The notes below the pieces were generated by a model. That model was given only the letters and a program-made list of their open reading frames with translations, was not told where the DNA came from and did not search any database. Source: Pseudacidovorax sp. (GTDB lineage: Bacteria > Pseudomonadota > Gammaproteobacteria > Burkholderiales > Burkholderiaceae_C). From it: 64,000 bases of DNA. The DNA lies in NCBI RefSeq assembly GCF_017991995.1, contig NZ_JAGOPN010000006.1, positions 1 to 64,000 on the forward strand. The letters run 5' to 3'. Made by a program: the position numbers and the translations under genes. Of this stretch, positions 1 through 64,000 are shown piece by piece; positions within the stretch are counted from its first letter, which is position 1; the number at the start of each line of letters is the position of its first letter.

Positions 1-84
1 ACTCAGGGTGTCGGTCGGTAGGGTCTGAAGCTACCGCCGATGCCTGTCGATGTCCCTACATCCCGGCTCCTCGCCCTTTCTTAC

Positions 85-108
85 GGTTTGGTTGATGGAA
101 ACCAAACC
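85..108. repeat. Perfect 9-bp inverted repeat (hairpin)
   Basis: GGTTTGGTT (85-93) is followed by a 6-base loop and AACCAAACC (100-108). Neither strand shows a T-run, so it is not a clear intrinsic terminator. It sits immediately beside the REP-like element and may be part of the same mobile or structural repeat unit. Confidence 0.6.
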
Positions 109-216
109 ATACAAGCCTGTCGAAGCCCCGCGCGGGCGCTGCGTCGCACCGGTCAGGGCGGGTCGGACGTTGGCGCCGCGCGCCGTCATGCCCTTCGACA
201 AGCTCAGGGCGAACGG
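109..216. repeat. REP-like element with CTTCGACAAGCTCAGG core
   Basis: Positions 190-213 carry CCCTTCGACAAGCTCAGGG followed by CGAACGG. A related, diverged, oppositely oriented half (GCCTGTCGAAGCCCC) lies at 114-129. This core is a widespread intergenic repeat in proteobacteria; its spurious translations contain strings such as FDKLRANG or RPELVEGH, and these appear here in different frames. The recognition rests on general knowledge of the repeat; copy number in this genome is not visible from one window. Confidence 0.6.
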
Positions 217-475
217 ACTCGGAGGCCGCCGGCGGCAAATCCGGCCGTTCGGGACCACCGTCGAGGCGGGGGATGGCGGTGTGCGTGCGGAGGTGCCATT
301 CGCGGCGCCGTGCAGTGCCCAAAGCACGTCGGTGGAGAGCGAGCACCCGTGTGGTGAGGCAAGCCGGTCAGCGCGAGCGTGCACCGGGAGCGCGCATGCC
401 GACGTCCTCCGCCGGGTTAGCGGTACACCGCTGGTGCGCCCCGACATAGCGCGCCGCACCGAGCTGCTCTGCCCT

Positions 476-514
476 CGGCTCGGCTCGGCTCGGCTCGGCT
501 CGGCTCGGCTCGGC
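476..514. repeat. CGGCT pentanucleotide tandem tract
   Basis: Seven uninterrupted copies of CGGCT are followed by a partial CGGC. Directly downstream (515-552) is a looser run of CCATA/CCATG-like units. The tract is outside any supported gene, so slippage would alter spacing upstream of the kdp promoter by multiples of 5 bp. Confidence 0.85.
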
Positions 515-628
515 ATCACCATATCCATGGCCATAACCATCGCCATACCGATGCCACCGGCCGATCGCTGAGGCAGACCCCGCAGCGCCCCCGATCGCAT
601 ACCCCCGCGTCTCGATCTTTACGCCGTT

Positions 629-657
629 TTGATACGGCACCGGCCAGTCTCTACACC
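629..657 (+). promoter_or_regulatory. Candidate sigma-70 promoter of the kdp operon
   Basis: TTGATA (629-634) and TACACC (652-657) are separated by 17 bp, which puts the transcription start near 664. No KdpE operator sequence can be assigned with confidence. Confidence 0.5.
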
Positions 658-683
658 GTCTTGAGGCGCCCCTTCAGACACTG

Positions 684-709
684 CCAGCCATCGTCTTTTC
701 GATGACTGG
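684..709 (+). promoter_or_regulatory. Dyad/hairpin immediately before the first kdp ORF
   Basis: CCAG-C-CATCG (684-693) pairs with CGATG-A-CTGG (700-709) around a TCTTTT loop, with one internal mismatch. The right arm abuts the GGAG ribosome binding site (708-711) of the ORF at 718. It could be an operator for KdpE or an RNA hairpin affecting translation; the sequence does not decide between these. Confidence 0.45.
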
Positions 710-717
710 AGTGAGAA

Positions 718-822
718 ATGGACATCGTCTGGCTCGTCGCCATCGCCGCCCTGTGGGCCGGCATGGTGGCGCTGGTGTATGCGCTGGCCGCCATGGAGCG
801 GCCGAACGGGAGCCGGCCATGA
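718..822 (+). CDS. Small membrane protein preceding kdpF (34 aa)
   Basis: This 34-residue ORF starts with ATG six bases after a GGAG ribosome binding site. It encodes one hydrophobic segment (about residues 3-25: [20 protein letters not shown]...) and a short polar tail ending in ERPNGSRP. Its TGA overlaps the ATG of kdpF (ATGATG at 819-824), which suggests translational coupling. I do not recognise a family. Position and topology suggest a second KdpF-like micropeptide bound to the Kdp complex, but this is inference. The clean start signal, coupling and GC-rich third positions support real coding. Confidence 0.6.
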
Positions 823-917
823 TGTCGCTCGCCGCCCTCTACGGACTGGCCGGCACGCTGGCCGCCCTGCTGCTGGCCTACCTGGTCTATGCACTGATCC
901 GGGCGGAGGACTTCTGA
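822..917 (+). CDS. kdpF: K(+)-transporting ATPase subunit KdpF
   Basis: The 31-residue product is a single transmembrane helix (about residues 4-25) ending in [11 protein letters not shown], which matches the KdpF tail of other bacteria (LVYALINAEAF in E. coli). KdpF is a lipid-like stabiliser of the KdpABC potassium pump in the inner membrane. An upstream ATG at 819 is in frame and adds one Met. Its stop codon overlaps the kdpA start (TGATG), as is usual in kdp operons. Confidence 0.85.
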
Positions 918-2716
918 TGACCGCCTCCGCCTGGACCCTCCTGGCCGTCTTCCTCGGCCTGCTGCTGCTCCTCGCCTGGCCGCTGGGCCGCTGGCTCGCC
1001 GCGCTCTGCGAAGGCCGCATGCCGCGCTGGATCGCACGCGTCGAAGCCCCGCTCTACCGCCTGGCCGGCGTCGAGCCCAATGCCTCGATGGGTTGGATGA
1101 GCTACGCCCTCGCCCTGCTCGCCTTCAATGCCCTGGGCGCCCTGGTCGTCTACGGCCTGCAACGCCTGCAGGCCCTGCTGCCGCTCAACCCGGCCGGTCT
1201 GCCGGCCGTCTCGGGCGACTCGGCCTTCAACACCGCACTCAGCTTCGCCACCAACACCAACTGGCAGGGCTACGCCGGCGAGAGCACCATGAGCTACCTC
1301 ACGCAGATGCTGGCGCTGACGGTGCAGAACTTCCTCTCGGCGGCGACCGGCATCGCCGTGGCCTTCGCGCTGATCCGCGGCTTCGCGGCCCGCGGCGAGG
1401 CGGGCCGCCGCAGCGCCCGCTTCGGCGCCATCGGCAATGCCTGGGCCGATCTCACGCGGCTCACGCTGTGGCTGCTGCTGCCGATCGCCTTCGTACTGGC
1501 ACTCGTCTTCGTCAGCCAGGGCACGATCCAGAACTTCGACGGCTACAAGACCGTCACGACGATCGAGGCGACCGTCTACCAAGACCCGCAGAACGGCCCC
1601 GACGGCCAGCCGCTGAAGGACGCCGCCGGCAATCCCGTCACCAAGGAAGCCACCACGCAGTCGCAGACCCTGCCCATGGGCCCCGTCGCCTCGCAGGAGG
1701 CCATCAAGATGCTGGGCACCAATGGCGGCGGCTACTTCAACGCCAACTCGGCCCATCCCTTCGAGAACCCGACGGCGCTGACCAACCTGCTGCAGATGCT
1801 GGCCATCTTCGCCATCCCGGCAGCGCTGTGCCTGGCCTTCGGCCAGGTGGTGGGCGACCGGCGCCAGGGTTGGGCGATCCTGGGTGCGATGACGGCGATC
1901 TTCGTCGTCGGCGTGATCGTCGCCACGGGCGCCGAGCAGGCCGGCAACCCACTGCTGGCCGCCCTGGGCGTGGACCCGTCGGCCGGCAACTGGGAGGGCA
2001 AGGACCTGCGCTTCGGCATCGCCGCCTCGGCCCTGTTCGCCGTGGTCACGACGGCGGCCTCATGCGGCGCGGTGATCGCCATGCACGACTCGCTCACACC
2101 GCTGGGCGGGCTGGTCACGCTGGTCATGATGCAACTGGGCGAGGTGGTGTTCGGCGGCGTGGGCTCGGGCCTGTACGGCATGCTGGTGTTCGCCATCCTG
2201 GCGGTGTTCATCGCCGGCCTCATGATCGGCCGCACGCCGGAGTACCTCGGCAAGAAGATCGAGGTCTACGAGATGAAGCTGATCGCCATCGCCATCCTGG
2301 TGACGCCCATCCTGGTGCTGCTGGGCACGGCCGTGGCGGTGAGCGTGGAGGCTGGCCGCGCCGGCATCGCCAACCCGGGGGCGCATGGCTTCTCGGAGAT
2401 CCTGTACGCCTTCACCTCGGCCGCCAACAACAACGGCAGCGCCTTCGCCGGCCTCTCGGCCAACACGCCCTTCTACAACACGATGCTGGGCGTGGCCACC
2501 TGGCTGGGCCGCTTCGCCGTGATGGTGCCGGTGCTGGCCATTGCCGGCGCCCTGGCCGCCAAGCAGCGCCTGCCGGTGACGGCCGGCACGCTGCCCACCC
2601 ATGGACCGCTGTTCGTGGTGCTGCTGATCGGCACGGTGCTGCTCGTCGGCCTGCTCAACTATGTGCCGGCGCTGGCCCTGGGCCCCATCGTCGAGCAACT
2701 GATGCTCTGGAAGTAA
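917..2716 (+). CDS. kdpA: K(+)-transporting ATPase subunit KdpA
   Basis: This 599-residue polytopic membrane protein is the potassium-binding and channel-like subunit of the KdpFABC ATPase. Filter-loop regions typical of the family are visible: [11 protein letters not shown] near residue 112, [13 protein letters not shown] near 270, and [10 protein letters not shown] near 505. The start at 917 overlaps the kdpF stop and begins MTASAWTLL, giving normal family length. A periplasmic insertion rich in charged residues ([12 protein letters not shown] region) is also typical. The gene is followed 10 bp later by kdpB, with an AAGGAG site at 2715-2720 for it. Confidence 0.97.
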
Positions 2717-2726
2717 GGAGCGCCCC

Positions 2727-4898
2727 ATGAACAACAACACGCTTTCCCTGTTCGACGGCGCGCTGGTGCGCCCCGCGCTCGTCGCGTCCTTCACCAAGAT
2801 GAGCCCGCGCGTGCAGTGGCGCAACCCGGTGATGTTCGTCGTCTACGTCGGCAGCATCCTGACCACGCTCTTGTGGGTGCACAGCCTCAACTTTCCCGGC
2901 GACACCGGCATGCGGCCCGGCTTCATCCTCGCGGTCTCGCTGTGGCTGTGGTTCACCGTGCTCTTCGCCAACTTTGCCGAGGCGCTGGCCGAAGGCCGCA
3001 GCAAGGCGCAGGCCGCCTCGCTGCGTAGCCTGCGCAAGGACAGCTGGGCGAAGAAGCTCGAAGGCGCGCCACGCGAGATGGCGCGGCTGGCCGAGCAGCT
3101 GGCCCGCGTGCGTGCCGAGGGCACGGCGCCCGAGCCCGCCACGGCCAATTCCACCAGCGCCATCTGGCGACCCGAGCGCGCCACCAACCTGCGCAAGGGT
3201 GACGTGGTGCTGGTCGAGGTCGGCGACATGATTCCGCTGGACGGCGAGGTCATCGAAGGCGTGGCCTCGGTGGACGAATCGGCCATCACCGGCGAATCGG
3301 CGCCGGTGGTGCGCGAGTCCGGCGGCGACTTCTCCTCCGTCACCGGCGGCACCCGCGTGCTGTCGGACTGGCTGGTGGTGCGCATCGGCGTCAACCCGGG
3401 CGAGTCCTTCCTGGACCGCATGATCGGCATGGTGGAAGGCGCCAAGCGCGCCCGCACGCCCAACGAGATCGCGCTGACCATCCTGCTGGTGGCGCTGACG
3501 CTGGTCTTCCTGATGGTGACGGTGACGCTGCTGCCCTATTCGCTCTTCAGCGTGCAGGCGGCGGGCACCGGCACGGTGGTGTCCATCACCGCGCTGGTGG
3601 CGCTGCTGGTGTGCCTGATCCCGACCACCATCGGCGGCCTGCTGTCGGCCGTGGGCGTGGCCGGCATGAGCCGCATGATGCAGGCCAACGTGATCGCCAC
3701 CTCGGGCCGCGCCGTCGAGGCCGCGGGCGACGTGGACGTGCTGCTGCTGGACAAGACCGGCACCATCACCCACGGCAACCGCCAGGCCTCGGCCTTCCTG
3801 CCGGCGCCGGGCGTGAACAAGGCGCGCCTGGCCCATGCGGCGCAACTGGCCTCGCTGGCCGACGAGACGCCCGAGGGCCGCAGCATCGTCGAGCTGGCCC
3901 GCCGCGAGGGCGTGGACGTCGCGCCCGTCGACGGCGCCGTCTTCGTGCCCTTCACCGCCCAGACGCGCATGAGCGGCGCCGACCTGCCCGCCGCCGCGCT
4001 GGACCTGGCGGGCGACCCCGTGCCGCTGCGCAAGGGCGCGGTGGAGGCCGTGCGCCGCCATGTCGAGACCCTGCGCGGCACCATGCCGCCCGAGCTGCTG
4101 CGTGCCGCCGACGAGGTGGCCCGCCGCGGCAGCACGCCGCTGGCGGTGGCCGAGGGCGCCCGCGTGCTGGGCATCGTGGAGCTCAAGGACATCGTCAAGA
4201 CCGGCATCCGCGAGCGCTTCGCGCAGCTGCGGCGCATGGGCATCCGCACGGTGATGATCACGGGCGACAACAAGCTCACCGCCGCCGCCATCGCCGCAGA
4301 GGCGGGCGTGGACGACTTCCTGGCCGAGGCCACACCCGAGGACAAGCTCAAGCTGATCCGCCAGTACCAGTCCGATGGCCGGCTGGTGGCCATGACGGGC
4401 GACGGCACCAACGACGCGCCCGCCCTGGCCCAGGCCGACGTGGCGGTGGCCATGGGCAGCGGCACGCAGGCCGCCAAGGAGGCCGGCAACATGGTCGACC
4501 TGGACTCCAACCCCACCAAGCTGCTGGAGGTGGTGGAGACCGGCAAGGCCCTCTTGATGACGCGCGGCGCGCTCACCACCTTCAGCATCGCCAACGACGT
4601 GGCGAAGTACTTCGCCATCATCCCGGCCATCTTCGTGAGCACCTATCCGCAGCTGGCGGCGCTCAACGTGATGCGGCTGGAAAGCCCCTCCTCGGCCATC
4701 CTGAGCGCGGTGATCTTCAACGCGCTGATCATCGTCTTCCTCATCCCGCTGGCGCTCAAGGGCGTGCGATACCGGCCCATCGGCGCCGCCGCGCTGCTGC
4801 GCCGCAACCTGGCCATCTACGGCCTGGGCGGCCTGCTGGTGCCCTTCGTCGGCATCAAGCTCATCGACCTGCTGCTGGCCGCGGTCGGCCTGGTCTGA
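2727..4898 (+). CDS. kdpB: K(+)-transporting P-type ATPase KdpB
   Basis: The 723-residue catalytic subunit energises high-affinity potassium uptake by ATP hydrolysis. The phosphorylation motif DKTGTIT has its aspartate at residue 342, the actuator motif TGES lies near 188, and the hinge motif [10 protein letters not shown] lies near 555. Membrane helices flank these domains as in other KdpB proteins. The length is slightly above the 680-690 usual for the family because of an insertion around residues 120-145 ([18 protein letters not shown]) before the actuator domain. It sits between kdpA and kdpC in the standard order. Confidence 0.97.
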
Positions 4899-4917
4899 AC
4901 CCGTGGAGATCTTCACC

Positions 4918-5502
4918 ATGACGAAGCAAAACCTCGTGCGGCCCTGCCTGGTGCTGTTCACCGCCCTGAGCGTGATCACCGGCGTGGTCTATCCCCTGGC
5001 CGTGACCGGCGTGGCCGGCGCGCTGTTCCCGAAGCAGGCCGCCGGCAGCCTGGTGGAGCAAAACGGCAAGGCCGTGGGCTCGGCCCTCATCGGCCAGAAC
5101 TTCAGCGACCCCGGCCATTTCTGGGGCCGGCCCTCGGCCACCGCGCCGCAGCCCTACAACGGCAGCGGCTCCTCGGGCTCCAACCAGGGGCCGCTCAACC
5201 CGGCGCTGACCGATGCCGTGAAGGCCCGCGTCGAGGCCCTGCGCGCCGCCGACCCGGGCAACACGGCGCCGGTGCCGGCCGACCTGGCGACGGCCTCGGC
5301 CAGCGGGCTCGATCCGCACATCAGCCCCGAGGCGGCGCGCTACCAAGCGGCACGGGTGGCGCGGGTGCGCGGCCTGAGCGCCATCCAGGTCCAGCAACTG
5401 ATCGACGCGCAGGTGCAGCGGCCCGCGCTGCCCTTCCTGGGCGAGCCGACCGTCAATGTGCTGGCGCTCAACCTGGCGCTGGACGCGTTGGCCAAGCGCT
5501 GA
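4918..5502 (+). CDS. kdpC: K(+)-transporting ATPase subunit KdpC
   Basis: KdpC (194 residues) has one N-terminal membrane helix (about residues 8-32) and a periplasmic domain, and is needed for assembly and ATP affinity of the Kdp pump. Signature stretches SGSSGSNQGP and GLDPHISP...YQAARVARVRG are present. I chose ATG 4918 because GGAG lies at 4905-4908; an in-frame ATG at 4903 would overlap that site. The gene starts 19 bp after kdpB. Confidence 0.95.
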   Translation: MTKQNLVRPCLVLFTALSVITGVVYPLAVTGVAGALFPKQAAGSLVEQNGKAVGSALIGQNFSDPGHFWGRPSATAPQPYNGSGSSGSNQGPLNPALTDAVKARVEALRAADPGNTAPVPADLATASASGLDPHISPEAARYQAARVARVRGLSAIQVQQLIDAQVQRPALPFLGEPTVNVLALNLALDALAKR

Positions 5503-5517
5503 GCGACGAGGCCATCC

Positions 5518-5862
5518 ATGGGCTACGCCGCCTACCGTGAACATCCGGGCCGCCTGCTGCCCGTGCACCAGACGCGCTTCCAGGTCCTGGACGTGACGGT
5601 GCCCTGCACGGCCGCCTGCGGCATCCGCCGCGCCCTCGCCACCTGCCCCGACGCGGGCGTGCTGCGCTGCGAGCCGCTGCTGCATGAGCCGCCGACCGCG
5701 CGCCACGACGTGCTGCGCGTGCGGCTTGCCATCCGCCTGCCGGCGCTGCGCTACGCGCAGGTGCTGCACCTGCTGCTGGACACCTGCCCGACCGGCGAGA
5801 TCGGCCGCCTGATCGGCTGGCGGGAACACCTCGACCGCTGCCGCCCGCGCCATGCTGGCTGA
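5518..5862 (+). CDS. Hypothetical protein in kdp operon (114 aa)
   Basis: This ORF begins 15 bp after kdpC and has the strongly GC-biased third positions of its neighbours, so I regard it as real. It encodes a soluble 114-residue protein with six cysteines (for example PCTAACG, CPDAG, LRCEP, DTCP, DRC) and several histidines. That could mean metal binding or disulfides, but I do not recognise a family. There is no signal peptide. The stop overlaps the start of the next small ORF. Its place between kdpC and kdpD suggests an accessory role in potassium uptake or its control; that is inference. Confidence 0.6.
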   Translation: MGYAAYREHPGRLLPVHQTRFQVLDVTVPCTAACGIRRALATCPDAGVLRCEPLLHEPPTARHDVLRVRLAIRLPALRYAQVLHLLLDTCPTGEIGRLIGWREHLDRCRPRHAG

Positions 5863-5971
5863 CCTGCTGGCCGCCGGGCTGGCCTTCGCGGCCGTGCTGC
5901 TGCCGGCCGGGGTGGCTTGGTTGATCGTGCGCGGCTGCGAGCGCCATGCGCGCCGCCGCCGGCCGCACTGA
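5852..5971 (+). CDS. Small membrane protein with Arg-rich tail (39 aa)
   Basis: The ATG at 5852 lies within the last codons of the preceding ORF, an 11-bp overlap typical of translational coupling. The product has one hydrophobic helix (about residues 2-27) followed by a tail with seven arginines and three histidines (RGCERHARRRRPH). By the positive-inside rule the tail should be cytoplasmic. No family is recognised. It resembles the pre-kdpF peptide only in being a single-span micropeptide. Confidence 0.5.
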   Translation: MLADLLAAGLAFAAVLLPAGVAWLIVRGCERHARRRRPH

Positions 5972-6016
5972 CACGGCCCACCGTTTCCGCCCTCCGTTTT
6001 TTCCTTTGCATCGACG

Positions 6017-6880
6017 ATGCCTTCCCTCATGTCTTTTCGCGCTTCTTCCTTCTGCTTTCTCGGTACAGGCCTGATCGCCTTCGCCGCCCATGCCCAGTCC
6101 GAGACGCCGACGCCCGCCGCCGCACAGGCGCCCTCGCTCATCACTGCGAACATCTCGCTGACCACCAACTACAAGTTCCGTGGCCAGGACCAGGACGCGC
6201 TGGGCAACAACGGCTTCTACAAGACCAGCGCCGTCAAGCCCGCCGTCCAGGGCGGCTTCGACTACGCCCACGAGAGCGGCTTCTACGTCGGCAACTGGAA
6301 CTCGAGCGTGAACTGGCTGGCGGGCAACTCCATCGAGAGCGACATCTACGGCGGCTACAAGTTCAAGGCCGGCCCCTTCGACCTCGACTTCGGTGTCCTG
6401 ACCTACATCTATCCCGGCAACCGCACCGGCAACACCACCGAGCTGTACGGCGCCGCCACCTGGAGTGACGAGGCCATCGGCGCCTTCACCGTCAAGTATT
6501 CCAGCACCGTCTCCAAGGACTACTTCGGCTTCGCCAGCAACCGCACCACCGGCTGGAAGGGCCGCGGCACCGGCTACCTGAACATCGCGTACAGCAAGGA
6601 AATCTTCCCGAAGGTGACGCTGAAGGCCGCCGTCGGCTACACCGCCCTGTCCAGCGACATCCGTCGCAACACGCCCTACAAGAGCTACGTGGACTACAAC
6701 GTGGGCGCCACCTACGACTTCGGCGGCGGCCTGAGCCTGACCGGCGCCATCGTCGGCGCCAACAAGAAGGACGCCTACCAAGCCACCACCGGCCAGCTCG
6801 TGCTGCCCGCCGGCACCTTCACGACCAGCGAGTCGCCCAACAAGGCACGCTTCATCGCCACGCTGACCAAGACCTTCTAA
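6017..6880 (+). CDS. TorF-family putative porin
   Basis: The 287-residue protein has a signal peptide (cleavage after AHAQ near residue 28) and repeated alternating beta-strand patterns ending in an aromatic terminus (LTKTF), as expected for an outer-membrane barrel. The motif ISLTTNYKFRGQDQD near the mature N-terminus is characteristic of the Gcw_chp/TorF family (TIGR02001). Its substrate is unknown. It lies between kdpC and kdpD on the same strand, so it may help potassium cross the outer membrane or simply share regulation. A later ATG at 6029 would also leave a normal signal peptide. Confidence 0.85.
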   Translation: MPSLMSFRASSFCFLGTGLIAFAAHAQSETPTPAAAQAPSLITANISLTTNYKFRGQDQDALGNNGFYKTSAVKPAVQGGFDYAHESGFYVGNWNSSVNWLAGNSIESDIYGGYKFKAGPFDLDFGVLTYIYPGNRTGNTTELYGAATWSDEAIGAFTVKYSSTVSKDYFGFASNRTTGWKGRGTGYLNIAYSKEIFPKVTLKAAVGYTALSSDIRRNTPYKSYVDYNVGATYDFGGGLSLTGAIVGANKKDAYQATTGQLVLPAGTFTTSESPNKARFIATLTKTF

Positions 6881-6913
6881 GGTCGGCCAGCCCGCTGCTA
6901 ACCTGCCGACCCG

Positions 6914-9682
6914 ATGACCGAGCGCGAACGCCCCGACCCCGACGCCCTGCTGGCCCAGATGCAGGCCGAGGATGGGCGCGCCCGCCGGGGCCGGCTGCGC
7001 ATCTACTTCGGCGCCAACGCCGGCGTGGGCAAGACCTGGTCCATGCTCAGCGCCGCCCAGCGCGAGCGCGCCGCGGGCCGCGATGTGGTGGTCGGCGTGG
7101 TCGAGACCCACGGCCGCGCCGAGACCGCCGCGCTGCTCCACGGCCTGGAGCAGTTGCCACTGCGCCAGACGCCGCACCGCGGCCATGTGCTGCGCGAGTT
7201 CGACCTGGACGCCGCCCTGGCGCGTCGCCCGCAGTTGCTGCTGGTGGACGAGCTGGCCCACAGCAACGCCCCCGGCTCGCGCCACGGCAAGCGCTGGCAG
7301 GACGTGCAGGAGCTGCTGGAGGCCGGCATCGAGGTCTGGACCGCCCTGAATGTGCAGCACCTGGAAAGCCTCAACGGCACGGTGGGCGCCATCACCGGCA
7401 TCCGCGTGCACGAGACCGTGCCCGACGGCGTGCTGGACGAGGCCGACGAGGTGGTGCTGGTCGATGCCACACCCGACGAGCTGCTGGCCCGCCTGGCCGC
7501 CGGCAAGGTCTATGTGCCGCATCAGGCGCGGCAGGCGCAACAGAACTTCTTCCGCAAGGGCAACCTGATCGCGCTGCGCGAGATCGCCCTGCGCCGCACG
7601 GCCGAGCATGTGGAGGACGACGTGCGCGGCTGGCGGGTGGAGCAGTCCGGCGCCCGCGCCGACGGCCAGACGCCACCGGCCTGGAACACTTCGGGCGCGC
7701 TATTGGCGGCCATCGGCCCGGGCGAAGCGGCGGCCCACACGGTGCGTGTGGCGGCGCGCATGGCCGGCCAGCTCAACGTGCGCTGGCATGCAGCCTACGT
7801 GGAAACGGCGCGGCTCGCCCGCCTGCCCGCCGCCCGGCGCGACCAGGTGCTGGCCGCCCTGCACCTGGCCGAGGAGCTGGGCGCCGAGACCGCCGTGCTC
7901 ACCGATGAGGACGTGGCCGGCGCGCTGGCCGCGCAGGCGCGGCGCCTCAACTGCGCCACGCTGATCCTCGGCCCTGCGGCCGGCAGCGCGGACGCGCCCG
8001 CCTGGGACCGCTGGCTGGCCCGCATCCGCCGGCCGCTGGCCGAGCGGCTGGGTCGCCGCGCGCCCGACCTGGACCTGGTCTGCGTGGGCCGCGCCGACAG
8101 CGCCCGCCGCCTGGCCCGCTCGCCCGCCGGCCTGCGCCATGCGAGCACCGAGGACGAACCCGCCCGTGCGGCGGGGCCGTGGAAAGGGCTGGCCTGCGCC
8201 GCGGCCGTCTGCGTGGGCGTGACGCTGCTGGCCACGCCCCTGTCGGGCGTACTGGAGCTGTCGAACATCGTCATGCTCTACCTGCTGGGCGTGGTGGGCG
8301 TGGCCTGGCGCTTCGGCCGCACACCGGCGGCCTTCGGTGCGCTGCTCAACGTGCTGGCCTTCGACTTCTTCTTCGTGCAGCCCACCTTCTCCTTCGCGGT
8401 GAGCGACGTGCAGTACGTGCTGACCTTCGCCGTCATGCTGGGCGTGGGCCTGCTGGTGGGCCAGCTCACGGCAGGGCTGCGCTTCCAGGCCGCCGTGTCG
8501 GCCAGCCGGGCGCTGCGCACGCAGTCGCTGTTCGAGCTGACGCGCGACCTGTCGGCCGCGCTGGAGCGAACACAGGTGGCGGACATCGGCGCCGCCGCCG
8601 TGCAGCGGCATTTCGGCGGCGAGGCGCTGGTGCTCACCGCCGACGCGCAGGACCGGCTGCAGCCGCCGGCCGCCGCGCCCGCGGGCTTCGACTTCAGCGT
8701 GGCCGACTGGGCCTGGCAGCATGGCCAGAGCGCAGGCCTGGGCACCGGCACGCTGTCGGCCCAGCCCTGGCACTACGTGGCGCTCAAGGCACCGATGCGG
8801 GTGCGCGGCGTGCTGGCCCTGCGGCCGGCCGAGCCACGCTGGCTGCTCGTGCCCGAGCAGGCCCAGCAGCTGGAGACGCTGGCCCGCCAGATCGCCATCG
8901 CCGTGGAGCGGGTGCACTACGTGGAGGTGGCACAGCAGGCGGTCGTCGACATCGAATCCGAACGCCTGCGCAACGCACTCCTGGGCGCCCTGTCGCACGA
9001 CGTGCGCACGCCGCTCACGGCGCTGATCGCGCTGGCCGAATCGCTGCAGCGCCTGCCCGGCGCCGATGCCTCGCCCGCCATCGGCGAGGCCACACAGGCC
9101 ATCGTGGCGCAGGCCCGGGCGCTGAGCGCCCTGGTCAACAACCTGCTGGACATGGCGCGGCTCGAAAGCGGGGCGGCCGGCGGCGCTGTGAGCCTGCGGC
9201 GCGACTGGCAGTCGGTGGAGGAAGTGGTGGGCAGTGCCATCCGCGCCACGCGCTCCGTGCTGCCCGCGGGTGCCGTTCGCACGTCCCTGCCCGCCGACTT
9301 GCCGCTGGTCGAGTTCGACGCCGTGCTGCTCGAGCGCGTGCTGGTCAACCTGCTGGAGAACGCGGCCCGCTATGGCGCGCCGCCGGTGCTGATCTCGGCC
9401 CGCGCGCTGCCGCAGACGCTGCAGCTCACGGTGCGCGACCATGGCCCGGGCCTGCCCGCATCGCTGCAGGGCCAGCCGGACCCGCTCTTCGAGAAGTTCA
9501 CCCGGGGCCATGCCGAGTCGGCCACGCCCGGCGTGGGCCTGGGCCTGGCCATCTGCAAGGCCATCGTGCAGGCCCATGGCGGACAGATCCATGCGGCCGA
9601 TGCGGTGCCGGACGAGGCCGGCGGCGGCGCAGAATTCACCGTCGTGCTGCCGCGGCGCGACCCACCCGCCGCGCCCGCCTGA
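6914..9682 (+). CDS. kdpD: Osmosensitive K(+) sensor histidine kinase KdpD
   Basis: KdpD (922 residues) senses potassium limitation and phosphorylates KdpE. The N-terminal KdpD domain carries the Walker A motif GANAGVGKT (residues 33-41) and the LVDELAHSNAPG segment. It is followed by a USP-like domain, four closely spaced membrane helices (DUF4118, about residues 430-530), a GAF-like region, the HisKA box LSHDVRTPLTAL with His695, and an HATPase domain (NLLENAARYG, GLGLAICKAIV). The gene follows the porin by 33 bp and precedes kdpE by 11 bp, so kdpDE form one unit. Confidence 0.96.
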   Translation: MTERERPDPDALLAQMQAEDGRARRGRLRIYFGANAGVGKTWSMLSAAQRERAAGRDVVVGVVETHGRAETAALLHGLEQLPLRQTPHRGHVLREFDLDAALARRPQLLLVDELAHSNAPGSRHGKRWQDVQELLEAGIEVWTALNVQHLESLNGTVGAITGIRVHETVPDGVLDEADEVVLVDATPDELLARLAAGKVYVPHQARQAQQNFFRKGNLIALREIALRRTAEHVEDDVRGWRVEQSGARADGQTPPAWNTSGALLAAIGPGEAAAHTVRVAARMAGQLNVRWHAAYVETARLARLPAARRDQVLAALHLAEELGAETAVLTDEDVAGALAAQARRLNCATLILGPAAGSADAPAWDRWLARIRRPLAERLGRRAPDLDLVCVGRADSARRLARSPAGLRHASTEDEPARAAGPWKGLACAAAVCVGVTLLATPLSGVLELSNIVMLYLLGVVGVAWRFGRTPAAFGALLNVLAFDFFFVQPTFSFAVSDVQYVLTFAVMLGVGLLVGQLTAGLRFQAAVSASRALRTQSLFELTRDLSAALERTQVADIGAAAVQRHFGGEALVLTADAQDRLQPPAAAPAGFDFSVADWAWQHGQSAGLGTGTLSAQPWHYVALKAPMRVRGVLALRPAEPRWLLVPEQAQQLETLARQIAIAVERVHYVEVAQQAVVDIESERLRNALLGALSHDVRTPLTALIALAESLQRLPGADASPAIGEATQAIVAQARALSALVNNLLDMARLESGAAGGAVSLRRDWQSVEEVVGSAIRATRSVLPAGAVRTSLPADLPLVEFDAVLLERVLVNLLENAARYGAPPVLISARALPQTLQLTVRDHGPGLPASLQGQPDPLFEKFTRGHAESATPGVGLGLAICKAIVQAHGGQIHAADAVPDEAGGGAEFTVVLPRRDPPAAPA

Positions 9683-9693
9683 ACCCTTCCGCC

Positions 9694-10431
<738 letters not shown>

Positions 10432-10514
10432 TGCCAATTCGGCCCGGGCGGACGTGGGACAGGCCGCACACGCGACACCGGCAGGCGCGGTCAGGAACGC
10501 AAACGCGGCCGGGC

Positions 10515-10520
10515 TATCAT
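10515..10520 (+). promoter_or_regulatory. Candidate -10 element for nhaA
   Basis: TATCAT lies seven bases before the point where the structured nhaA leader begins. No good -35 hexamer is visible at 17 bp, so this assignment is tentative. Confidence 0.4.
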
Positions 10521-10526
10521 GATTGG

Positions 10527-10603
10527 CTGGGTGCGAGGCGCAGACGGGCGCCACGCAGGAGTCGCGAAGGTCGGGCCGCCTCGCGGATTGCTCCTGGAGA
10601 TCC
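10527..10603 (+). ncRNA. Structured nhaA leader, candidate Li+ riboswitch (nhaA-I type)
   Basis: Two helices are visible. TGCG-A-GGCGC (10532-10541) pairs with GCGCC-A-CGCA (10548-10557). CAGGAG-T-CGCG (10556-10566) pairs with CGCG (10582-10585) and CTCCTG (10591-10596). The two helices share 10556-10557, so they compete or stack. The right arm of the second helix runs into the GGAG ribosome binding site (10596-10599) of nhaA, so folding could hide it. The nhaA-I RNA motif is a known lithium-sensing class upstream of nhaA; location and general architecture fit, but I could not align it to the consensus. Confidence 0.6.
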
Positions 10604-10608
10604 GTCCC

Positions 10609-12018
10609 ATGCATCGGACCGTCGCCCCCCACGCCCTTCCGCGCGCACAGCGCATCGCCCAACGCGCCTTTGCGGCCTTCGAACGCTTTCTCCACATCGA
10701 AGCCGTCAGCGGCATCGTGCTGCTGGCTGCGGCCGCCTTCGCCCTGCTGTGGGCCAACTCGGAATGGCGGGACAGCTACGACGCGCTGTGGCACCTGCCC
10801 GTGGGCGTGGCCGTCGGTGCCTGGTCAGCGGCGCCCTCGCTGCACTTCTGGATCAACGACGGCCTGATGACGCTGTTCTTCCTGGTCGTAGGCATGGAGA
10901 TCCGCCGCGAGATCCACGAAGGCGCGCTCTCCAACCTGCGGCAGGCGCTGCTGCCCATCGGCGCCGCGCTGGGCGGCGTGGCCGTTCCGGCGCTGCTGTA
11001 TCTGGCGCTCAACCACGACCCGGTGCGGCAATCCGGCTGGGCCGTGCCCACGGCCACCGACATCGCTTTCGCCGTCGGCGTGCTCGCCCTGCTGGGGCGC
11101 GGCATTCCGGGCAACGTGCGCGTCTTCCTGCTGGCCCTGGCCATCATCGACGACGTGATCGCGGTGCTGATCATCGCCCTCTTCTACTCCGGCGGACTGG
11201 CGCCGGCCGGCTTCGCGGTGGCGGCCATTGGGGTGCTGATGGTGCTGGGCCTGCAGCGCATCGGTGCCGGCTCGGCCTGGGCCTATGTGCTGCCGGGCGC
11301 GGTGCTGTGGGGCGGCATCCTGATGACCGGCGCGCACCCGACCCTGGCCGGCGTGGTGCTGGGCCTGATGACGCCCGTGCGTCCCGGCCGCCTGGGCCAG
11401 CCGGCGCAGGCGCTGATCGACGAGGCGGCGGCCCGGCTGCGCAGCGCGGCCGCCGATGCGCGCCTGGGCGCCGCGCCGGCCGCGCTGCTGCATCCGCGGC
11501 GCCAGCTGCTGCAGGCCCAGCGCGAGCTCGTGCCGCCGGTCTCGCGCGTGCAGATGACGCTGCATCCCTGGGTCGCCTTCGGCGTGATGCCCATCTTCGC
11601 GCTGGCCAATGCCGGCGTGCACCTGGGCGGTGGCGGCGGCGATGCCGGCGCGGCGGTCTGGGTGATGGCGGGGGTGATGGTGGCCCTGGTGGCCGGCAAG
11701 CCGCTGGGCGTCGTCGGCGCGAGCTGGCTCATGGTGCGCAGCGGCCTGTGCCGGCTGCCGCCTGGCGTGGACTGGGGCGGCATCTGGCTGGTGGGCCTGC
11801 TGGCCGGCATCGGCTTCACCATGTCCATCTTCATCGCCATGCTGGCCTTTGCAGACCCAGACCTGCTGGCCGCCGCCAAGCTGGGCGTGCTGGGTGCCTC
11901 GGTGGTGGCGGCCGTGCTGGGGCTGGGCTGGGGCGCGGTGTATCGTCGCCGCGCAGCGCGGACGGACGCCGTGCCGCACGACCTTTCCCACCCCTCCCTG
12001 GCCGACGACCGCCCATGA
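10609..12018 (+). CDS. nhaA: Na+/H+ antiporter NhaA
   Basis: NhaA exports Na+ or Li+ in exchange for protons at the inner membrane. The 469-residue product has about 12 membrane helices and the ion-binding motif [12 protein letters not shown] with the paired aspartates, preceded by [20 protein letters not shown] 10609 is chosen because GGAGA sits 8 bases upstream; the open frame extends further upstream only through the structured leader. It is longer than the E. coli protein (388) because of an extended N-terminus and an Ala/Arg-rich loop near residues 270-310. Its stop overlaps the tag start. Confidence 0.93.
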
Positions 12019-12632
12019 TGACCACCCTGCCCGGCCCTGACGGCCACGAACGCTGCCGCTGGTGCGCCGCCACGCCACAGTACGGCGCCTACCACGACGA
12101 CGAATGGGGCTACCCCGTGGCCGACGACCGGCGCCTCTTCGAGAAGCTGTGCCTGGAAGGCTTCCAGTCCGGCCTGAGCTGGCTGACCATCCTGAACAAG
12201 CGCGAGAACTTCCGCGCCGCCTTCCACGGCTTCGACATCGCGCGCGTGGCCGCCTTCGGCGAGTCGGATGTCGAGCGGCTGCTGCAGGACGCGGGCATCG
12301 TGCGCCACCGCGGCAAGATCGAGGCGGCCATCCACAACGCCCGCTGCGCGCAGGAACTCATCGCCCGTGAAGGCTCGCTGGCCGCCTATGTGTGGCGGCA
12401 CGAGGTGCCGGCCGATCGCGGCGATGGCGTGACGGTGCGCGCCACCTCGCCCGCCTCCATCGCCATGTCCAAGGACCTCAAGAAGCGCGGCTGGAAGTTC
12501 GTCGGCCCCACCACGGTGTACGCATTCATGCAGGCGATGGGACTGGTCAACGACCATGCGGCGGGCTGCGCCTTCCGCGAGAAGGCGGTGCAGGCGCGGG
12601 CGCGCTTCCAGCCACCCACGGGCCGCGGCTGA
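12015..12632 (+). CDS. tag: DNA-3-methyladenine glycosylase I
   Basis: Tag removes 3-methyladenine from alkylated DNA as the first step of base excision repair. The 205-residue protein has the family N-terminus [19 protein letters not shown], the motif [18 protein letters not shown], and a C-terminal NDHAAGC; the cysteines and histidines of these segments form the structural zinc site of the family. The ATG at 12015 (or the adjacent in-frame ATG at 12018) overlaps the nhaA stop, so translation is probably coupled. The functional link with nhaA is not obvious. Confidence 0.95.
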
Positions 12633-12707
12633 ACGGCTGCGGCTGAGCGCCGGCCGCGACGTCGCGTCGCCCTGTCCCGCCCGCAGGCGCGTGGTTTGAT
12701 GAGGCGC

Positions 12708-14057
<1,350 letters not shown>

Positions 14058-14077
14058 GGGGCATTCCTTGTGCAAGG

Positions 14078-14118
14078 CTGCCATTCTGGCGGTGCCAGGA
14101 TGGCAGCTCAACTGCCAT
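14078..14118. promoter_or_regulatory. Triple ATGGCAG/CTGCCAT motif, candidate FisR-type enhancer
   Basis: ATGGCAG (14100-14106) and CTGCCAT (14112-14118) form a perfect 7-bp inverted repeat with a 5-bp spacer. A third CTGCCAT lies at 14078-14084, and TGGC-GGT-GCCA at 14087-14097. The cluster is about 100 bp upstream of the -24/-12 element, a usual distance for an enhancer-binding protein, and it also lies just upstream of the regulator's own ribosome binding site. Confidence 0.6.
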
Positions 14119-14211
14119 GACAGGCGCAGCCGCGCCATCGCGCCGTGTCACCCCGCGCAAGAAATTCTTTTATCTCCACCACTTGCGCGTTTTCCTCGGC
14201 GGGCGGCCGCG

Positions 14212-14227
14212 TGGCATGGATATTGGA
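14212..14227 (+). promoter_or_regulatory. Candidate sigma-54 (-24/-12) promoter
   Basis: TGGCAT, five bases, then TTGGA matches TGGCAC-N5-TTGCW except for the C of the -12 GC, which is G here. It lies 36 bp before the MBL gene and faces it, downstream of the enhancer-like palindromes and divergent from a sigma-54 activator gene. Confidence 0.6.
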
Positions 14228-14262
14228 TTGATCCAGGGCAAACCATCTGCCAAGGAGACGCC

Positions 14263-15159
14263 ATGCCATCCGCTGCCACCCTGCATATCGAGCATTTCTT
14301 CGACCCGGACACCTGGACGCTGAGCTATCTGGTGCTCGATCCCGCCACGTACCAATGTGCCCTGGTGGACAGCGTGCTCGGCTACGACCCCAAATCGGGC
14401 CGCACCTCCCACGCGCCCGCCGACCGCCTCATCGCCCGGGTTCGCGAGCTGGGCGCCACGGTGGCCTGGATCCTGGAAACGCATGTGCATGCCGACCACC
14501 TCACGGCCGCGCCCTAACTGCAGCAGCAACTGGGCGGGCGCATCGGCATCGGCAACCGCATCACGCGTGTGCAGCAGGTCTTCGGCGCACTGTTCAACGC
14601 GGGCGAAGGCTTCGCCAGCGACGGCCGGCAGTTCGACCACCTGTTCGAGGATGGCGAGGCCTTCCAGGTCGGCAAGTTGCAGGTGGAGGCCATGCACACG
14701 CCGGGCCACACGCCCGCCTGCATGACCTACGTCGTGCGTTCCGGCCCCGGCGAGGACGCCGACATCGCGGCCTTCGTGGGCGACACGCTGTTCATGCCCG
14801 ACTACGGCACGGCCCGCTGCGACTTTCCGGGCGGGGATGCGCACACGCTGTTCCGCTCCATCCGCCGGGTGCTGGCCCTGCCGCCACGCACGCGGCTGTA
14901 CATGTGCCACGACTACCAGCCCGGCGGCCGCCCGCTGCAGTGGGTGAGCACGGTGGCCGAGCAGCGCGCGCACAACGTCCATGTGCACGACGGCATCGAC
15001 GAGGACCACTTCGTCGCCATGCGCCGGGCGCGGGACGCGACGCTGGCCATGCCGGTGCTGATCCTGCCCTCGGTGCAGGTCAACATGCGCGCCGGCCACC
15101 TGCCCGAGCCGGAGGCCGATGGCCGGCGCTACCTGAAGATCCCGGTGGATGCCCTCTGA
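14263..15159 (+). pseudogene. MBL-fold hydrolase (persulfide dioxygenase-like), nonsense codon 85
   Basis: The full frame (298 codons plus stop) reads as an MBL-fold protein of the Blh/ETHE1-like group that oxidises glutathione persulfide. It has the metal motif THVHADHL (near codons 78-85), MHTPGHT and GDTLF. An in-frame TAA at 14515-14517 interrupts it directly after THVHADHLTAAP. Homologues usually have Tyr (TAC) there, so a single C-to-A change explains it, and the frame continues unbroken to 15159. An AAGGAGA site precedes ATG 14263. A sequencing error, a recent pseudogene, or stop-codon readthrough are all possible. Confidence 0.85.
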
Positions 15160-15196
15160 GCACCACCGCCCGGACGCCCCCACCAGGAGACACGTC

Positions 15197-16863
15197 ATGG
15201 ACATCAGGACCCTGAACGCCGACATCGCCGTCGGCCCGCAGATCACGCCCGCCGACGTCGCCGCGCTGGCCGCCGCGGGCTACCGCGCGATCCTCTGCAA
15301 CCGCCCGAACGGCGAAGGTGCCGACCAGCCCGGCTTCGCAGAGATCGCCCAGGCCGCGCAGGCTTGCGGCCTGCCGGTGCATCACCTGCCGGTCGAATCG
15401 GGCACGGTGCGCGACGAGGACGCCCAGGCCTTCGGCGTGCTGCTGGCCAGTCTGCCCAAGCCGGTGTTCGCCTACTGCCGAACGGGCACGCGCTCGGCCA
15501 CGCTTTGGGCGCTGTCGCAGGCCACGAAGCTGCCGCTGCCCGAGATCCTGCAGCGCGCCCGCTCGGCCGGCTACGACCTGCAGGCCGTGGTCCGCCGCGT
15601 GGCCAACGGCGGCCAGACGCCCGGCGGTGCAATCGATGCCACGCACGACATCGTCATCGTGGGCGGCGGCGCCGCCGGCGCGGCCGTGGCGGCCAGCCTG
15701 CTTGCGCGCCGCCGCGACCTGGACATCGCCATCATCGACCCGGCCGAGGTGCACTACTACCAGCCCGGCTGGACCATGGTGGGCGCCGGCGTGTTCAAGC
15801 CCGAGGTGACGGCGCGCACCATGGCCTCGGTGCTGCCGCGCGGCGTGCGCTGGCTCAAGGGTGCCGTGGCCGCCTTCGAGTCCGAGCGCGACGCCGTCGT
15901 GCTCGACGGCTGCCGCGTCGTGCGCTACCGGCAGCTGGTGGTCTGCCCAGGGCTCAAGCTCGACTGGCAGGCCATTCCCGGCCTGCCCGAGACGCTGGGC
16001 CGCCATGGCGTGACCTCCAACTACCGCTACGACCTGGCGCCCTACACCTGGGAGCTGGTGCAGCGGCTGCGCGGCGGCAAGGCCGTCTTCACCCAGCCGC
16101 CCATGCCCATCAAGTGCGCGGGCGCGCCGCAGAAGGCGATGTACCTGTCGGCCGACCACTGGCGGCGCCAAGGCGTGCTGGACCAGGTCGACATCGATTT
16201 CTGCAATGCAGGCGCCGTGCTCTTCGGCGTGGCCGACTATGTGCCCGCGCTGATGGAATACATCGCGCCTACGGCGTGCACCTGAACTTCGGCCACCAGC
16301 TGGTGGCGGTGGACGGGCCGGCCCGGCGGGCCACCTTCATCCACACGCACACGGACGGTCGGAAGGAAGCCGTGCTGAAGGACTTCGACCTGCTGCATGT
16401 GGTGCCGCCACAGACCGCCCCCGACTTCGTGCGCGTGAGCCCGCTGGCCGATGCGGCCGGCTGGGTGGACGTGGACCCGGCCACGCTGCGCCACAAGCGC
16501 CATGCCAACGTCTTCGCGCTGGGCGACTGTGCCAACACCACCAACGCCAAGACTGCTGCCGCAACGCGCAAGCAGGCGCCGGTGGTGGCGCACAACCTGC
16601 TGGCTGCGCTGGGCCACGCCAAGGGCGAGGCGCGCTACGACGGCTACGGCTCCTGTCCGCTCACTGTGGAGCGCGGCAAGATCGTGCTGGCCGAATTCGT
16701 CTACGGCGGCAAGGTGGCGCCGACCTTTCCGAACTGGCTGATCGACGGTACGCGTCCATCGACGCTGGCCTGGTACCTGAAGGACCGGGTACTGCCGCCG
16801 ATGTACTGGTCCGGCATGCTCAAGGGCCGCGAATGGCTGGCCGAGCCGGCCCTGACCGAGTGA
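15197..16863 (+). pseudogene. Sulfurtransferase (DUF442)-SQR-like FAD oxidoreductase fusion, frameshifted
   Basis: The first about 110 residues are a phosphatase/rhodanese-like domain of the TIGR01244/DUF442 type with active-site loop YCRTGTRSA. They are fused to an NAD(P)/FAD oxidoreductase resembling sulfide:quinone reductase, with GGGAAGAAVAA at the FAD site and VFALGDCANTTNAKTA near the end. Such fusions are known beside Blh-type hydrolases. Near 16264-16272 the expected EYIARYGVHLNFGH reads EYIAPTACT and stops at 16285. One missing base (GCGCGCTAC to GCGCCTAC) restores the reading to 16863. RBS AGGAGA precedes ATG 15197. As read, the enzyme loses about 190 C-terminal residues. Confidence 0.88.
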
Positions 16864-16873
16864 GGGTGGCGCC

Positions 16874-17695
16874 ATGACTGCCCTGCTCATCAGCCTGTCG
16901 ATGGGCGCCGCCGTGGGCCTGGTGCTGGCCCTCAGCGGCGCGGGAGGCGGCATCCTGGCGGTGCCGCTGTTGGTCTTCGGCCTGCACCTGAGCATGGTGC
17001 AGGCGGCGCCGGTGGGCCTGATCGCGGTGGGGCTGGCCTCGGCCCTGGGGGCGGTGCTGGCGCTGCGCGAGGGCAAGGTGCGCTACCGCGCCGCGGCCAT
17101 CATCGGCGTGACGGGCATGGCCTTCGCGCCGTTGGGCGTGATGCTGGCGCACCGGCTGCCCAATGCGCCGCTGATGGTGGGCTTCTCGCTGGTGCTGGCC
17201 TGGGTGGCGGTGCGCAGCATCCGGCAGTCGCTGGCGCCCGTGCCGGCCGGGCCTTCCGCGCCGTCTGCGCTGCAGGTGTGCCGGCTCGATCCGGTGCGTG
17301 GGCAGCTGCGGCTGGTGTCGCCCTGCGTTCTCGCGCTGGGCGCCACCGGCGCGCTCTCGGGCCTGCTGAGCGGGCTGCTGGGCGTGGGTGGCGGCTTCGT
17401 CATCGTGCCGATGCTGGGCGCCTTCTCCAATGTACCGATCCGCGGCATCGTCGCCACCTCGCTGGCCGTGATCGCACTGGTGTCGGTGGGCGGCGTGGCC
17501 GGCGCCGCCTCGCAGGGCGCCGTCGCCTGGGACGTGGCCCTGCCCTTCGCCGCCGGCGCCGTGCTGGCCTTGCTGGCCGGCCGCCGCCTGGGCGCGCGGC
17601 TGGCGGGGGCGCGACTGCAGCAGGCCTTCGGCGCAACGGCCGCCGCGGTCGCGGTGCTGGTGTTGCTGCGCGGGCTGGGGGTGTTGGCGCTGTAG
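16874..17695 (+). CDS. TauE/SafE-family sulfite/anion exporter
   Basis: This 273-residue membrane protein has about eight hydrophobic segments in two homologous halves, with the family glycine motifs SGAGGGILAVPLLVFGL (residues 17-33) and SGLLGVGGGFVIVPML (near 160-175). TauE/SafE permeases commonly export sulfite, thiosulfate or sulfoacetate. It starts 10 bp after the SQR-like gene with a GAGGGTGG site, so it would remove sulfite produced by persulfide oxidation. Its reading frame is intact, unlike the two genes before it. Confidence 0.88.
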   Translation: MTALLISLSMGAAVGLVLALSGAGGGILAVPLLVFGLHLSMVQAAPVGLIAVGLASALGAVLALREGKVRYRAAAIIGVTGMAFAPLGVMLAHRLPNAPLMVGFSLVLAWVAVRSIRQSLAPVPAGPSAPSALQVCRLDPVRGQLRLVSPCVLALGATGALSGLLSGLLGVGGGFVIVPMLGAFSNVPIRGIVATSLAVIALVSVGGVAGAASQGAVAWDVALPFAAGAVLALLAGRRLGARLAGARLQQAFGATAAAVAVLVLLRGLGVLAL

Positions 17696-17867
17696 GGAGG
17701 CCAGGAATCGCACCGCGGCAGCCGGCTGGCGCTGGGGTAGCCGGTGCGTGACTCTCAGCAGCGGCATGGACACCTATGGCGTTGCTGCGACGGTCGTCGC
17801 TGCGGCGCTCCGTCGAATGGATGAAGCCTTCGCGCCAAGCAGTCTCCGGCCGTGTGAGACTGGCACG

Positions 17868-18326
17868 ATGAATCGCGCCTTGCTGCTTCTCGTACCCCTG
17901 ACGGCGCTGGTCCTCACGGCGCCACCCGTGCACGCCCAAAAGGCGGTCTACAAATGCGTCACTCAGGGCAAAGTCCAATACAGCCACACGCCATGCGTCG
18001 GCGCCATCGAGATCGATGCCACCCCCACCCAGGGCGCCGACCGCTGGAGCGGCCAAAGCCGCAAGGGCCGGGACGTCCAGCGACTGGAATTCAACGAGCA
18101 GATGGGCCGGGCTGTGCGCCCCTTGACCGGCATGGACGATGCCCAATGGAAGACCGCCACCCACCGCCAGGCGCTCAGCCCTTCGGCCCGGCAGGAATGC
18201 GATCGACTGGACCCGATGCTGGCCGCGCAGAGAAGCCGGACGGACGCTGCGACAGTCGAAGAACGTGGCCGTGCCGATGTCCGCCTATGGCAGTTGAGAC
18301 GCAGGTTCGCCGATCTCGACTGCTGA
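17868..18326 (+). CDS. Secreted DUF4124-domain protein
   Basis: The 152-residue product starts with a signal peptide (MNRALLLLVPLTALVLT...VHAQ, cleavage near residue 23). The mature N-terminus VYKCVTQGKVQYSHTPC has the paired cysteines of the DUF4124 domain, a small periplasmic domain of unknown role. The remainder is charged and probably helical. The open frame extends upstream to 17748, but the signal peptide fixes the start at 17868. Its function is unknown, and it is separated by 172 bp from the permease gene. Confidence 0.75.
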   Translation: MNRALLLLVPLTALVLTAPPVHAQKAVYKCVTQGKVQYSHTPCVGAIEIDATPTQGADRWSGQSRKGRDVQRLEFNEQMGRAVRPLTGMDDAQWKTATHRQALSPSARQECDRLDPMLAAQRSRTDAATVEERGRADVRLWQLRRRFADLDC

Positions 18327-18554
18327 AGCCTAGCTTGCTGGCGGTGTCGGAGCATCCAGCGAAGCGGACGCGACCGCCTCGCCAACTCCTGAGTGCTGCG
18401 CGCCCCGCAGCGCCCGAACCGTGCAAGCAGCATGGGGGCACGATCAAGGTGCCATCGTGTCAGCAGGCCCGTACACCCTACGCTGGCCACAGCACGCCCA
18501 CCGGCGGCGCGAGGCGCGAGTGGGCGCAGGAAGAGAAAAGTGGCGGTGCGGGGG

Positions 18555-18954
18555 CGGTGGGAAGACGTGAACCTGCGCGCCGGCACGATGCGCGTGCACC
18601 GGGCGCGTGCTGACCGAGGACAGGGCCCGCACCAAGACCACACCGCGAGCGGCTGGTGGAGCTCAACCACCGCGCTACATCGATGAGCGGTCGCAACGCC
18701 GCGCTTGGCTGCAAGCCCGGCTGGCGGCAGGTGTGCGCTATCGCCCGCCCAAGGAATGCCGCGACACCAGCGTCACCATCGCACTGATGGCAGGCGCGAA
18801 TCCTGTCTGGGTGGCCATGCAGCATGGGCACTCTGTGCCGGTGATGATGCGCGACTACGCCAAGTGGATTCCGTCAGCCGACCGGGGTGCGAACCTGGCC
18901 GCGTTGAATGCGACGCTGGCCCGTTCGACGGAGGGCGCGGAGCCCCCGGATTGA
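18555..18954 (+). pseudogene. Decayed phage-type integrase (tyrosine recombinase) C-terminus
   Basis: Pieces of an integrase are visible in different frames: WEDVNLRAGTMRVHRAR from 18558, TEDRARTKTTPR after 18607, ERLVELNHRA near 18650, and from about 18690 to the stop a longer run with YRPPKECRDTSVTIALMAGANPVWVAMQHGHS and DYAKWIP. The last corresponds to box II and the nucleophile region of tyrosine recombinases, but the usual RHT is changed to RDT and at least two frameshifts occur. No N-terminal domain is present upstream. It ends about 95 bp from the 3' end of tRNA-Ser, a usual integration target. Confidence 0.75.
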
Positions 18955-19001
18955 TCGATTTAGGACAAATTTGGGACTAGCGGCAGCAGCCGGCCAGCCA
19001 G

Positions 19002-19034
19002 AAATGAAAAAAGCCGTTGAAGATCAACGGCTTT
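19002..19034 (-). terminator. Intrinsic terminator of the tRNA-Ser/lysC unit
   Basis: An 11-bp stem, AAAGCCGTTGA (19010-19020) with TCAACGGCTTT (19024-19034), has an AGA loop and is followed on the minus strand by a T-run (TTTTTTC). It lies 15 bp downstream of the tRNA 3' end. Confidence 0.88.
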
Positions 19035-19048
19035 CTATGCGAAGGGCT

Positions 19049-19141
19049 TGGCGGAAACGGAGGGATTCGAACCCTCGATGAGGCTCTACACCCCATACTC
19101 CCTTAGCAGGGGAGCACCTTCGGCCACTCGGTCACGTTTCC
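19049..19141 (-). tRNA. tRNA-Ser (anticodon GCU)
   Basis: Read on the minus strand, the 93-base sequence begins GGAAACG and ends CGTTTCCGCCA, closing a 7-bp acceptor stem with an encoded CCA. The anticodon loop CTGCTAA gives GCU, decoding AGC/AGU serine codons. It has a long variable arm (GTATGGGGTGTAGAGCCTC region) and T-loop GGTTCGAATCC, as expected for tRNA-Ser. It lies 71 bp after lysC on the same strand. Confidence 0.97.
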
Positions 19142-19212
19142 AGTGCGCTAGGCAGACCATGATTATGCCATCAAATCTGCCCCGTTCGACCCCGAAGGCC
19201 GCGCGTTGCGCA

Positions 19213-20481
19213 TTAATTTGCAGGCTGGTCCAGGTCAAAGGCCTTGTGCAGCGCGCGCACGGCCAGTTCCATGTACTTCTCGTCGATCACGACCGAGGTC
19301 TTGATCTCGCTGGTGGAGATCATCTGGATGTTGATGCCCTCCTCGCTCAGCACGCGGAACATCTTGCTGGCCACGCCCACATGGCTGCGCATGCCGATGC
19401 CGACGATGCTGACCTTGCAGATCTTGGTGTCGCCCACGATGTCGGCCGCGCCCAGCGTGGGCAACACCTTGGTCTTGAGCAGGTCCACCGTGCGCGCAAA
19501 CTCGGCGCGATTGACGGTGAAACTGAAGTCGGTCTTGCCGTCCTTGGAGAGGTTCTGGATGATCACATCCACCTCGATGTTGGCGTCGGCCACCGCGCCC
19601 AGGATGTGGTACGCGATGCCCGGCTTGTCGGGCACGCCCAGGACGGAGATCTTGGCTTCGTCGCGGCTGAAAGCGATGCCGGACACGACGGCTTGTTCCA
19701 TGGTTTCGTCTTCCTCGAAGGTGATCAGAGTGCCCGACACGGCCTCTTCATTGATGTCGATGTCCCAGGGCGTGAAGCTGGAGAGCACGCGCAGCGGCAC
19801 GCGGTACTTGCCGGCGAACTCCACCGAGCGGATCTGCAGCACCTTGGAGCCCAGGCTCGCCATCTCCAGCATCTCTTCGAAGCTGATCTTGGCCAGGCGG
19901 CGCGCATCGGGCTCGACGCGCGGGTCCGTCGTGTAGACGCCATCGACATCGGTGTAGATCAGGCATTCGTCCGCCTTCATGGCGGCGGCGATGGCCACGG
20001 CCGAGGTGTCGCTGCCGCCACGACCCAGCGTGGTGATGTTGCCCAGTTCGTCCACGCCTTGGAAGCCGGTGACGACGACCACGCGGCCCGCGTCCAAGTC
20101 GGCGCGTACGCGCTCGTCGTCGATGCGCTCGATGCGGGCCTTGGTGTAGCTGCTGTCGGTCTGCACGCCCATCTGCCAGCCGGTGTAGCTCACGGCCTCC
20201 ACGCCTTCGCTTTGAAGCGCAATGGCCAGCAAGGCCGACGAGGCCTGCTCGCCGGTCGCGGCCAGCATGTCCAATTCGCGGTTGTAGGGCGTGGTGGGCT
20301 TGGCCGGGGCCAGTTCCTTGGCCAGGCCCAGCAGGCGGTTGGTCTCGCCACTCATGGCGCTGGGGACCACCACCATGCGATGGCCTGCGCGCGCCCATTT
20401 GGCGACGCGCTTGGCGACATTGCGGATGCGCTCGGTCGAGCCCATCGACGTGCCGCCGTACTTGTGAACGATCAATGCCAT
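19213..20481 (-). CDS. lysC: Aspartate kinase
   Basis: Aspartate kinase (422 residues) phosphorylates aspartate in the first step towards lysine, threonine, methionine and diaminopimelate. The N-terminal kinase domain has KYGGTSMGS (residues 7-15) and GFQGVDELGNITTLGRGGSDTSA. The C-terminal half contains two ACT domains (for example VLGVPDKPGIAYHILG and VSIVGIGMRSHVGVASKMF) that bind feedback inhibitors. Length is normal. It is preceded by tilS on the same strand (96-bp gap) and followed by tRNA-Ser. Confidence 0.97.
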   Translation of the reverse strand: MALIVHKYGGTSMGSTERIRNVAKRVAKWARAGHRMVVVPSAMSGETNRLLGLAKELAPAKPTTPYNRELDMLAATGEQASSALLAIALQSEGVEAVSYTGWQMGVQTDSSYTKARIERIDDERVRADLDAGRVVVVTGFQGVDELGNITTLGRGGSDTSAVAIAAAMKADECLIYTDVDGVYTTDPRVEPDARRLAKISFEEMLEMASLGSKVLQIRSVEFAGKYRVPLRVLSSFTPWDIDINEEAVSGTLITFEEDETMEQAVVSGIAFSRDEAKISVLGVPDKPGIAYHILGAVADANIEVDVIIQNLSKDGKTDFSFTVNRAEFARTVDLLKTKVLPTLGAADIVGDTKICKVSIVGIGMRSHVGVASKMFRVLSEEGINIQMISTSEIKTSVVIDEKYMELAVRALHKAFDLDQPAN

Positions 20482-20577
20482 GGGTGAGATGTCGGAAGAA
20501 AAGTGAGTCGCCTGGTCGGCGTCGCCCGGGATGGCGGGCCTTCAGAGCGGCCTGCGCGGTGGCGGCCCGGATGCCAT

Positions 20578-21648
20578 TCAGCGCGGGGGCTTCGGCAAGG
20601 GCGCGCCATTGTACCAACGCAGGGCGTCGCCTTCGCGCACCACCTGGCCGCTGCCGGCCTTGAGATGGATACGGTGGCCACGCGTGGTGCAGTCGGCGAT
20701 CTGGTCCAGCAGTTCGTCGATCTGACGGGCCGCCGGCGCACGGCCGGCGGCCTGCGCCAGCCAGGCCCGCAATGCATTGGCCTGCCGGCTTCGCGGCAGC
20801 GCCTGCAGCGCGCGGATGCGGGGTGGCGTGCCCGTCTGGTCCAGGTCGGCACGGGCGATGTTGGCCAGCAGTTCCTGCGCCTGGGCTGCGTGCCGCGCAC
20901 TGCGGGCGAAGGTTTCGCGGAACTGCGGGAAGGCGGCGGCCAGCGCGGGCAGCACCTGCTGGCGGATGCGGTTGCGCGTGTAGCGCGCATCGGCATTGGT
21001 GGGGTCGTCGACCCAGCTTTCGCCGCGGGCGCGCAGCCAGGCGCGCAGGGTGTCGGGCGGCAGGTCCAGGAAGGGCCGGTGCCAGCGCAGGCCGGCACGC
21101 TCGGCCATGCGCGGCATGGCGGCCAAGCCCGGCAGACCGGCACCGCGCGACAGGGCGAGGATCAGCGTCTCGATCTGGTCGTCGGCATGGTGACCCAGCA
21201 CGATGTCCTGCACAGCGCGGGGCCCGTCGCCGGTCGGGGCAGGTTCCACGGCCTTGGCCTCACCCGACGCGTTCTGGACGAAGTCACCGTCCGCGCTGGC
21301 CAGCGCGGCAAGCGCCCGGTAGCGCCCCAGCCGCGCCACCTCTTCCGGGCTTTCGCCAGCCTGCGCTCGCGCGTCGATCCGGCCCACCCGCAACGGCACC
21401 TGCCAGCGTTCGCAAAGCGCGGCGCAATGGCGCTCGAAGATATCGGCCGCCGCCTGCAGCCCGTGATTGACGTGCAGCGCCACCACCTGGCCCGGCCAAC
21501 GGCGCGCGCAGGCGACCAGCAGCGCCGTCGAGTCGGCACCGCCGCTCAAGGCGACGCCCAGCGGCAGGCGCGGCGTGAGCGCGGCGACGGCTGCCTCGAC
21601 GCCACCCGGGGGAACCCCTGCCCCCCCTGGCGCTCCAACTGCGCTCAT
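20578..21648 (-). CDS. tilS: tRNA(Ile)-lysidine synthetase
   Basis: TilS converts C34 of the CAU-anticodon tRNA-Ile to lysidine so that it reads AUA. The 356-residue protein has the PP-loop SGGADSTALLVACARRW (near residue 33), HVNHGLQ, GHHADDQIETLILALSRGAGLPGL and the downstream YTRNRIRQQVLP segment. I chose ATG 21648 (MSAVGAPGG); the frame remains open upstream but those residues are antisense to the YkvA-like gene. A run of seven Cs/Gs near 21620-21627 lies close to the start. Confidence 0.93.
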   Translation of the reverse strand: MSAVGAPGGAGVPPGGVEAAVAALTPRLPLGVALSGGADSTALLVACARRWPGQVVALHVNHGLQAAADIFERHCAALCERWQVPLRVGRIDARAQAGESPEEVARLGRYRALAALASADGDFVQNASGEAKAVEPAPTGDGPRAVQDIVLGHHADDQIETLILALSRGAGLPGLAAMPRMAERAGLRWHRPFLDLPPDTLRAWLRARGESWVDDPTNADARYTRNRIRQQVLPALAAAFPQFRETFARSARHAAQAQELLANIARADLDQTGTPPRIRALQALPRSRQANALRAWLAQAAGRAPAARQIDELLDQIADCTTRGHRIHLKAGSGQVVREGDALRWYNGAPLPKPPR

Positions 21649-21696
21649 GGCCGCCGCATTCCCGCGCCGGCCGCACCCGGACCGAGGAGTTGCCGA

Positions 21697-21978
21697 ATGT
21701 GGAAGTTGGGACGACTGTGGTGGGCGATGCGCAAGGAGCTCCTGCTGGCCTGGGCCGTCCTGCGCGACGGGCGCTCGCCGTGGGGCGCCAAGCTGGCCGT
21801 GCTCGCTGCGGCGGCGTACCTGATCAGCCCCCTGGACCTGATCACGGATGCCGTACCGTTGCTGGGCTGGCTGGACGACGGCATCGTGGTGTTCCTGCTG
21901 TTGCGGCTGTCGCAGAAGCTGCTGCCGCCCGGACTGAGCGAAGCGCTCAAAGCGCGCGGTGCAACACGTCGGCGGTGA
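21697..21978 (+). CDS. YkvA-like DUF1232 membrane protein
   Basis: This 93-residue protein has a hydrophobic segment (KLAVLAAAAYLISPLDLITD, residues 33-52) with the DUF1232 signature YLISPLDLITDAVPLLGWLDD. The family is of unknown function and predicted to be membrane-associated. A GAGGAG site at 21683-21688 precedes the ATG. It is divergent from tilS (48 bp apart) and convergent with accA, so it forms its own unit. Confidence 0.88.
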   Translation: MWKLGRLWWAMRKELLLAWAVLRDGRSPWGAKLAVLAAAAYLISPLDLITDAVPLLGWLDDGIVVFLLLRLSQKLLPPGLSEALKARGATRRR

Positions 21979-22035
21979 CGCGCACGGCCGCATGCATGAA
22001 AATGGGAGCCGCCCTGCTGCGCGTCAACTCGGAAC

Positions 22036-23016
22036 TCAGCGCCCGGCGTCAACCTTCGTGTCGGCGAAGCGCCCGTAGCTCTGAATGCGGTCATAGCGAC
22101 GTTCCAGCAGTTCGCGCGGCTTGAGGTCCACCACCTGGCGCACCGCCTCGGTCAGCGCGCGCTTGAGGAAGGACGCCATCTGCCGATGGTCGCGGTGCGC
22201 CCCGCCCACCGGTTCGTTGACGATCTTGTCGACCAGGCCCAGCGCCTTGAGGCGGTGCGCCGTGATGCCCAGCGCGTCCGCCGCGTCCTGCGCCCGGTCT
22301 GCGGTCTTCCAGAGGATGGAGGCGCAGCCCTCGGGGCTGATCACCGAATACACCGAGTACTGCAGCATCAGAACCTGATCCGCCACCGAGATGGCCAGGG
22401 CACCGCCGGAGCCGCCCTCGCCGATGATGGTGGTGAAGATCGGCACTTCGAGCTGCGCCATCTCGAAAATGTTGCGGCCGATGGCCTCGGACTGGCCGCG
22501 CTCCTCGGCATCGATGCCGGGATACGCACCCGGCGTATCGACGAAGGTGAAGACCGGTAGCTTGAACTTCTCGGCCGTCTTCATCAGGCGCAGCGCCTTG
22601 CGATAGCCCTCGGGCTTGCTCATGCCGAAGTTGCGCGCGGTGCGCTCCTTGGTGTCGCGGCCCTTCTGGTGGCCCAGCACCATGCAGGGCATGCCGTTGA
22701 AGCGCGCCAGACCGCCCACGATCGACAGGTCGTCCGCGAAATGCCGGTCGCCGTGCAACTCCACGAAGTCGGTGAACATCTCGTTCACATAGTCCAGCGT
22801 ATACGGCCGCTCGGGGTGGCGCGCGATCTTGGTGATCTGCCAGGGCGTGAGGCTGCTGTAGATCTCCTTGGTCAGTTGCTGGCTCTTCTTGCCAAGTTGG
22901 TCGATCTCTTCCGAGATGTCGACTGCCGATTCGCTCTGCACATAGCGCAGTTCTTCGATCTTGCTTTCGAGTTCGGCAATGGGTTGCTCGAAGTCGAGGA
23001 AGCTACGTTTTGCCAA
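22036..23016 (-). CDS. accA: Acetyl-CoA carboxylase carboxyltransferase subunit alpha
   Basis: AccA (326 residues) with AccD transfers the carboxyl group from biotin to acetyl-CoA, giving malonyl-CoA for fatty-acid synthesis. The N-terminus [15 protein letters not shown] and the carboxyltransferase segments [30 protein letters not shown] and [17 protein letters not shown] are all present. An AGGAGTAGATCTTGGC arrangement precedes the ATG. It is the last gene of the cysS-alkA-accA cluster and starts 17 bp after alkA. Confidence 0.97.
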
Positions 23017-23033
23017 GATCTACTCCTGTGAAG

Positions 23034-23684
23034 TCAATAGGCCACGGGCAGGGGCTCGAGCGAGCGCCAAATGTACCAAGTGGCCACACTGCAATAAGGG
23101 GCCCAGGCGACGGCCACCTCGCGCGCATCGCTGCGGCTGACGGGGTCGCCCGAGAAATACTGCTGGCTGATGCCGGCGATGAGGCTGGCGTCGTCCAGCG
23201 GCAGGATGTTGGGGCGCAACAGATGGAAGATGAGGAACATCTCCGCCGTCCACCGGCCGATGCCGCGGATGGCCACGAGCTCCGCGATGATCATCTCGTC
23301 GGCCATGTCCTTCCAGGCGTCGACGTGCACGGTACCGCCGTCGAAGTGCAGCGCCAGGTCGACCAAGTACTCCACCTTGCGCGCCGAGAGGCCCGCGGCA
23401 CGCATGTCGTCCACCTTCAGCTTGAGCACGTTCGCGGGCGTCATGCGGCGCGGCAGCTTTTCGAAGCGCTCCCACACCGATTGCGCCGCCTTCACCGAGA
23501 TCTGCTGGCCCACGATGCTGCGCGCCAGCGTGGTGAAGGCGTCGCCGCGCGACTGAAGGCGTGCATCGCCGAATTGCGGGATCAGCCGGCGCATCACGCG
23601 GTCCTTCTTGACCAGGTGGCGGCAGGCCTCCTCCCAGTAGTCGGGCGTGATGAATTCCGGATCCTGCGGGCGCGGAGCAGCCAT
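23034..23684 (-). CDS. DNA-3-methyladenine glycosylase II (AlkA/HhH family)
   Basis: The protein (216 residues from ATG 23684; a GTG at 23708 would add eight) belongs to the HhH-GPD superfamily and should excise alkylated bases. The helix-hairpin-helix VAIRGIGRWTAEMFLIFHL and the downstream catalytic aspartate in LPLDDASL are visible, as is SIVGQQISVKAA near residue 65. There is no iron-sulfur cysteine cluster, which separates it from Nth/MutY. It starts 27 bp after the cysS stop. The window therefore contains two alkylation glycosylases, this one and Tag. Confidence 0.88.
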   Translation of the reverse strand: MAAPRPQDPEFITPDYWEEACRHLVKKDRVMRRLIPQFGDARLQSRGDAFTTLARSIVGQQISVKAAQSVWERFEKLPRRMTPANVLKLKVDDMRAAGLSARKVEYLVDLALHFDGGTVHVDAWKDMADEMIIAELVAIRGIGRWTAEMFLIFHLLRPNILPLDDASLIAGISQQYFSGDPVSRSDAREVAVAWAPYCSVATWYIWRSLEPLPVAY

Positions 23685-23711
23685 GGCCAGGGTTGCCGTC
23701 CTGTCCACCGA

Positions 23712-25091
23712 TTACTGGGCCGCGGCCCAGGTGGTGCCCGTGGGACCGTCCTTGAGCACGACGCCCTGGGCGAGCAGATCGTTGCGGATGCGGTCGGCCT
23801 CGGCGAAGTTCTTGGCCGCCTTGGCCGCGGCGCGCTCCGCGATGCGCGCCTGGATGGCCGCGTCGTCAAGCCCCGCACCGGCCTGCAGGTAGGCACGCGG
23901 CTCGGTCTGCAGCAGGCCCAGCGTGCCGGCCAGCGCCTTGAGCAGGCCGGCCGTCTGTGCGGAACGGGTGCGGTTGGCCTCGGCAGCCAGTTCGAAGAGC
24001 ACGGCGACCGCCTCGGGCGTGCCAAAGTCCTCGTCCATGGCGGCCTTGAAGCGTGCGGCATGGGGGTCTTGCCAATCGATCTCTGCCACCTCCACCGGCG
24101 GAACTCCGTCGAGTGCCGTATAGAGGCGGCGCAACGCGTTGCGCGCATCGTCCAAGTGCACGTCGCTGTAGTTGAGGTCGCTGCGGTAATGCGCGCGCAC
24201 GATGAAGAAACGCAGCGTCTCGGCGTCGTACTTCTTCAGCACGTCGCGGATCGTGAAGAAGTTGCCCAGGCTCTTGGACATCTTCTCGTTGTCGATGTTG
24301 ATGAAGCCGTTGTGCATCCACTTCATCGCGAAGGTCTTGCCCGTGGCGCCTTCGCTCTGCGCGATCTCGTTTTCGTGGTGCGGGAACTGAAGGTCGGCAC
24401 CGCCGCCATGGATATCGAAGGTCTCGCCGAGCAGGTCGCAGGCCATGGCCGAGCATTCGATGTGCCAGCCGGGACGGCCGGTGCCGAAGGGGCTCTCCCA
24501 CTTGGCCTCGGCGGGCTCGGTGGGCTTGGCACTCTTCCAGAGCACGGGGTCGAGCGGGTCTTCCTTGCCCTCGGCCACGGCCACGCGGTTGCCGGCGTGA
24601 AGCTCGTCGAGCGACTTGCCCGACAGCTTGCCGTAGCCCGGGAACTTGCGCACCGCATAGTTCACGTCGCCATCGGCCGAGCGATAGGCCAGGCCCTTGC
24701 GTTCCAGTGTCTCGATCATCGACAGCATCTGGGGGATGTAGTCTGTGGCGCGCGGGTCATGCGTGGGCCGCTCGACGCCCAGCGAGTCGGTGTCCTCGTA
24801 CATCGCGTCGATCATCCGGCCAGTGAGGGCCTTGAGCGTTTCGCCGTTCTCCACTGCGCGGCGAATGATCTTGTCGTCGATGTCGGTGATGTTTCGCACG
24901 TAGGTCACGCGCCAGCCGCGGGCCTTGAACCAGCGCTGCACCACGTCGAAGGCGATCATCGAACGGGCATGACCCACGTGGCAGAAGTCGTAGACCGTGA
25001 TGCCGCACACGTACATCCGTACATGGCCCGCCTCCAGCGGCGAAAATTCCTCCAGTGCACGCGTGAGCGTGTTGTAGATACGCAGGGTCAT
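23712..25091 (-). CDS. cysS: Cysteinyl-tRNA synthetase
   Basis: CysRS (459 residues) charges tRNA-Cys. The class I motifs are HVGHARS (near residue 36) and KMSKS in [13 protein letters not shown]. Zinc ligands are in [19 protein letters not shown] and [16 protein letters not shown] chose ATG 25091 ([11 protein letters not shown]), which matches the usual family start; the frame is open upstream but those residues show no resemblance. It heads the cysS-alkA-accA cluster. Confidence 0.97.
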
Positions 25092-25190
25092 GGAAATCGG
25101 AATGGGCGCCGTTGAAAGGTGGCGCCGGCCTGGGGAGTCGATCATGCGCCGCCGCGGGCGCACTGCCAAGGGCTTCGGACAACCCGTGGC

Positions 25191-25196
25191 TACAAT
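25191..25196 (+). promoter_or_regulatory. Candidate -10 element of the TPR/ppi unit
   Basis: TACAAT stands in a GGCTACAATCCGG context about 100 bp before the TPR gene. No -35 hexamer is found at 16-18 bp, so it is only a tentative start site. Confidence 0.35.
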
Positions 25197-25295
25197 CCGG
25201 CAAGTATAAACGGCCCCTGCGCAGCGCCTTTTTCAGAGGCGGCTGCCGCATCCAACCACGCCGGGGCGCACTCGCGGTCCGGCCTCACTCGCTCC

Positions 25296-25886
25296 ATGAC
25301 GCACGCCGCATCCCCCGTCGCCCGTTCCCTGCTCCGCGCTGCCCTGGCCTGCCTGTTGGTCGCAGGGGCCGGCACGGCCCTGGCCGACGACTACGCCGAC
25401 GTCAACGCGCTGCTGCGCGCGGGCAAGGCCGCAGAGGCGCTCGACAAGGCCGACCGCTACATCGCCGGCAATCCGCGCGACCCGCAGATGCGCTTCCTGC
25501 GCGGCGTGATCCTCAGCGAACAAGGCAAGCCGCAGGACGCGGCCGACACCTTCGTCAAGCTGACGCAGGACTATCCCGAACTGCCCGAGCCCTACAACAA
25601 CCTGGCCGTCATCTACGCCGCCCAGGGCCAGCTCGACAAGGCGCGCGACGCGCTCGACAACGCCCTGCGCCTCAACCCCAACTACGCCGTCGCGCACGAA
25701 AACCTGGGCGATGTCTATGTGCGCCTGGCTGCGCGCCAGTACAACCGCGCGCAATCCTTCGCATCGACCAGTTCCAGCGTCGCGCCCAAGCTGGCGCTGG
25801 TGCGCCAGCTGGTGGACAGCACCGGCAATGCCGCCAACGGCAAGCTGCCCGCGGCCACGCCCGAGCAGCGGCGCATCGCGCGCTGA
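25296..25886 (+). CDS. Secreted tetratricopeptide-repeat protein
   Basis: The 196-residue protein has a signal peptide ([21 protein letters not shown], cleavage near residue 29). The mature part consists of TPR units: [73 protein letters not shown] and [21 protein letters not shown]. Such proteins act as periplasmic scaffolds; the partner is unknown. The start at 25296 is set by the signal peptide. It lies 83 bp before an exported cyclophilin, so both may act in the periplasm. Confidence 0.8.
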
Positions 25887-25969
25887 TGCACCATCGGCGC
25901 CCGGCCGGAACCGCCGGGCCAACGGTCGCTCCTATCCCTTTCCGTGACCTCGCAGGGAGTTTTTGCGTG

Positions 25970-26557
25970 ATGTTTTCCCGTTCCACCCTCTTCACCCGCC
26001 GCTGGCTGCTGGCCCTGGCTGCGGCCGCCACCGTACCCACTGCCGCCTGGAGCCAAGCCGCTGCGCCGCGCGTCAAGCTGGCCACCAGTGCTGGCGACAT
26101 CGTGCTGCAGCTCGATCCGGCCAAGGCACCCAAGACCGTCGCCAATTTTCTGCAGTACGTGCAGGAGAAGCATTACGACGGCACCGTGTTCCACCGCGTC
26201 ATCGACGGCTTCATGATCCAGGGCGGCGGCTTCACGCCCGACCTGCGCCAGAAGCCCACGCGTGCACCGATCGCGCTGGAGGCCGACAACGGACTGAAGA
26301 ACGACCGTGGCACCATCGCCATGGCTCGCACCAGCGATCCGAACTCGGCCACGGCCCAGTTCTTCATCAACGTGAAGAACAACGACATGCTCAACGCGCC
26401 CAACCCGGACGGCCATGGCTACGCCGTGTTCGGCAAGGTGGTGTCGGGCATGGACGTGGTCGACAAGATCCGCGCCGTCCCCACCGGTGCCCAGGGCCCG
26501 ATGCGCGACGTGCCGGTCGAGCCCGTCATCATCCGCAGCGCCACGGTGCTGAAGTAA
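25970..26557 (+). CDS. Exported peptidyl-prolyl isomerase (cyclophilin, PpiA-type)
   Basis: This 195-residue cyclophilin catalyses cis-trans isomerisation of proline bonds. A Tat-like or Sec signal peptide ([23 protein letters not shown]) places it in the periplasm. Active-site segments [32 protein letters not shown] and [17 protein letters not shown] are present. A GTG directly before the ATG is also in frame. It precedes its cytosolic paralogue by 41 bp, and the two share long identical stretches, pointing to tandem duplication. Confidence 0.92.
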
Positions 26558-26598
26558 GCCCGCCCCGCGAGCGCCCTCCCCTTTCTCCAGGAGCCCCC

Positions 26599-27111
26599 AT
26601 GAGCAATCCCAAAGTCGAACTCTCCATCAAGGACCACGGTCCCATCGTCATCGAGCTGGACGCCGAGAAGGCACCCAAGACGGTCGAGAACTTCCTGGCC
26701 TACGTCGCCCAGGGCCATTACGACAACACCATCTTCCATCGCATCATCGACGGCTTCATGATCCAGGGCGGCGGCTTCGAGCCCGGCATGAAGCAGAAGC
26801 CCACGGGCGCCGAGATCACCAACGAGGCCAACAACGGCCTGAAGAACGACATGTACACCGTGGCCATGGCCCGCACCAGCGCGCCCCATTCCGCCACCGC
26901 GCAGTTCTTCATCAACGTCGCCAAGAACGACTTCCTCAACCACACCGCGCCGTCGCAGCAGGGCTGGGGCTATGCCGTATTCGGCAAGGTCGTCTCGGGC
27001 ACCGAGATCGTCGACAAGCTGCGCAAGGTGAAGACGGGCCGCCGTGGCTTCCATGACGACGTGCCCGCGGACGACGTGGTGATCGAAAAGGCCACCGTTC
27101 TGGCCGAGTGA
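26599..27111 (+). CDS. ppiB: Cytoplasmic peptidyl-prolyl isomerase B
   Basis: PpiB (170 residues) is a cyclophilin without a signal peptide. It has [15 protein letters not shown] (near residue 47), [17 protein letters not shown] and [26 protein letters not shown] site precedes the ATG by 6 bases. It sits between the exported cyclophilin and lpxH; the order ppiB-lpxH is common in betaproteobacteria. Confidence 0.95.
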
Positions 27112-27191
27112 TCGCAAGGCGGCATGCACGCAACCGGCCCGTACGCGGATCCCCTCGCCTGCATCGCGGCTGAGCGCCCCGCGCCTGATCG

Positions 27192-27962
27192 ATGACCGCG
27201 CAGGCCGCCTTCACCGAATTCCTCGCGCCGCCCGAGTGGCGCACGGTCGACCTGCTGTCCGACCTGCACCTGCATCCTGCCGAGCCGCAGACCCTCCTGG
27301 CCTGGCGGCAGTACCTGCAGACCTCGCCGGCCGACGCCCTGTTCATCCTGGGCGACCTCTTCGAAGTCTGGGTGGGCGACGATTCCGCCTCCGAGCCCGG
27401 TTTCGAGGCCGACTGCGCCGCCTGGCTCAAGGAAGCGGCGGCGCGCCGGCCGATGTTCTTCATGGCCGGTAACCGGGACTTTCTGCTCGGCCAGGGCTTT
27501 GCCGCCCAGGCCGGCATCCAGCGCGTGCCTGATCCGCTGGTGCTGGTGCTGCATGGCCGGCGCTGGCTGCTCAGCCACGGCGACCTGCTCTGCCTGGAGG
27601 ACCACGAATACCTGGCCTTCCGTGCGCAGGTGCGCAGCCTGGAGTGGCAGCAGAACTTTCTCGCGCAGCCCCTGGAGGAGCGCCGCGCACTCGCCCGCCA
27701 CATGCGCGAACAGAGCGAATCGCGCAAGGCCGATCCACGCGCCGTCTGGGCGGACGTCGATGCCGATGCAGCCGTCGCCTGGCTGCGCAGTGCACACGCC
27801 CAGACCTTGATCCACGGCCATACCCACAAGCCCGGACGGCACGACCTGGGCGACGGCCTGGAACGGCTGGTCCTCAGCGACTGGGACGTGGCTGCCTCAC
27901 CTCCTCGCGCCCAGGTGTTGTGCCTGACGGCGGCCGGCGCGCAGCGCGTCGATCTGCGCTGA
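27192..27962 (+). CDS. lpxH: UDP-2,3-diacylglucosamine diphosphatase
   Basis: LpxH hydrolyses UDP-2,3-diacylglucosamine to lipid X in lipid A synthesis at the inner membrane face. The 256-residue calcineurin-like phosphoesterase shows the metal motifs SDLHL (residues 20-24), GDLFE, GNRDFLLG, SHGD and IHGHTHKP in order. The length is slightly above the E. coli protein (240). The next gene begins 11 bp after the stop. Confidence 0.95.
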   Translation: MTAQAAFTEFLAPPEWRTVDLLSDLHLHPAEPQTLLAWRQYLQTSPADALFILGDLFEVWVGDDSASEPGFEADCAAWLKEAAARRPMFFMAGNRDFLLGQGFAAQAGIQRVPDPLVLVLHGRRWLLSHGDLLCLEDHEYLAFRAQVRSLEWQQNFLAQPLEERRALARHMREQSESRKADPRAVWADVDADAAVAWLRSAHAQTLIHGHTHKPGRHDLGDGLERLVLSDWDVAASPPRAQVLCLTAAGAQRVDLR

Positions 27963-27973
27963 GGCCTCCATCG

Positions 27974-28780
27974 ATGCTGGGACGCTGGCTGCGCGGACTG
28001 CGCCCCCCTCCCGAGATTCCCGAAGCCGACTGGCAGCGCGTCCTGGATGCGCTGCCCTTTCTCGCCGCCCGTCGCAGGGACGAGCGCGAGCGGCTGCGCG
28101 AGCTCAGCGCGCGCTTTCTGCAGCAGAAGGAATTCCACGGTGCGCTGGGCTTCGCGATCACCGACCAGGTCGCGCTGCTCATCGCCGCGCAGGCCGTGCT
28201 GCCACTGCTTCATCTGCCGGGCGACCTGGGTTGGTACGACGATTTCGTCGGCATCGTCGTCGTGCCCTCTGAGGTGTCCACGCGTCGCACCCTGGTGGAC
28301 GAGGCCGGCGTGGTGCACGAGTACGACGAGGCCATCATCGGCGAGGCGCGCGAGCACGGCCCGGTCATGCTGAGCTGGCCGCATGTGGCCGAAGGCGCCG
28401 CCGGCACGCAGGCCGGCCCCATCCTGAACGTGGTGATCCACGAGTTCGCCCACAAGATCGACATGCGCGACGGGCAGGTGGACGGCTGTCCGCCACTGCC
28501 AATCGGCTTCATGGGCAGCACGACGGCGCTCCAGGCCCGCGAGCGCTGGCTGGCTGCGCTGCAGCCCGCCTACGACCGCTTCCGCGAGCAGGCCATCGTG
28601 GCAGAGCGCTTCGGGGGAGAGCCGCCCTGGCTCGACGATTACGCGGCCTCGTCCCTGGCGGAGTTCTTCGCCGTTGCCTGTGAAGCCTACTTCGTGGACC
28701 GGTCGCGCTTCATCCAGGAGTTCAGCGGCCTGGCGTCCGCCTTCGACGCGTTCTTCCTCGCCAACGACCGTCAACGCTGA
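27974..28780 (+). CDS. MtfA-like M90 zinc peptidase
   Basis: The 268-residue protein has the gluzincin motif VVIHEFAHKID (near residue 157) with the downstream glutamate in LAEFFAVACEAYF, as in MtfA. MtfA is a cytosolic aminopeptidase that controls Mlc and hence glucose uptake in enterics; a role here cannot be transferred because no Mlc is seen. The start at 27974 (MLGRWLRGL) follows lpxH by 11 bp with GAGG upstream. It is followed by a terminator belonging to the convergent DUF349 gene. Confidence 0.9.
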   Translation: MLGRWLRGLRPPPEIPEADWQRVLDALPFLAARRRDERERLRELSARFLQQKEFHGALGFAITDQVALLIAAQAVLPLLHLPGDLGWYDDFVGIVVVPSEVSTRRTLVDEAGVVHEYDEAIIGEAREHGPVMLSWPHVAEGAAGTQAGPILNVVIHEFAHKIDMRDGQVDGCPPLPIGFMGSTTALQARERWLAALQPAYDRFREQAIVAERFGGEPPWLDDYAASSLAEFFAVACEAYFVDRSRFIQEFSGLASAFDAFFLANDRQR

Positions 28781-28870
28781 ACGCGAGAGGTCCGCAGGGG
28801 CCGCCCGCAGGTTGCCGCGGGTGTCGCGCCCGCTTCGAAGGGTAGCGTCGCCCCGGCGCTGCAGCCCCAA

Positions 28871-28906
28871 GAAAAAAGCGGCGCACCGTCGCCGGCACGC
28901 CGCTTT
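28871..28906 (-). terminator. Intrinsic terminator after the DUF349 gene
   Basis: AAAGCGGCG (28875-28883) pairs with CGCCGCTTT (28898-28906) around a 14-base loop. On the minus strand the stem is followed by a run of six T. It lies 21 bp beyond the DUF349 stop, and its U-tract serves only the minus strand. Confidence 0.85.
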
Positions 28907-28927
28907 CGATGAGGCAACGCCCCGCGA

Positions 28928-31615
28928 TCAGCCCTTGCGCAACAGCGGCTTGAGCGCGCTTTGCAGGCGACGCGCGGTCGTCGGCTCATGCGCCGAAGCG
29001 AGCACACGCGCGGCGTCCTGGGCCCAGGTCTCGACCGGGCCAGGCTCGTTGCGCTTGGTCAGCAGCTTGAGCTGCAGTGCGCGGCGCGCGTCCAGTTGCT
29101 CCGGCGGGGTGGGGACTTCGGCGGCCATCTCCAGGCGCAGCAGGGCCTCGGCCGGCTCGCCCGAAGGCGCGGCGGACAGCGACTGCACCCACTGGTTGCG
29201 CACCGAAGGCGTGACGCGGCCCAGTTCCTGCGCCGGCGGCACGGCGGCGCCGTCGCGCTTGCTCCAGGCGTCGAGCAGTTGCGTCACGGCCTCGCCGTGC
29301 GCCTGGCTCGCCAGCTTGCGCAGGGCGGCCTGGGCGTGCTCCATGGCGTCGCGCTGGGCGCGGAAGGCGGTATCGCCCAGACGGGGACCGCGGTCCTCGC
29401 GCGGCGGACGATCACCGCGCATGTCGCCGGGACGTCCGGCGCGGTCGCGGCCGAAACGGTCGCCACTGCGGTCGCCGCCCCGCGGGCCGCCACGGCTGTC
29501 GCGGGAATCACGGCGGTCGCCGAAGCGACCGGCGGGTGCGGCGGCCGGGCGTGCCGCGCCGGGACGGTCGTCGCCGCGGACGGCCACGACCGGGCGAGGT
29601 GCAGCCTTGGGCGCCGCAGCCGGTGCGGGTGCCGCACCCTCGCCACCTTGGGCGGCGGGTGCGCCCTCCTGGGCGGAAGCGTCCGTCGGCGCGGCGGTGG
29701 ATTCGGCAGGGGCGGCAGCATCGGCGCCGGCCACAGGTGCTGCAGCGCCGCCCGGAGCCGCGGCTTCGCGACGGCCGCGCAGGGCATCTTCCAGCGCGGT
29801 CATGGCGGCGCGGATCTTCTGGGCATCGCCGGTGGCATTGGCTGCCTCCAGCGCCTTCGAAGCCTCGAGCACCGCACGGTCGTGTTCACCCATGGCTTCG
29901 GTCTGGCGCTCGCGCTCGGCGCTCTTGCGCTGGAAGGCGTCGTCGATGGGCTTGCGGAAGGCGTCCCAGAGCTTCTGCTCCTGGCGACGCTCCAGCGGCA
30001 CGGCCTGCGCCTCGGCCTGCCAGCGCTGCTGCAACGCCTTGACGGCGTCGATGCGCAGCTGCGGCGCAGCGCCGAGTTCGGTGGCCTCGGCAATCATCTG
30101 CTGACGGCGCTCGATGCTGGCTTTCTGCGAAACCTCGAGCGGGCCACGGGCCTCGGTCATGGCTGCGCCCCACAACGGCTGCAGCTCGGCGAACACCTTC
30201 TCGCTGACATGGCCGCCATCGCGCCAACGATCGGAGAACTGGTGCAGGGCGCGGTTGCGGGCCTTGAGGTCGGCATCGCTGGCGTGCTCAACCGTCCAGG
30301 CGCGCAACTCTTCGATCAGCGCAAGACGCTGGGCGCGGTGTTCGGCGGCTTCGGCGCGCACCTTCTCCAGCCAGGCCTCGACCACCTTGTGGGCCTTGTT
30401 GCAGGCCTCGTCGAAACGACGCCACAGCCCGTGGTTGGGCACGCCACCCTGGTCGGCCTGCTTCCATTGCTCGCGCAGGGCGCGCAGTTGCTCCTGCATC
30501 TTGCGACCGCCCAGCGCCTGACCCTCGGGACGATTGAGCAGGCCTTCGGCCTTTGCCACCAGTTCTTCGCGGACCTTGTCGGCGCCCCAGCGCTGCCAGC
30601 CTTCGAGTTCGCCGGCGGCGACGAGCGCGGCATGCACGCGCGCTTCCAGGGCATTGCCCACCAGCTTGCCGTGCTCCTTGAGCACAGCGCGCAGCGCATT
30701 GGCCGCGGCCTGGCTGCTCTTGCCCTGGCCCTGGGCCGTGGCTTCCTCCAGCTTGGCCAGGGAGGCTTCGACGGCTGCTTCGGCGGCAGCACGCTGTGCC
30801 GGATCCACCTTGGGGGCGGGCGGTGCCGCGGCCGGGGTCGGCGCGTTTTCGGGCGGCAGGCCCCGGGCGGCACGCAGTTCGTCGGCCCAGACGGGGACGG
30901 GAGGCAGCGGCGCCTGGGCATCGGCCGCAGCGGCCACGGCCTGGGCCAGCGCGCTGTGGAAGGCCTCGGACACGACCTGCAATTGCGACCGCGATGCGTC
31001 GAGCTGCGGCGCGAAGCGCGCATCCAGGCTGGCCCAGTTCGGGTCCTGCGCAATCTCGTCGGCCTGGGTCGTCCAGTGGGCGACGTCGCCGCGCAGGCCC
31101 TCCTCGGCGGCCTGGGCGTCCTGCCAGCCCTTGGTGGAAAGCACCTCGAAGCGCTGCGCCAGCAGCACGGCGGCTTCGCGATGGACCTGGGCGCGGTGCT
31201 GCAGATCCTCCACGCCCTTCACCCGTTCGGCCAGGTTGGCCTTGAGGCCGGCGAGCGGTTCACGCGACAACGGTGCGCCGGCCTTGGCGGCGTCGCGCTG
31301 CCAGGCCATGGCGTCGGCGATGTTCAGCCGGGGCTGGTCGAGCAGCGAGCGGGCCTTTTCGGCCCACTCGGCGGCGATCACCTCCTGGCCCTTGGCGCGC
31401 TTGATCTCGTCAAGACGCTCGCGCAGGGCGCGGGCGGCGCCCTTGTCGCGGCCGCTGAGTTCCTTGAAGACTTCCTGCATCAACTCGGGCGAGGGATTGC
31501 CCGCGAGCCAGTCGCGCACGCGCTGCGCCCGTTCGCCGGAGGTGGCGGCGGTGAAGACGCCCCCGGTGAGCTGGTCGAGGGTGGGGAGATCGTGTTTGGT
31601 CGTGGCTTGAGTCAC
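28928..31615 (-). CDS. Large DUF349-repeat protein with RGG-like tract
   Basis: This 895-residue soluble protein contains several DUF349 units (for example LREQWKQADQGGVPNHGLWRRFDEACNKA and LQQRWQAEAQAVPLERRQEQKLWDAFR), long charged helices likely to form coiled coils. Between about residues 620 and 750 is a disordered stretch: Ala/Pro-rich first, then Arg/Gly/Asp-rich (RGGDRSGDRFGRDRAG), resembling RGG RNA-binding tracts. A helical domain follows to the end. The function of the family is unknown. No ATG is available near the N-terminus, so I take GTG 31615 (MTQATTKHDLPTLDQL). Confidence 0.8.
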   Translation of the reverse strand: MTQATTKHDLPTLDQLTGGVFTAATSGERAQRVRDWLAGNPSPELMQEVFKELSGRDKGAARALRERLDEIKRAKGQEVIAAEWAEKARSLLDQPRLNIADAMAWQRDAAKAGAPLSREPLAGLKANLAERVKGVEDLQHRAQVHREAAVLLAQRFEVLSTKGWQDAQAAEEGLRGDVAHWTTQADEIAQDPNWASLDARFAPQLDASRSQLQVVSEAFHSALAQAVAAAADAQAPLPPVPVWADELRAARGLPPENAPTPAAAPPAPKVDPAQRAAAEAAVEASLAKLEEATAQGQGKSSQAAANALRAVLKEHGKLVGNALEARVHAALVAAGELEGWQRWGADKVREELVAKAEGLLNRPEGQALGGRKMQEQLRALREQWKQADQGGVPNHGLWRRFDEACNKAHKVVEAWLEKVRAEAAEHRAQRLALIEELRAWTVEHASDADLKARNRALHQFSDRWRDGGHVSEKVFAELQPLWGAAMTEARGPLEVSQKASIERRQQMIAEATELGAAPQLRIDAVKALQQRWQAEAQAVPLERRQEQKLWDAFRKPIDDAFQRKSAERERQTEAMGEHDRAVLEASKALEAANATGDAQKIRAAMTALEDALRGRREAAAPGGAAAPVAGADAAAPAESTAAPTDASAQEGAPAAQGGEGAAPAPAAAPKAAPRPVVAVRGDDRPGAARPAAAPAGRFGDRRDSRDSRGGPRGGDRSGDRFGRDRAGRPGDMRGDRPPREDRGPRLGDTAFRAQRDAMEHAQAALRKLASQAHGEAVTQLLDAWSKRDGAAVPPAQELGRVTPSVRNQWVQSLSAAPSGEPAEALLRLEMAAEVPTPPEQLDARRALQLKLLTKRNEPGPVETWAQDAARVLASAHEPTTARRLQSALKPLLRKG

Positions 31616-31681
31616 TGCGCCAGAGTCGTTGAAAGAGATCGGAGGGGGTGGGCCGGCGCGAAGCCGGTCATCCAAGCAAAG

Positions 31682-31700
31682 GCGCCGGCAAGGCCGGCGC
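31682..31700 (-). terminator. Hairpin after the DUF748 gene
   Basis: GCGCCGGC (31682-31689) and GCCGGCGC (31693-31700) form an 8-bp stem with a 3-base loop, followed on the minus strand by CTTTGCTT. The U-tract is imperfect, so termination may be weak. Confidence 0.5.
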
Positions 31701-31766
31701 ATCCCGCATTGTCGCCCAGGAGCGCGTGGGTCTGGAATACCGCAGAAAGCGGTTGAGGAATCCTTC

Positions 31767-34700
31767 TCAGGGCATGTCCAGCGCCAAGGCCGTGCCGGGC
31801 ATCCAGTCGGCGCCGTCCGCACGCGTGCGAACCGCCCCCAGGAAGATCCGGTCGCCGGGCAACTGCCGCTGGAGCAGGTAGTCACGTACGGCCGCGGCCC
31901 GGGCGATGGCCAGCTCGCGGATGGACTGCTCGTCGACGGCAATGGTCGGCAGCAGCAGCTTCTCCATCTCGGCCACCGACTGCGACTTGGCCATGCCGAT
32001 GAGATTGCGGGGCTTGGGAATGTCGGCCCGCTTGTAGACGGCCTCCAGCAGCGCCGGGTATTCGGCGTCGGTGACCGGGCCGACCTCGGCCGGGTCGGTG
32101 CCGCCGCGCACCGCTGCGCGGCGCTTCTCGGCCAGGGCCATGCGGCGCAGGCGCTCGCGCTGCAGCGCGTCGCGTTCACGCTCCAGGCTGGCCTGCCCGA
32201 CGAGGGTGAGGCGCAGGCCGTCGCGCTGGCCCAGTGCCTTCTCGACCTTGTCCAGGCTCTGCTTCGCCGCGTCGGACAACGCGTCGCTGCCCAAGGCGAA
32301 GGGCACGACGCTCGATTCGCTGCTGCCACCGCCCAGGCCGCCCGTGAGCAGGCTGAACGGAGAGGTCACCGCCTTGGCGATCAGGTTGAGGATGCCCTTC
32401 CAGATCAGCGGCCCGATGCTGAATTGCGGATCGTTGAGCGAGCCCGACAACGGCAGATCGACGTCGATGACGCCGTTGCGGTCGGCGAGCAAGGCGACGG
32501 CCAGGCGCACCGGCAGGCTGTTGGGCGCATCCTTGACCTCGTCGCCGAAGGCCAACTGGTTGAGCACCAGCTTGTTGGTGGCGGTGAGGCGCCCGTCCGG
32601 CGCGACCTGGTAGTGCACGTCCACGCTCATCTTGCCGCGCTCGATGCCATGGCCGGCATAGCGGATCGAATAAGGAGACAGCGGCGCCAGCTCCAGGTCG
32701 CGCACCTTCGCCGCAATGTCCAGTTCCAGCGGCTTGGCCAGCGGATTGAGCTTGCCCAGGATCTCGAGCGAAGCGGTCTGCTGCGCCTTGCCGCGAAGCT
32801 CTAGATCGGCCAGGGCCGGCCGGCCGCCGTCGGCCGGCTCGGAGGAGAAGGCGCTGAGCCGGCCGGTCAGCTCCGTGAGGTCGGCCGAATAATTCGGCTT
32901 CACAAACAGGTCGGAGAAGTCAACACGCGCATTGACCACGCTGATCGGGCCGAAATGGATGATGGGCGCGAGGCCTGGCGCGGCCTCTGCCCGCGCAGTG
33001 GCCGGCGCCGGCGCTGGCGCCGATGCGGGGCCCGTTTCGCCGGCATTGGTGGTGGCACTGGCACCACCACGCGCGGACGCGGTGCGCGGTGCCGGCCGCT
33101 CGGCCGCGGCCCGCTCGCTTTCCTGCTGGCCCTGGCGGGTGATGGCCTGCAGGTTCAGGCGTCCCGAGGGCTGCACGATGATCCGTGCGAACGCATCCGT
33201 GAGCGTGGTCTCGCGCACGTCGAGCCGCAGGGCGGCGCGGGGACGCTGATCGAGTTCGAAACCGCGCAGGGCCAGCGTCTTCCAGCGCAGCAGCCGCTCG
33301 CCCCGCGCCGCGCCCGTCGCAGGGCCGTCTGCGGCGGTCAGCGCCACGCTGTCCACCCGCAGGTCGTCGACCGACAGGTCGCCGCTGAGCTTTGCCTGAA
33401 CGCCCGCCGGCTGGACGGCCACCGCCAGCGTGCCCCGGTAGGCGGCGAAGGCACGCCGCACGTCCACATTGAGCGACTGCCCGTAGTAGGGCTGGAAGGC
33501 ATGCACCGGCAGGCCCGTGGCCTCCAGCCGGCCGGACAGCGCCACCGGGGCCATCGCCAGGCTGCCCTTGAAGTCGAAGCGGCCCGGCTCCGACCGGGTG
33601 CCTGCCGTGATGCGGCCAGCCAACTCCACGGGCGACGCCGCAGCAGACGCGGGATCGAGGTCGCGGGCCCGCAGGCGCAGGCTGGCAAGCTTCACCTCCA
33701 CCGGCGCGCCGGCCTGGGCGCGGTCGGCGAATTCCACGTCACCGCCGTCGACGGACAGGGCCGCGATCCGGACCCTCCACGGGGGCGGCGGCTCACCCTG
33801 CACCTGGCGGGGCTGCGCCACCGGCGCAGTCGACGCGTCGGGCGTGCGCAGCCAGCGCTGGTACATCCAGCGCTGCTCCTCGTCCCGCTCCACCCGGACG
33901 CGCGGCTCCGTGGCCGTCAGGCTGCCCACGCTGAGCGTGCGCGCCTTCAGATCGGCCTGCGCATCGCGCACCTCGAAGTGGCCGACCGCAGCCAGGGCCG
34001 TCTTGCCTTCGGTCAGCGACAGGCTGTCGAGCGTGGCGCGCTCGGCCGTGAGCAGCAGCGTCTGCGGCGACCACTGCAGCCCCAGTCGGCCGCCCAGGCG
34101 CCCGTCCACGGCCGGATTGAGCGTCGAGGCCAGGTAGGGTGCGGCCAGGGACAGCGGGACGTCGCTGGCCTCCAGCTGGGCCTTCACCGTGCTCGGGCTG
34201 CCCTGCCCTTCGAAGCGCAGCCGACCTTGCGCCACGGCCATCTCGCCCGAGAAGCGGGCCGGTTGCGCCATGGGCCATGCCGCGTCGTCCACCGTGACGC
34301 CCAGGCCGGTCACATCGATGGCCGCCGCTGGCCGCACGGAATCGTCGCGCCAGGCCACGCGGCCTTCCCGCACCGCCACGCGGTCGACCCGCACCTGCCA
34401 CGCACCGGGCGCGGCAGCGTCCTTCGATGGCGCCGAGGTCGGCGGCGCGGCCGTGCGAGCGGCGTGCGCGGTGGCCGGCGCTGGCGTCCGGCCGTCGGTG
34501 AGCAGCAGGTTGATGCGACCCTGCGCGTCGCGGCGTGCCGCCAGCGTGGGCGCATCGACCTCCACGGACGCCAGATGCACCTGCCGCTCCAGCGGACGCA
34601 CATCCGCCAGCTGGACCTTCAGCGCATCGAGCCTGAGCAGTTCGCCGCCCTGCGCATCCAAGGCCTTCACGTCCTTGACCTGGACCGTGCCGGACAGCTT

Positions 34701-35510
34701 GAGCGAGGCATGGTCGGCCCGCTCGAAGTCGGCACGCAGGTCCACGTCCACGACGCCCGACTGCAGCGCGACCGGCAGGCCGGGCGGTGCATAGGCCAGG
34801 TAGGGCGCCAGATCGAGGCCGGCAATGTGCAACTGCGCGGCCGTCTTGTGCGTGGCGGCGAAGGGCAGGGACGACGCGGAGGAGTCGAAGCGGCTGCCAT
34901 TGAGCGTGAATGCCAGCCGGGGCTCGACGTCCACCTCGCGTTTCGATGCCAGGCTGCTGAGGAAGGGCAGCTGCACCTCCAGCCCCTCGACCACGTGCTG
35001 GCGCTTCGCCACCTGGTCGTCCAGCGCAATGCGCCCGTCGTGGATCGCGAGGTTGTAGAGCACGAAGCGGGCGGGCTCGCCCGCGGGCTTGGGCTCGGCG
35101 GGGCCGCTCAGCCGGCGCAGGATGTCGTCGACGTCCAGCGCGCCATCCGCGCGCCGCGTCAACCGCAGCGCGGGCTGCTCGATGCGCAGCGCATCGACCA
35201 CCGGCGCCAGGCGCAGGAAAGACTGAAGTTCGGCGTCCGCATACAGGCGCTTCGCCGTGAACAGCGGCGGCGCAGCGTCCACGCCAGCGATCGCCAGGTC
35301 CGACAGCGACAACTCCAGCGTCCAGGGCCGGAACTGCACGCCCCCCAAGGTCACGCTACGGCCCAGCGCTGCCGATGCCTGCTTCTGGATCTGCCATTTC
35401 AGGAGCGGCGGCACGGCGGCCCAGAGCAGCAGCCACAGGAGCAGCAGGCCGGCGATGGCGACGCCCAGCCGCCTCAACCAAAGGCCGCACTTCGTTCCGG
35501 AGAAATTCAT
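31767..35510 (-). CDS. DUF748 (AsmA-like) envelope protein
   Basis: This 1247-residue protein has an N-terminal membrane anchor (LGVAIAGLLLLWLLLWAAVPPLLKW, about residues 13-37). A long beta-rich periplasmic region follows with two DUF748-type modules, for example VQFRPWTLELSLSDLAI near residue 50 and INARVDFSD-like NARVDFSDLFVKPNYSADLTELTG near residue 870. DUF748 proteins belong to the AsmA-like group, whose members are proposed to bridge the envelope and move phospholipids. The last 170 residues form a charged helical region. ATG 35510 is chosen because the anchor begins there; the frame is open upstream without features. Confidence 0.82.
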   Translation of the reverse strand: MNFSGTKCGLWLRRLGVAIAGLLLLWLLLWAAVPPLLKWQIQKQASAALGRSVTLGGVQFRPWTLELSLSDLAIAGVDAAPPLFTAKRLYADAELQSFLRLAPVVDALRIEQPALRLTRRADGALDVDDILRRLSGPAEPKPAGEPARFVLYNLAIHDGRIALDDQVAKRQHVVEGLEVQLPFLSSLASKREVDVEPRLAFTLNGSRFDSSASSLPFAATHKTAAQLHIAGLDLAPYLAYAPPGLPVALQSGVVDVDLRADFERADHASLKLSGTVQVKDVKALDAQGGELLRLDALKVQLADVRPLERQVHLASVEVDAPTLAARRDAQGRINLLLTDGRTPAPATAHAARTAAPPTSAPSKDAAAPGAWQVRVDRVAVREGRVAWRDDSVRPAAAIDVTGLGVTVDDAAWPMAQPARFSGEMAVAQGRLRFEGQGSPSTVKAQLEASDVPLSLAAPYLASTLNPAVDGRLGGRLGLQWSPQTLLLTAERATLDSLSLTEGKTALAAVGHFEVRDAQADLKARTLSVGSLTATEPRVRVERDEEQRWMYQRWLRTPDASTAPVAQPRQVQGEPPPPWRVRIAALSVDGGDVEFADRAQAGAPVEVKLASLRLRARDLDPASAAASPVELAGRITAGTRSEPGRFDFKGSLAMAPVALSGRLEATGLPVHAFQPYYGQSLNVDVRRAFAAYRGTLAVAVQPAGVQAKLSGDLSVDDLRVDSVALTAADGPATGAARGERLLRWKTLALRGFELDQRPRAALRLDVRETTLTDAFARIIVQPSGRLNLQAITRQGQQESERAAAERPAPRTASARGGASATTNAGETGPASAPAPAPATARAEAAPGLAPIIHFGPISVVNARVDFSDLFVKPNYSADLTELTGRLSAFSSEPADGGRPALADLELRGKAQQTASLEILGKLNPLAKPLELDIAAKVRDLELAPLSPYSIRYAGHGIERGKMSVDVHYQVAPDGRLTATNKLVLNQLAFGDEVKDAPNSLPVRLAVALLADRNGVIDVDLPLSGSLNDPQFSIGPLIWKGILNLIAKAVTSPFSLLTGGLGGGSSESSVVPFALGSDALSDAAKQSLDKVEKALGQRDGLRLTLVGQASLERERDALQRERLRRMALAEKRRAAVRGGTDPAEVGPVTDAEYPALLEAVYKRADIPKPRNLIGMAKSQSVAEMEKLLLPTIAVDEQSIRELAIARAAAVRDYLLQRQLPGDRIFLGAVRTRADGADWMPGTALALDMP

Positions 35511-35603
35511 GGGCGGAGTGTGCCGCAACGCGTACTCGCCCTGCGACGAGAGGCGGGGCGCCGCCGCGTGGGCGCCCCTTGTCGGCATCGGCGGACCTCA
35601 CAA

Positions 35604-35642
35604 CGAAAAAGCCCGGTGGCTGCTTGCACAGGCCACCGGGCT
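35604..35642 (-). terminator. Strong intrinsic terminator of the candidate sRNA
   Basis: AGCCCGGTGGC (35610-35620) and GCCACCGGGCT (35632-35642) form an 11-bp perfect stem. On the minus strand it is followed by TTTTTCG. It lies upstream of the DUF748 start on that strand, so it must end a transcript that begins further upstream and is not the DUF748 mRNA. Confidence 0.85.
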
Positions 35643-35795
35643 CGACGGAGGGCGCCAGGCCGCATCCATCTTTTGGCGCGGGAAGAAGAAGGTTCCCGAC
35701 GCACTGGCAGCAAGGGATTGCCGCCGAGGGGCCGGGCCACCCGTCAGGACTGCGTCCTTCAGGAGAAGCGCCGGCGGAGCGTCTGCGATGCAGAC
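35604..35795 (-). ncRNA. Candidate sRNA: orphan promoter-to-terminator unit
   Basis: On the minus strand a sigma-70-like promoter (35802-35830) would start a transcript near 35795 that ends at a strong intrinsic terminator (35604-35642), about 190 bases. Inside it are GTCTGC-ATC-GCAGAC (35781-35795 region), AGGAC-GCA-GTCCT (near 35752-35764) and GGC-GGCAA-TCCC-TTGC-TGCC (35709-35728). No convincing ORF with a ribosome binding site lies within. I compared it mentally with 6S, SRP, tmRNA, RNase P and common riboswitches and saw no match. Confidence 0.5.
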
Positions 35796-35801
35796 AGCCG
35801 C

Positions 35802-35830
35802 AGATTAGGCCTGCCGACCGGGCGTGGCAA
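35802..35830 (-). promoter_or_regulatory. Sigma-70-like promoter of the candidate sRNA
   Basis: On the minus strand TTGCCA (35830-35825) and TAATCT (35807-35802) are separated by exactly 17 bp. It points away from the transglycosylase gene and into the candidate sRNA. Confidence 0.55.
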
Positions 35831-35912
35831 ATGAAGTCGAGCGATGAGGCTGGGTGGGGCAATAGACAAACTTTTAAGCACCTATTTAGCATAAAGAAAA
35901 GATTCGATATTC

Positions 35913-35941
35913 TTGACCGTGTATTTAACGGTTCCTAGAAT
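35913..35941 (+). promoter_or_regulatory. Strong sigma-70 promoter of the transglycosylase gene
   Basis: TTGACC (35913-35918) and TAGAAT (35936-35941) are 17 bp apart in an unusually AT-rich stretch (35866-35941). The predicted start is near 35948, leaving a leader of about 200 bases. Confidence 0.7.
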
Positions 35942-35947
35942 GCGCGC

Positions 35948-36148
35948 TGCCCGGGCTCCCGCAGTCCTACTCCCCGGGCTCTCTTCCGGACTTCCCAGGT
36001 CCGGCCTCTCTGGCGAAGTCAGGACGCCCGTGCACCTTGTATCCCTGCACGGACCTGTTCTCCGCCGCATCACGCGATCGTTCGAGGCAGTCGGCACCCT
36101 GGTGCACGACTCGCAGCCTTGGAGCTCGCAGAGAAAGGAAAGTAGCGA
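35948..36148 (+). ncRNA. Structured 5' leader of the transglycosylase mRNA
   Basis: Between the promoter and ATG 36149 there are three stable helices: GCCCGGG...CCCGGGC (35949-35985), CCGGAC-TTCCCAG-GTCCGG (35987-36005) and CGTGCA...TGCACG (36029-36051). A further partial pairing, TGGTGCACGACTCGCAGCC, precedes the AAGGAAAG ribosome binding site. This could be a cis-regulatory RNA or a separate sRNA processed from the leader. I do not recognise a known riboswitch class. Confidence 0.45.
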
Positions 36149-37042
36149 ATGAATCAGGTCTTGCGGGCTGGCATGCAGGGGTTGCGAACCTTTGCCAGCG
36201 ACGTAGCCGATGGTTTCTTCGAGATCGTCCACAACGGCTTCGCGCTGATCGGGCTCGCGCTCGTGTTCGTCGTCGTCGCGCTGGCCGCCCGCCCCGACCT
36301 GCAACAGGTTGGCGAGGAGCGTCTGGCTGCCTGGGTGGAATCTCGCAAGCCGGCTCCGGCCCCCACCGATCCGGCACCCAACGCCGTGGAGCGGGCCACC
36401 GCGGCGCGCCCCGAAGAGCTGCCCCGCCCCCAGGCGGCCGTGGCCTACTGGCTCAGCCGCAAATACAAGGTGGCGGCCGAGCCCCTGAGCGTGCTGGTCG
36501 CCGAGGCCTACGACATCGGCCGGCAGACCAAGCTCGATCCGACGCTGATCCTGGCCATCATGGCCGTCGAATCGAGCTTCAACCCGTTCGCCCAGAGCCC
36601 CGTCGGCGCACAGGGCCTGATGCAGGTGATGACCCGCGTCCATGGCGACAAGTACGAGCCGGCCGGTGGCACGCTCGCGGCCTTCGACCCCATCACCAAC
36701 CTGCGCGTCGGCGTCAAGGTGCTGCAGGAATGCATCGCCCGCGCCGGCTCGCTGGAAGGCGGCCTGCGCTATTACGTCGGTGCTGCGAACCTGGGTGACG
36801 ACGGCGGCTACACCGTGAAGGTGATGGCCGAGCACGACCGCCTGCGCCAGGTGGCCAACGGCCGCAATGTGCCGATCTTCACCCCCTCGGCACCGGCCGC
36901 CACCACGCCGCCGCCGGCCGCGATGCCGACGCAGCCCACGCAACGGACCCAGCCGATCCCGGTCATGGCCCCGGCGGGAGAGCCCAAGCCCACGACGCGG
37001 CCGCCCGCCACGGTCGCCCTGCTGGAACAACCCGCGTCCTGA
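36149..37042 (+). CDS. Membrane-anchored lytic transglycosylase (SLT domain)
   Basis: This 297-residue protein has one membrane segment (GFALIGLALVFVVVALAA, about residues 30-47) and a periplasmic SLT domain (about 130-240). The catalytic glutamate is in LAIMAVESSFNPFAQSPVGAQGLMQVM, and the later motif RYYVGAANLGDDGGY is typical. It would cleave peptidoglycan glycan strands. The C-terminal 50 residues are Pro/Thr-rich and probably disordered. The gene has its own promoter and long leader, and a terminator follows. Confidence 0.88.
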   Translation: MNQVLRAGMQGLRTFASDVADGFFEIVHNGFALIGLALVFVVVALAARPDLQQVGEERLAAWVESRKPAPAPTDPAPNAVERATAARPEELPRPQAAVAYWLSRKYKVAAEPLSVLVAEAYDIGRQTKLDPTLILAIMAVESSFNPFAQSPVGAQGLMQVMTRVHGDKYEPAGGTLAAFDPITNLRVGVKVLQECIARAGSLEGGLRYYVGAANLGDDGGYTVKVMAEHDRLRQVANGRNVPIFTPSAPAATTPPPAAMPTQPTQRTQPIPVMAPAGEPKPTTRPPATVALLEQPAS

Positions 37043-37067
37043 CCGCTGCCACCCCGGCGAGCCTCCC

Positions 37068-37095
37068 AGGCGCCTTTGATCAGGCGCCTTTTTCT
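37068..37095 (+). terminator. Intrinsic terminator of the transglycosylase gene
   Basis: Two copies of AGGCGCCT (37068-37075 and 37082-37089), each self-complementary, form a stem around TTGATC and are followed by TTTTTC. It separates the transglycosylase unit from glyA. Confidence 0.85.
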
Positions 37096-37153
37096 TTCTT
37101 GGGCGTGGCGCGCTGCGGTTCCCCTGGGACGAGGGAGGGACGAAGGCCTCGGC

Positions 37154-37159
37154 TACACT
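37154..37159 (+). promoter_or_regulatory. Candidate -10 element of glyA
   Basis: TACACT lies a few bases before the start of the ZTP riboswitch. No clear -35 hexamer is visible. Confidence 0.4.
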
Positions 37160-37165
37160 CCGCCG

Positions 37166-37290
37166 GTGCGCGACTGGCGATAGGCGCGGCCCCTCCTTGC
37201 GAGGCGAGCCGGCGCTGACGTGGATGACCACTGGGAAGCGCACCGCCCGCGGCTGGAGCCGGGGCGATCAGCCGTTCGCCTGGGCAGCCC
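37166..37290 (+). ncRNA. ZTP/ZMP riboswitch (pfl motif) upstream of glyA
   Basis: The leader contains the 5' conserved block GCGCGACTGGCGATAGG (37168-37183) and the 3' conserved block CCGTTCGCCTGGGCA (37272-37286), which are the hallmark parts of the pfl motif. A variable linker with its own hairpins lies between them. The riboswitch senses ZTP/ZMP, a sign of 10-formyl-THF shortage, and commonly controls purine and one-carbon genes including glyA. The distance to the AAGGA site of glyA (about 40 bases) allows control of either translation or termination. Recognition is by motif, not by a covariance search. Confidence 0.85.
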
Positions 37291-37336
37291 TTGCCGGATC
37301 CGACGCCGCAAGGTCCCTCTTCTTCGAAGGACTGCC

Positions 37337-38581
<1,245 letters not shown>

Positions 38582-38596
38582 AGCAGGCACGGCCGC

Positions 38597-39040
38597 ATGA
38601 AATGCCCCTTCTGCGGCCACGCCGAGACGCAGGTCGTCGAGACCCGCATCTCGGAAGACGGTGACTTCGTGCGCCGCCGCCGTCAGTGCGGCGGCTGCGA
38701 GAAGCGCTTCACCACCTACGAGCGGCCAGACGTCAACTTCCCGGCGGTCGTCAAGAAGGACGGCAGCCGCGCCGACTACGACCCGGCCAAGGTGCGCGCC
38801 TCGATGATGCTCGCCCTGCGCAAGCGACCCGTGGGCGTGCAGCAGATCGACGAGGCGCTCATGCGCATCGAGCAGACGCTGCTGTCGGGCGGGCTGCGCG
38901 AGATCGAGTCGAGCAAGCTCGGCGAACTGGTCATGCACGAGCTGCAGCGGCTGGACAAGGTCGCCTACGTGCGCTTCGCCTCGGTGTACCGCAGCTTCGA
39001 GGACGTCGAAGAGTTCCGCCGGCTTTTGCGGGACATCTGA
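38597..39040 (+). CDS. nrdR: Transcriptional repressor NrdR
   Basis: NrdR (147 residues) represses ribonucleotide reductase genes. It has an N-terminal zinc ribbon with CPFCG (residues 3-7) and [13 protein letters not shown], and an ATP-cone domain (about residues 49-139) that senses ATP/dATP. The length is usual. It is directly downstream of glyA and is probably cotranscribed; one-carbon units from GlyA also feed dTMP synthesis. Confidence 0.97.
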
Positions 39041-39225
39041 CCGCCGCCGGCCTCCTGGGGCGGCAGCATGCCGATGCACGCCCGCAGCGTCGGCTCACCT
39101 TCCTTTCCCGACTCTCCCTGCCTGTCCGCTGATCGCCCCCGGCGGCACTCCCGTCGTGCATCGGTGCCTGGCGCATGGATGCGTCCCTAACATCCCGCGC
39201 TCGAACGGGAACGAGGGGGCGCACC

Positions 39226-39756
39226 ATGCGAGGAAGGAACGCGCGATCGGCGCGGATGCGGGGCTTTTCGCTGGTCGAGGGGCTGATCTGTCTGGCCGTC
39301 ATGCTGACGGCCGCCACGGTGGCCATGCCCAACGTGGCGCGCTGGCTGCGCGACTGGCAGAGCAGCCGTGCCAGCCAGGCCCTGCGCGAGAGCCTCGACC
39401 TCGCGCGCATCCACGCCCTGCGTTCCTCCGGCCGTGCCACGGTCTGCGTCAGCGCCGACGGCAACGGCTGCCTCGCCTCCTCGGACTGGAGCGCCGGCTG
39501 GATCGTCTTCGGCGACCGTGATGGCGACGGCGTGCGCGGCACGGACGAGCCGCTGATGCACGTCCAGCCGCGTCTGCCCGGGCTGCTGCGCATCGCGCCG
39601 GCCAGCGGCAGCGTCCAGCGCCTCGTGTTCCTGCCCAACGGCCTGCTGAACAGCACGCCGACCAGCCTCGCGATCACCTCGAGCCATCCCGAAGTGCCGG
39701 TGCGCAAGCTGGTGCTCAACCGCATCGGCCGTGCGCGGGTGACGACCGGATCGTGA
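39226..39756 (+). CDS. GspH/FimT-family minor pilin
   Basis: This 176-residue type IV pilin-like protein has a prepilin peptidase site RG^FSLVEGLICLAVMLTAATVAMP near residue 12, followed by the hydrophobic helix. The rest matches the GspH/FimT head domain with WSAGWIVFGDRDGDGVR and a C-terminal VLNRIGRARV. It should be an initiator minor pilin. I chose ATG 39226 (AGGGGGCG upstream) over 39175 because the latter adds only an unusual basic extension. It heads a five-gene pilin cluster and overlaps the next gene. Confidence 0.85.
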   Translation: MRGRNARSARMRGFSLVEGLICLAVMLTAATVAMPNVARWLRDWQSSRASQALRESLDLARIHALRSSGRATVCVSADGNGCLASSDWSAGWIVFGDRDGDGVRGTDEPLMHVQPRLPGLLRIAPASGSVQRLVFLPNGLLNSTPTSLAITSSHPEVPVRKLVLNRIGRARVTTGS

Positions 39757-40307
39757 GGGTGGCCGCCATCGCGCCTCGCCGCCGCGCCCTGGGCTTTTCG
39801 CTGCTCGAAGTGCTCGTCGCGCTGATGCTCCTGGCCGGTGCCGCCCTGGGTGGGGCGCGGCTGGCCGCACGCACCTACCAGCAACTGCAGGCCACCCAGC
39901 AACGGGCGGCCGCCCTCCTCCTCGCGCAGGACCATGCCGAACGCGCCCGCATGAATCCCAGGGGCCTGCAGGAGGGGCGCTATGCGCTCGGCCTCGATCA
40001 GCCACCGCCTGCAGCCGCCGCACCCGCAGCCGACCTGGCCGACGCCGCGGAGGCCGCGCGGCGGGTCGCAGCGCTGGACCAGCGCAACCTCCTCACGACG
40101 GCGGCCGCCCAACTGCCCCAGGCTCGTGCGCAGGTGAAGACCACCCAGGACAACGGCGCCCAGGTGCTGCAGGTCTGGCTGGTCTGGTGGACCGCCGGCG
40201 CGGCAGCCGAGGACGGGCTGGGTGCCGCCAACCAGGCCGACTGCCCGGCCGAACTGGGCAAGCCTGCCCCCGAACAGGCCTGCCTCTTCCAGCGCTTCGC
40301 CCTCTGA
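39753..40307 (+). CDS. pilV: PilV-like minor pilin
   Basis: This 184-residue prepilin has the cleavage site RALG^FSLLEVLVALMLLAGAALGGARLA near residue 14. The remainder, with QRAAALLLAQDHAERARMN and a C-terminal Cys pair (ADCPAEL...QACLFQRF), resembles PilV. It starts with GTG overlapping the upstream stop (GTGA), so translation is coupled. It would take part in the minor pilin complex that primes type IV pilus assembly. Confidence 0.8.
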   Translation: MRVAAIAPRRRALGFSLLEVLVALMLLAGAALGGARLAARTYQQLQATQQRAAALLLAQDHAERARMNPRGLQEGRYALGLDQPPPAAAAPAADLADAAEAARRVAALDQRNLLTTAAAQLPQARAQVKTTQDNGAQVLQVWLVWWTAGAAAEDGLGAANQADCPAELGKPAPEQACLFQRFAL

Positions 40308-41239
40308 TGCCATCGGAACACCGTCGACACGCGCGGCACCGGCAGGCCGGCACCAGCCTCGTCGAGTTGCTGCTGTCCTCCGCCATCGGCCTTGCCCTCG
40401 TGCTTCTGGCGGTCCAGGTCTACGTGATCACCGGCCAGCCGGTACGCCGCGTCGCGGCGCAGGTGCAACTCCACAGCGACGGCGCGATGACCCTGCAACT
40501 GCTGGCCCAGCAGATGCGGCTCGCCGGCTTGTCGGAGCTCGACGACCAGGGCACGCCGCATTTCCAGGGCCTCGCCGTGCGAGGCTGCGCAGGCGCCTTT
40601 TCCGATACGGGCGCCGCCTTCGACGCACTGGCCTGCAAGGCGCCCACCGGCGATGCGCGGCCGCACGCCTTCGCGATCCGGCATCAGGCAGACGTCCATG
40701 TCACGGTGCCGGTGGGCACCGACCAGCCGTCCAACTGCGTGCTGGAGGGCATCGCCGCCTGGGCCACGTCCAGCGCGGACGGCGCCTTGCGCTACGCGCT
40801 GGCCGACCAGCGCTACTTCATCGAGCCGGACGATGACGGCGTGCCCACGCTGTACTGTCGCGGCATGCGCGACGCGGGCGTGATGGGCAGCAAGCAGGCC
40901 CTCGCCAGCCAGGTCGAGGACATGCGCGTGCTCTACGCCGTGACCCGCCTTCCCGACGGCAGCGAACCGCAGTCGGCGCAGGTCACAGCCTATGTGCGGG
41001 CCGACGATGCCGCGCTGGGCGCCACCGCCGAGCGCTGGCGGCGCGTGATCGGCATGAGCCTGTGCATCGTCGTGCGCAGTGCCTTGCCGGTGGCAGGCGC
41101 CCAGCAGACGCCGGAGTCCTACCTCGATTGCGACGGCCAGCCGCAGCAGGCCCTGGACGGACGGCTGCGGCGCAGCTTTCGCACCACGGTCTTCTTCCGT
41201 GCCCTGCGGCCTGCACTGGACGCGGGAACCTCCTCATGA
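40307..41239 (+). CDS. pilW: PilW-like minor pilin
   Basis: This 310-residue protein starts with the prepilin-like sequence RHRQAG^TSLVELLLSSAIGLALVLLAVQVY. The first mature residue would be Thr, where Phe is usual; Glu5 is retained. The family segments LQLLAQQMRLAGL and QVEDMRVLYAVTR are typical of PilW. Its ATG overlaps the pilV stop (TGATG). It belongs to the minor pilin set and needs PilD for processing. Confidence 0.82.
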   Translation: MPSEHRRHARHRQAGTSLVELLLSSAIGLALVLLAVQVYVITGQPVRRVAAQVQLHSDGAMTLQLLAQQMRLAGLSELDDQGTPHFQGLAVRGCAGAFSDTGAAFDALACKAPTGDARPHAFAIRHQADVHVTVPVGTDQPSNCVLEGIAAWATSSADGALRYALADQRYFIEPDDDGVPTLYCRGMRDAGVMGSKQALASQVEDMRVLYAVTRLPDGSEPQSAQVTAYVRADDAALGATAERWRRVIGMSLCIVVRSALPVAGAQQTPESYLDCDGQPQQALDGRLRRSFRTTVFFRALRPALDAGTSS

Positions 41240-41880
41240 AGCGCCGCAGTCGCCAGGCACCCCGCGCGCGGCATCTGGCCGAGCGAGGGCAGGCCCTCGT
41301 GGTCCTGATGTTGCTCCTGCCTGCGCTGACAGCGGCCACCGCCCTGGCGGTGCGGGGCGCCATCACCGCCGCCCGGCAGGTGCAGGCCCAGCAGACCAGT
41401 GCGCAGGCCCAGGAGGCCGCCAGCCTCGCCCTGCGCCAATGCGAAGCGCTGGTCATGGCGACCCTCGCCCCCGATGCGGCCGATCCGCGAACCGTCGCCG
41501 TGACCGCCGCCCAGGCCGAGCAGACCTGGAACCGGCTGTCTGCCTGGCGCCCGGGCGCCTCCGGCCTGCGCACCGCCACCGTCGCTGGACCCGACGGCCG
41601 CAGCCTGGGGGCGGGGCAATGCCTGTTCCAGCGGCTCGCGGACGGCGCGCAGGGCCTGCGCTTCGTGGTCACGGCACGGGGTCTCTCGGCCGATGCGCAG
41701 GTCTCGGCGCAGACCGGCATGCTGCTCGACGGTGCCGAGGCCTGGCAGCAGGCGGTGCTTCGCAAGGCCGCCGACCCTTGCCAGGGCGCGGGCGCGCCGT
41801 CCACCCCGACCTGCGCGCCCCCAGGCTGGACGCGCCGCTGGCGCACGTTGATCACCCCTCCCGCCGCCAACCCCGGATGA
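41236..41880 (+). CDS. pilX: PilX-like minor pilin
   Basis: This 214-residue protein has the PilX-type N-terminus ERGQALVVLMLLLPALTAATALAVRGA with a cleavage site after Gly18. The mature residue 5 is Val/Leu, not the Glu of major pilins. The region QAQEAASLALRQCEALV follows as in PilX. It overlaps pilW by four bases (ATGA). In many genomes pilY1 comes next; here it is missing and a pilE-like gene follows directly. Confidence 0.75.
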   Translation: MKRRSRQAPRARHLAERGQALVVLMLLLPALTAATALAVRGAITAARQVQAQQTSAQAQEAASLALRQCEALVMATLAPDAADPRTVAVTAAQAEQTWNRLSAWRPGASGLRTATVAGPDGRSLGAGQCLFQRLADGAQGLRFVVTARGLSADAQVSAQTGMLLDGAEAWQQAVLRKAADPCQGAGAPSTPTCAPPGWTRRWRTLITPPAANPG

Positions 41881-42320
41881 AACGTTCTGCCCCGCGCCGG
41901 CCACCCACCGGCTTCTCGCTGATCGAGCTGCTGGCGGCCCTGGCCATCGCCACGCTGCTCGCCGCCATCGCGCTGCCGGCCTACCAGGAGCACGTGCGAC
42001 GCACTCATCGCGCGGCGGCCCAGTTGGCCCTCATGGAGGCCGAGCATCATCTGCATCGCTACCACGCCGCCCGCCTGAGCTTTGCGGGCGCGGCACTGCC
42101 GGACGCCCTGACCCGCGTGCCCGCCACCGGCGCTGCCGTCTATCGTCTGACGCTGACGCTCGACGCCAGCCAGCCGCAGCGCTTCACACTGGCCGCCACG
42201 CCCACGGGCGCCATGCAGGGCGACCGCTGCGGCACGCTGTCCGTCGACCAGACCGGCCGTCGCACGATCAGCAACAATGCCGCGGACACCCTGCCGAGCG
42301 ACTGCTTCAAAGCCTCATGA
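41877..42320 (+). CDS. pilE: Type IV pilin (PilE-like)
   Basis: This 147-residue pilin has the cleavage motif PPTG^FSLIELLAALAIATLLAAIALPAYQEHVRRTHR with the required Glu5. The C-terminal region has a disulfide-type Cys pair (GDRCGTL and SDCFKAS). It resembles the PilE-type minor pilins that close minor pilin operons. Its ATG overlaps the pilX stop, and ribD starts within its last codons (ATGA), so pilus and riboflavin genes are joined. Confidence 0.85.
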   Translation: MKRSAPRRPPTGFSLIELLAALAIATLLAAIALPAYQEHVRRTHRAAAQLALMEAEHHLHRYHAARLSFAGAALPDALTRVPATGAAVYRLTLTLDASQPQRFTLAATPTGAMQGDRCGTLSVDQTGRRTISNNAADTLPSDCFKAS

Positions 42321-43477
42321 GCGACCTCCCCGTCCTGCCACCCCTGCCCGACCACGACCTCACCTGGATGGCCCGGGCGCTGGACCTGGCCTCGGGCGCG
42401 GTCGGCCTGTCCGATCCCAACCCCCGCGTCGGCTGTGTGATCGTGGCCGAGGACGGCACGGTGCTGGGACAGGGCCACACCCAGCAGGCCGGCGGGCCTC
42501 ATGCCGAAGTGATGGCGCTGCGCGATGCCCAGGCGCGCGGCCATGCCGTCAAGGGCGCCACCGCCTATGTGACGCTCGAGCCCTGCAGCCACCACGGCCG
42601 CACGCCGCCCTGCTGCGATGCGCTGGTGGCGGCCGGCGTGGGCCGAGTCGTGGCGGCGCTTCAGGATCCGAACCCGCAGGTCGCCGGCCGCGGCATGGCG
42701 CGCCTGCGCGCGGCGGGCATCGACGCCCGCCTGCTCGACGCCGCCAGCGAGCCGGCCCAGGGCGCCCGCGCCCTCAACATCGGCTTTTTCAGCCGCATGG
42801 TGCGCGCCAAGCCCTGGGTCCGCCTCAAGACCGCCGCCTCGCTGGACGGCAAGACCGCCCTGCCCGACGGCACCAGCCAATGGATCACCGGCGAGGCCGC
42901 CCGCGCCGACGGCCACCGCTGGCGGGCCCGCGCCGCCGCCCTGCTCACCGGCGCCGGTACCGTGCTGGACGACGACCCCCGGCTGGACGTGCGCGGCCTG
43001 ACCATCGCCCGCCAACCCACGCTGGTGGTGGTGGACAGCCGCCTGCAGACCCCGCTGGACGCCCGGCTGTTCGCGGCCGAGCGGCCGGTCTGGTTCTACG
43101 CGGCAGCGCCGGAGGACGCGCGAGCCGACGCGCTGCAGGCCCGCGGCGCCCACCTGACGCGCATGGCCGACGCCCAGGGCAAGGTCGACCTCGCCGCGAT
43201 GCTGGCCGACCTGGCCCGGCGCGAGATCAACGAGCTGCATGTGGAAGCCGGCCACAAGCTCGCCGGCTCGCTGTTGCGGGCCGGGCTGGTCGACGAGCTG
43301 CTGGTCTACCTCGCGCCCAAGCTCATCGGCGAGGGGCTGGACATGTTCCACCGGCCCACGCCCACCAGCCCGCTGGCCTCGCTGGCGGACGCGCCGGCGT
43401 GGGTGTTCCACGACGTGCAGCGCATCGGCGAGGACCTGCGCATCGTCGCCCGTCCGGCCGGCCGCGACGCGTTTTGA
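42317..43477 (+). CDS. ribD: Bifunctional pyrimidine deaminase/reductase RibD
   Basis: RibD (386 residues) deaminates and then reduces the pyrimidine intermediate of riboflavin synthesis. The deaminase domain has the zinc motif HAEVMAL (near residue 61) and EPCSHHGRTPPCC. The reductase domain begins near residue 160 with VRLKTAASLDGKTAL and contains ELHVEAGHKLAGSLLRAGLVDEL. The ATG overlaps the pilin stop. ribE follows 46 bp later. Confidence 0.96.
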   Translation: MSDLPVLPPLPDHDLTWMARALDLASGAVGLSDPNPRVGCVIVAEDGTVLGQGHTQQAGGPHAEVMALRDAQARGHAVKGATAYVTLEPCSHHGRTPPCCDALVAAGVGRVVAALQDPNPQVAGRGMARLRAAGIDARLLDAASEPAQGARALNIGFFSRMVRAKPWVRLKTAASLDGKTALPDGTSQWITGEAARADGHRWRARAAALLTGAGTVLDDDPRLDVRGLTIARQPTLVVVDSRLQTPLDARLFAAERPVWFYAAAPEDARADALQARGAHLTRMADAQGKVDLAAMLADLARREINELHVEAGHKLAGSLLRAGLVDELLVYLAPKLIGEGLDMFHRPTPTSPLASLADAPAWVFHDVQRIGEDLRIVARPAGRDAF

Positions 43478-43523
43478 CCCAGCGCGCGGTCCGCGCCTCG
43501 CCAGTCTGCGAAAATGGCGGGCT

Positions 43524-44177
43524 ATGTTCACCGGCATCATCACCGGCATGGGGCGCATCGCCGCCGTCCATGACCTCGGAAGCTCCTCTCTTCACGGCAA
43601 GCGGCTGGACATCGAGGCGCCTGCCGGCTATCTGGACGACGTCGGCCTCGGCGACAGCATCGCCCTCAACGGCGCCTGCATGACGGTCACCTCGCTCGAC
43701 CCGGCCGCCTCGCGCTTCACCATCGACATCTCCGCCGAATCGCTGGCCAAGACCGCTGGCCTCGGCCAGTCGGGCACCACCCTCAACCTCGAGAAGGCCC
43801 TGCGCCCGCAGGACCGGCTCGGCGGCCACATCGTCTCGGGCCACGTGGACGGCATCGGCCGCGTCAGCCGCTTCGAGTCGCAGGGCGAGAGCTGGAACCT
43901 GCGCATCCTGGCCCCCGCCGCGCTCGGCCGCTTCATGGCCTACAAGGGCTCGGTCACGGTCAACGGCGTGAGCCTGACGGTCAACACCGTCGAGGACCAT
44001 GCCGAGGGCTGCGAGATCGGCATCAACCTCATCCCCCACACCGTCGAGCACACCACGCTGGGCCTGCTCAAGGCCGGCAGCCAGGTCAACCTGGAGATCG
44101 ACACCGTGGCCCGTTACGTGGAGCGCATGCTGCAGGCCGGCACCGCAGTCTCCGGCACCTCCTCCCTCGCACCATGA
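43524..44177 (+). CDS. ribE: Riboflavin synthase subunit alpha
   Basis: Riboflavin synthase (217 residues) dismutates two 6,7-dimethyl-8-ribityllumazine molecules. It begins [12 protein letters not shown] and contains the two lumazine-binding repeats, with [14 protein letters not shown] and [15 protein letters not shown] as the paired motifs. GGCGGGC precedes the ATG. The stop overlaps the ribBX start (ATGA). Confidence 0.96.
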
Positions 44178-45319
44178 GCGCTTCCATCAGTTCCCTGCCC
44201 ATCGCGGCCGTCACGCCCGCGCCCATCTCGCCGGTCGAGGAGATCGTCGAGGAGATCCGCGCCGGCCGCATGGTCATCCTCGTGGACGAGGAAGACCGCG
44301 AGAACGAAGGCGACATCGTCATCGCCGCCGACCACATCACGCCCGAGAGCATCAACTTCATGGCCCGCCATGCGCGCGGCCTGATCTGCCTGACGCTGTC
44401 GCGCGAGATGTGCGAGCGCCTGAACCTGCCGCCCATGGTGGCGCGCAACGGCGCCAAGCATTCCACCGCCTTCACCGTCTCGATCGAGGCGGCCGAGGGC
44501 GTGACCACCGGCATCTCCGCCGCCGACCGCGCGCGCACCGTGCAGGCCGCCGTGGCGCCGGACGCCCGCGCGAGCGACCTGGTGCAGCCCGGCCACATCT
44601 TCCCGCTGCAGGCCGTCGACGGCGGCGTGCTGATGCGCGCCGGCCACACCGAAGCCGGCTCCGACCTCGCCCGCATGGCCGGCTGCTCGCCCGCGTCCGT
44701 CATCTGCGAGGTGATGAACGACGACGGCACCATGGCCCGCCTGCCCGACCTGCAGCGCTTCGCCGCCGAGCATGGGCTGAAGATCGGCACCATCGCCGCG
44801 CTGATCGAATACCGCAGCCGCCACGAGTCGCTGGTGCAGCGCGTCGGCAGCCGCGAGGTGCAGACGGCCCACGGCCCCTTCCAGCTGCATGCCTTCCGCG
44901 ACCAGCCCAGCGGCGGCTTCCACCTGGCCCTGGTGCGTGGCGAATGGCAGGCGGACGAGGCCGTGCCGGTGCGCGTGCACGAGCCGCTGTCGGTGCTCGA
45001 CCTGATCGAGCTGCACCGCCCCATGCACACCTGGAGCCTCGATGCGGCGCTCGCCCACATCGCCGGTGCCGGCAAGGGTGTGGCGGTGCTGCTGAACTGC
45101 GGCGAAAGCGCGGCCGACCTGCTGGCCCAGTTCGAAGGCACGGCGCGCCCCGCCCAGGCCCCCGAGCGCGGCCGCATGGACCTGCGCAGCTACGGCGTGG
45201 GCGTGCAGATCCTGCGCGAATGCGGCATCCAGAAGATGCTCCTGATGGGCAAGCCCCGCCGCATGCCCAGCCTGGTGGCGGGCTACGGCGTCGAGATTGC
45301 CGGCTACGTGACCAAATGA
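44174..45319 (+). CDS. 3,4-DHBP synthase with degenerate GTP cyclohydrolase II domain (RibBX)
   Basis: The first about 215 residues are an intact RibB domain ([10 protein letters not shown] near residue 38, [14 protein letters not shown] near 157) making 3,4-dihydroxy-2-butanone 4-phosphate. The C-terminal 165 residues are a GCHII fold. The zinc and catalytic segment of RibA (CLTGD...RCDC) is replaced by [22 protein letters not shown], with no cysteines, so GTP cyclohydrolase II activity is not expected. Such proteins are known as RibBX. A separate RibA must be encoded elsewhere. Annotation as bifunctional RibBA would be misleading. Confidence 0.9.
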
Positions 45320-45365
45320 CCCCGGAGCGGCACCGGCCGCTCCAACCCCATAAAAAAGAATCCTC

Positions 45366-45839
45366 ATGCTCAACGCCAACAAGGGAGCGGTCGGCCCGCT
45401 CGACGGACGCGGCCTTCGCATCGGCATCGTCCAGGCCCGCTTCAACGAAGACATCACCAATGCGCTGGCCGAGGCCTGCCTGGCCGAGCTGGCCCGGCTG
45501 AACGTGCAGCCGGCCGACATCGAACATGTGCTCGTGCCCGGCGCGCTGGAAGTGCCGCTGGCCCTGCAGGCCATGGCGCACCGCGGCGGTTTCGATGCGC
45601 TGGTGGCGCTGGGCTGCATCATCCGCGGCGAGACCTACCACTTCGAGCTGGTGGCCAATGAATCCGGCGCCGGCGTCACGCGCGTGGGGCTGGACCACCG
45701 CCTGCCCATCGCCAACGCGATCCTCACCACCGAGGACCTGCCGCAGGCCATCGCCCGCCAGACCGACAAGGGCCGCGATGCGGCCACTGTCGCCGTGGAG
45801 ATGGCCCGGCTGGTGCAGCGCATCGGAGGCCAGGCATGA
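45366..45839 (+). CDS. ribH: 6,7-dimethyl-8-ribityllumazine synthase
   Basis: RibH (157 residues) condenses the pyrimidine and DHBP to lumazine. It has [44 protein letters not shown] and the C-terminal region with [14 protein letters not shown]. The length is typical. It lies 46 bp after ribBX and overlaps nusB by four bases. Confidence 0.97.
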
Positions 45840-46417
45840 GCAGCACCCAACCGCCCGAGGACGCCCCGCTGACCGGCACCGAACTGCCGGCCGAAGGCGA
45901 GGTCCGCCCGGTGGCTCCAGCGGCCGGCGCCAAGCCCGGCACCAAATCCAACGGCGTGCGCAAGGCTTCGGCCAAGTCGGCCCGCACGCGGGCGCGCGAA
46001 TTCGCCGTGCAGGCGCTCTACCAGCATCTGGTGGGCCGCAACGACGCATCGGCCATCGACGCCTTCACCCGCGACCTCTCGGGCTTCCACAAGGCCGATT
46101 CGGCCCATTACGACGCCCTGCTGCACGGTTGCGTGAATGAGGCCGCCGAGCTGGACGCGCTGATCGTGCCGCTGCTGGACCGCAAGCTCGAAGAGATCTC
46201 GCCCATCGAGCATGCCGTGATGTGGATCGGTGCCTACGAATTCCGCCATTGCGCCGACGTGCCCTGGCGCGTGGTCATCAACGAATGCATCGAGCTCGCC
46301 AAGGAGTTCGGTGGCACCGACGGCCACAAGTACGTCAACGGCGTGCTGGGTGGCCTGGCGCCGCAGCTGCGCGCGCCCGAGGTCGAAGCCGACCGCGCCT
46401 CCGGCAAGGCGCGATGA
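45836..46417 (+). CDS. nusB: Transcription antitermination factor NusB
   Basis: NusB (193 residues) binds boxA RNA with NusE and supports rRNA antitermination. The core starts near residue 48 ([19 protein letters not shown]) and ends with [27 protein letters not shown]. About 45 N-terminal residues are Pro/Ala-rich and absent from shorter NusB proteins. The start overlaps ribH, the common ribH-nusB pairing. Confidence 0.95.
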
Positions 46418-47655
46418 GCATCGCCCCGCCCCTGCGCATTGCCCGCCGGGCCGAGCGCATCGAGCCCTTCTTCGTCATGGAAGTGGCCAAGGCCGCCAGC
46501 GCACTGGCGCGCGAGGCCGCCGCCGGCAGCCAGCCGATGCTCTACCTGAACATCGGCGAGCCCGACTTCACCGCACCGCCTCTGGTGCAGGAAGCCGCCG
46601 CCCGCGCCGTCTCGGCCGGCCGCACGCAGTACACACCCGCGGTGGGCATCGACGCGCTGCGCGAGCGCATCAGCGGCTGGTATGCCCAGCGCTTCGGCCT
46701 CGACGTGCCGGCGCGACGCATCGTGGTCACGGCCGGTGCCTCGGCCGCGCTGCAGCTGGCCTGCCTGGCGCTGATCGAGGCCGGCGACGAGATCCTCATG
46801 CCGGACCCGAGCTACCCCTGCAACCGGCATTTCGTGAGCGCCGCCGAGGGGCGCGCGGTGCTGCTGCCGACCACGGCGGAAGGCCGCTTCCAGCTCACGG
46901 CCGAGCAGGTGAAGGGCGCGTGGAACGAACGCACGCGCGGCGTGCTGCTGGCCTCGCCCTCCAACCCGACCGGCACGTCCATCCCGCTGGACGAACTGCG
47001 CCGCATCCACGAAGTGGTCAAGGCCCACAACGGCATCACGCTGGTGGACGAGATCTACCTGGGCCTGAGCTACGGCGCCGCCCTGGGCGACGCCGCCGAG
47101 GCCGATGCCCGCTTCGGCCACAGCGCACTCGCCATCGACGACAACGTCATCGGCATCAACAGCTTCAGCAAGTACTTCAGCATGACCGGCTGGCGCCTGG
47201 GCTGGCTGGTGGTACCCGAGGCGCTGGTGCCGGTGGTCGAGCGGCTGGCGCAGAACCTGTTCATCTGCGCCAGCGCCATCGCCCAGCAGGCGGCGCTGGC
47301 CTGCTTCGAGCCCGAGAGCATCGCCGAGTACGAACGCCGCCGCGCCGAGTTCAAGGCCCGCCGCGACTGGTTCATCCCACAGCTCGAATCGCTGGGCCTG
47401 CCTGTGCCGGTGGTGCCCGACGGCGCCTTCTATGCGTGGGCCGACTGCAGCGAATTCGCGCGCCATCTTGGCATTTCCGGCCCCGAGACAAGCTGGGACT
47501 TCACCTTCGAGCTGATGAAGCGCGCCCATGTCACCGTGGCACCAGGCCGTGACTTCGGCACCGACCAGACGGGCCGCTTCATCCGCTTTTCCACCGCCAA
47601 CGCCCTGCCCCAGCTCGAAGAGGCGGTCACCCGCCTGCGCGCACTCGTCCGATGA
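46414..47655 (+). CDS. PLP-dependent class I/II aminotransferase
   Basis: This 413-residue aminotransferase has [14 protein letters not shown], the PLP-contact segment [27 protein letters not shown] and the PLP-binding lysine in [19 protein letters not shown] (about residue 250). The fold-type I group includes aspartate and alanine aminotransferases; the substrate cannot be assigned. It starts within the nusB stop (ATGA) and its stop overlaps ybgC, so it belongs to the same transcript. Confidence 0.9.
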
Positions 47656-48098
47656 ACCGCTTCACCCACGACATCCGCGTCTACTGGGAAGACACCGACG
47701 CAGGCGGCATCGTCTTCTACGCCAACTATCTCAAGTTCATGGAGCGCGCCCGCACCGAGTGGCTGCGCGCCATGGGCGTTCAGCAGCAGCTGCTGCGCGA
47801 CGAGACGGGCGGCATGTTCGTCGTCACCGACACCCAGGTGCGCTATCAGCGCCCGGCGCGACTCGACGACCTGCTGTGCGTCTCGGCCGAACTCAAGCAC
47901 ATGGGCCAGGCGTCCATCACGCTCTCACAGCAGGTGGTACTGGCCGCCGACCCCGCGTACAAGCTGGCCGAAGGCACCATCCGCATCGGCTGGGTCGAGG
48001 CGGCGACGCTGCGCCCGCTGCGCATGCCGGCCACGTTGCTGGGAACCCTCGAACGCCATCGCGCTCCATCCAACGCACAACCACACCGAAGAACATGA
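47652..48098 (+). CDS. ybgC: Tol-associated acyl-CoA thioesterase YbgC
   Basis: YbgC (148 residues) is a hotdog-fold thioesterase. The catalytic aspartate is in YWEDTDAGGIVFYANYLKFMERART (near residue 15). It is the usual first gene of tol-pal operons. Start and stop both overlap neighbours by four bases. Confidence 0.94.
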   Translation: MNRFTHDIRVYWEDTDAGGIVFYANYLKFMERARTEWLRAMGVQQQLLRDETGGMFVVTDTQVRYQRPARLDDLLCVSAELKHMGQASITLSQQVVLAADPAYKLAEGTIRIGWVEAATLRPLRMPATLLGTLERHRAPSNAQPHRRT

Positions 48099-48796
48099 AC
48101 CAGGATATGTCCATCGTTTCCCTCATCCTGCAGGCGAGCATCGTCGTGCAGTTCGTGATGGCGCTGCTGGCCTGCGTGTCGGTGGCCAGCTGGGCCGCCA
48201 TCATCCGCAAGTTCTTCGCCCTGCGACGCATGCGTGCGCTCAACGACGAGTTCGAGCGCGAGTTCTGGTCGGGCTCCAGCCTGAACGAGCTCTACGCCGC
48301 TGCCGCGCAGAACGCCAAGCTGGCCGGCCCCATGGAGCGCATCTTCGCCTCCGGCATGCGCGAGTACCAGAAGCTGCGCGAGCGCCGGATCGGCGATGCC
48401 AGCACGCTGCTGGACGGCACCCGCCGCGCCATGCGCGCCAGCTTCCAGCGCGAGATGGACGCGGCCGAATCCAACCTGTCCTTCCTGGCCACCGTCGGCT
48501 CGGTCAGCCCCTACGTGGGCCTGTTCGGCACCGTGTGGGGCATCATGCATGCATTCACCGGCCTGTCGACCATGACGCAGGTGACGCTGTCCACCGTGGC
48601 CCCCGGCATCGCCGAGGCGCTGGTGGCGACGGCCATCGGCCTGTTCGCCGCCATCCCGGCGGTGGTCGGCTACAACCGCTTCGCCCGCGACATCGACAAG
48701 GTCGCGATCGCGCTGGAGACCTTCACCGAAGAGTTCTCCAACATCCTGCAGCGCAACCTGTCCACCGCGCCCGCCGCCACCGCGGCCGGTCACTGA
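48095..48796 (+). CDS. tolQ: Tol-Pal system inner-membrane protein TolQ
   Basis: TolQ (233 residues) forms the proton channel with TolR that energises TolA. Three membrane helices are visible (about residues 15-40, 130-155 and 170-195), with family segments TVGSVSPYVGLFGTVWGIMHAF and VAPGIAEALVATAIGLFAAIPAV. ATG 48095 overlaps ybgC; a second ATG at 48107 is also possible. Confidence 0.96.
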   Translation: MNQDMSIVSLILQASIVVQFVMALLACVSVASWAAIIRKFFALRRMRALNDEFEREFWSGSSLNELYAAAAQNAKLAGPMERIFASGMREYQKLRERRIGDASTLLDGTRRAMRASFQREMDAAESNLSFLATVGSVSPYVGLFGTVWGIMHAFTGLSTMTQVTLSTVAPGIAEALVATAIGLFAAIPAVVGYNRFARDIDKVAIALETFTEEFSNILQRNLSTAPAATAAGH

Positions 48797-48815
48797 ACCG
48801 CACGGAGAGCCAAGC

Positions 48816-49256
<441 letters not shown>

Positions 49257-49281
49257 GCGGCCCCGCGAGGACCCCGCCCCG

Positions 49282-50316
49282 ATGTCCCTGGCTTCCGAAC
49301 GCTCAGAGTTCAATCCCCCACCGCAGCGCGGCACGGTGCGCGCCGTGGTGCTGGCCCTGCTCGCCCACGCGCTGCTGATCGCAGCCCTTACCTGGGGCGT
49401 ACGCTGGAAGCGCGAAGGCGACGACGAGCCGGTCGAGGCCGAGATCTGGTCGTCTACCGTGCAGCAGGCACGGCAGAACGTGACGCCCACGCCACCGCCA
49501 CCGCCGCCCCCGGCTCCGGCACCCACACCCGCACCACCGCCGCCGCCCCCTCCCCCCCCGCCGCCGGCCCCGGCGGTCGCGCCCACGCCACCACCGCCCA
49601 AGGCGCCAGACATCGCCCTGGAGCGTGAGCGCAAGCAGCGCGAATTGCAGGCGCAGCGCGAGGAGGAAGAGCGCCAAGCCGAGAAGAAACGCCAGCAGGA
49701 CGCGCAGCGCAAGGCCGAGCAGGACCGCAAGGAACAGGAAGCCCGCAAGCGCGAGCAGGAAGAAGACCGCCGCCAGAAGGAACAGCAGCGCCTGGCCGAT
49801 CAGAAGAAGCAGGAGCAGGCCGAGAAGGCAGCCGCCGACAAGGCCGCTGCACAGAAGGCTGCCGCGGCCGAGAAAGCTGCGGCCGACAAGCGCGCGAAGG
49901 ACGCAGCCGCCGCACGCGCTGCCGCCCTGGAGAAGGAGCGGCAGGACAACATCCGGCGCATGCTGGGCCAGGCCAACGGCGGTGCCGATCAGTCCAGCGG
50001 GCCGCGTTCGGGCAAGGGCAATGGCAGCGGCGGTGTGTCCGCCGGCTACCTGGGCCGCGTGGCCGCGCTGATCAAGCGCAACGTGGTCTTCGACCCCAAC
50101 TCGGTGGCCGGCAACCCGGCGGTCGAAATCCAGATCCAGACTTCGCCGGACGGCACCATCGTCGGCACGCCGCGCGTCACCAAGTCCAGCGGCAACCCGT
50201 CCTGGGACGATGCCGCGGTGCGCGCCGTCCAGCGCGCAGAGGTCATGCCGCGCGACACGGATGGCCGGGTGCCCTCCCCGTTCCCGATCATCGTGATGCG
50301 CCCCAAGGACTTCTGA
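49282..50316 (+). CDS. tolA: Cell envelope integrity protein TolA
   Basis: TolA (344 residues) has an N-terminal membrane helix (AVVLALLAHALLIAALTWGV, about residues 17-36). A proline-rich tract of about 45 residues follows (roughly 70-112), then a long Lys/Glu/Ala/Gln helix (about 113-235) and a C-terminal TolA/TonB-type domain (YLGRVAALIKRNVVF to the end). It spans the periplasm and contacts TolB/Pal. An uninterrupted run of eight C (49552-49559) lies in the proline tract and could slip. tolB and pal are not downstream; a convergent gene follows instead. Confidence 0.95.
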   Translation: MSLASERSEFNPPPQRGTVRAVVLALLAHALLIAALTWGVRWKREGDDEPVEAEIWSSTVQQARQNVTPTPPPPPPPAPAPTPAPPPPPPPPPPPAPAVAPTPPPPKAPDIALERERKQRELQAQREEEERQAEKKRQQDAQRKAEQDRKEQEARKREQEEDRRQKEQQRLADQKKQEQAEKAAADKAAAQKAAAAEKAAADKRAKDAAAARAAALEKERQDNIRRMLGQANGGADQSSGPRSGKGNGSGGVSAGYLGRVAALIKRNVVFDPNSVAGNPAVEIQIQTSPDGTIVGTPRVTKSSGNPSWDDAAVRAVQRAEVMPRDTDGRVPSPFPIIVMRPKDF

Positions 50317-50321
50317 GTTCG

Positions 50322-50349
50322 CGCGCTCGCCCGTTCAGCGGCGAGCGCG
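50322..50349. terminator. Bidirectional GC hairpin between tolA and the J-domain gene
   Basis: CGCGCTCGCC (50322-50331) pairs with GGCGAGCGCG (50340-50349). There is no T-run on either side, and the hairpin overlaps the last codons of the minus-strand gene. It may help end both convergent transcripts, but this is weakly supported. Confidence 0.35.
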
Positions 50350-51473
50350 GCGCGACGACTTGGTCGTCGCCGCTTCCTCCCGCTCCCACACCCTTTCCTG
50401 CCGCAGCCATTCGCGTAGCGCGCCGGGCGCTTCCAGGGCTTGCAGCAGCTGCCGCAACCCCTTCTGCGCCGCGACGAGCGACTGCTTGCGCGCGCGCAGG
50501 TCCGCCTCGAAACGAGCGGCGGTGAGCGTGGGATGCGGCGGTAGCCCGAACGCTGCCGCCAGCCGCACCTGCTCGGCCCGCCATTGCGTTTGCAGATCGG
50601 TCAGTTGGCTTTCGAGCAGGCGGTTGTAGCGCGCGACGGCCTCATCGTTCATCTGGGCCAGGCGGCTGGATTCCGCACTCGCCAGCGCCTTCTGGATCTC
50701 CAGCAGTTCGAGCAGTTGGCCGGCCTCGTAGGCGCGGTTGGCGCGCTGCATGAGCCCCGTCTTGCGCTCGCGCTCGGCCGGGTTGGGCTCGCGATCGGGA
50801 TGCAGCTGGCTGGCCAGGCGGCGGTAGACCTCGCGCAGCGGTACGGCCGTGTCGCGCGCTTCAGCCAGGGCCACACGCTCCTTGGCCTGGCGCGTGCGGC
50901 GGGCCCGGTGCGCGGCGCGGGCGGCCTCGGCCTGCTCGGCGGCGGCACGGGCGTGGGCTTCGGCGCGGTCGGCGAGCGTGACGGGGTCGTCGTCGGGCGG
51001 GGTGCCGGCGTCTGCCGTTGCGCCAACCTCGTCGTCGGATGGGCGCGCGCGACGGTCGGGCTCCACATCATCTGACCAGCCTTCGGATGCCTCGGGCGCG
51101 TAGTAGGCCCGCAAGCGCTGCATCGCCGCGCGCCGCGTCGCGTCCTCGGTCTCTTCGAGTTCACCCGCCAGTTGCGCGATCAGTCCATGCAGCCGCATGC
51201 GCTCGGGATGCGACAGGCGCTCGCCGCCGGAGGCCAGCGCATCGAGCCGCTCGACCAATTCCGCCCTTAGCGCGTCGTAGGCCTCGTGCAATGGCGCCAC
51301 GTCGCGCGCGTACTGCACGCCCAAGCGCTCCGACAGCGCCTGCCACTCCGCCAGCCGCGCGCGGGCGGCCTCGATGTCGGCCAGCAGCTGCGCGAAGGCC
51401 GCACGCGGCGAGGCGTCCGACGCGGCCTCGGGTTTCGCCAGGTCCTGCCGACGTGCGACGTCTCCGCCCGCCA

Positions 51474-51474
<1 letters not shown>
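50335..51474 (-). CDS. Long-helical protein with a J-domain
   Basis: This 379-residue protein is mostly charged helix. Near residue 225 it contains a J-domain-like segment, VYRRLASQLHPDREPNPAERERKTGLMQRANRAYE, with the HPD tripeptide that stimulates Hsp70 ATPase. The regions before (about 30-80) and after (290-370) are predicted coiled coils. It should be a DnaK co-chaperone of narrow distribution, but the client is unknown. The ATG overlaps the pip stop (TGATG). Confidence 0.75.
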
Positions 51475-56041
<4,567 letters not shown>

Positions 56042-56151
56042 TCGCGCGATTGTAAAAAGCCCCCCGGCCCGCAAGGTCGACAGTGATCGGGCCGGCCTTG
56101 AACTGCGTAATGCCAGAAAACCCGCTCCCCGCGAACCGTGCTGCACTTCCC

Positions 56152-56319
56152 ATGACCGAGCCCCGAGGTTTCAAGGGCAACAAGGCCGCCCTGCCCGCCA
56201 AGCCCTGCGCCGTCTGCGGCCGGCCGATGACGTGGCGCAAGGCCTGGGCCCGCAACTGGGACGAGGTGCGCTACTGCTCCGAGGCCTGCCGGCGTCGCCG
56301 TGCGGAGGCGCCGCGGTGA
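56152..56319 (+). CDS. DUF2256 small zinc-ribbon-like protein
   Basis: This 55-residue protein matches DUF2256: FKGNKAALPAKPCAVCGRPMTWRKAWARNWDEVRYCSEACRRRR, with CxxC and CxxxC pairs likely to bind a metal. The family is often adjacent to photolyase/cryptochrome genes, as here, where the photolyase start overlaps its stop (GTGA). Earlier in-frame ATGs at 56083 and 56110 exist, but conservation begins after 56152. The role is unknown. Confidence 0.85.
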   Translation: MTEPRGFKGNKAALPAKPCAVCGRPMTWRKAWARNWDEVRYCSEACRRRRAEAPR

Positions 56320-57863
56320 CGCTGCGCCACCTGGTGCTGGTACTGGGCGACCAGCTCGACCTGGCGGCCAGCGGCTTCGATGGCTTCGATCCGGCGCAGG
56401 ACGCCGTCTGGATGGCCGAGGTGGACGACGAGGCCAGCCATGTCTGGTCCATCCAGCCGCGCATTGCCATCTTCCTGGCCGCCATGCGGCATTTCGCCCA
56501 TGCGCTGGTCGAAGCCGGCCGTACGGTGCACTACACCCGCCTCGACGGGAAAGGCAATCGCGGCAGCATGGCGGCCGAGCTCGAACTGGCCATCCGCACG
56601 CACCGGCCGCAAGGGCTGGTGATGACTGCACCGGGCGAGCACCGGGTGCTCAAGGCGCTCCAGGCGGTGGCTGCCGCCGAAGGCGTGCCGCTGGAAATCC
56701 GCGAAGACCGGCATTTCTTCTGCACCGTCCGCGAATTCGCCGCCCATGCACGGGGCCGACGGCAATTGCGCATGGAGTTCTTCTACCGCGAGCAACGCCG
56801 CCGCCACGACGTGCTGATGGATGGCGACGAGCCCGTCGGCGGCCAGTGGAACTACGACGCAGAGAACCGCGCCTCATTCGGCAAGACCGGTCCGGGCTTG
56901 GTGCCGGCGGCGCCGGCCTTCGGACCTGACCCGCTCACCCAGGGCGTGCTCGACCTGGTGGCCGAGCGCTTCGCCGACCGGCCCGGAAAGCTTGCGAACT
57001 TCGCCTGGCCAGTCACCCGGGCGCAGGCCCGGGAAGCCCTGGACGACTTCGTCCGCCACCGCCTGGCCGATTTCGGCCACTGGCAGGACGCCATGTGGCC
57101 GGGCGAGCCGTGGCTCTGGCATTCGCGCCTGTCGGCTGCGATGAACCTCAAGCTGCTCCATCCGCGAGAAGTGGTCGAGGCCGTCGAGAAGGCGTACCGC
57201 GCAGGCCATGTGCCGCTGGCCAGCGCCGAGGGCTTCATCCGCCAGATCCTGGGCTGGCGCGAGTACGTGCGCGGCATCTACTGGACGCGCATGCCGCGCT
57301 ACTTGGAACTCAACGCGCTCGGCGCCAGGGAGCCATTGCCCGGCTTCTACTGGACCGGTGACACGCCCATGGCCTGCCTGGCCGACGCCATTGGGCAGAC
57401 GCTGGAACACGGCTATGCGCACCACATCCAGCGCCTCATGGTCACCGGCCTCTATGCGCTGCTGCTGGGCGTGGAGCCGCAGCAGGTCCACGCCTGGTAC
57501 CTCGCGGTCTATGTCGATGCGGTGGAATGGGTGGAACTGCCCAACACGCTGGGCATGAGCCAGTTCGGCGACGGCGGCCTGATGGGCAGCAAGCCCTACG
57601 TGGCCACCGGCCGCTACATCGAACGCATGAGCGCCGGCAGCCTGTGCGGCCGCTGCCGCTTCAAGCCCGCCGAGCGGCTGGGCGACGAGGCCTGCCCCTT
57701 CACCACGCTGTACTGGGACTTCCTGGCCCGCCACGAGGAGCGCCTGGCGTCCAATCCGCGCATGACCGTGCAATTGCGCAACCTGCAGCGCCTGGATGCG
57801 GATGAACGCCGGCGCATCGCCGAACGTTCGGCCGCCATCCGGCGCGGCGAGGTCGGCGCATGA
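56316..57863 (+). CDS. Iron-sulfur (6-4) photolyase/cryptochrome, PhrB-type
   Basis: This 515-residue flavoprotein belongs to the FeS-BCP group. Cys354, Cys444, Cys447 and Cys460 reproduce the 4Fe-4S ligand spacing of Agrobacterium PhrB (CxxC then 12 residues then C, with a distant first Cys). FAD-domain segments WHSRLSAAMNLKLLHP, FIRQILGWREYVRGIYW and GYAHHIQRLMVTG are typical. These enzymes repair (6-4) photoproducts with light and bind lumazine or FAD. GTG 56316 overlaps the DUF2256 stop; LRHLVLVLGDQL is the usual N-terminus. The riboflavin genes in the window supply its lumazine and flavin. Confidence 0.92.
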   Translation: MTLRHLVLVLGDQLDLAASGFDGFDPAQDAVWMAEVDDEASHVWSIQPRIAIFLAAMRHFAHALVEAGRTVHYTRLDGKGNRGSMAAELELAIRTHRPQGLVMTAPGEHRVLKALQAVAAAEGVPLEIREDRHFFCTVREFAAHARGRRQLRMEFFYREQRRRHDVLMDGDEPVGGQWNYDAENRASFGKTGPGLVPAAPAFGPDPLTQGVLDLVAERFADRPGKLANFAWPVTRAQAREALDDFVRHRLADFGHWQDAMWPGEPWLWHSRLSAAMNLKLLHPREVVEAVEKAYRAGHVPLASAEGFIRQILGWREYVRGIYWTRMPRYLELNALGAREPLPGFYWTGDTPMACLADAIGQTLEHGYAHHIQRLMVTGLYALLLGVEPQQVHAWYLAVYVDAVEWVELPNTLGMSQFGDGGLMGSKPYVATGRYIERMSAGSLCGRCRFKPAERLGDEACPFTTLYWDFLARHEERLASNPRMTVQLRNLQRLDADERRRIAERSAAIRRGEVGA

Positions 57864-58861
57864 TGCACACCCCCTCACCGCCCATGCCCACCGTGCTCCC
57901 ACGAAGGCCGCCCGCCATGTCCCAGACCCTGCTCGTCACCGGCGCCACCGGCTTCGTGGGCCGCCATCTCGTCCGCCGGCTGCTGGCGGACGGCCATGCG
58001 GTCATCGCGCTCTCCCGCGATCCCGCGCGCGCCGGCCGGACCCTGGGGCCGCAGGTGCGGGTGGTCGGCCAGTTGTCCGACATCGCGGCCGACACCCCCA
58101 TCGACGCCTGCATCCACCTGGCCGGCGCGCGGGTCATCGGCCCGCCCTGGACCCAGTCCCGGCGCGAGGAACTGATGCGCAGCCGGGCCGCGCCAGCCTC
58201 CCAGTTGCTGGCACTGATGCACCGGCTGGCGCGCCCGCCCCGCGCCCTGCTGGTGGCGTCGGCCATCGGCTGGTATGGCAAGGTGCAGACAGGCGCCGAC
58301 CTGCCTTGCGACGAAAGCGCACCGCCGCAGCCCGGACAGTTCCAGTCCGACCTGTGCGCCGCCATCGAACGCGATGCGCAGCTCGCCGAGGCGCTGGGCG
58401 TGCGTGTGGTGCGTCTGCGCTTCGGCGTGGTGCTGGGCACCGACGGCGGCGCCTATCCGCCACAGGCCCTGGCGGCACGCCTGGGCCTGGGCGCGGTGCT
58501 GGGCGACGGCCGGCAGCCCTCGCCCTGGGTGCATGTGGACGATGTGGTGGGCCTGGCCTGCTTCGCCCTGGCACAAGAGACGATGGCCGGGCCGGTCAAT
58601 GTCGTGGCGCCGCCGACGCCCACGCAGTCCGAATTCGTCCATGCGCTGGCGGCGTCCTACGGGCGGAAGGTGCGCCTGCGCGTTCCGGGGGTGGCCGTGC
58701 GCCTCGCCATGGGCGAGATGTCCGACCTGCTGCTGGCCGGCCGGAATGTGGTGCCTGCCGTGGCACAGCAGGCCGGCTATGCCTTTATCCATCCTTCGCT
58801 GGAGGCGGCCCTGGCCGCCTTGGCGGCCGAGTCGCGGCGCGCCTTGGCCGGCGCCCGCTGA
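57860..58861 (+). CDS. TIGR01777-family SDR epimerase-like protein
   Basis: The protein is an NAD(P)-binding short-chain dehydrogenase relative (YfcH-like). It has LVTGATGFVGRHLVRRLL near the N-terminus, ASAIGWYG and WVHVDDVVGLACFAL. Family substrates are unknown. From ATG 57860, which overlaps the photolyase stop, it has 333 residues with a short N-terminal extension; ATG 57917 (MSQTLLVTGATG) gives 314 and the usual family start. Co-location with photolyase genes is seen in other bacteria. Confidence 0.88.
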   Translation: MMHTPSPPMPTVLPRRPPAMSQTLLVTGATGFVGRHLVRRLLADGHAVIALSRDPARAGRTLGPQVRVVGQLSDIAADTPIDACIHLAGARVIGPPWTQSRREELMRSRAAPASQLLALMHRLARPPRALLVASAIGWYGKVQTGADLPCDESAPPQPGQFQSDLCAAIERDAQLAEALGVRVVRLRFGVVLGTDGGAYPPQALAARLGLGAVLGDGRQPSPWVHVDDVVGLACFALAQETMAGPVNVVAPPTPTQSEFVHALAASYGRKVRLRVPGVAVRLAMGEMSDLLLAGRNVVPAVAQQAGYAFIHPSLEAALAALAAESRRALAGAR

Positions 58862-58871
58862 CGCCGGACGC

Positions 58872-60374
58872 TCACCAATAGCCCAGCACCTTCCACCACA
58901 GAAGCCCCACGGTCGCGAAGACCGCCAGTTCCACCACCGCCATCACCAGCCCCACGAACCACCAGCGGCCCATGCCCACGTAGCCGCTGCCAAAGACGAT
59001 CGGCGAAGTACCGGTGGCGTAGTGGGTCAGGGTCATCATGATGCAGGAGGCCGCCGCCATCATGAGCAGGAAGGGCACGAGGTAGGCGCCAGGCACCAGG
59101 TGCGCGCCCACGCTCAGGAAGGCCAGCAGCATGGCACTGATGTGCGCCGTCGTGCTGGCAAAAAGGTAGTGCGAGAACAGGAAGACCAGCACCAGCACCG
59201 CCGCCGCGGGCAGCCAGCCCATGCCGCTGGACTCGATGCCACTGCGCAGGCCCGCCGAGAACCAGCCGATCACGCCGGCCTTGTTGAGCTCGCCCGCCAG
59301 CATCACCAGGGCGCCGAACCACACCAGCGTGTCCCAGGCGCTCTTCTCGGTCAGCACATCCTCCCAGTCCAGCGTGCCGGTGATCAGCAGCATGAACAGG
59401 CCGAGCAACGCCACCACCGTTGCATCCAGGCTGAAGGCCTTGCCCAGCAGCAGGGCCGGCACGTCGGCCCACAGCACCAGCAGCAGCGCGAAGGTGCCCA
59501 GCATGACCCACTCACGGCCCTGTAGCGGGCCCATGCGGGCCAGTTCGGCGCGCGCGAAGGTCACGGCATCGGGCGTGCGCGTCACCTCGGGCCGGGCCAG
59601 CACGTAGATCACCAGGGGCATCAGCGCCATGCATACCAGGCCGGGCAACAGCATGGCCAGCGCCCAGGTGCCCCAGCTCAGGTGGAAGGACTGGTTCGTC
59701 ACCTTCGCCACGTAGTCGACCACCAGCGGATTGGGCGCCGTGGCCGTGACGAACATGGCCGAACTGATGGGGTTGGCGTGGTAGTTGACCAGCGCCAGGT
59801 AGGTGCCGACCTTGCCCTGCGTCTTCTGCTCCGGATCGGAGCCGAAGGCATGGGCGATGGACTTCATGATCGGGTGCACGATGCCGCCGCCCCGGGCGGT
59901 GTTGCTGGGCGTGAACGGCGCCAGGATCAGCTCACAGGCCGCCAGGCCGTAGCCGATGCCCAGGGTGCGCCGCCCGAGCAGCGAGATGAACCAGAAGCCG
60001 ATGCGCGCGCCCAGCCCGGTCTTCTTGAGGCCGCGCGAGATCATCACCGAGACCACGATCAGCCAGATCAGCGGATTGCCGAAGCTGGCCAGCGCGTCGG
60101 TGATCGCCCCCTTGGACGAAGTGGCGGTGACCTGCGACAGCGCCACCACCATGATGGCCATCATCGCCATCACGCCGATGGGCATGACCTTGAGGATGAT
60201 CGCCACGATGGTGGTCAGGAAGATGGCCACGAGTGCCCAGGCCTTGGGCGTGAGGCCGTCGGGCGTAGGCACGAGCAGAAGGCCGATCAGCACGGCGGTG
60301 GCGATGGTGGCCGGCACGATGCGGAAGGGCACCGCGCGGCGAAAGTGGTCGAGCATCCTGGAAATCATGGCCAT
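58872..60374 (-). CDS. DASS-family anion (dicarboxylate) transporter
   Basis: This 500-residue membrane protein has about 12-14 helices and belongs to the divalent anion:Na+ symporter (DASS/SLC13) family, nearest to the CitT/2-oxoglutarate-malate translocator branch. The paired motifs [18 protein letters not shown] and [17 protein letters not shown] hold the SNT/TGT-type substrate-binding loops. The likely substrates are C4- or C5-dicarboxylates or citrate; the sequence alone does not decide. An FNR-type dyad lies 53 bp upstream of its start. Confidence 0.88.
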
Positions 60375-60426
60375 GGCCGGGTCGTCGGGAACGTGCCCAT
60401 CGTGCAGGCGCGCTGCCCGGGGAGCC

Positions 60427-60440
60427 TTGACTCATGTCAA
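60427..60440. promoter_or_regulatory. FNR/Dnr-type dyad between DASS gene and trhO
   Basis: TTGAC-TCAT-GTCAA is a perfect 5-bp inverted repeat with a 4-bp spacer, close to the FNR consensus TTGAT-N4-ATCAA. It is centred about 60 bp upstream of the DASS start and about 60 bp upstream of trhO. It could bind an FNR/CRP-family regulator and give oxygen- or NO-dependent control. Confidence 0.5.
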
Positions 60441-60479
60441 CCGAAGCCGGATGTGCCCGATCACGCGCGGACGCCTTCC

Positions 60480-60485
60480 TACAAT
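60480..60485 (+). promoter_or_regulatory. -10 element giving a leaderless trhO mRNA
   Basis: TACAAT ends 7 bp before the GTG start of trhO and no Shine-Dalgarno sequence fits between, so the transcript may begin at or next to the start codon. No -35 hexamer is seen. Confidence 0.45.
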
Positions 60486-60492
60486 CCGCGCC

Positions 60493-61284
60493 GTGTCCGA
60501 ATCCGTGCTCAACATCTCCGCCTATCTCTTCGTGCCCATCGACGACCGCGACACGCTGCGGCCGCACCTGCTGGAGCGCTGCAAAGCGCTCAGCTTGATG
60601 GGCACCATCCTGCTGGCCGAGGAAGGCATCAACCTTTTCCTGGCAGGCGCGCCCGAGGCAGTGCGCGGCTTCGTGGCCGAGCTGCGTGCCGATCCGCGCT
60701 TCGCGCCGCTGGCGCCCAAGGAAAGCTGGTCCGCCCACCAGCCCTTCCGCCGCATGCTGGTCAAGAACAAGCGCGAGATCATCCGCATGGACCATCCGGC
60801 CATCCGCCCTTCCGCCGGCCGTGCGCCGGCAGTGGATGCGCCGACGCTGCGCCGCTGGCTGGACCAGGGGCACGACGACGCCGGCCAACCTGTGGTGATG
60901 CTGGACACCCGCAATGCCTTCGAGGTGGACTACGGCACCTTCGAGGACGCCATCGACTGGCGCATCGGCAAGTTCAGCGAGTTTCCGGCGGCGGTGCAGG
61001 CGCACCGCGACCAGTTGGAGGGCAAGACGGTGGTGAGCTTCTGCACCGGCGGCATCCGCTGCGAGAAGGCCGCCATCTACATGCACGAGCTGGGGCTGAC
61101 GAATGTGCTGCAGCTCGAAGGCGGCATCCTCAAGTATTTCGAGGAAGTGGGCGGCGCCCACTACCGCGGCGACTGCTTCGTCTTCGATGGCCGCGAGGCC
61201 CTGGCGCCGGACCTGAGCGCGCGCTCGTCGCATGCGAGCGCACGGGCCTTCGAGGACCCGGATCTGCCGATCAAGCAGGGTTGA
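60493..61284 (+). CDS. trhO: tRNA uridine(34) hydroxylase, rhodanese family
   Basis: TrhO (263 residues) introduces the 5-hydroxyl of uridine 34 in tRNAs. An N-terminal domain ([27 protein letters not shown]) is followed by a rhodanese domain with [20 protein letters not shown] and the active-site loop [14 protein letters not shown] chose GTG 60493; the next in-frame Met is inside the conserved N-terminal domain. It is divergent from the DASS gene. Confidence 0.92.
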
Positions 61285-61336
61285 GGGCGCCGAAGTCGGG
61301 CGGCACCGCTGCCCGTGGCCAAACCTGCCCGCCTGC

Positions 61337-62284
<948 letters not shown>

Positions 62285-62327
62285 GGCGGCTCTCCGGTTC
62301 GGTTGGCGTGGATGGGATGCAGAGGGA

Positions 62328-62879
62328 TCAGGCCAGCAGCTTCAGCGCGCCTTGCAGGCGCTCGCCGAAGGCGCGGGCCGTCTGCAGGTCGCCGGCCGGG
62401 ATCTCGGCCGGGCTCGCGTCTGCGGGCGAGGTGGTCATCAGGCCACCGAAGCCACCGACGTAGTTGAGCGAGTCGCGGCTGGATTCCTTCTTGTTGCTCG
62501 GCACGATGCCCAGGCCAGCCCACAGGCCGCCGTGCTGCATCGCCAACTGCCAGAAGTACGCGATGGTGGCGAACTTGTCGCCGTTCATGGTGGCGCTGTT
62601 GGTGAAGCCGGCGAAGAGCTTGTCCTTCCAGCCCTGGACGAACCAGACCTTGGACGAGGCGTCGGCGAACTTCTTGAACTGCCAGCTGGGGGCGCCCATG
62701 TAGGTCGGCGCGCCGAAGACGATCAGCTTGGCCGCAGCCAGCGTTTCCCAGCCGCCTTCGGGCAGGTTGCCATCCGCGTCGATGGCGATCACGGCGGCGT
62801 TGGCGCCTTCTGCGACGGCCTGCGCGACGCGCTGGGTGTGGCCGTAGCCGGAGTGGTAGACGATGGCGATGTCGGTCAT
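62328..62879 (-). CDS. Flavodoxin-like NAD(P)H:quinone oxidoreductase
   Basis: This 183-residue protein has a flavodoxin fold: the FMN phosphate loop VYHSGYGHTQRVAQAVAEG (residues 7-25), FGAPTYMGAPSWQFKKF and AGFTNSATMNGDK. It resembles WrbA-type quinone reductases and NADPH-dependent FMN reductases. With pirins and DoxX around it, a role in quinone or electrophile stress is plausible but inferred. The start has GGA upstream. Confidence 0.85.
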   Translation of the reverse strand: MTDIAIVYHSGYGHTQRVAQAVAEGANAAVIAIDADGNLPEGGWETLAAAKLIVFGAPTYMGAPSWQFKKFADASSKVWFVQGWKDKLFAGFTNSATMNGDKFATIAYFWQLAMQHGGLWAGLGIVPSNKKESSRDSLNYVGGFGGLMTTSPADASPAEIPAGDLQTARAFGERLQGALKLLA

Positions 62880-62899
62880 GGGAGTTCCAGGTTCAGAAA

Positions 62900-62941
62900 A
62901 AAAATGGAAAAAGATGGGCCATGGCGCCAGCGCCGCGGCCC
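62900..62941 (-). terminator. Intrinsic terminator after doxX
   Basis: GGGCC (62916-62920) pairs with GGCCC (62937-62941), and inside it GGCGCC/GGCGCC-type arms (62923-62934) pair, forming a long stem. On the minus strand it is followed by ATCTTTTTCC. It separates doxX from the flavodoxin-like gene. Confidence 0.8.
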
Positions 62942-62948
62942 GCGGGCA

Positions 62949-63371
62949 TCACTTCTTGTCGATGCTGAAACGGCCGGGGCCGAAGGCAAAGAAGGCCAGG
63001 AAGCCGCCGGCAATGGCGAAGTTCTTGAAGAAGTTGGTCTTCTGGGCCATCACCATTTCGGGGGGCACATTCCAGAAGGCATGGCCCAGGAAGGCGGTGG
63101 CGACGGTGAACACGGCCAGGATGATGGCCATCAGGCGCGTCTTGAAGCCGACCAGGAAGAGCAGACAGACCAGCAGTTCGACCACCACGGCGATCACCGC
63201 CGCCACCTCGGGCATGGGCACGCCGATCTTGCCGAAATAGCCGACGGTGCCGGCAAAGCCGGTGAGCTTGCTCCAGCCCGCCGGCAGGAACAGCAGCGCG
63301 ATGAGCACGCGGCCGACCAGGGCTGCGGCGTCCTGGGTCGGGGTGGTGTTGGAGGTCTGGGTGATGGCCAT
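62949..63371 (-). CDS. DoxX family membrane protein
   Basis: This 140-residue protein has four hydrophobic helices with the DoxX pattern LVGRVLIALLFLPAGWSKLTGF near residue 17 and the C-terminal NFAIAGGFLAFFAFGPGRFSID. DoxX-type proteins are small quinone-linked membrane proteins associated with thiosulfate or redox metabolism; the role here is unknown. AAGGAG precedes ATG 63371. It is followed by its own terminator. Confidence 0.9.
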   Translation of the reverse strand: MAITQTSNTTPTQDAAALVGRVLIALLFLPAGWSKLTGFAGTVGYFGKIGVPMPEVAAVIAVVVELLVCLLFLVGFKTRLMAIILAVFTVATAFLGHAFWNVPPEMVMAQKTNFFKNFAIAGGFLAFFAFGPGRFSIDKK

Positions 63372-63467
63372 GGAAGTAGCTCCTTGCGTTGAAAAAATCG
63401 GTTTGGACAGATTGGAAGCAGTGAAAGATGCCGCCGCATGACGGACGGCACCGCGAAGGGAATCGAT

Positions 63468-63496
63468 GAAGAAACGGCCCGCACAGGGCGGGCCGT
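63468..63496 (-). terminator. Intrinsic terminator after the second pirin gene
   Basis: ACGGCCCGC (63474-63482) and GCGGGCCGT (63488-63496) form a 9-bp stem, followed on the minus strand by TTTCTTC. It lies 12 bp after the pirin stop. Confidence 0.75.
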
Positions 63497-63508
63497 CTCA
63501 TTCTGCGA

Positions 63509-64000
63509 TCACGGCGCCAGGTCGAACACCAGCACCTCGGCGTCCTGGCCGCCGGCCAGGCTCAGCTGCGACTCGGCCGCGATCATCGCCGCATCGCCGC
63601 CCTGCAGGCGCTGGCCGTTGACGTCCAGCGCACCGCGGATCAGGTGCACATAAGCCTTGCGGGCCGGGTCGAGCTTCAGCTCGGCCGTCTCATCGCCGTC
63701 GAACAGACCGGCATAGAGCCGCGCGTCGGCATGCATGCTCACGGCGCCGGCTTCGCCTTCGGGCGCCGCCACCAGGGCCAGCTTGCCGCGCTTGTCGGCC
63801 ACGTCGACCTGCTTCTGCTCATAGCCCGGCGGGATGCCGCGCACATTGGGTTCGATCCAGATCTGCAGGAAGTGCGTGGTCTGGTCGGCCTTGTGGTTGA
63901 ACTCGCTGTGCATCACGCCGCGGCCCGCGCTCATGCGCTGGACGTCGCCGGGCGGGATCGATTCGACGTTGCCCATGCTGTCTTTGTGGGCCAGCTCTCC
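63509..64000 (-). CDS. Pirin-like (YhhW-type) protein, 5' end outside window
   Basis: The visible 163 codons are the C-terminal part of a second pirin. They include GELAHKDSMGNVESIPPGDVQRMSAGRGVMHSEFNH, the YhhW-type motif with conserved HSE, and the second cupin with AYVHLIRGALDVNG. YhhW is a quercetinase-like bicupin. The start lies beyond 64000; the Met at 63976 is internal because conservation continues upstream to the window edge. It shares low similarity with the other pirin at 61337-62284. Confidence 0.88.
   Translation of the reverse strand, partial: GELAHKDSMGNVESIPPGDVQRMSAGRGVMHSEFNHKADQTTHFLQIWIEPNVRGIPPGYEQKQVDVADKRGKLALVAAPEGEAGAVSMHADARLYAGLFDGDETAELKLDPARKAYVHLIRGALDVNGQRLQGGDAAMIAAESQLSLAGGQDAEVLVFDLAP

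Follow-up and report, generated by a model that had tools for sequence, protein, structure and literature searches.

A FisR-type sulfide-oxidation operon in a draft genome of Pseudacidovorax sp. (GCF_017991995.1) has probably been inactivated very recently in its lineage by two independent point lesions in adjacent genes, and the loss may be confined to the strain level. The operon lies in a window of 64,000 nucleotides (NZ_JAGOPN010000006.1, forward strand), the whole stretch of DNA that was analysed, and the genome to which it belongs (G000) is assembled in 38 contigs. Judged from its predicted genes, it is a sulfide-oxidation operon of the FisR/PDO/SQR/TauE type whose SQR carries a fused sulfurtransferase domain. 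A regulator gene (12708–14057, minus strand) is followed, all on the plus strand, by a broken persulfide dioxygenase (PDO) gene (14263–15159), a broken sulfurtransferase-SQR fusion gene (15197–16863) and an open gene for a TauE/SafE-type permease (16874–17695). Two features expected of a FisR-type system were found: an activator with an N-terminal sensor domain, divergent from the operon (PF08448 and PF00158), and PDO, SQR and TauE genes together, though the PDO and SQR genes are broken.

An earlier reading made from the DNA alone (the sequence-only reading) had described the first broken gene as an MBL hydrolase interrupted at codon 85 by an in-frame TAA. The stop is there in the translated frame: the 298 codons up to the natural stop (MPSAATLHI at the start, THVHADHLTAAP up to the interruption and LQQQLGGRIG after it) hold a single in-frame TAA at 14515–14517 (plus strand), shortly 3′ of the HxHxDH motif. 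The family can be named more closely: frame reading, a family search and the PDB match of the open copy in the close relative G012 point to a persulfide dioxygenase of the ETHE1/Blh type with an MBL fold. The likeness to these enzymes (PDB 4efz, 4ysk, 4chl; NCBIfam NF040641) is that of the open G012 copy, which aligned across nearly its whole length with 4efz (E = 8.3e-138) and 4ysk and matched human ETHE1 (4chl) more weakly (E = 2.6e-22); the window copy, in contrast, ends at codon 85. Compared with Blh (NF040641), the open copy has no sulfurtransferase domain on its chain and scores 385.6 against a cut-off of 625. His74, His76, Asp78, His79, His149, Asp174 and His216 are kept in all 72 relatives, and we take the HxHxDH motif and the later His/Asp/His residues to form a metal site with a catalytic role. 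In the window these two sets are not in one chain, the cut at codon 85 falling between them; the codon-85 column holds one common residue in 72 of the 73 aligned relatives.

The second broken gene encodes a TIGR01244 sulfurtransferase-SQR fusion, identified from its frames, domain searches and the PDB match of the open G012 copy. Read from 15197, the frame stops at a premature TGA (16283–16285) after 362 amino acids, and the remaining protein is open to 16863 in another frame. The loss of one base that the sequence-only reading had placed near 16264–16272 is borne out by alignment with G012 and a second close relative, G004: the window lacks one base at about 16266 (frameshift site and stop, 16264–16285, plus strand), and neither gene has any other indel. 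The open G012 fusion is 555 amino acids long and combines a sulfurtransferase domain of the TIGR01244 type, matched as PF04273 in the window piece, with an SQR domain. Its residues 3–137 match PDB 2f46, and human SQOR is the best PDB match of residues 150–545 (311 bits). Compared with human-type SQOR (PDB 6mp5, 6oi5), which residues 150–545 resemble, the fusion has an additional N-terminal TIGR01244/PF04273 domain, and the window copy is severed between two invariant cysteines. These, Cys307 and Cys487 of the SQR part, occur in 80 of 80 relatives and are presumably the redox pair; with the frameshift between them, the FAD-binding part and both cysteines are not in one chain in the window SQR. 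Against the type III selenoprotein SQR family (NF049943) the open G012 fusion scored 188.6, below the curated cut-off of 525. Four distant SQR relatives at 41% identity (L214, L217, L218 and L221, from G119, G221, G203 and G111) contain an in-frame TGA, one of them also a TAG, and are possibly selenocysteine SQRs as in NF049943.

The flanking regulator and permease had been described as intact, and both frames are indeed open. The regulator is a FisR-like sigma-54 activator with PAS_4 (PF08448), Sigma54_activat (PF00158) and Fis-type HTH (PF02954, below cut-off) domains, and no stop occurs across the 429 codons compared. A stop in one relative's regulator (L116) was rejected as a lesion, being the natural end of the protein (residue 446 of 449). 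Cys58, Cys69 and Cys76 are kept in 18 of the 18 relatives that have the regulator, at a spacing that we take to be the same as in Cupriavidus FisR, reportedly the subject of Li et al. 2017. The permease matches PF01925 at E = 1.6e-39. Upstream of the PDO gene, a weak -24/-12-like element of sigma-54 type was tentatively read by eye (14212–14227, plus strand), and both its GG pairs are kept in the alignment with G012, G004 and G009; a stricter sigma-54 motif scan upstream of the PDO gene found a motif in just 1 of 63 relatives. At position 14209, between regulator and operon and just upstream of this element, the window lacks one base that G012 and G004 have.

Of at least 563 named fusion relatives, the 80 best were compared for gene order. 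In 63 of them the PDO gene immediately precedes the fusion, on the same strand; the flanking sequence examined contains the regulator in 18 of the 80 and a TauE match in 17. Whole or partial fusion matches occur in 116 plasmid records, 56 of them covering at least 80% of the query. Downstream of the operon, a tRNA-Ser(gct) gene (19049–19141, minus strand) adjoins a 115-amino-acid frame (region 18607–19141); judged by eye, this frame looks like the last part of a tyrosine integrase, and it has no Pfam match at E ≤ 0.01. Between the end of the fusion and lysC (named by eye) the window has about 2.4 kb, G012 1.7 kb and G004 about 44.6 kb (G004:C10 108033–152672); the 44.6-kb stretch in G004 is possibly an integrated element. 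Elsewhere in the window, an nhaA-I riboswitch (10529–10583) and a ZMP/ZTP riboswitch (37160–37292) score above their Rfam gathering cut-offs.

Both lesions are private to the window genome in every set compared. The sequence-only reading had proposed examining the same positions in close relatives, and neither the TAA nor the base loss is present there: both genes are open in G012, G004 and G009, at 97%, 96% and 76% DNA identity to the window, respectively. Within the genus, in a collection holding one genome per species, 4 of 15 genomes carry the fusion (the window genome, G004, G009 and G012), and the window copy alone is split; the MBL family gave 16 matches in 11 of the 15, and again no copy but that of the window contains a stop. 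In the 80 best-matching named relatives, out of at least 563, a set picked by match quality and so biased toward intact copies, the fusion is whole and stop-free in 80 of 80, and MBL genes of at least 45% identity are stop-free in 72 of 72; Pseudorhodoferax, Limnohabitans and Variovorax are among the best fusion matches. A family-wide sample gave a fusion match at E ≤ 1e-40 in 54 of 299 genomes and, leaving out the window genome, 13 genomes with an essentially whole fusion, each in one piece and with no stop. Because just 4 of the 15 genus genomes carry it, the fusion is dispensable in the genus. In the 11 that lack it, the flanking genes (tag-like glycosylase and lysC, by eye) are on different contigs in 10 and more than 1 Mb apart in one.

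The rest of the genome was searched for comparable lesions with a frame test of contigs C22, which carries the operon, and C20 against G012. The test was anchored at the 3′ end, used the last 300 nt before a lesion and left out lesions falling within the first 60 nt or the final 7%. To be counted, a gene had to align over at least 90% of its length with at least 85% identity and to end no more than 30 nt from the stop, which held for 169 of 198 called genes on C22 and 160 of 212 on C20. Four genes were flagged on C22 and one on C20: the PDO gene, the fusion and three genes outside the operon (C22 201492–202692, C22 235388–237071 and C20 295733–296276) whose lesions lie 12%, 13% or 89% of the way along the called ORF. 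In the gene at C22 201492–202692, which was compared with G012 at 88% identity, a TAG that may be premature lies at 89% of the length. When the reference was G004, the test flagged 2 of 83 genes, again the PDO gene and the fusion. When the window genome served as the reference instead, it flagged 1 of 170 and 0 of 161 G012 genes and 1 of 78 G004 genes. The PDO and fusion lesions are the only clear mid-gene ones in the 329 genes (about 620 kb of C22 and C20) aligned with G012, a count that excludes unflagged candidates such as C22 100232–102668 and 154217–156332, whose substitution pattern is not codon-like. A generally error-rich assembly is rejected on the strength of these tests on C22 and C20. 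Earlier versions of the test differed. The first (G012 to window) flagged 18 of 165 genes, most of which resembled wrong start sites (for example 23712, cysS by eye); the second picked out 4 of 170 genes on C22 and 3 of 161 on C20; the third kept 1 of 169 and 1 of 160, losing the PDO gene owing to a non-coding 5′ extension of the called ORF. The final criterion was tightened after the miss of the PDO gene by an earlier version was known.

The sequence-only reading had called both damaged frames otherwise perfectly conserved, which overstates the case: the changes are mostly synonymous, but some replacements are present. On the window branch the PDO gene has N1:S11, with one replacement besides the stop, and TauE has N1:S14 and looks to be under constraint. 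The regulator (N14:S13 on the window branch, N9:S15 on the G012 branch) is open yet not clearly constrained. For the fusion the counts are N11:S17 along the window branch and N4:S22 along the G012 branch (Fisher p = 0.07). Over the called ORF it has N13:S18, ranking 11 of 68 genes by N/S on the window branch (p = 0.09 versus the G012 branch and p = 0.06 versus all other genes); N/S over the whole branch is itself higher for the window (0.36) than for G012 (0.29). A contrast of the fusion with PDO and TauE together gave p = 0.0095, but was picked after the data had been seen. Two of the 11 fusion replacements in the window (residues 38 and 229) fall in columns that are the same in all 80 relatives, compared with none of 12 assigned to G012 or G004. 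Open PDO copies also change at conserved sites: at residue 178 G004 alone deviates, 72 of 73 relatives agreeing, and at residue 40 the window and G004 have Gly where 70 relatives have Asp, which weakens one argument for decay. By these counts the decay is young. The signal of relaxed constraint on the operon genes is weak, and that the fusion was first to lose constraint is a guess.

The genome carries a second PDO gene, full-length and open, at G000:C20:66170–67039. Its neighbours are an ArsR-type, BigR-like regulator and two sulfur-transport-like (YeeE/YedE-like) genes, so that the locus matches the BigR persulfide-sensing locus in grouping an ArsR-type regulator and a PDO with two sulfur-transport-like genes. 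Compared with that locus, it lies outside the window and two of its members score below cut-offs: the regulator, which among NCBIfam models matches BigR (NF040642) best, at 96.6 against the curated equivalog cut-off of 155, and one transporter gene at 21.8 against the Pfam cut-off of 27. A search of the window genome with the open fusion for a second SQR like it, at E ≤ 10, returned only fragments of 37 and 63 residues at 40–41% identity; the fusion was the sole query, so the result applies to SQRs related to it. In G012, a third PDO homologue (G012:C15:227566–228447) is 71% identical to the operon copy of that genome.

The sequence-only reading left two options, recent inactivation or two nearby assembly errors, and the evidence favours the former. 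Local assembly or base-calling errors, with both genes intact in the organism, would fit a 38-contig draft, two single-base lesions and the mostly synonymous change of the surrounding codons (PDO N1:S11, fusion N11:S17). They would, however, have to have struck twice in neighbouring genes of an operon absent from 11 of 15 genus genomes, at sites outside any homopolymer longer than three, with none of the other aligned genes (329 in all) showing a clear lesion in mid-gene. That the two lesions are the sole clear mid-gene pair in these genes and are neighbours argues for real inactivation, and we consider the error explanation unlikely. The chance that two random genes of 329 adjoin is about 2/329 (0.6%), a figure that overstates the case, as the finding was chosen for closeness; adjacency is thus less telling than it appears. 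It is extremely improbable that the genes function despite their lesions, through stop-codon readthrough, frameshifting or restarts that yield split active proteins. The frames on both sides of the lesions are conserved and the downstream fragments have possible GTG starts at 14569 and 16276, but the stop and the shift are not shared by relatives, each break parts invariant residues, and no X XXY YYZ slippery heptamer occurs in 16150–16285, which speaks against a programmed frameshift in the fusion.

Inactivation also has a narrower form, in which the lesions are real but arose in culture or are a strain polymorphism unfixed in the species. The very slight decay fits this form, as does a comparison built on one genome per species, and it has a modest chance of being correct; the fusion N:S counts and the two replaced invariant columns hint weakly at a longer relaxation instead. 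A distinctly doubtful proposal is that two-tier sulfur control (FisR-SQR plus BigR) has given way to control by BigR alone, with the FisR-like activator and TauE (N1:S14) kept for another use, such as sulfite export or the control of other genes.

The best reading, drawn from the lesions and from analogy with described systems, is that primary sulfide oxidation was recently lost and a persulfide backup retained. The two lesions would leave a PDO fragment and a fusion fragment that both fail to work, one lesion perhaps having relaxed selection on the other gene. Oxidation of sulfide to persulfide by the fusion, the SQR-dependent step, would be lost, and the BigR-like/PDO/YeeE-YedE-like locus would, judging by homology, still handle persulfide. 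The earlier suggestion of a loss of selection on sulfide detoxification reaches too far: the SQR step is hit, and the search with the open fusion gave no relative of this SQR elsewhere in the genome beyond short fragments, but the open second PDO is expected to cover the persulfide step. As a pseudogene event this is ordinary, a gene loss of known kind caught early. If the lesions are confirmed, the genome would offer a naturally broken primary sulfide-oxidation operon alongside an open persulfide backup, and close relatives with an open operon would allow a direct comparison of the SQR contribution.

The closest described counterpart is in Acinetobacter, where FisR-PDO1-SQR-TauE is the primary system and BigR-PDO2-YeeE/YedE the backup, and deletion of fisR raised the BigR locus about tenfold (PMC7315123). 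The A. baumannii operon (A1S_1707-1711) shares with the window a divergent sigma-54 activator followed by PDO, SQR and TauE genes. It differs in that the window PDO and SQR genes are broken and the SQR is fused to a TIGR01244 domain. According to that paper, A. baumannii FisR is without the Cupriavidus cysteines, whereas the window regulator has the conserved Cys triad, and the next gene downstream encodes homoserine dehydrogenase, whereas the corresponding frame in the window (17748–18326) matches DUF4124. A. baumannii resembles the window genome in having a second locus elsewhere that combines a BigR-type regulator, a PDO and YeeE/YedE (PMC7315123).
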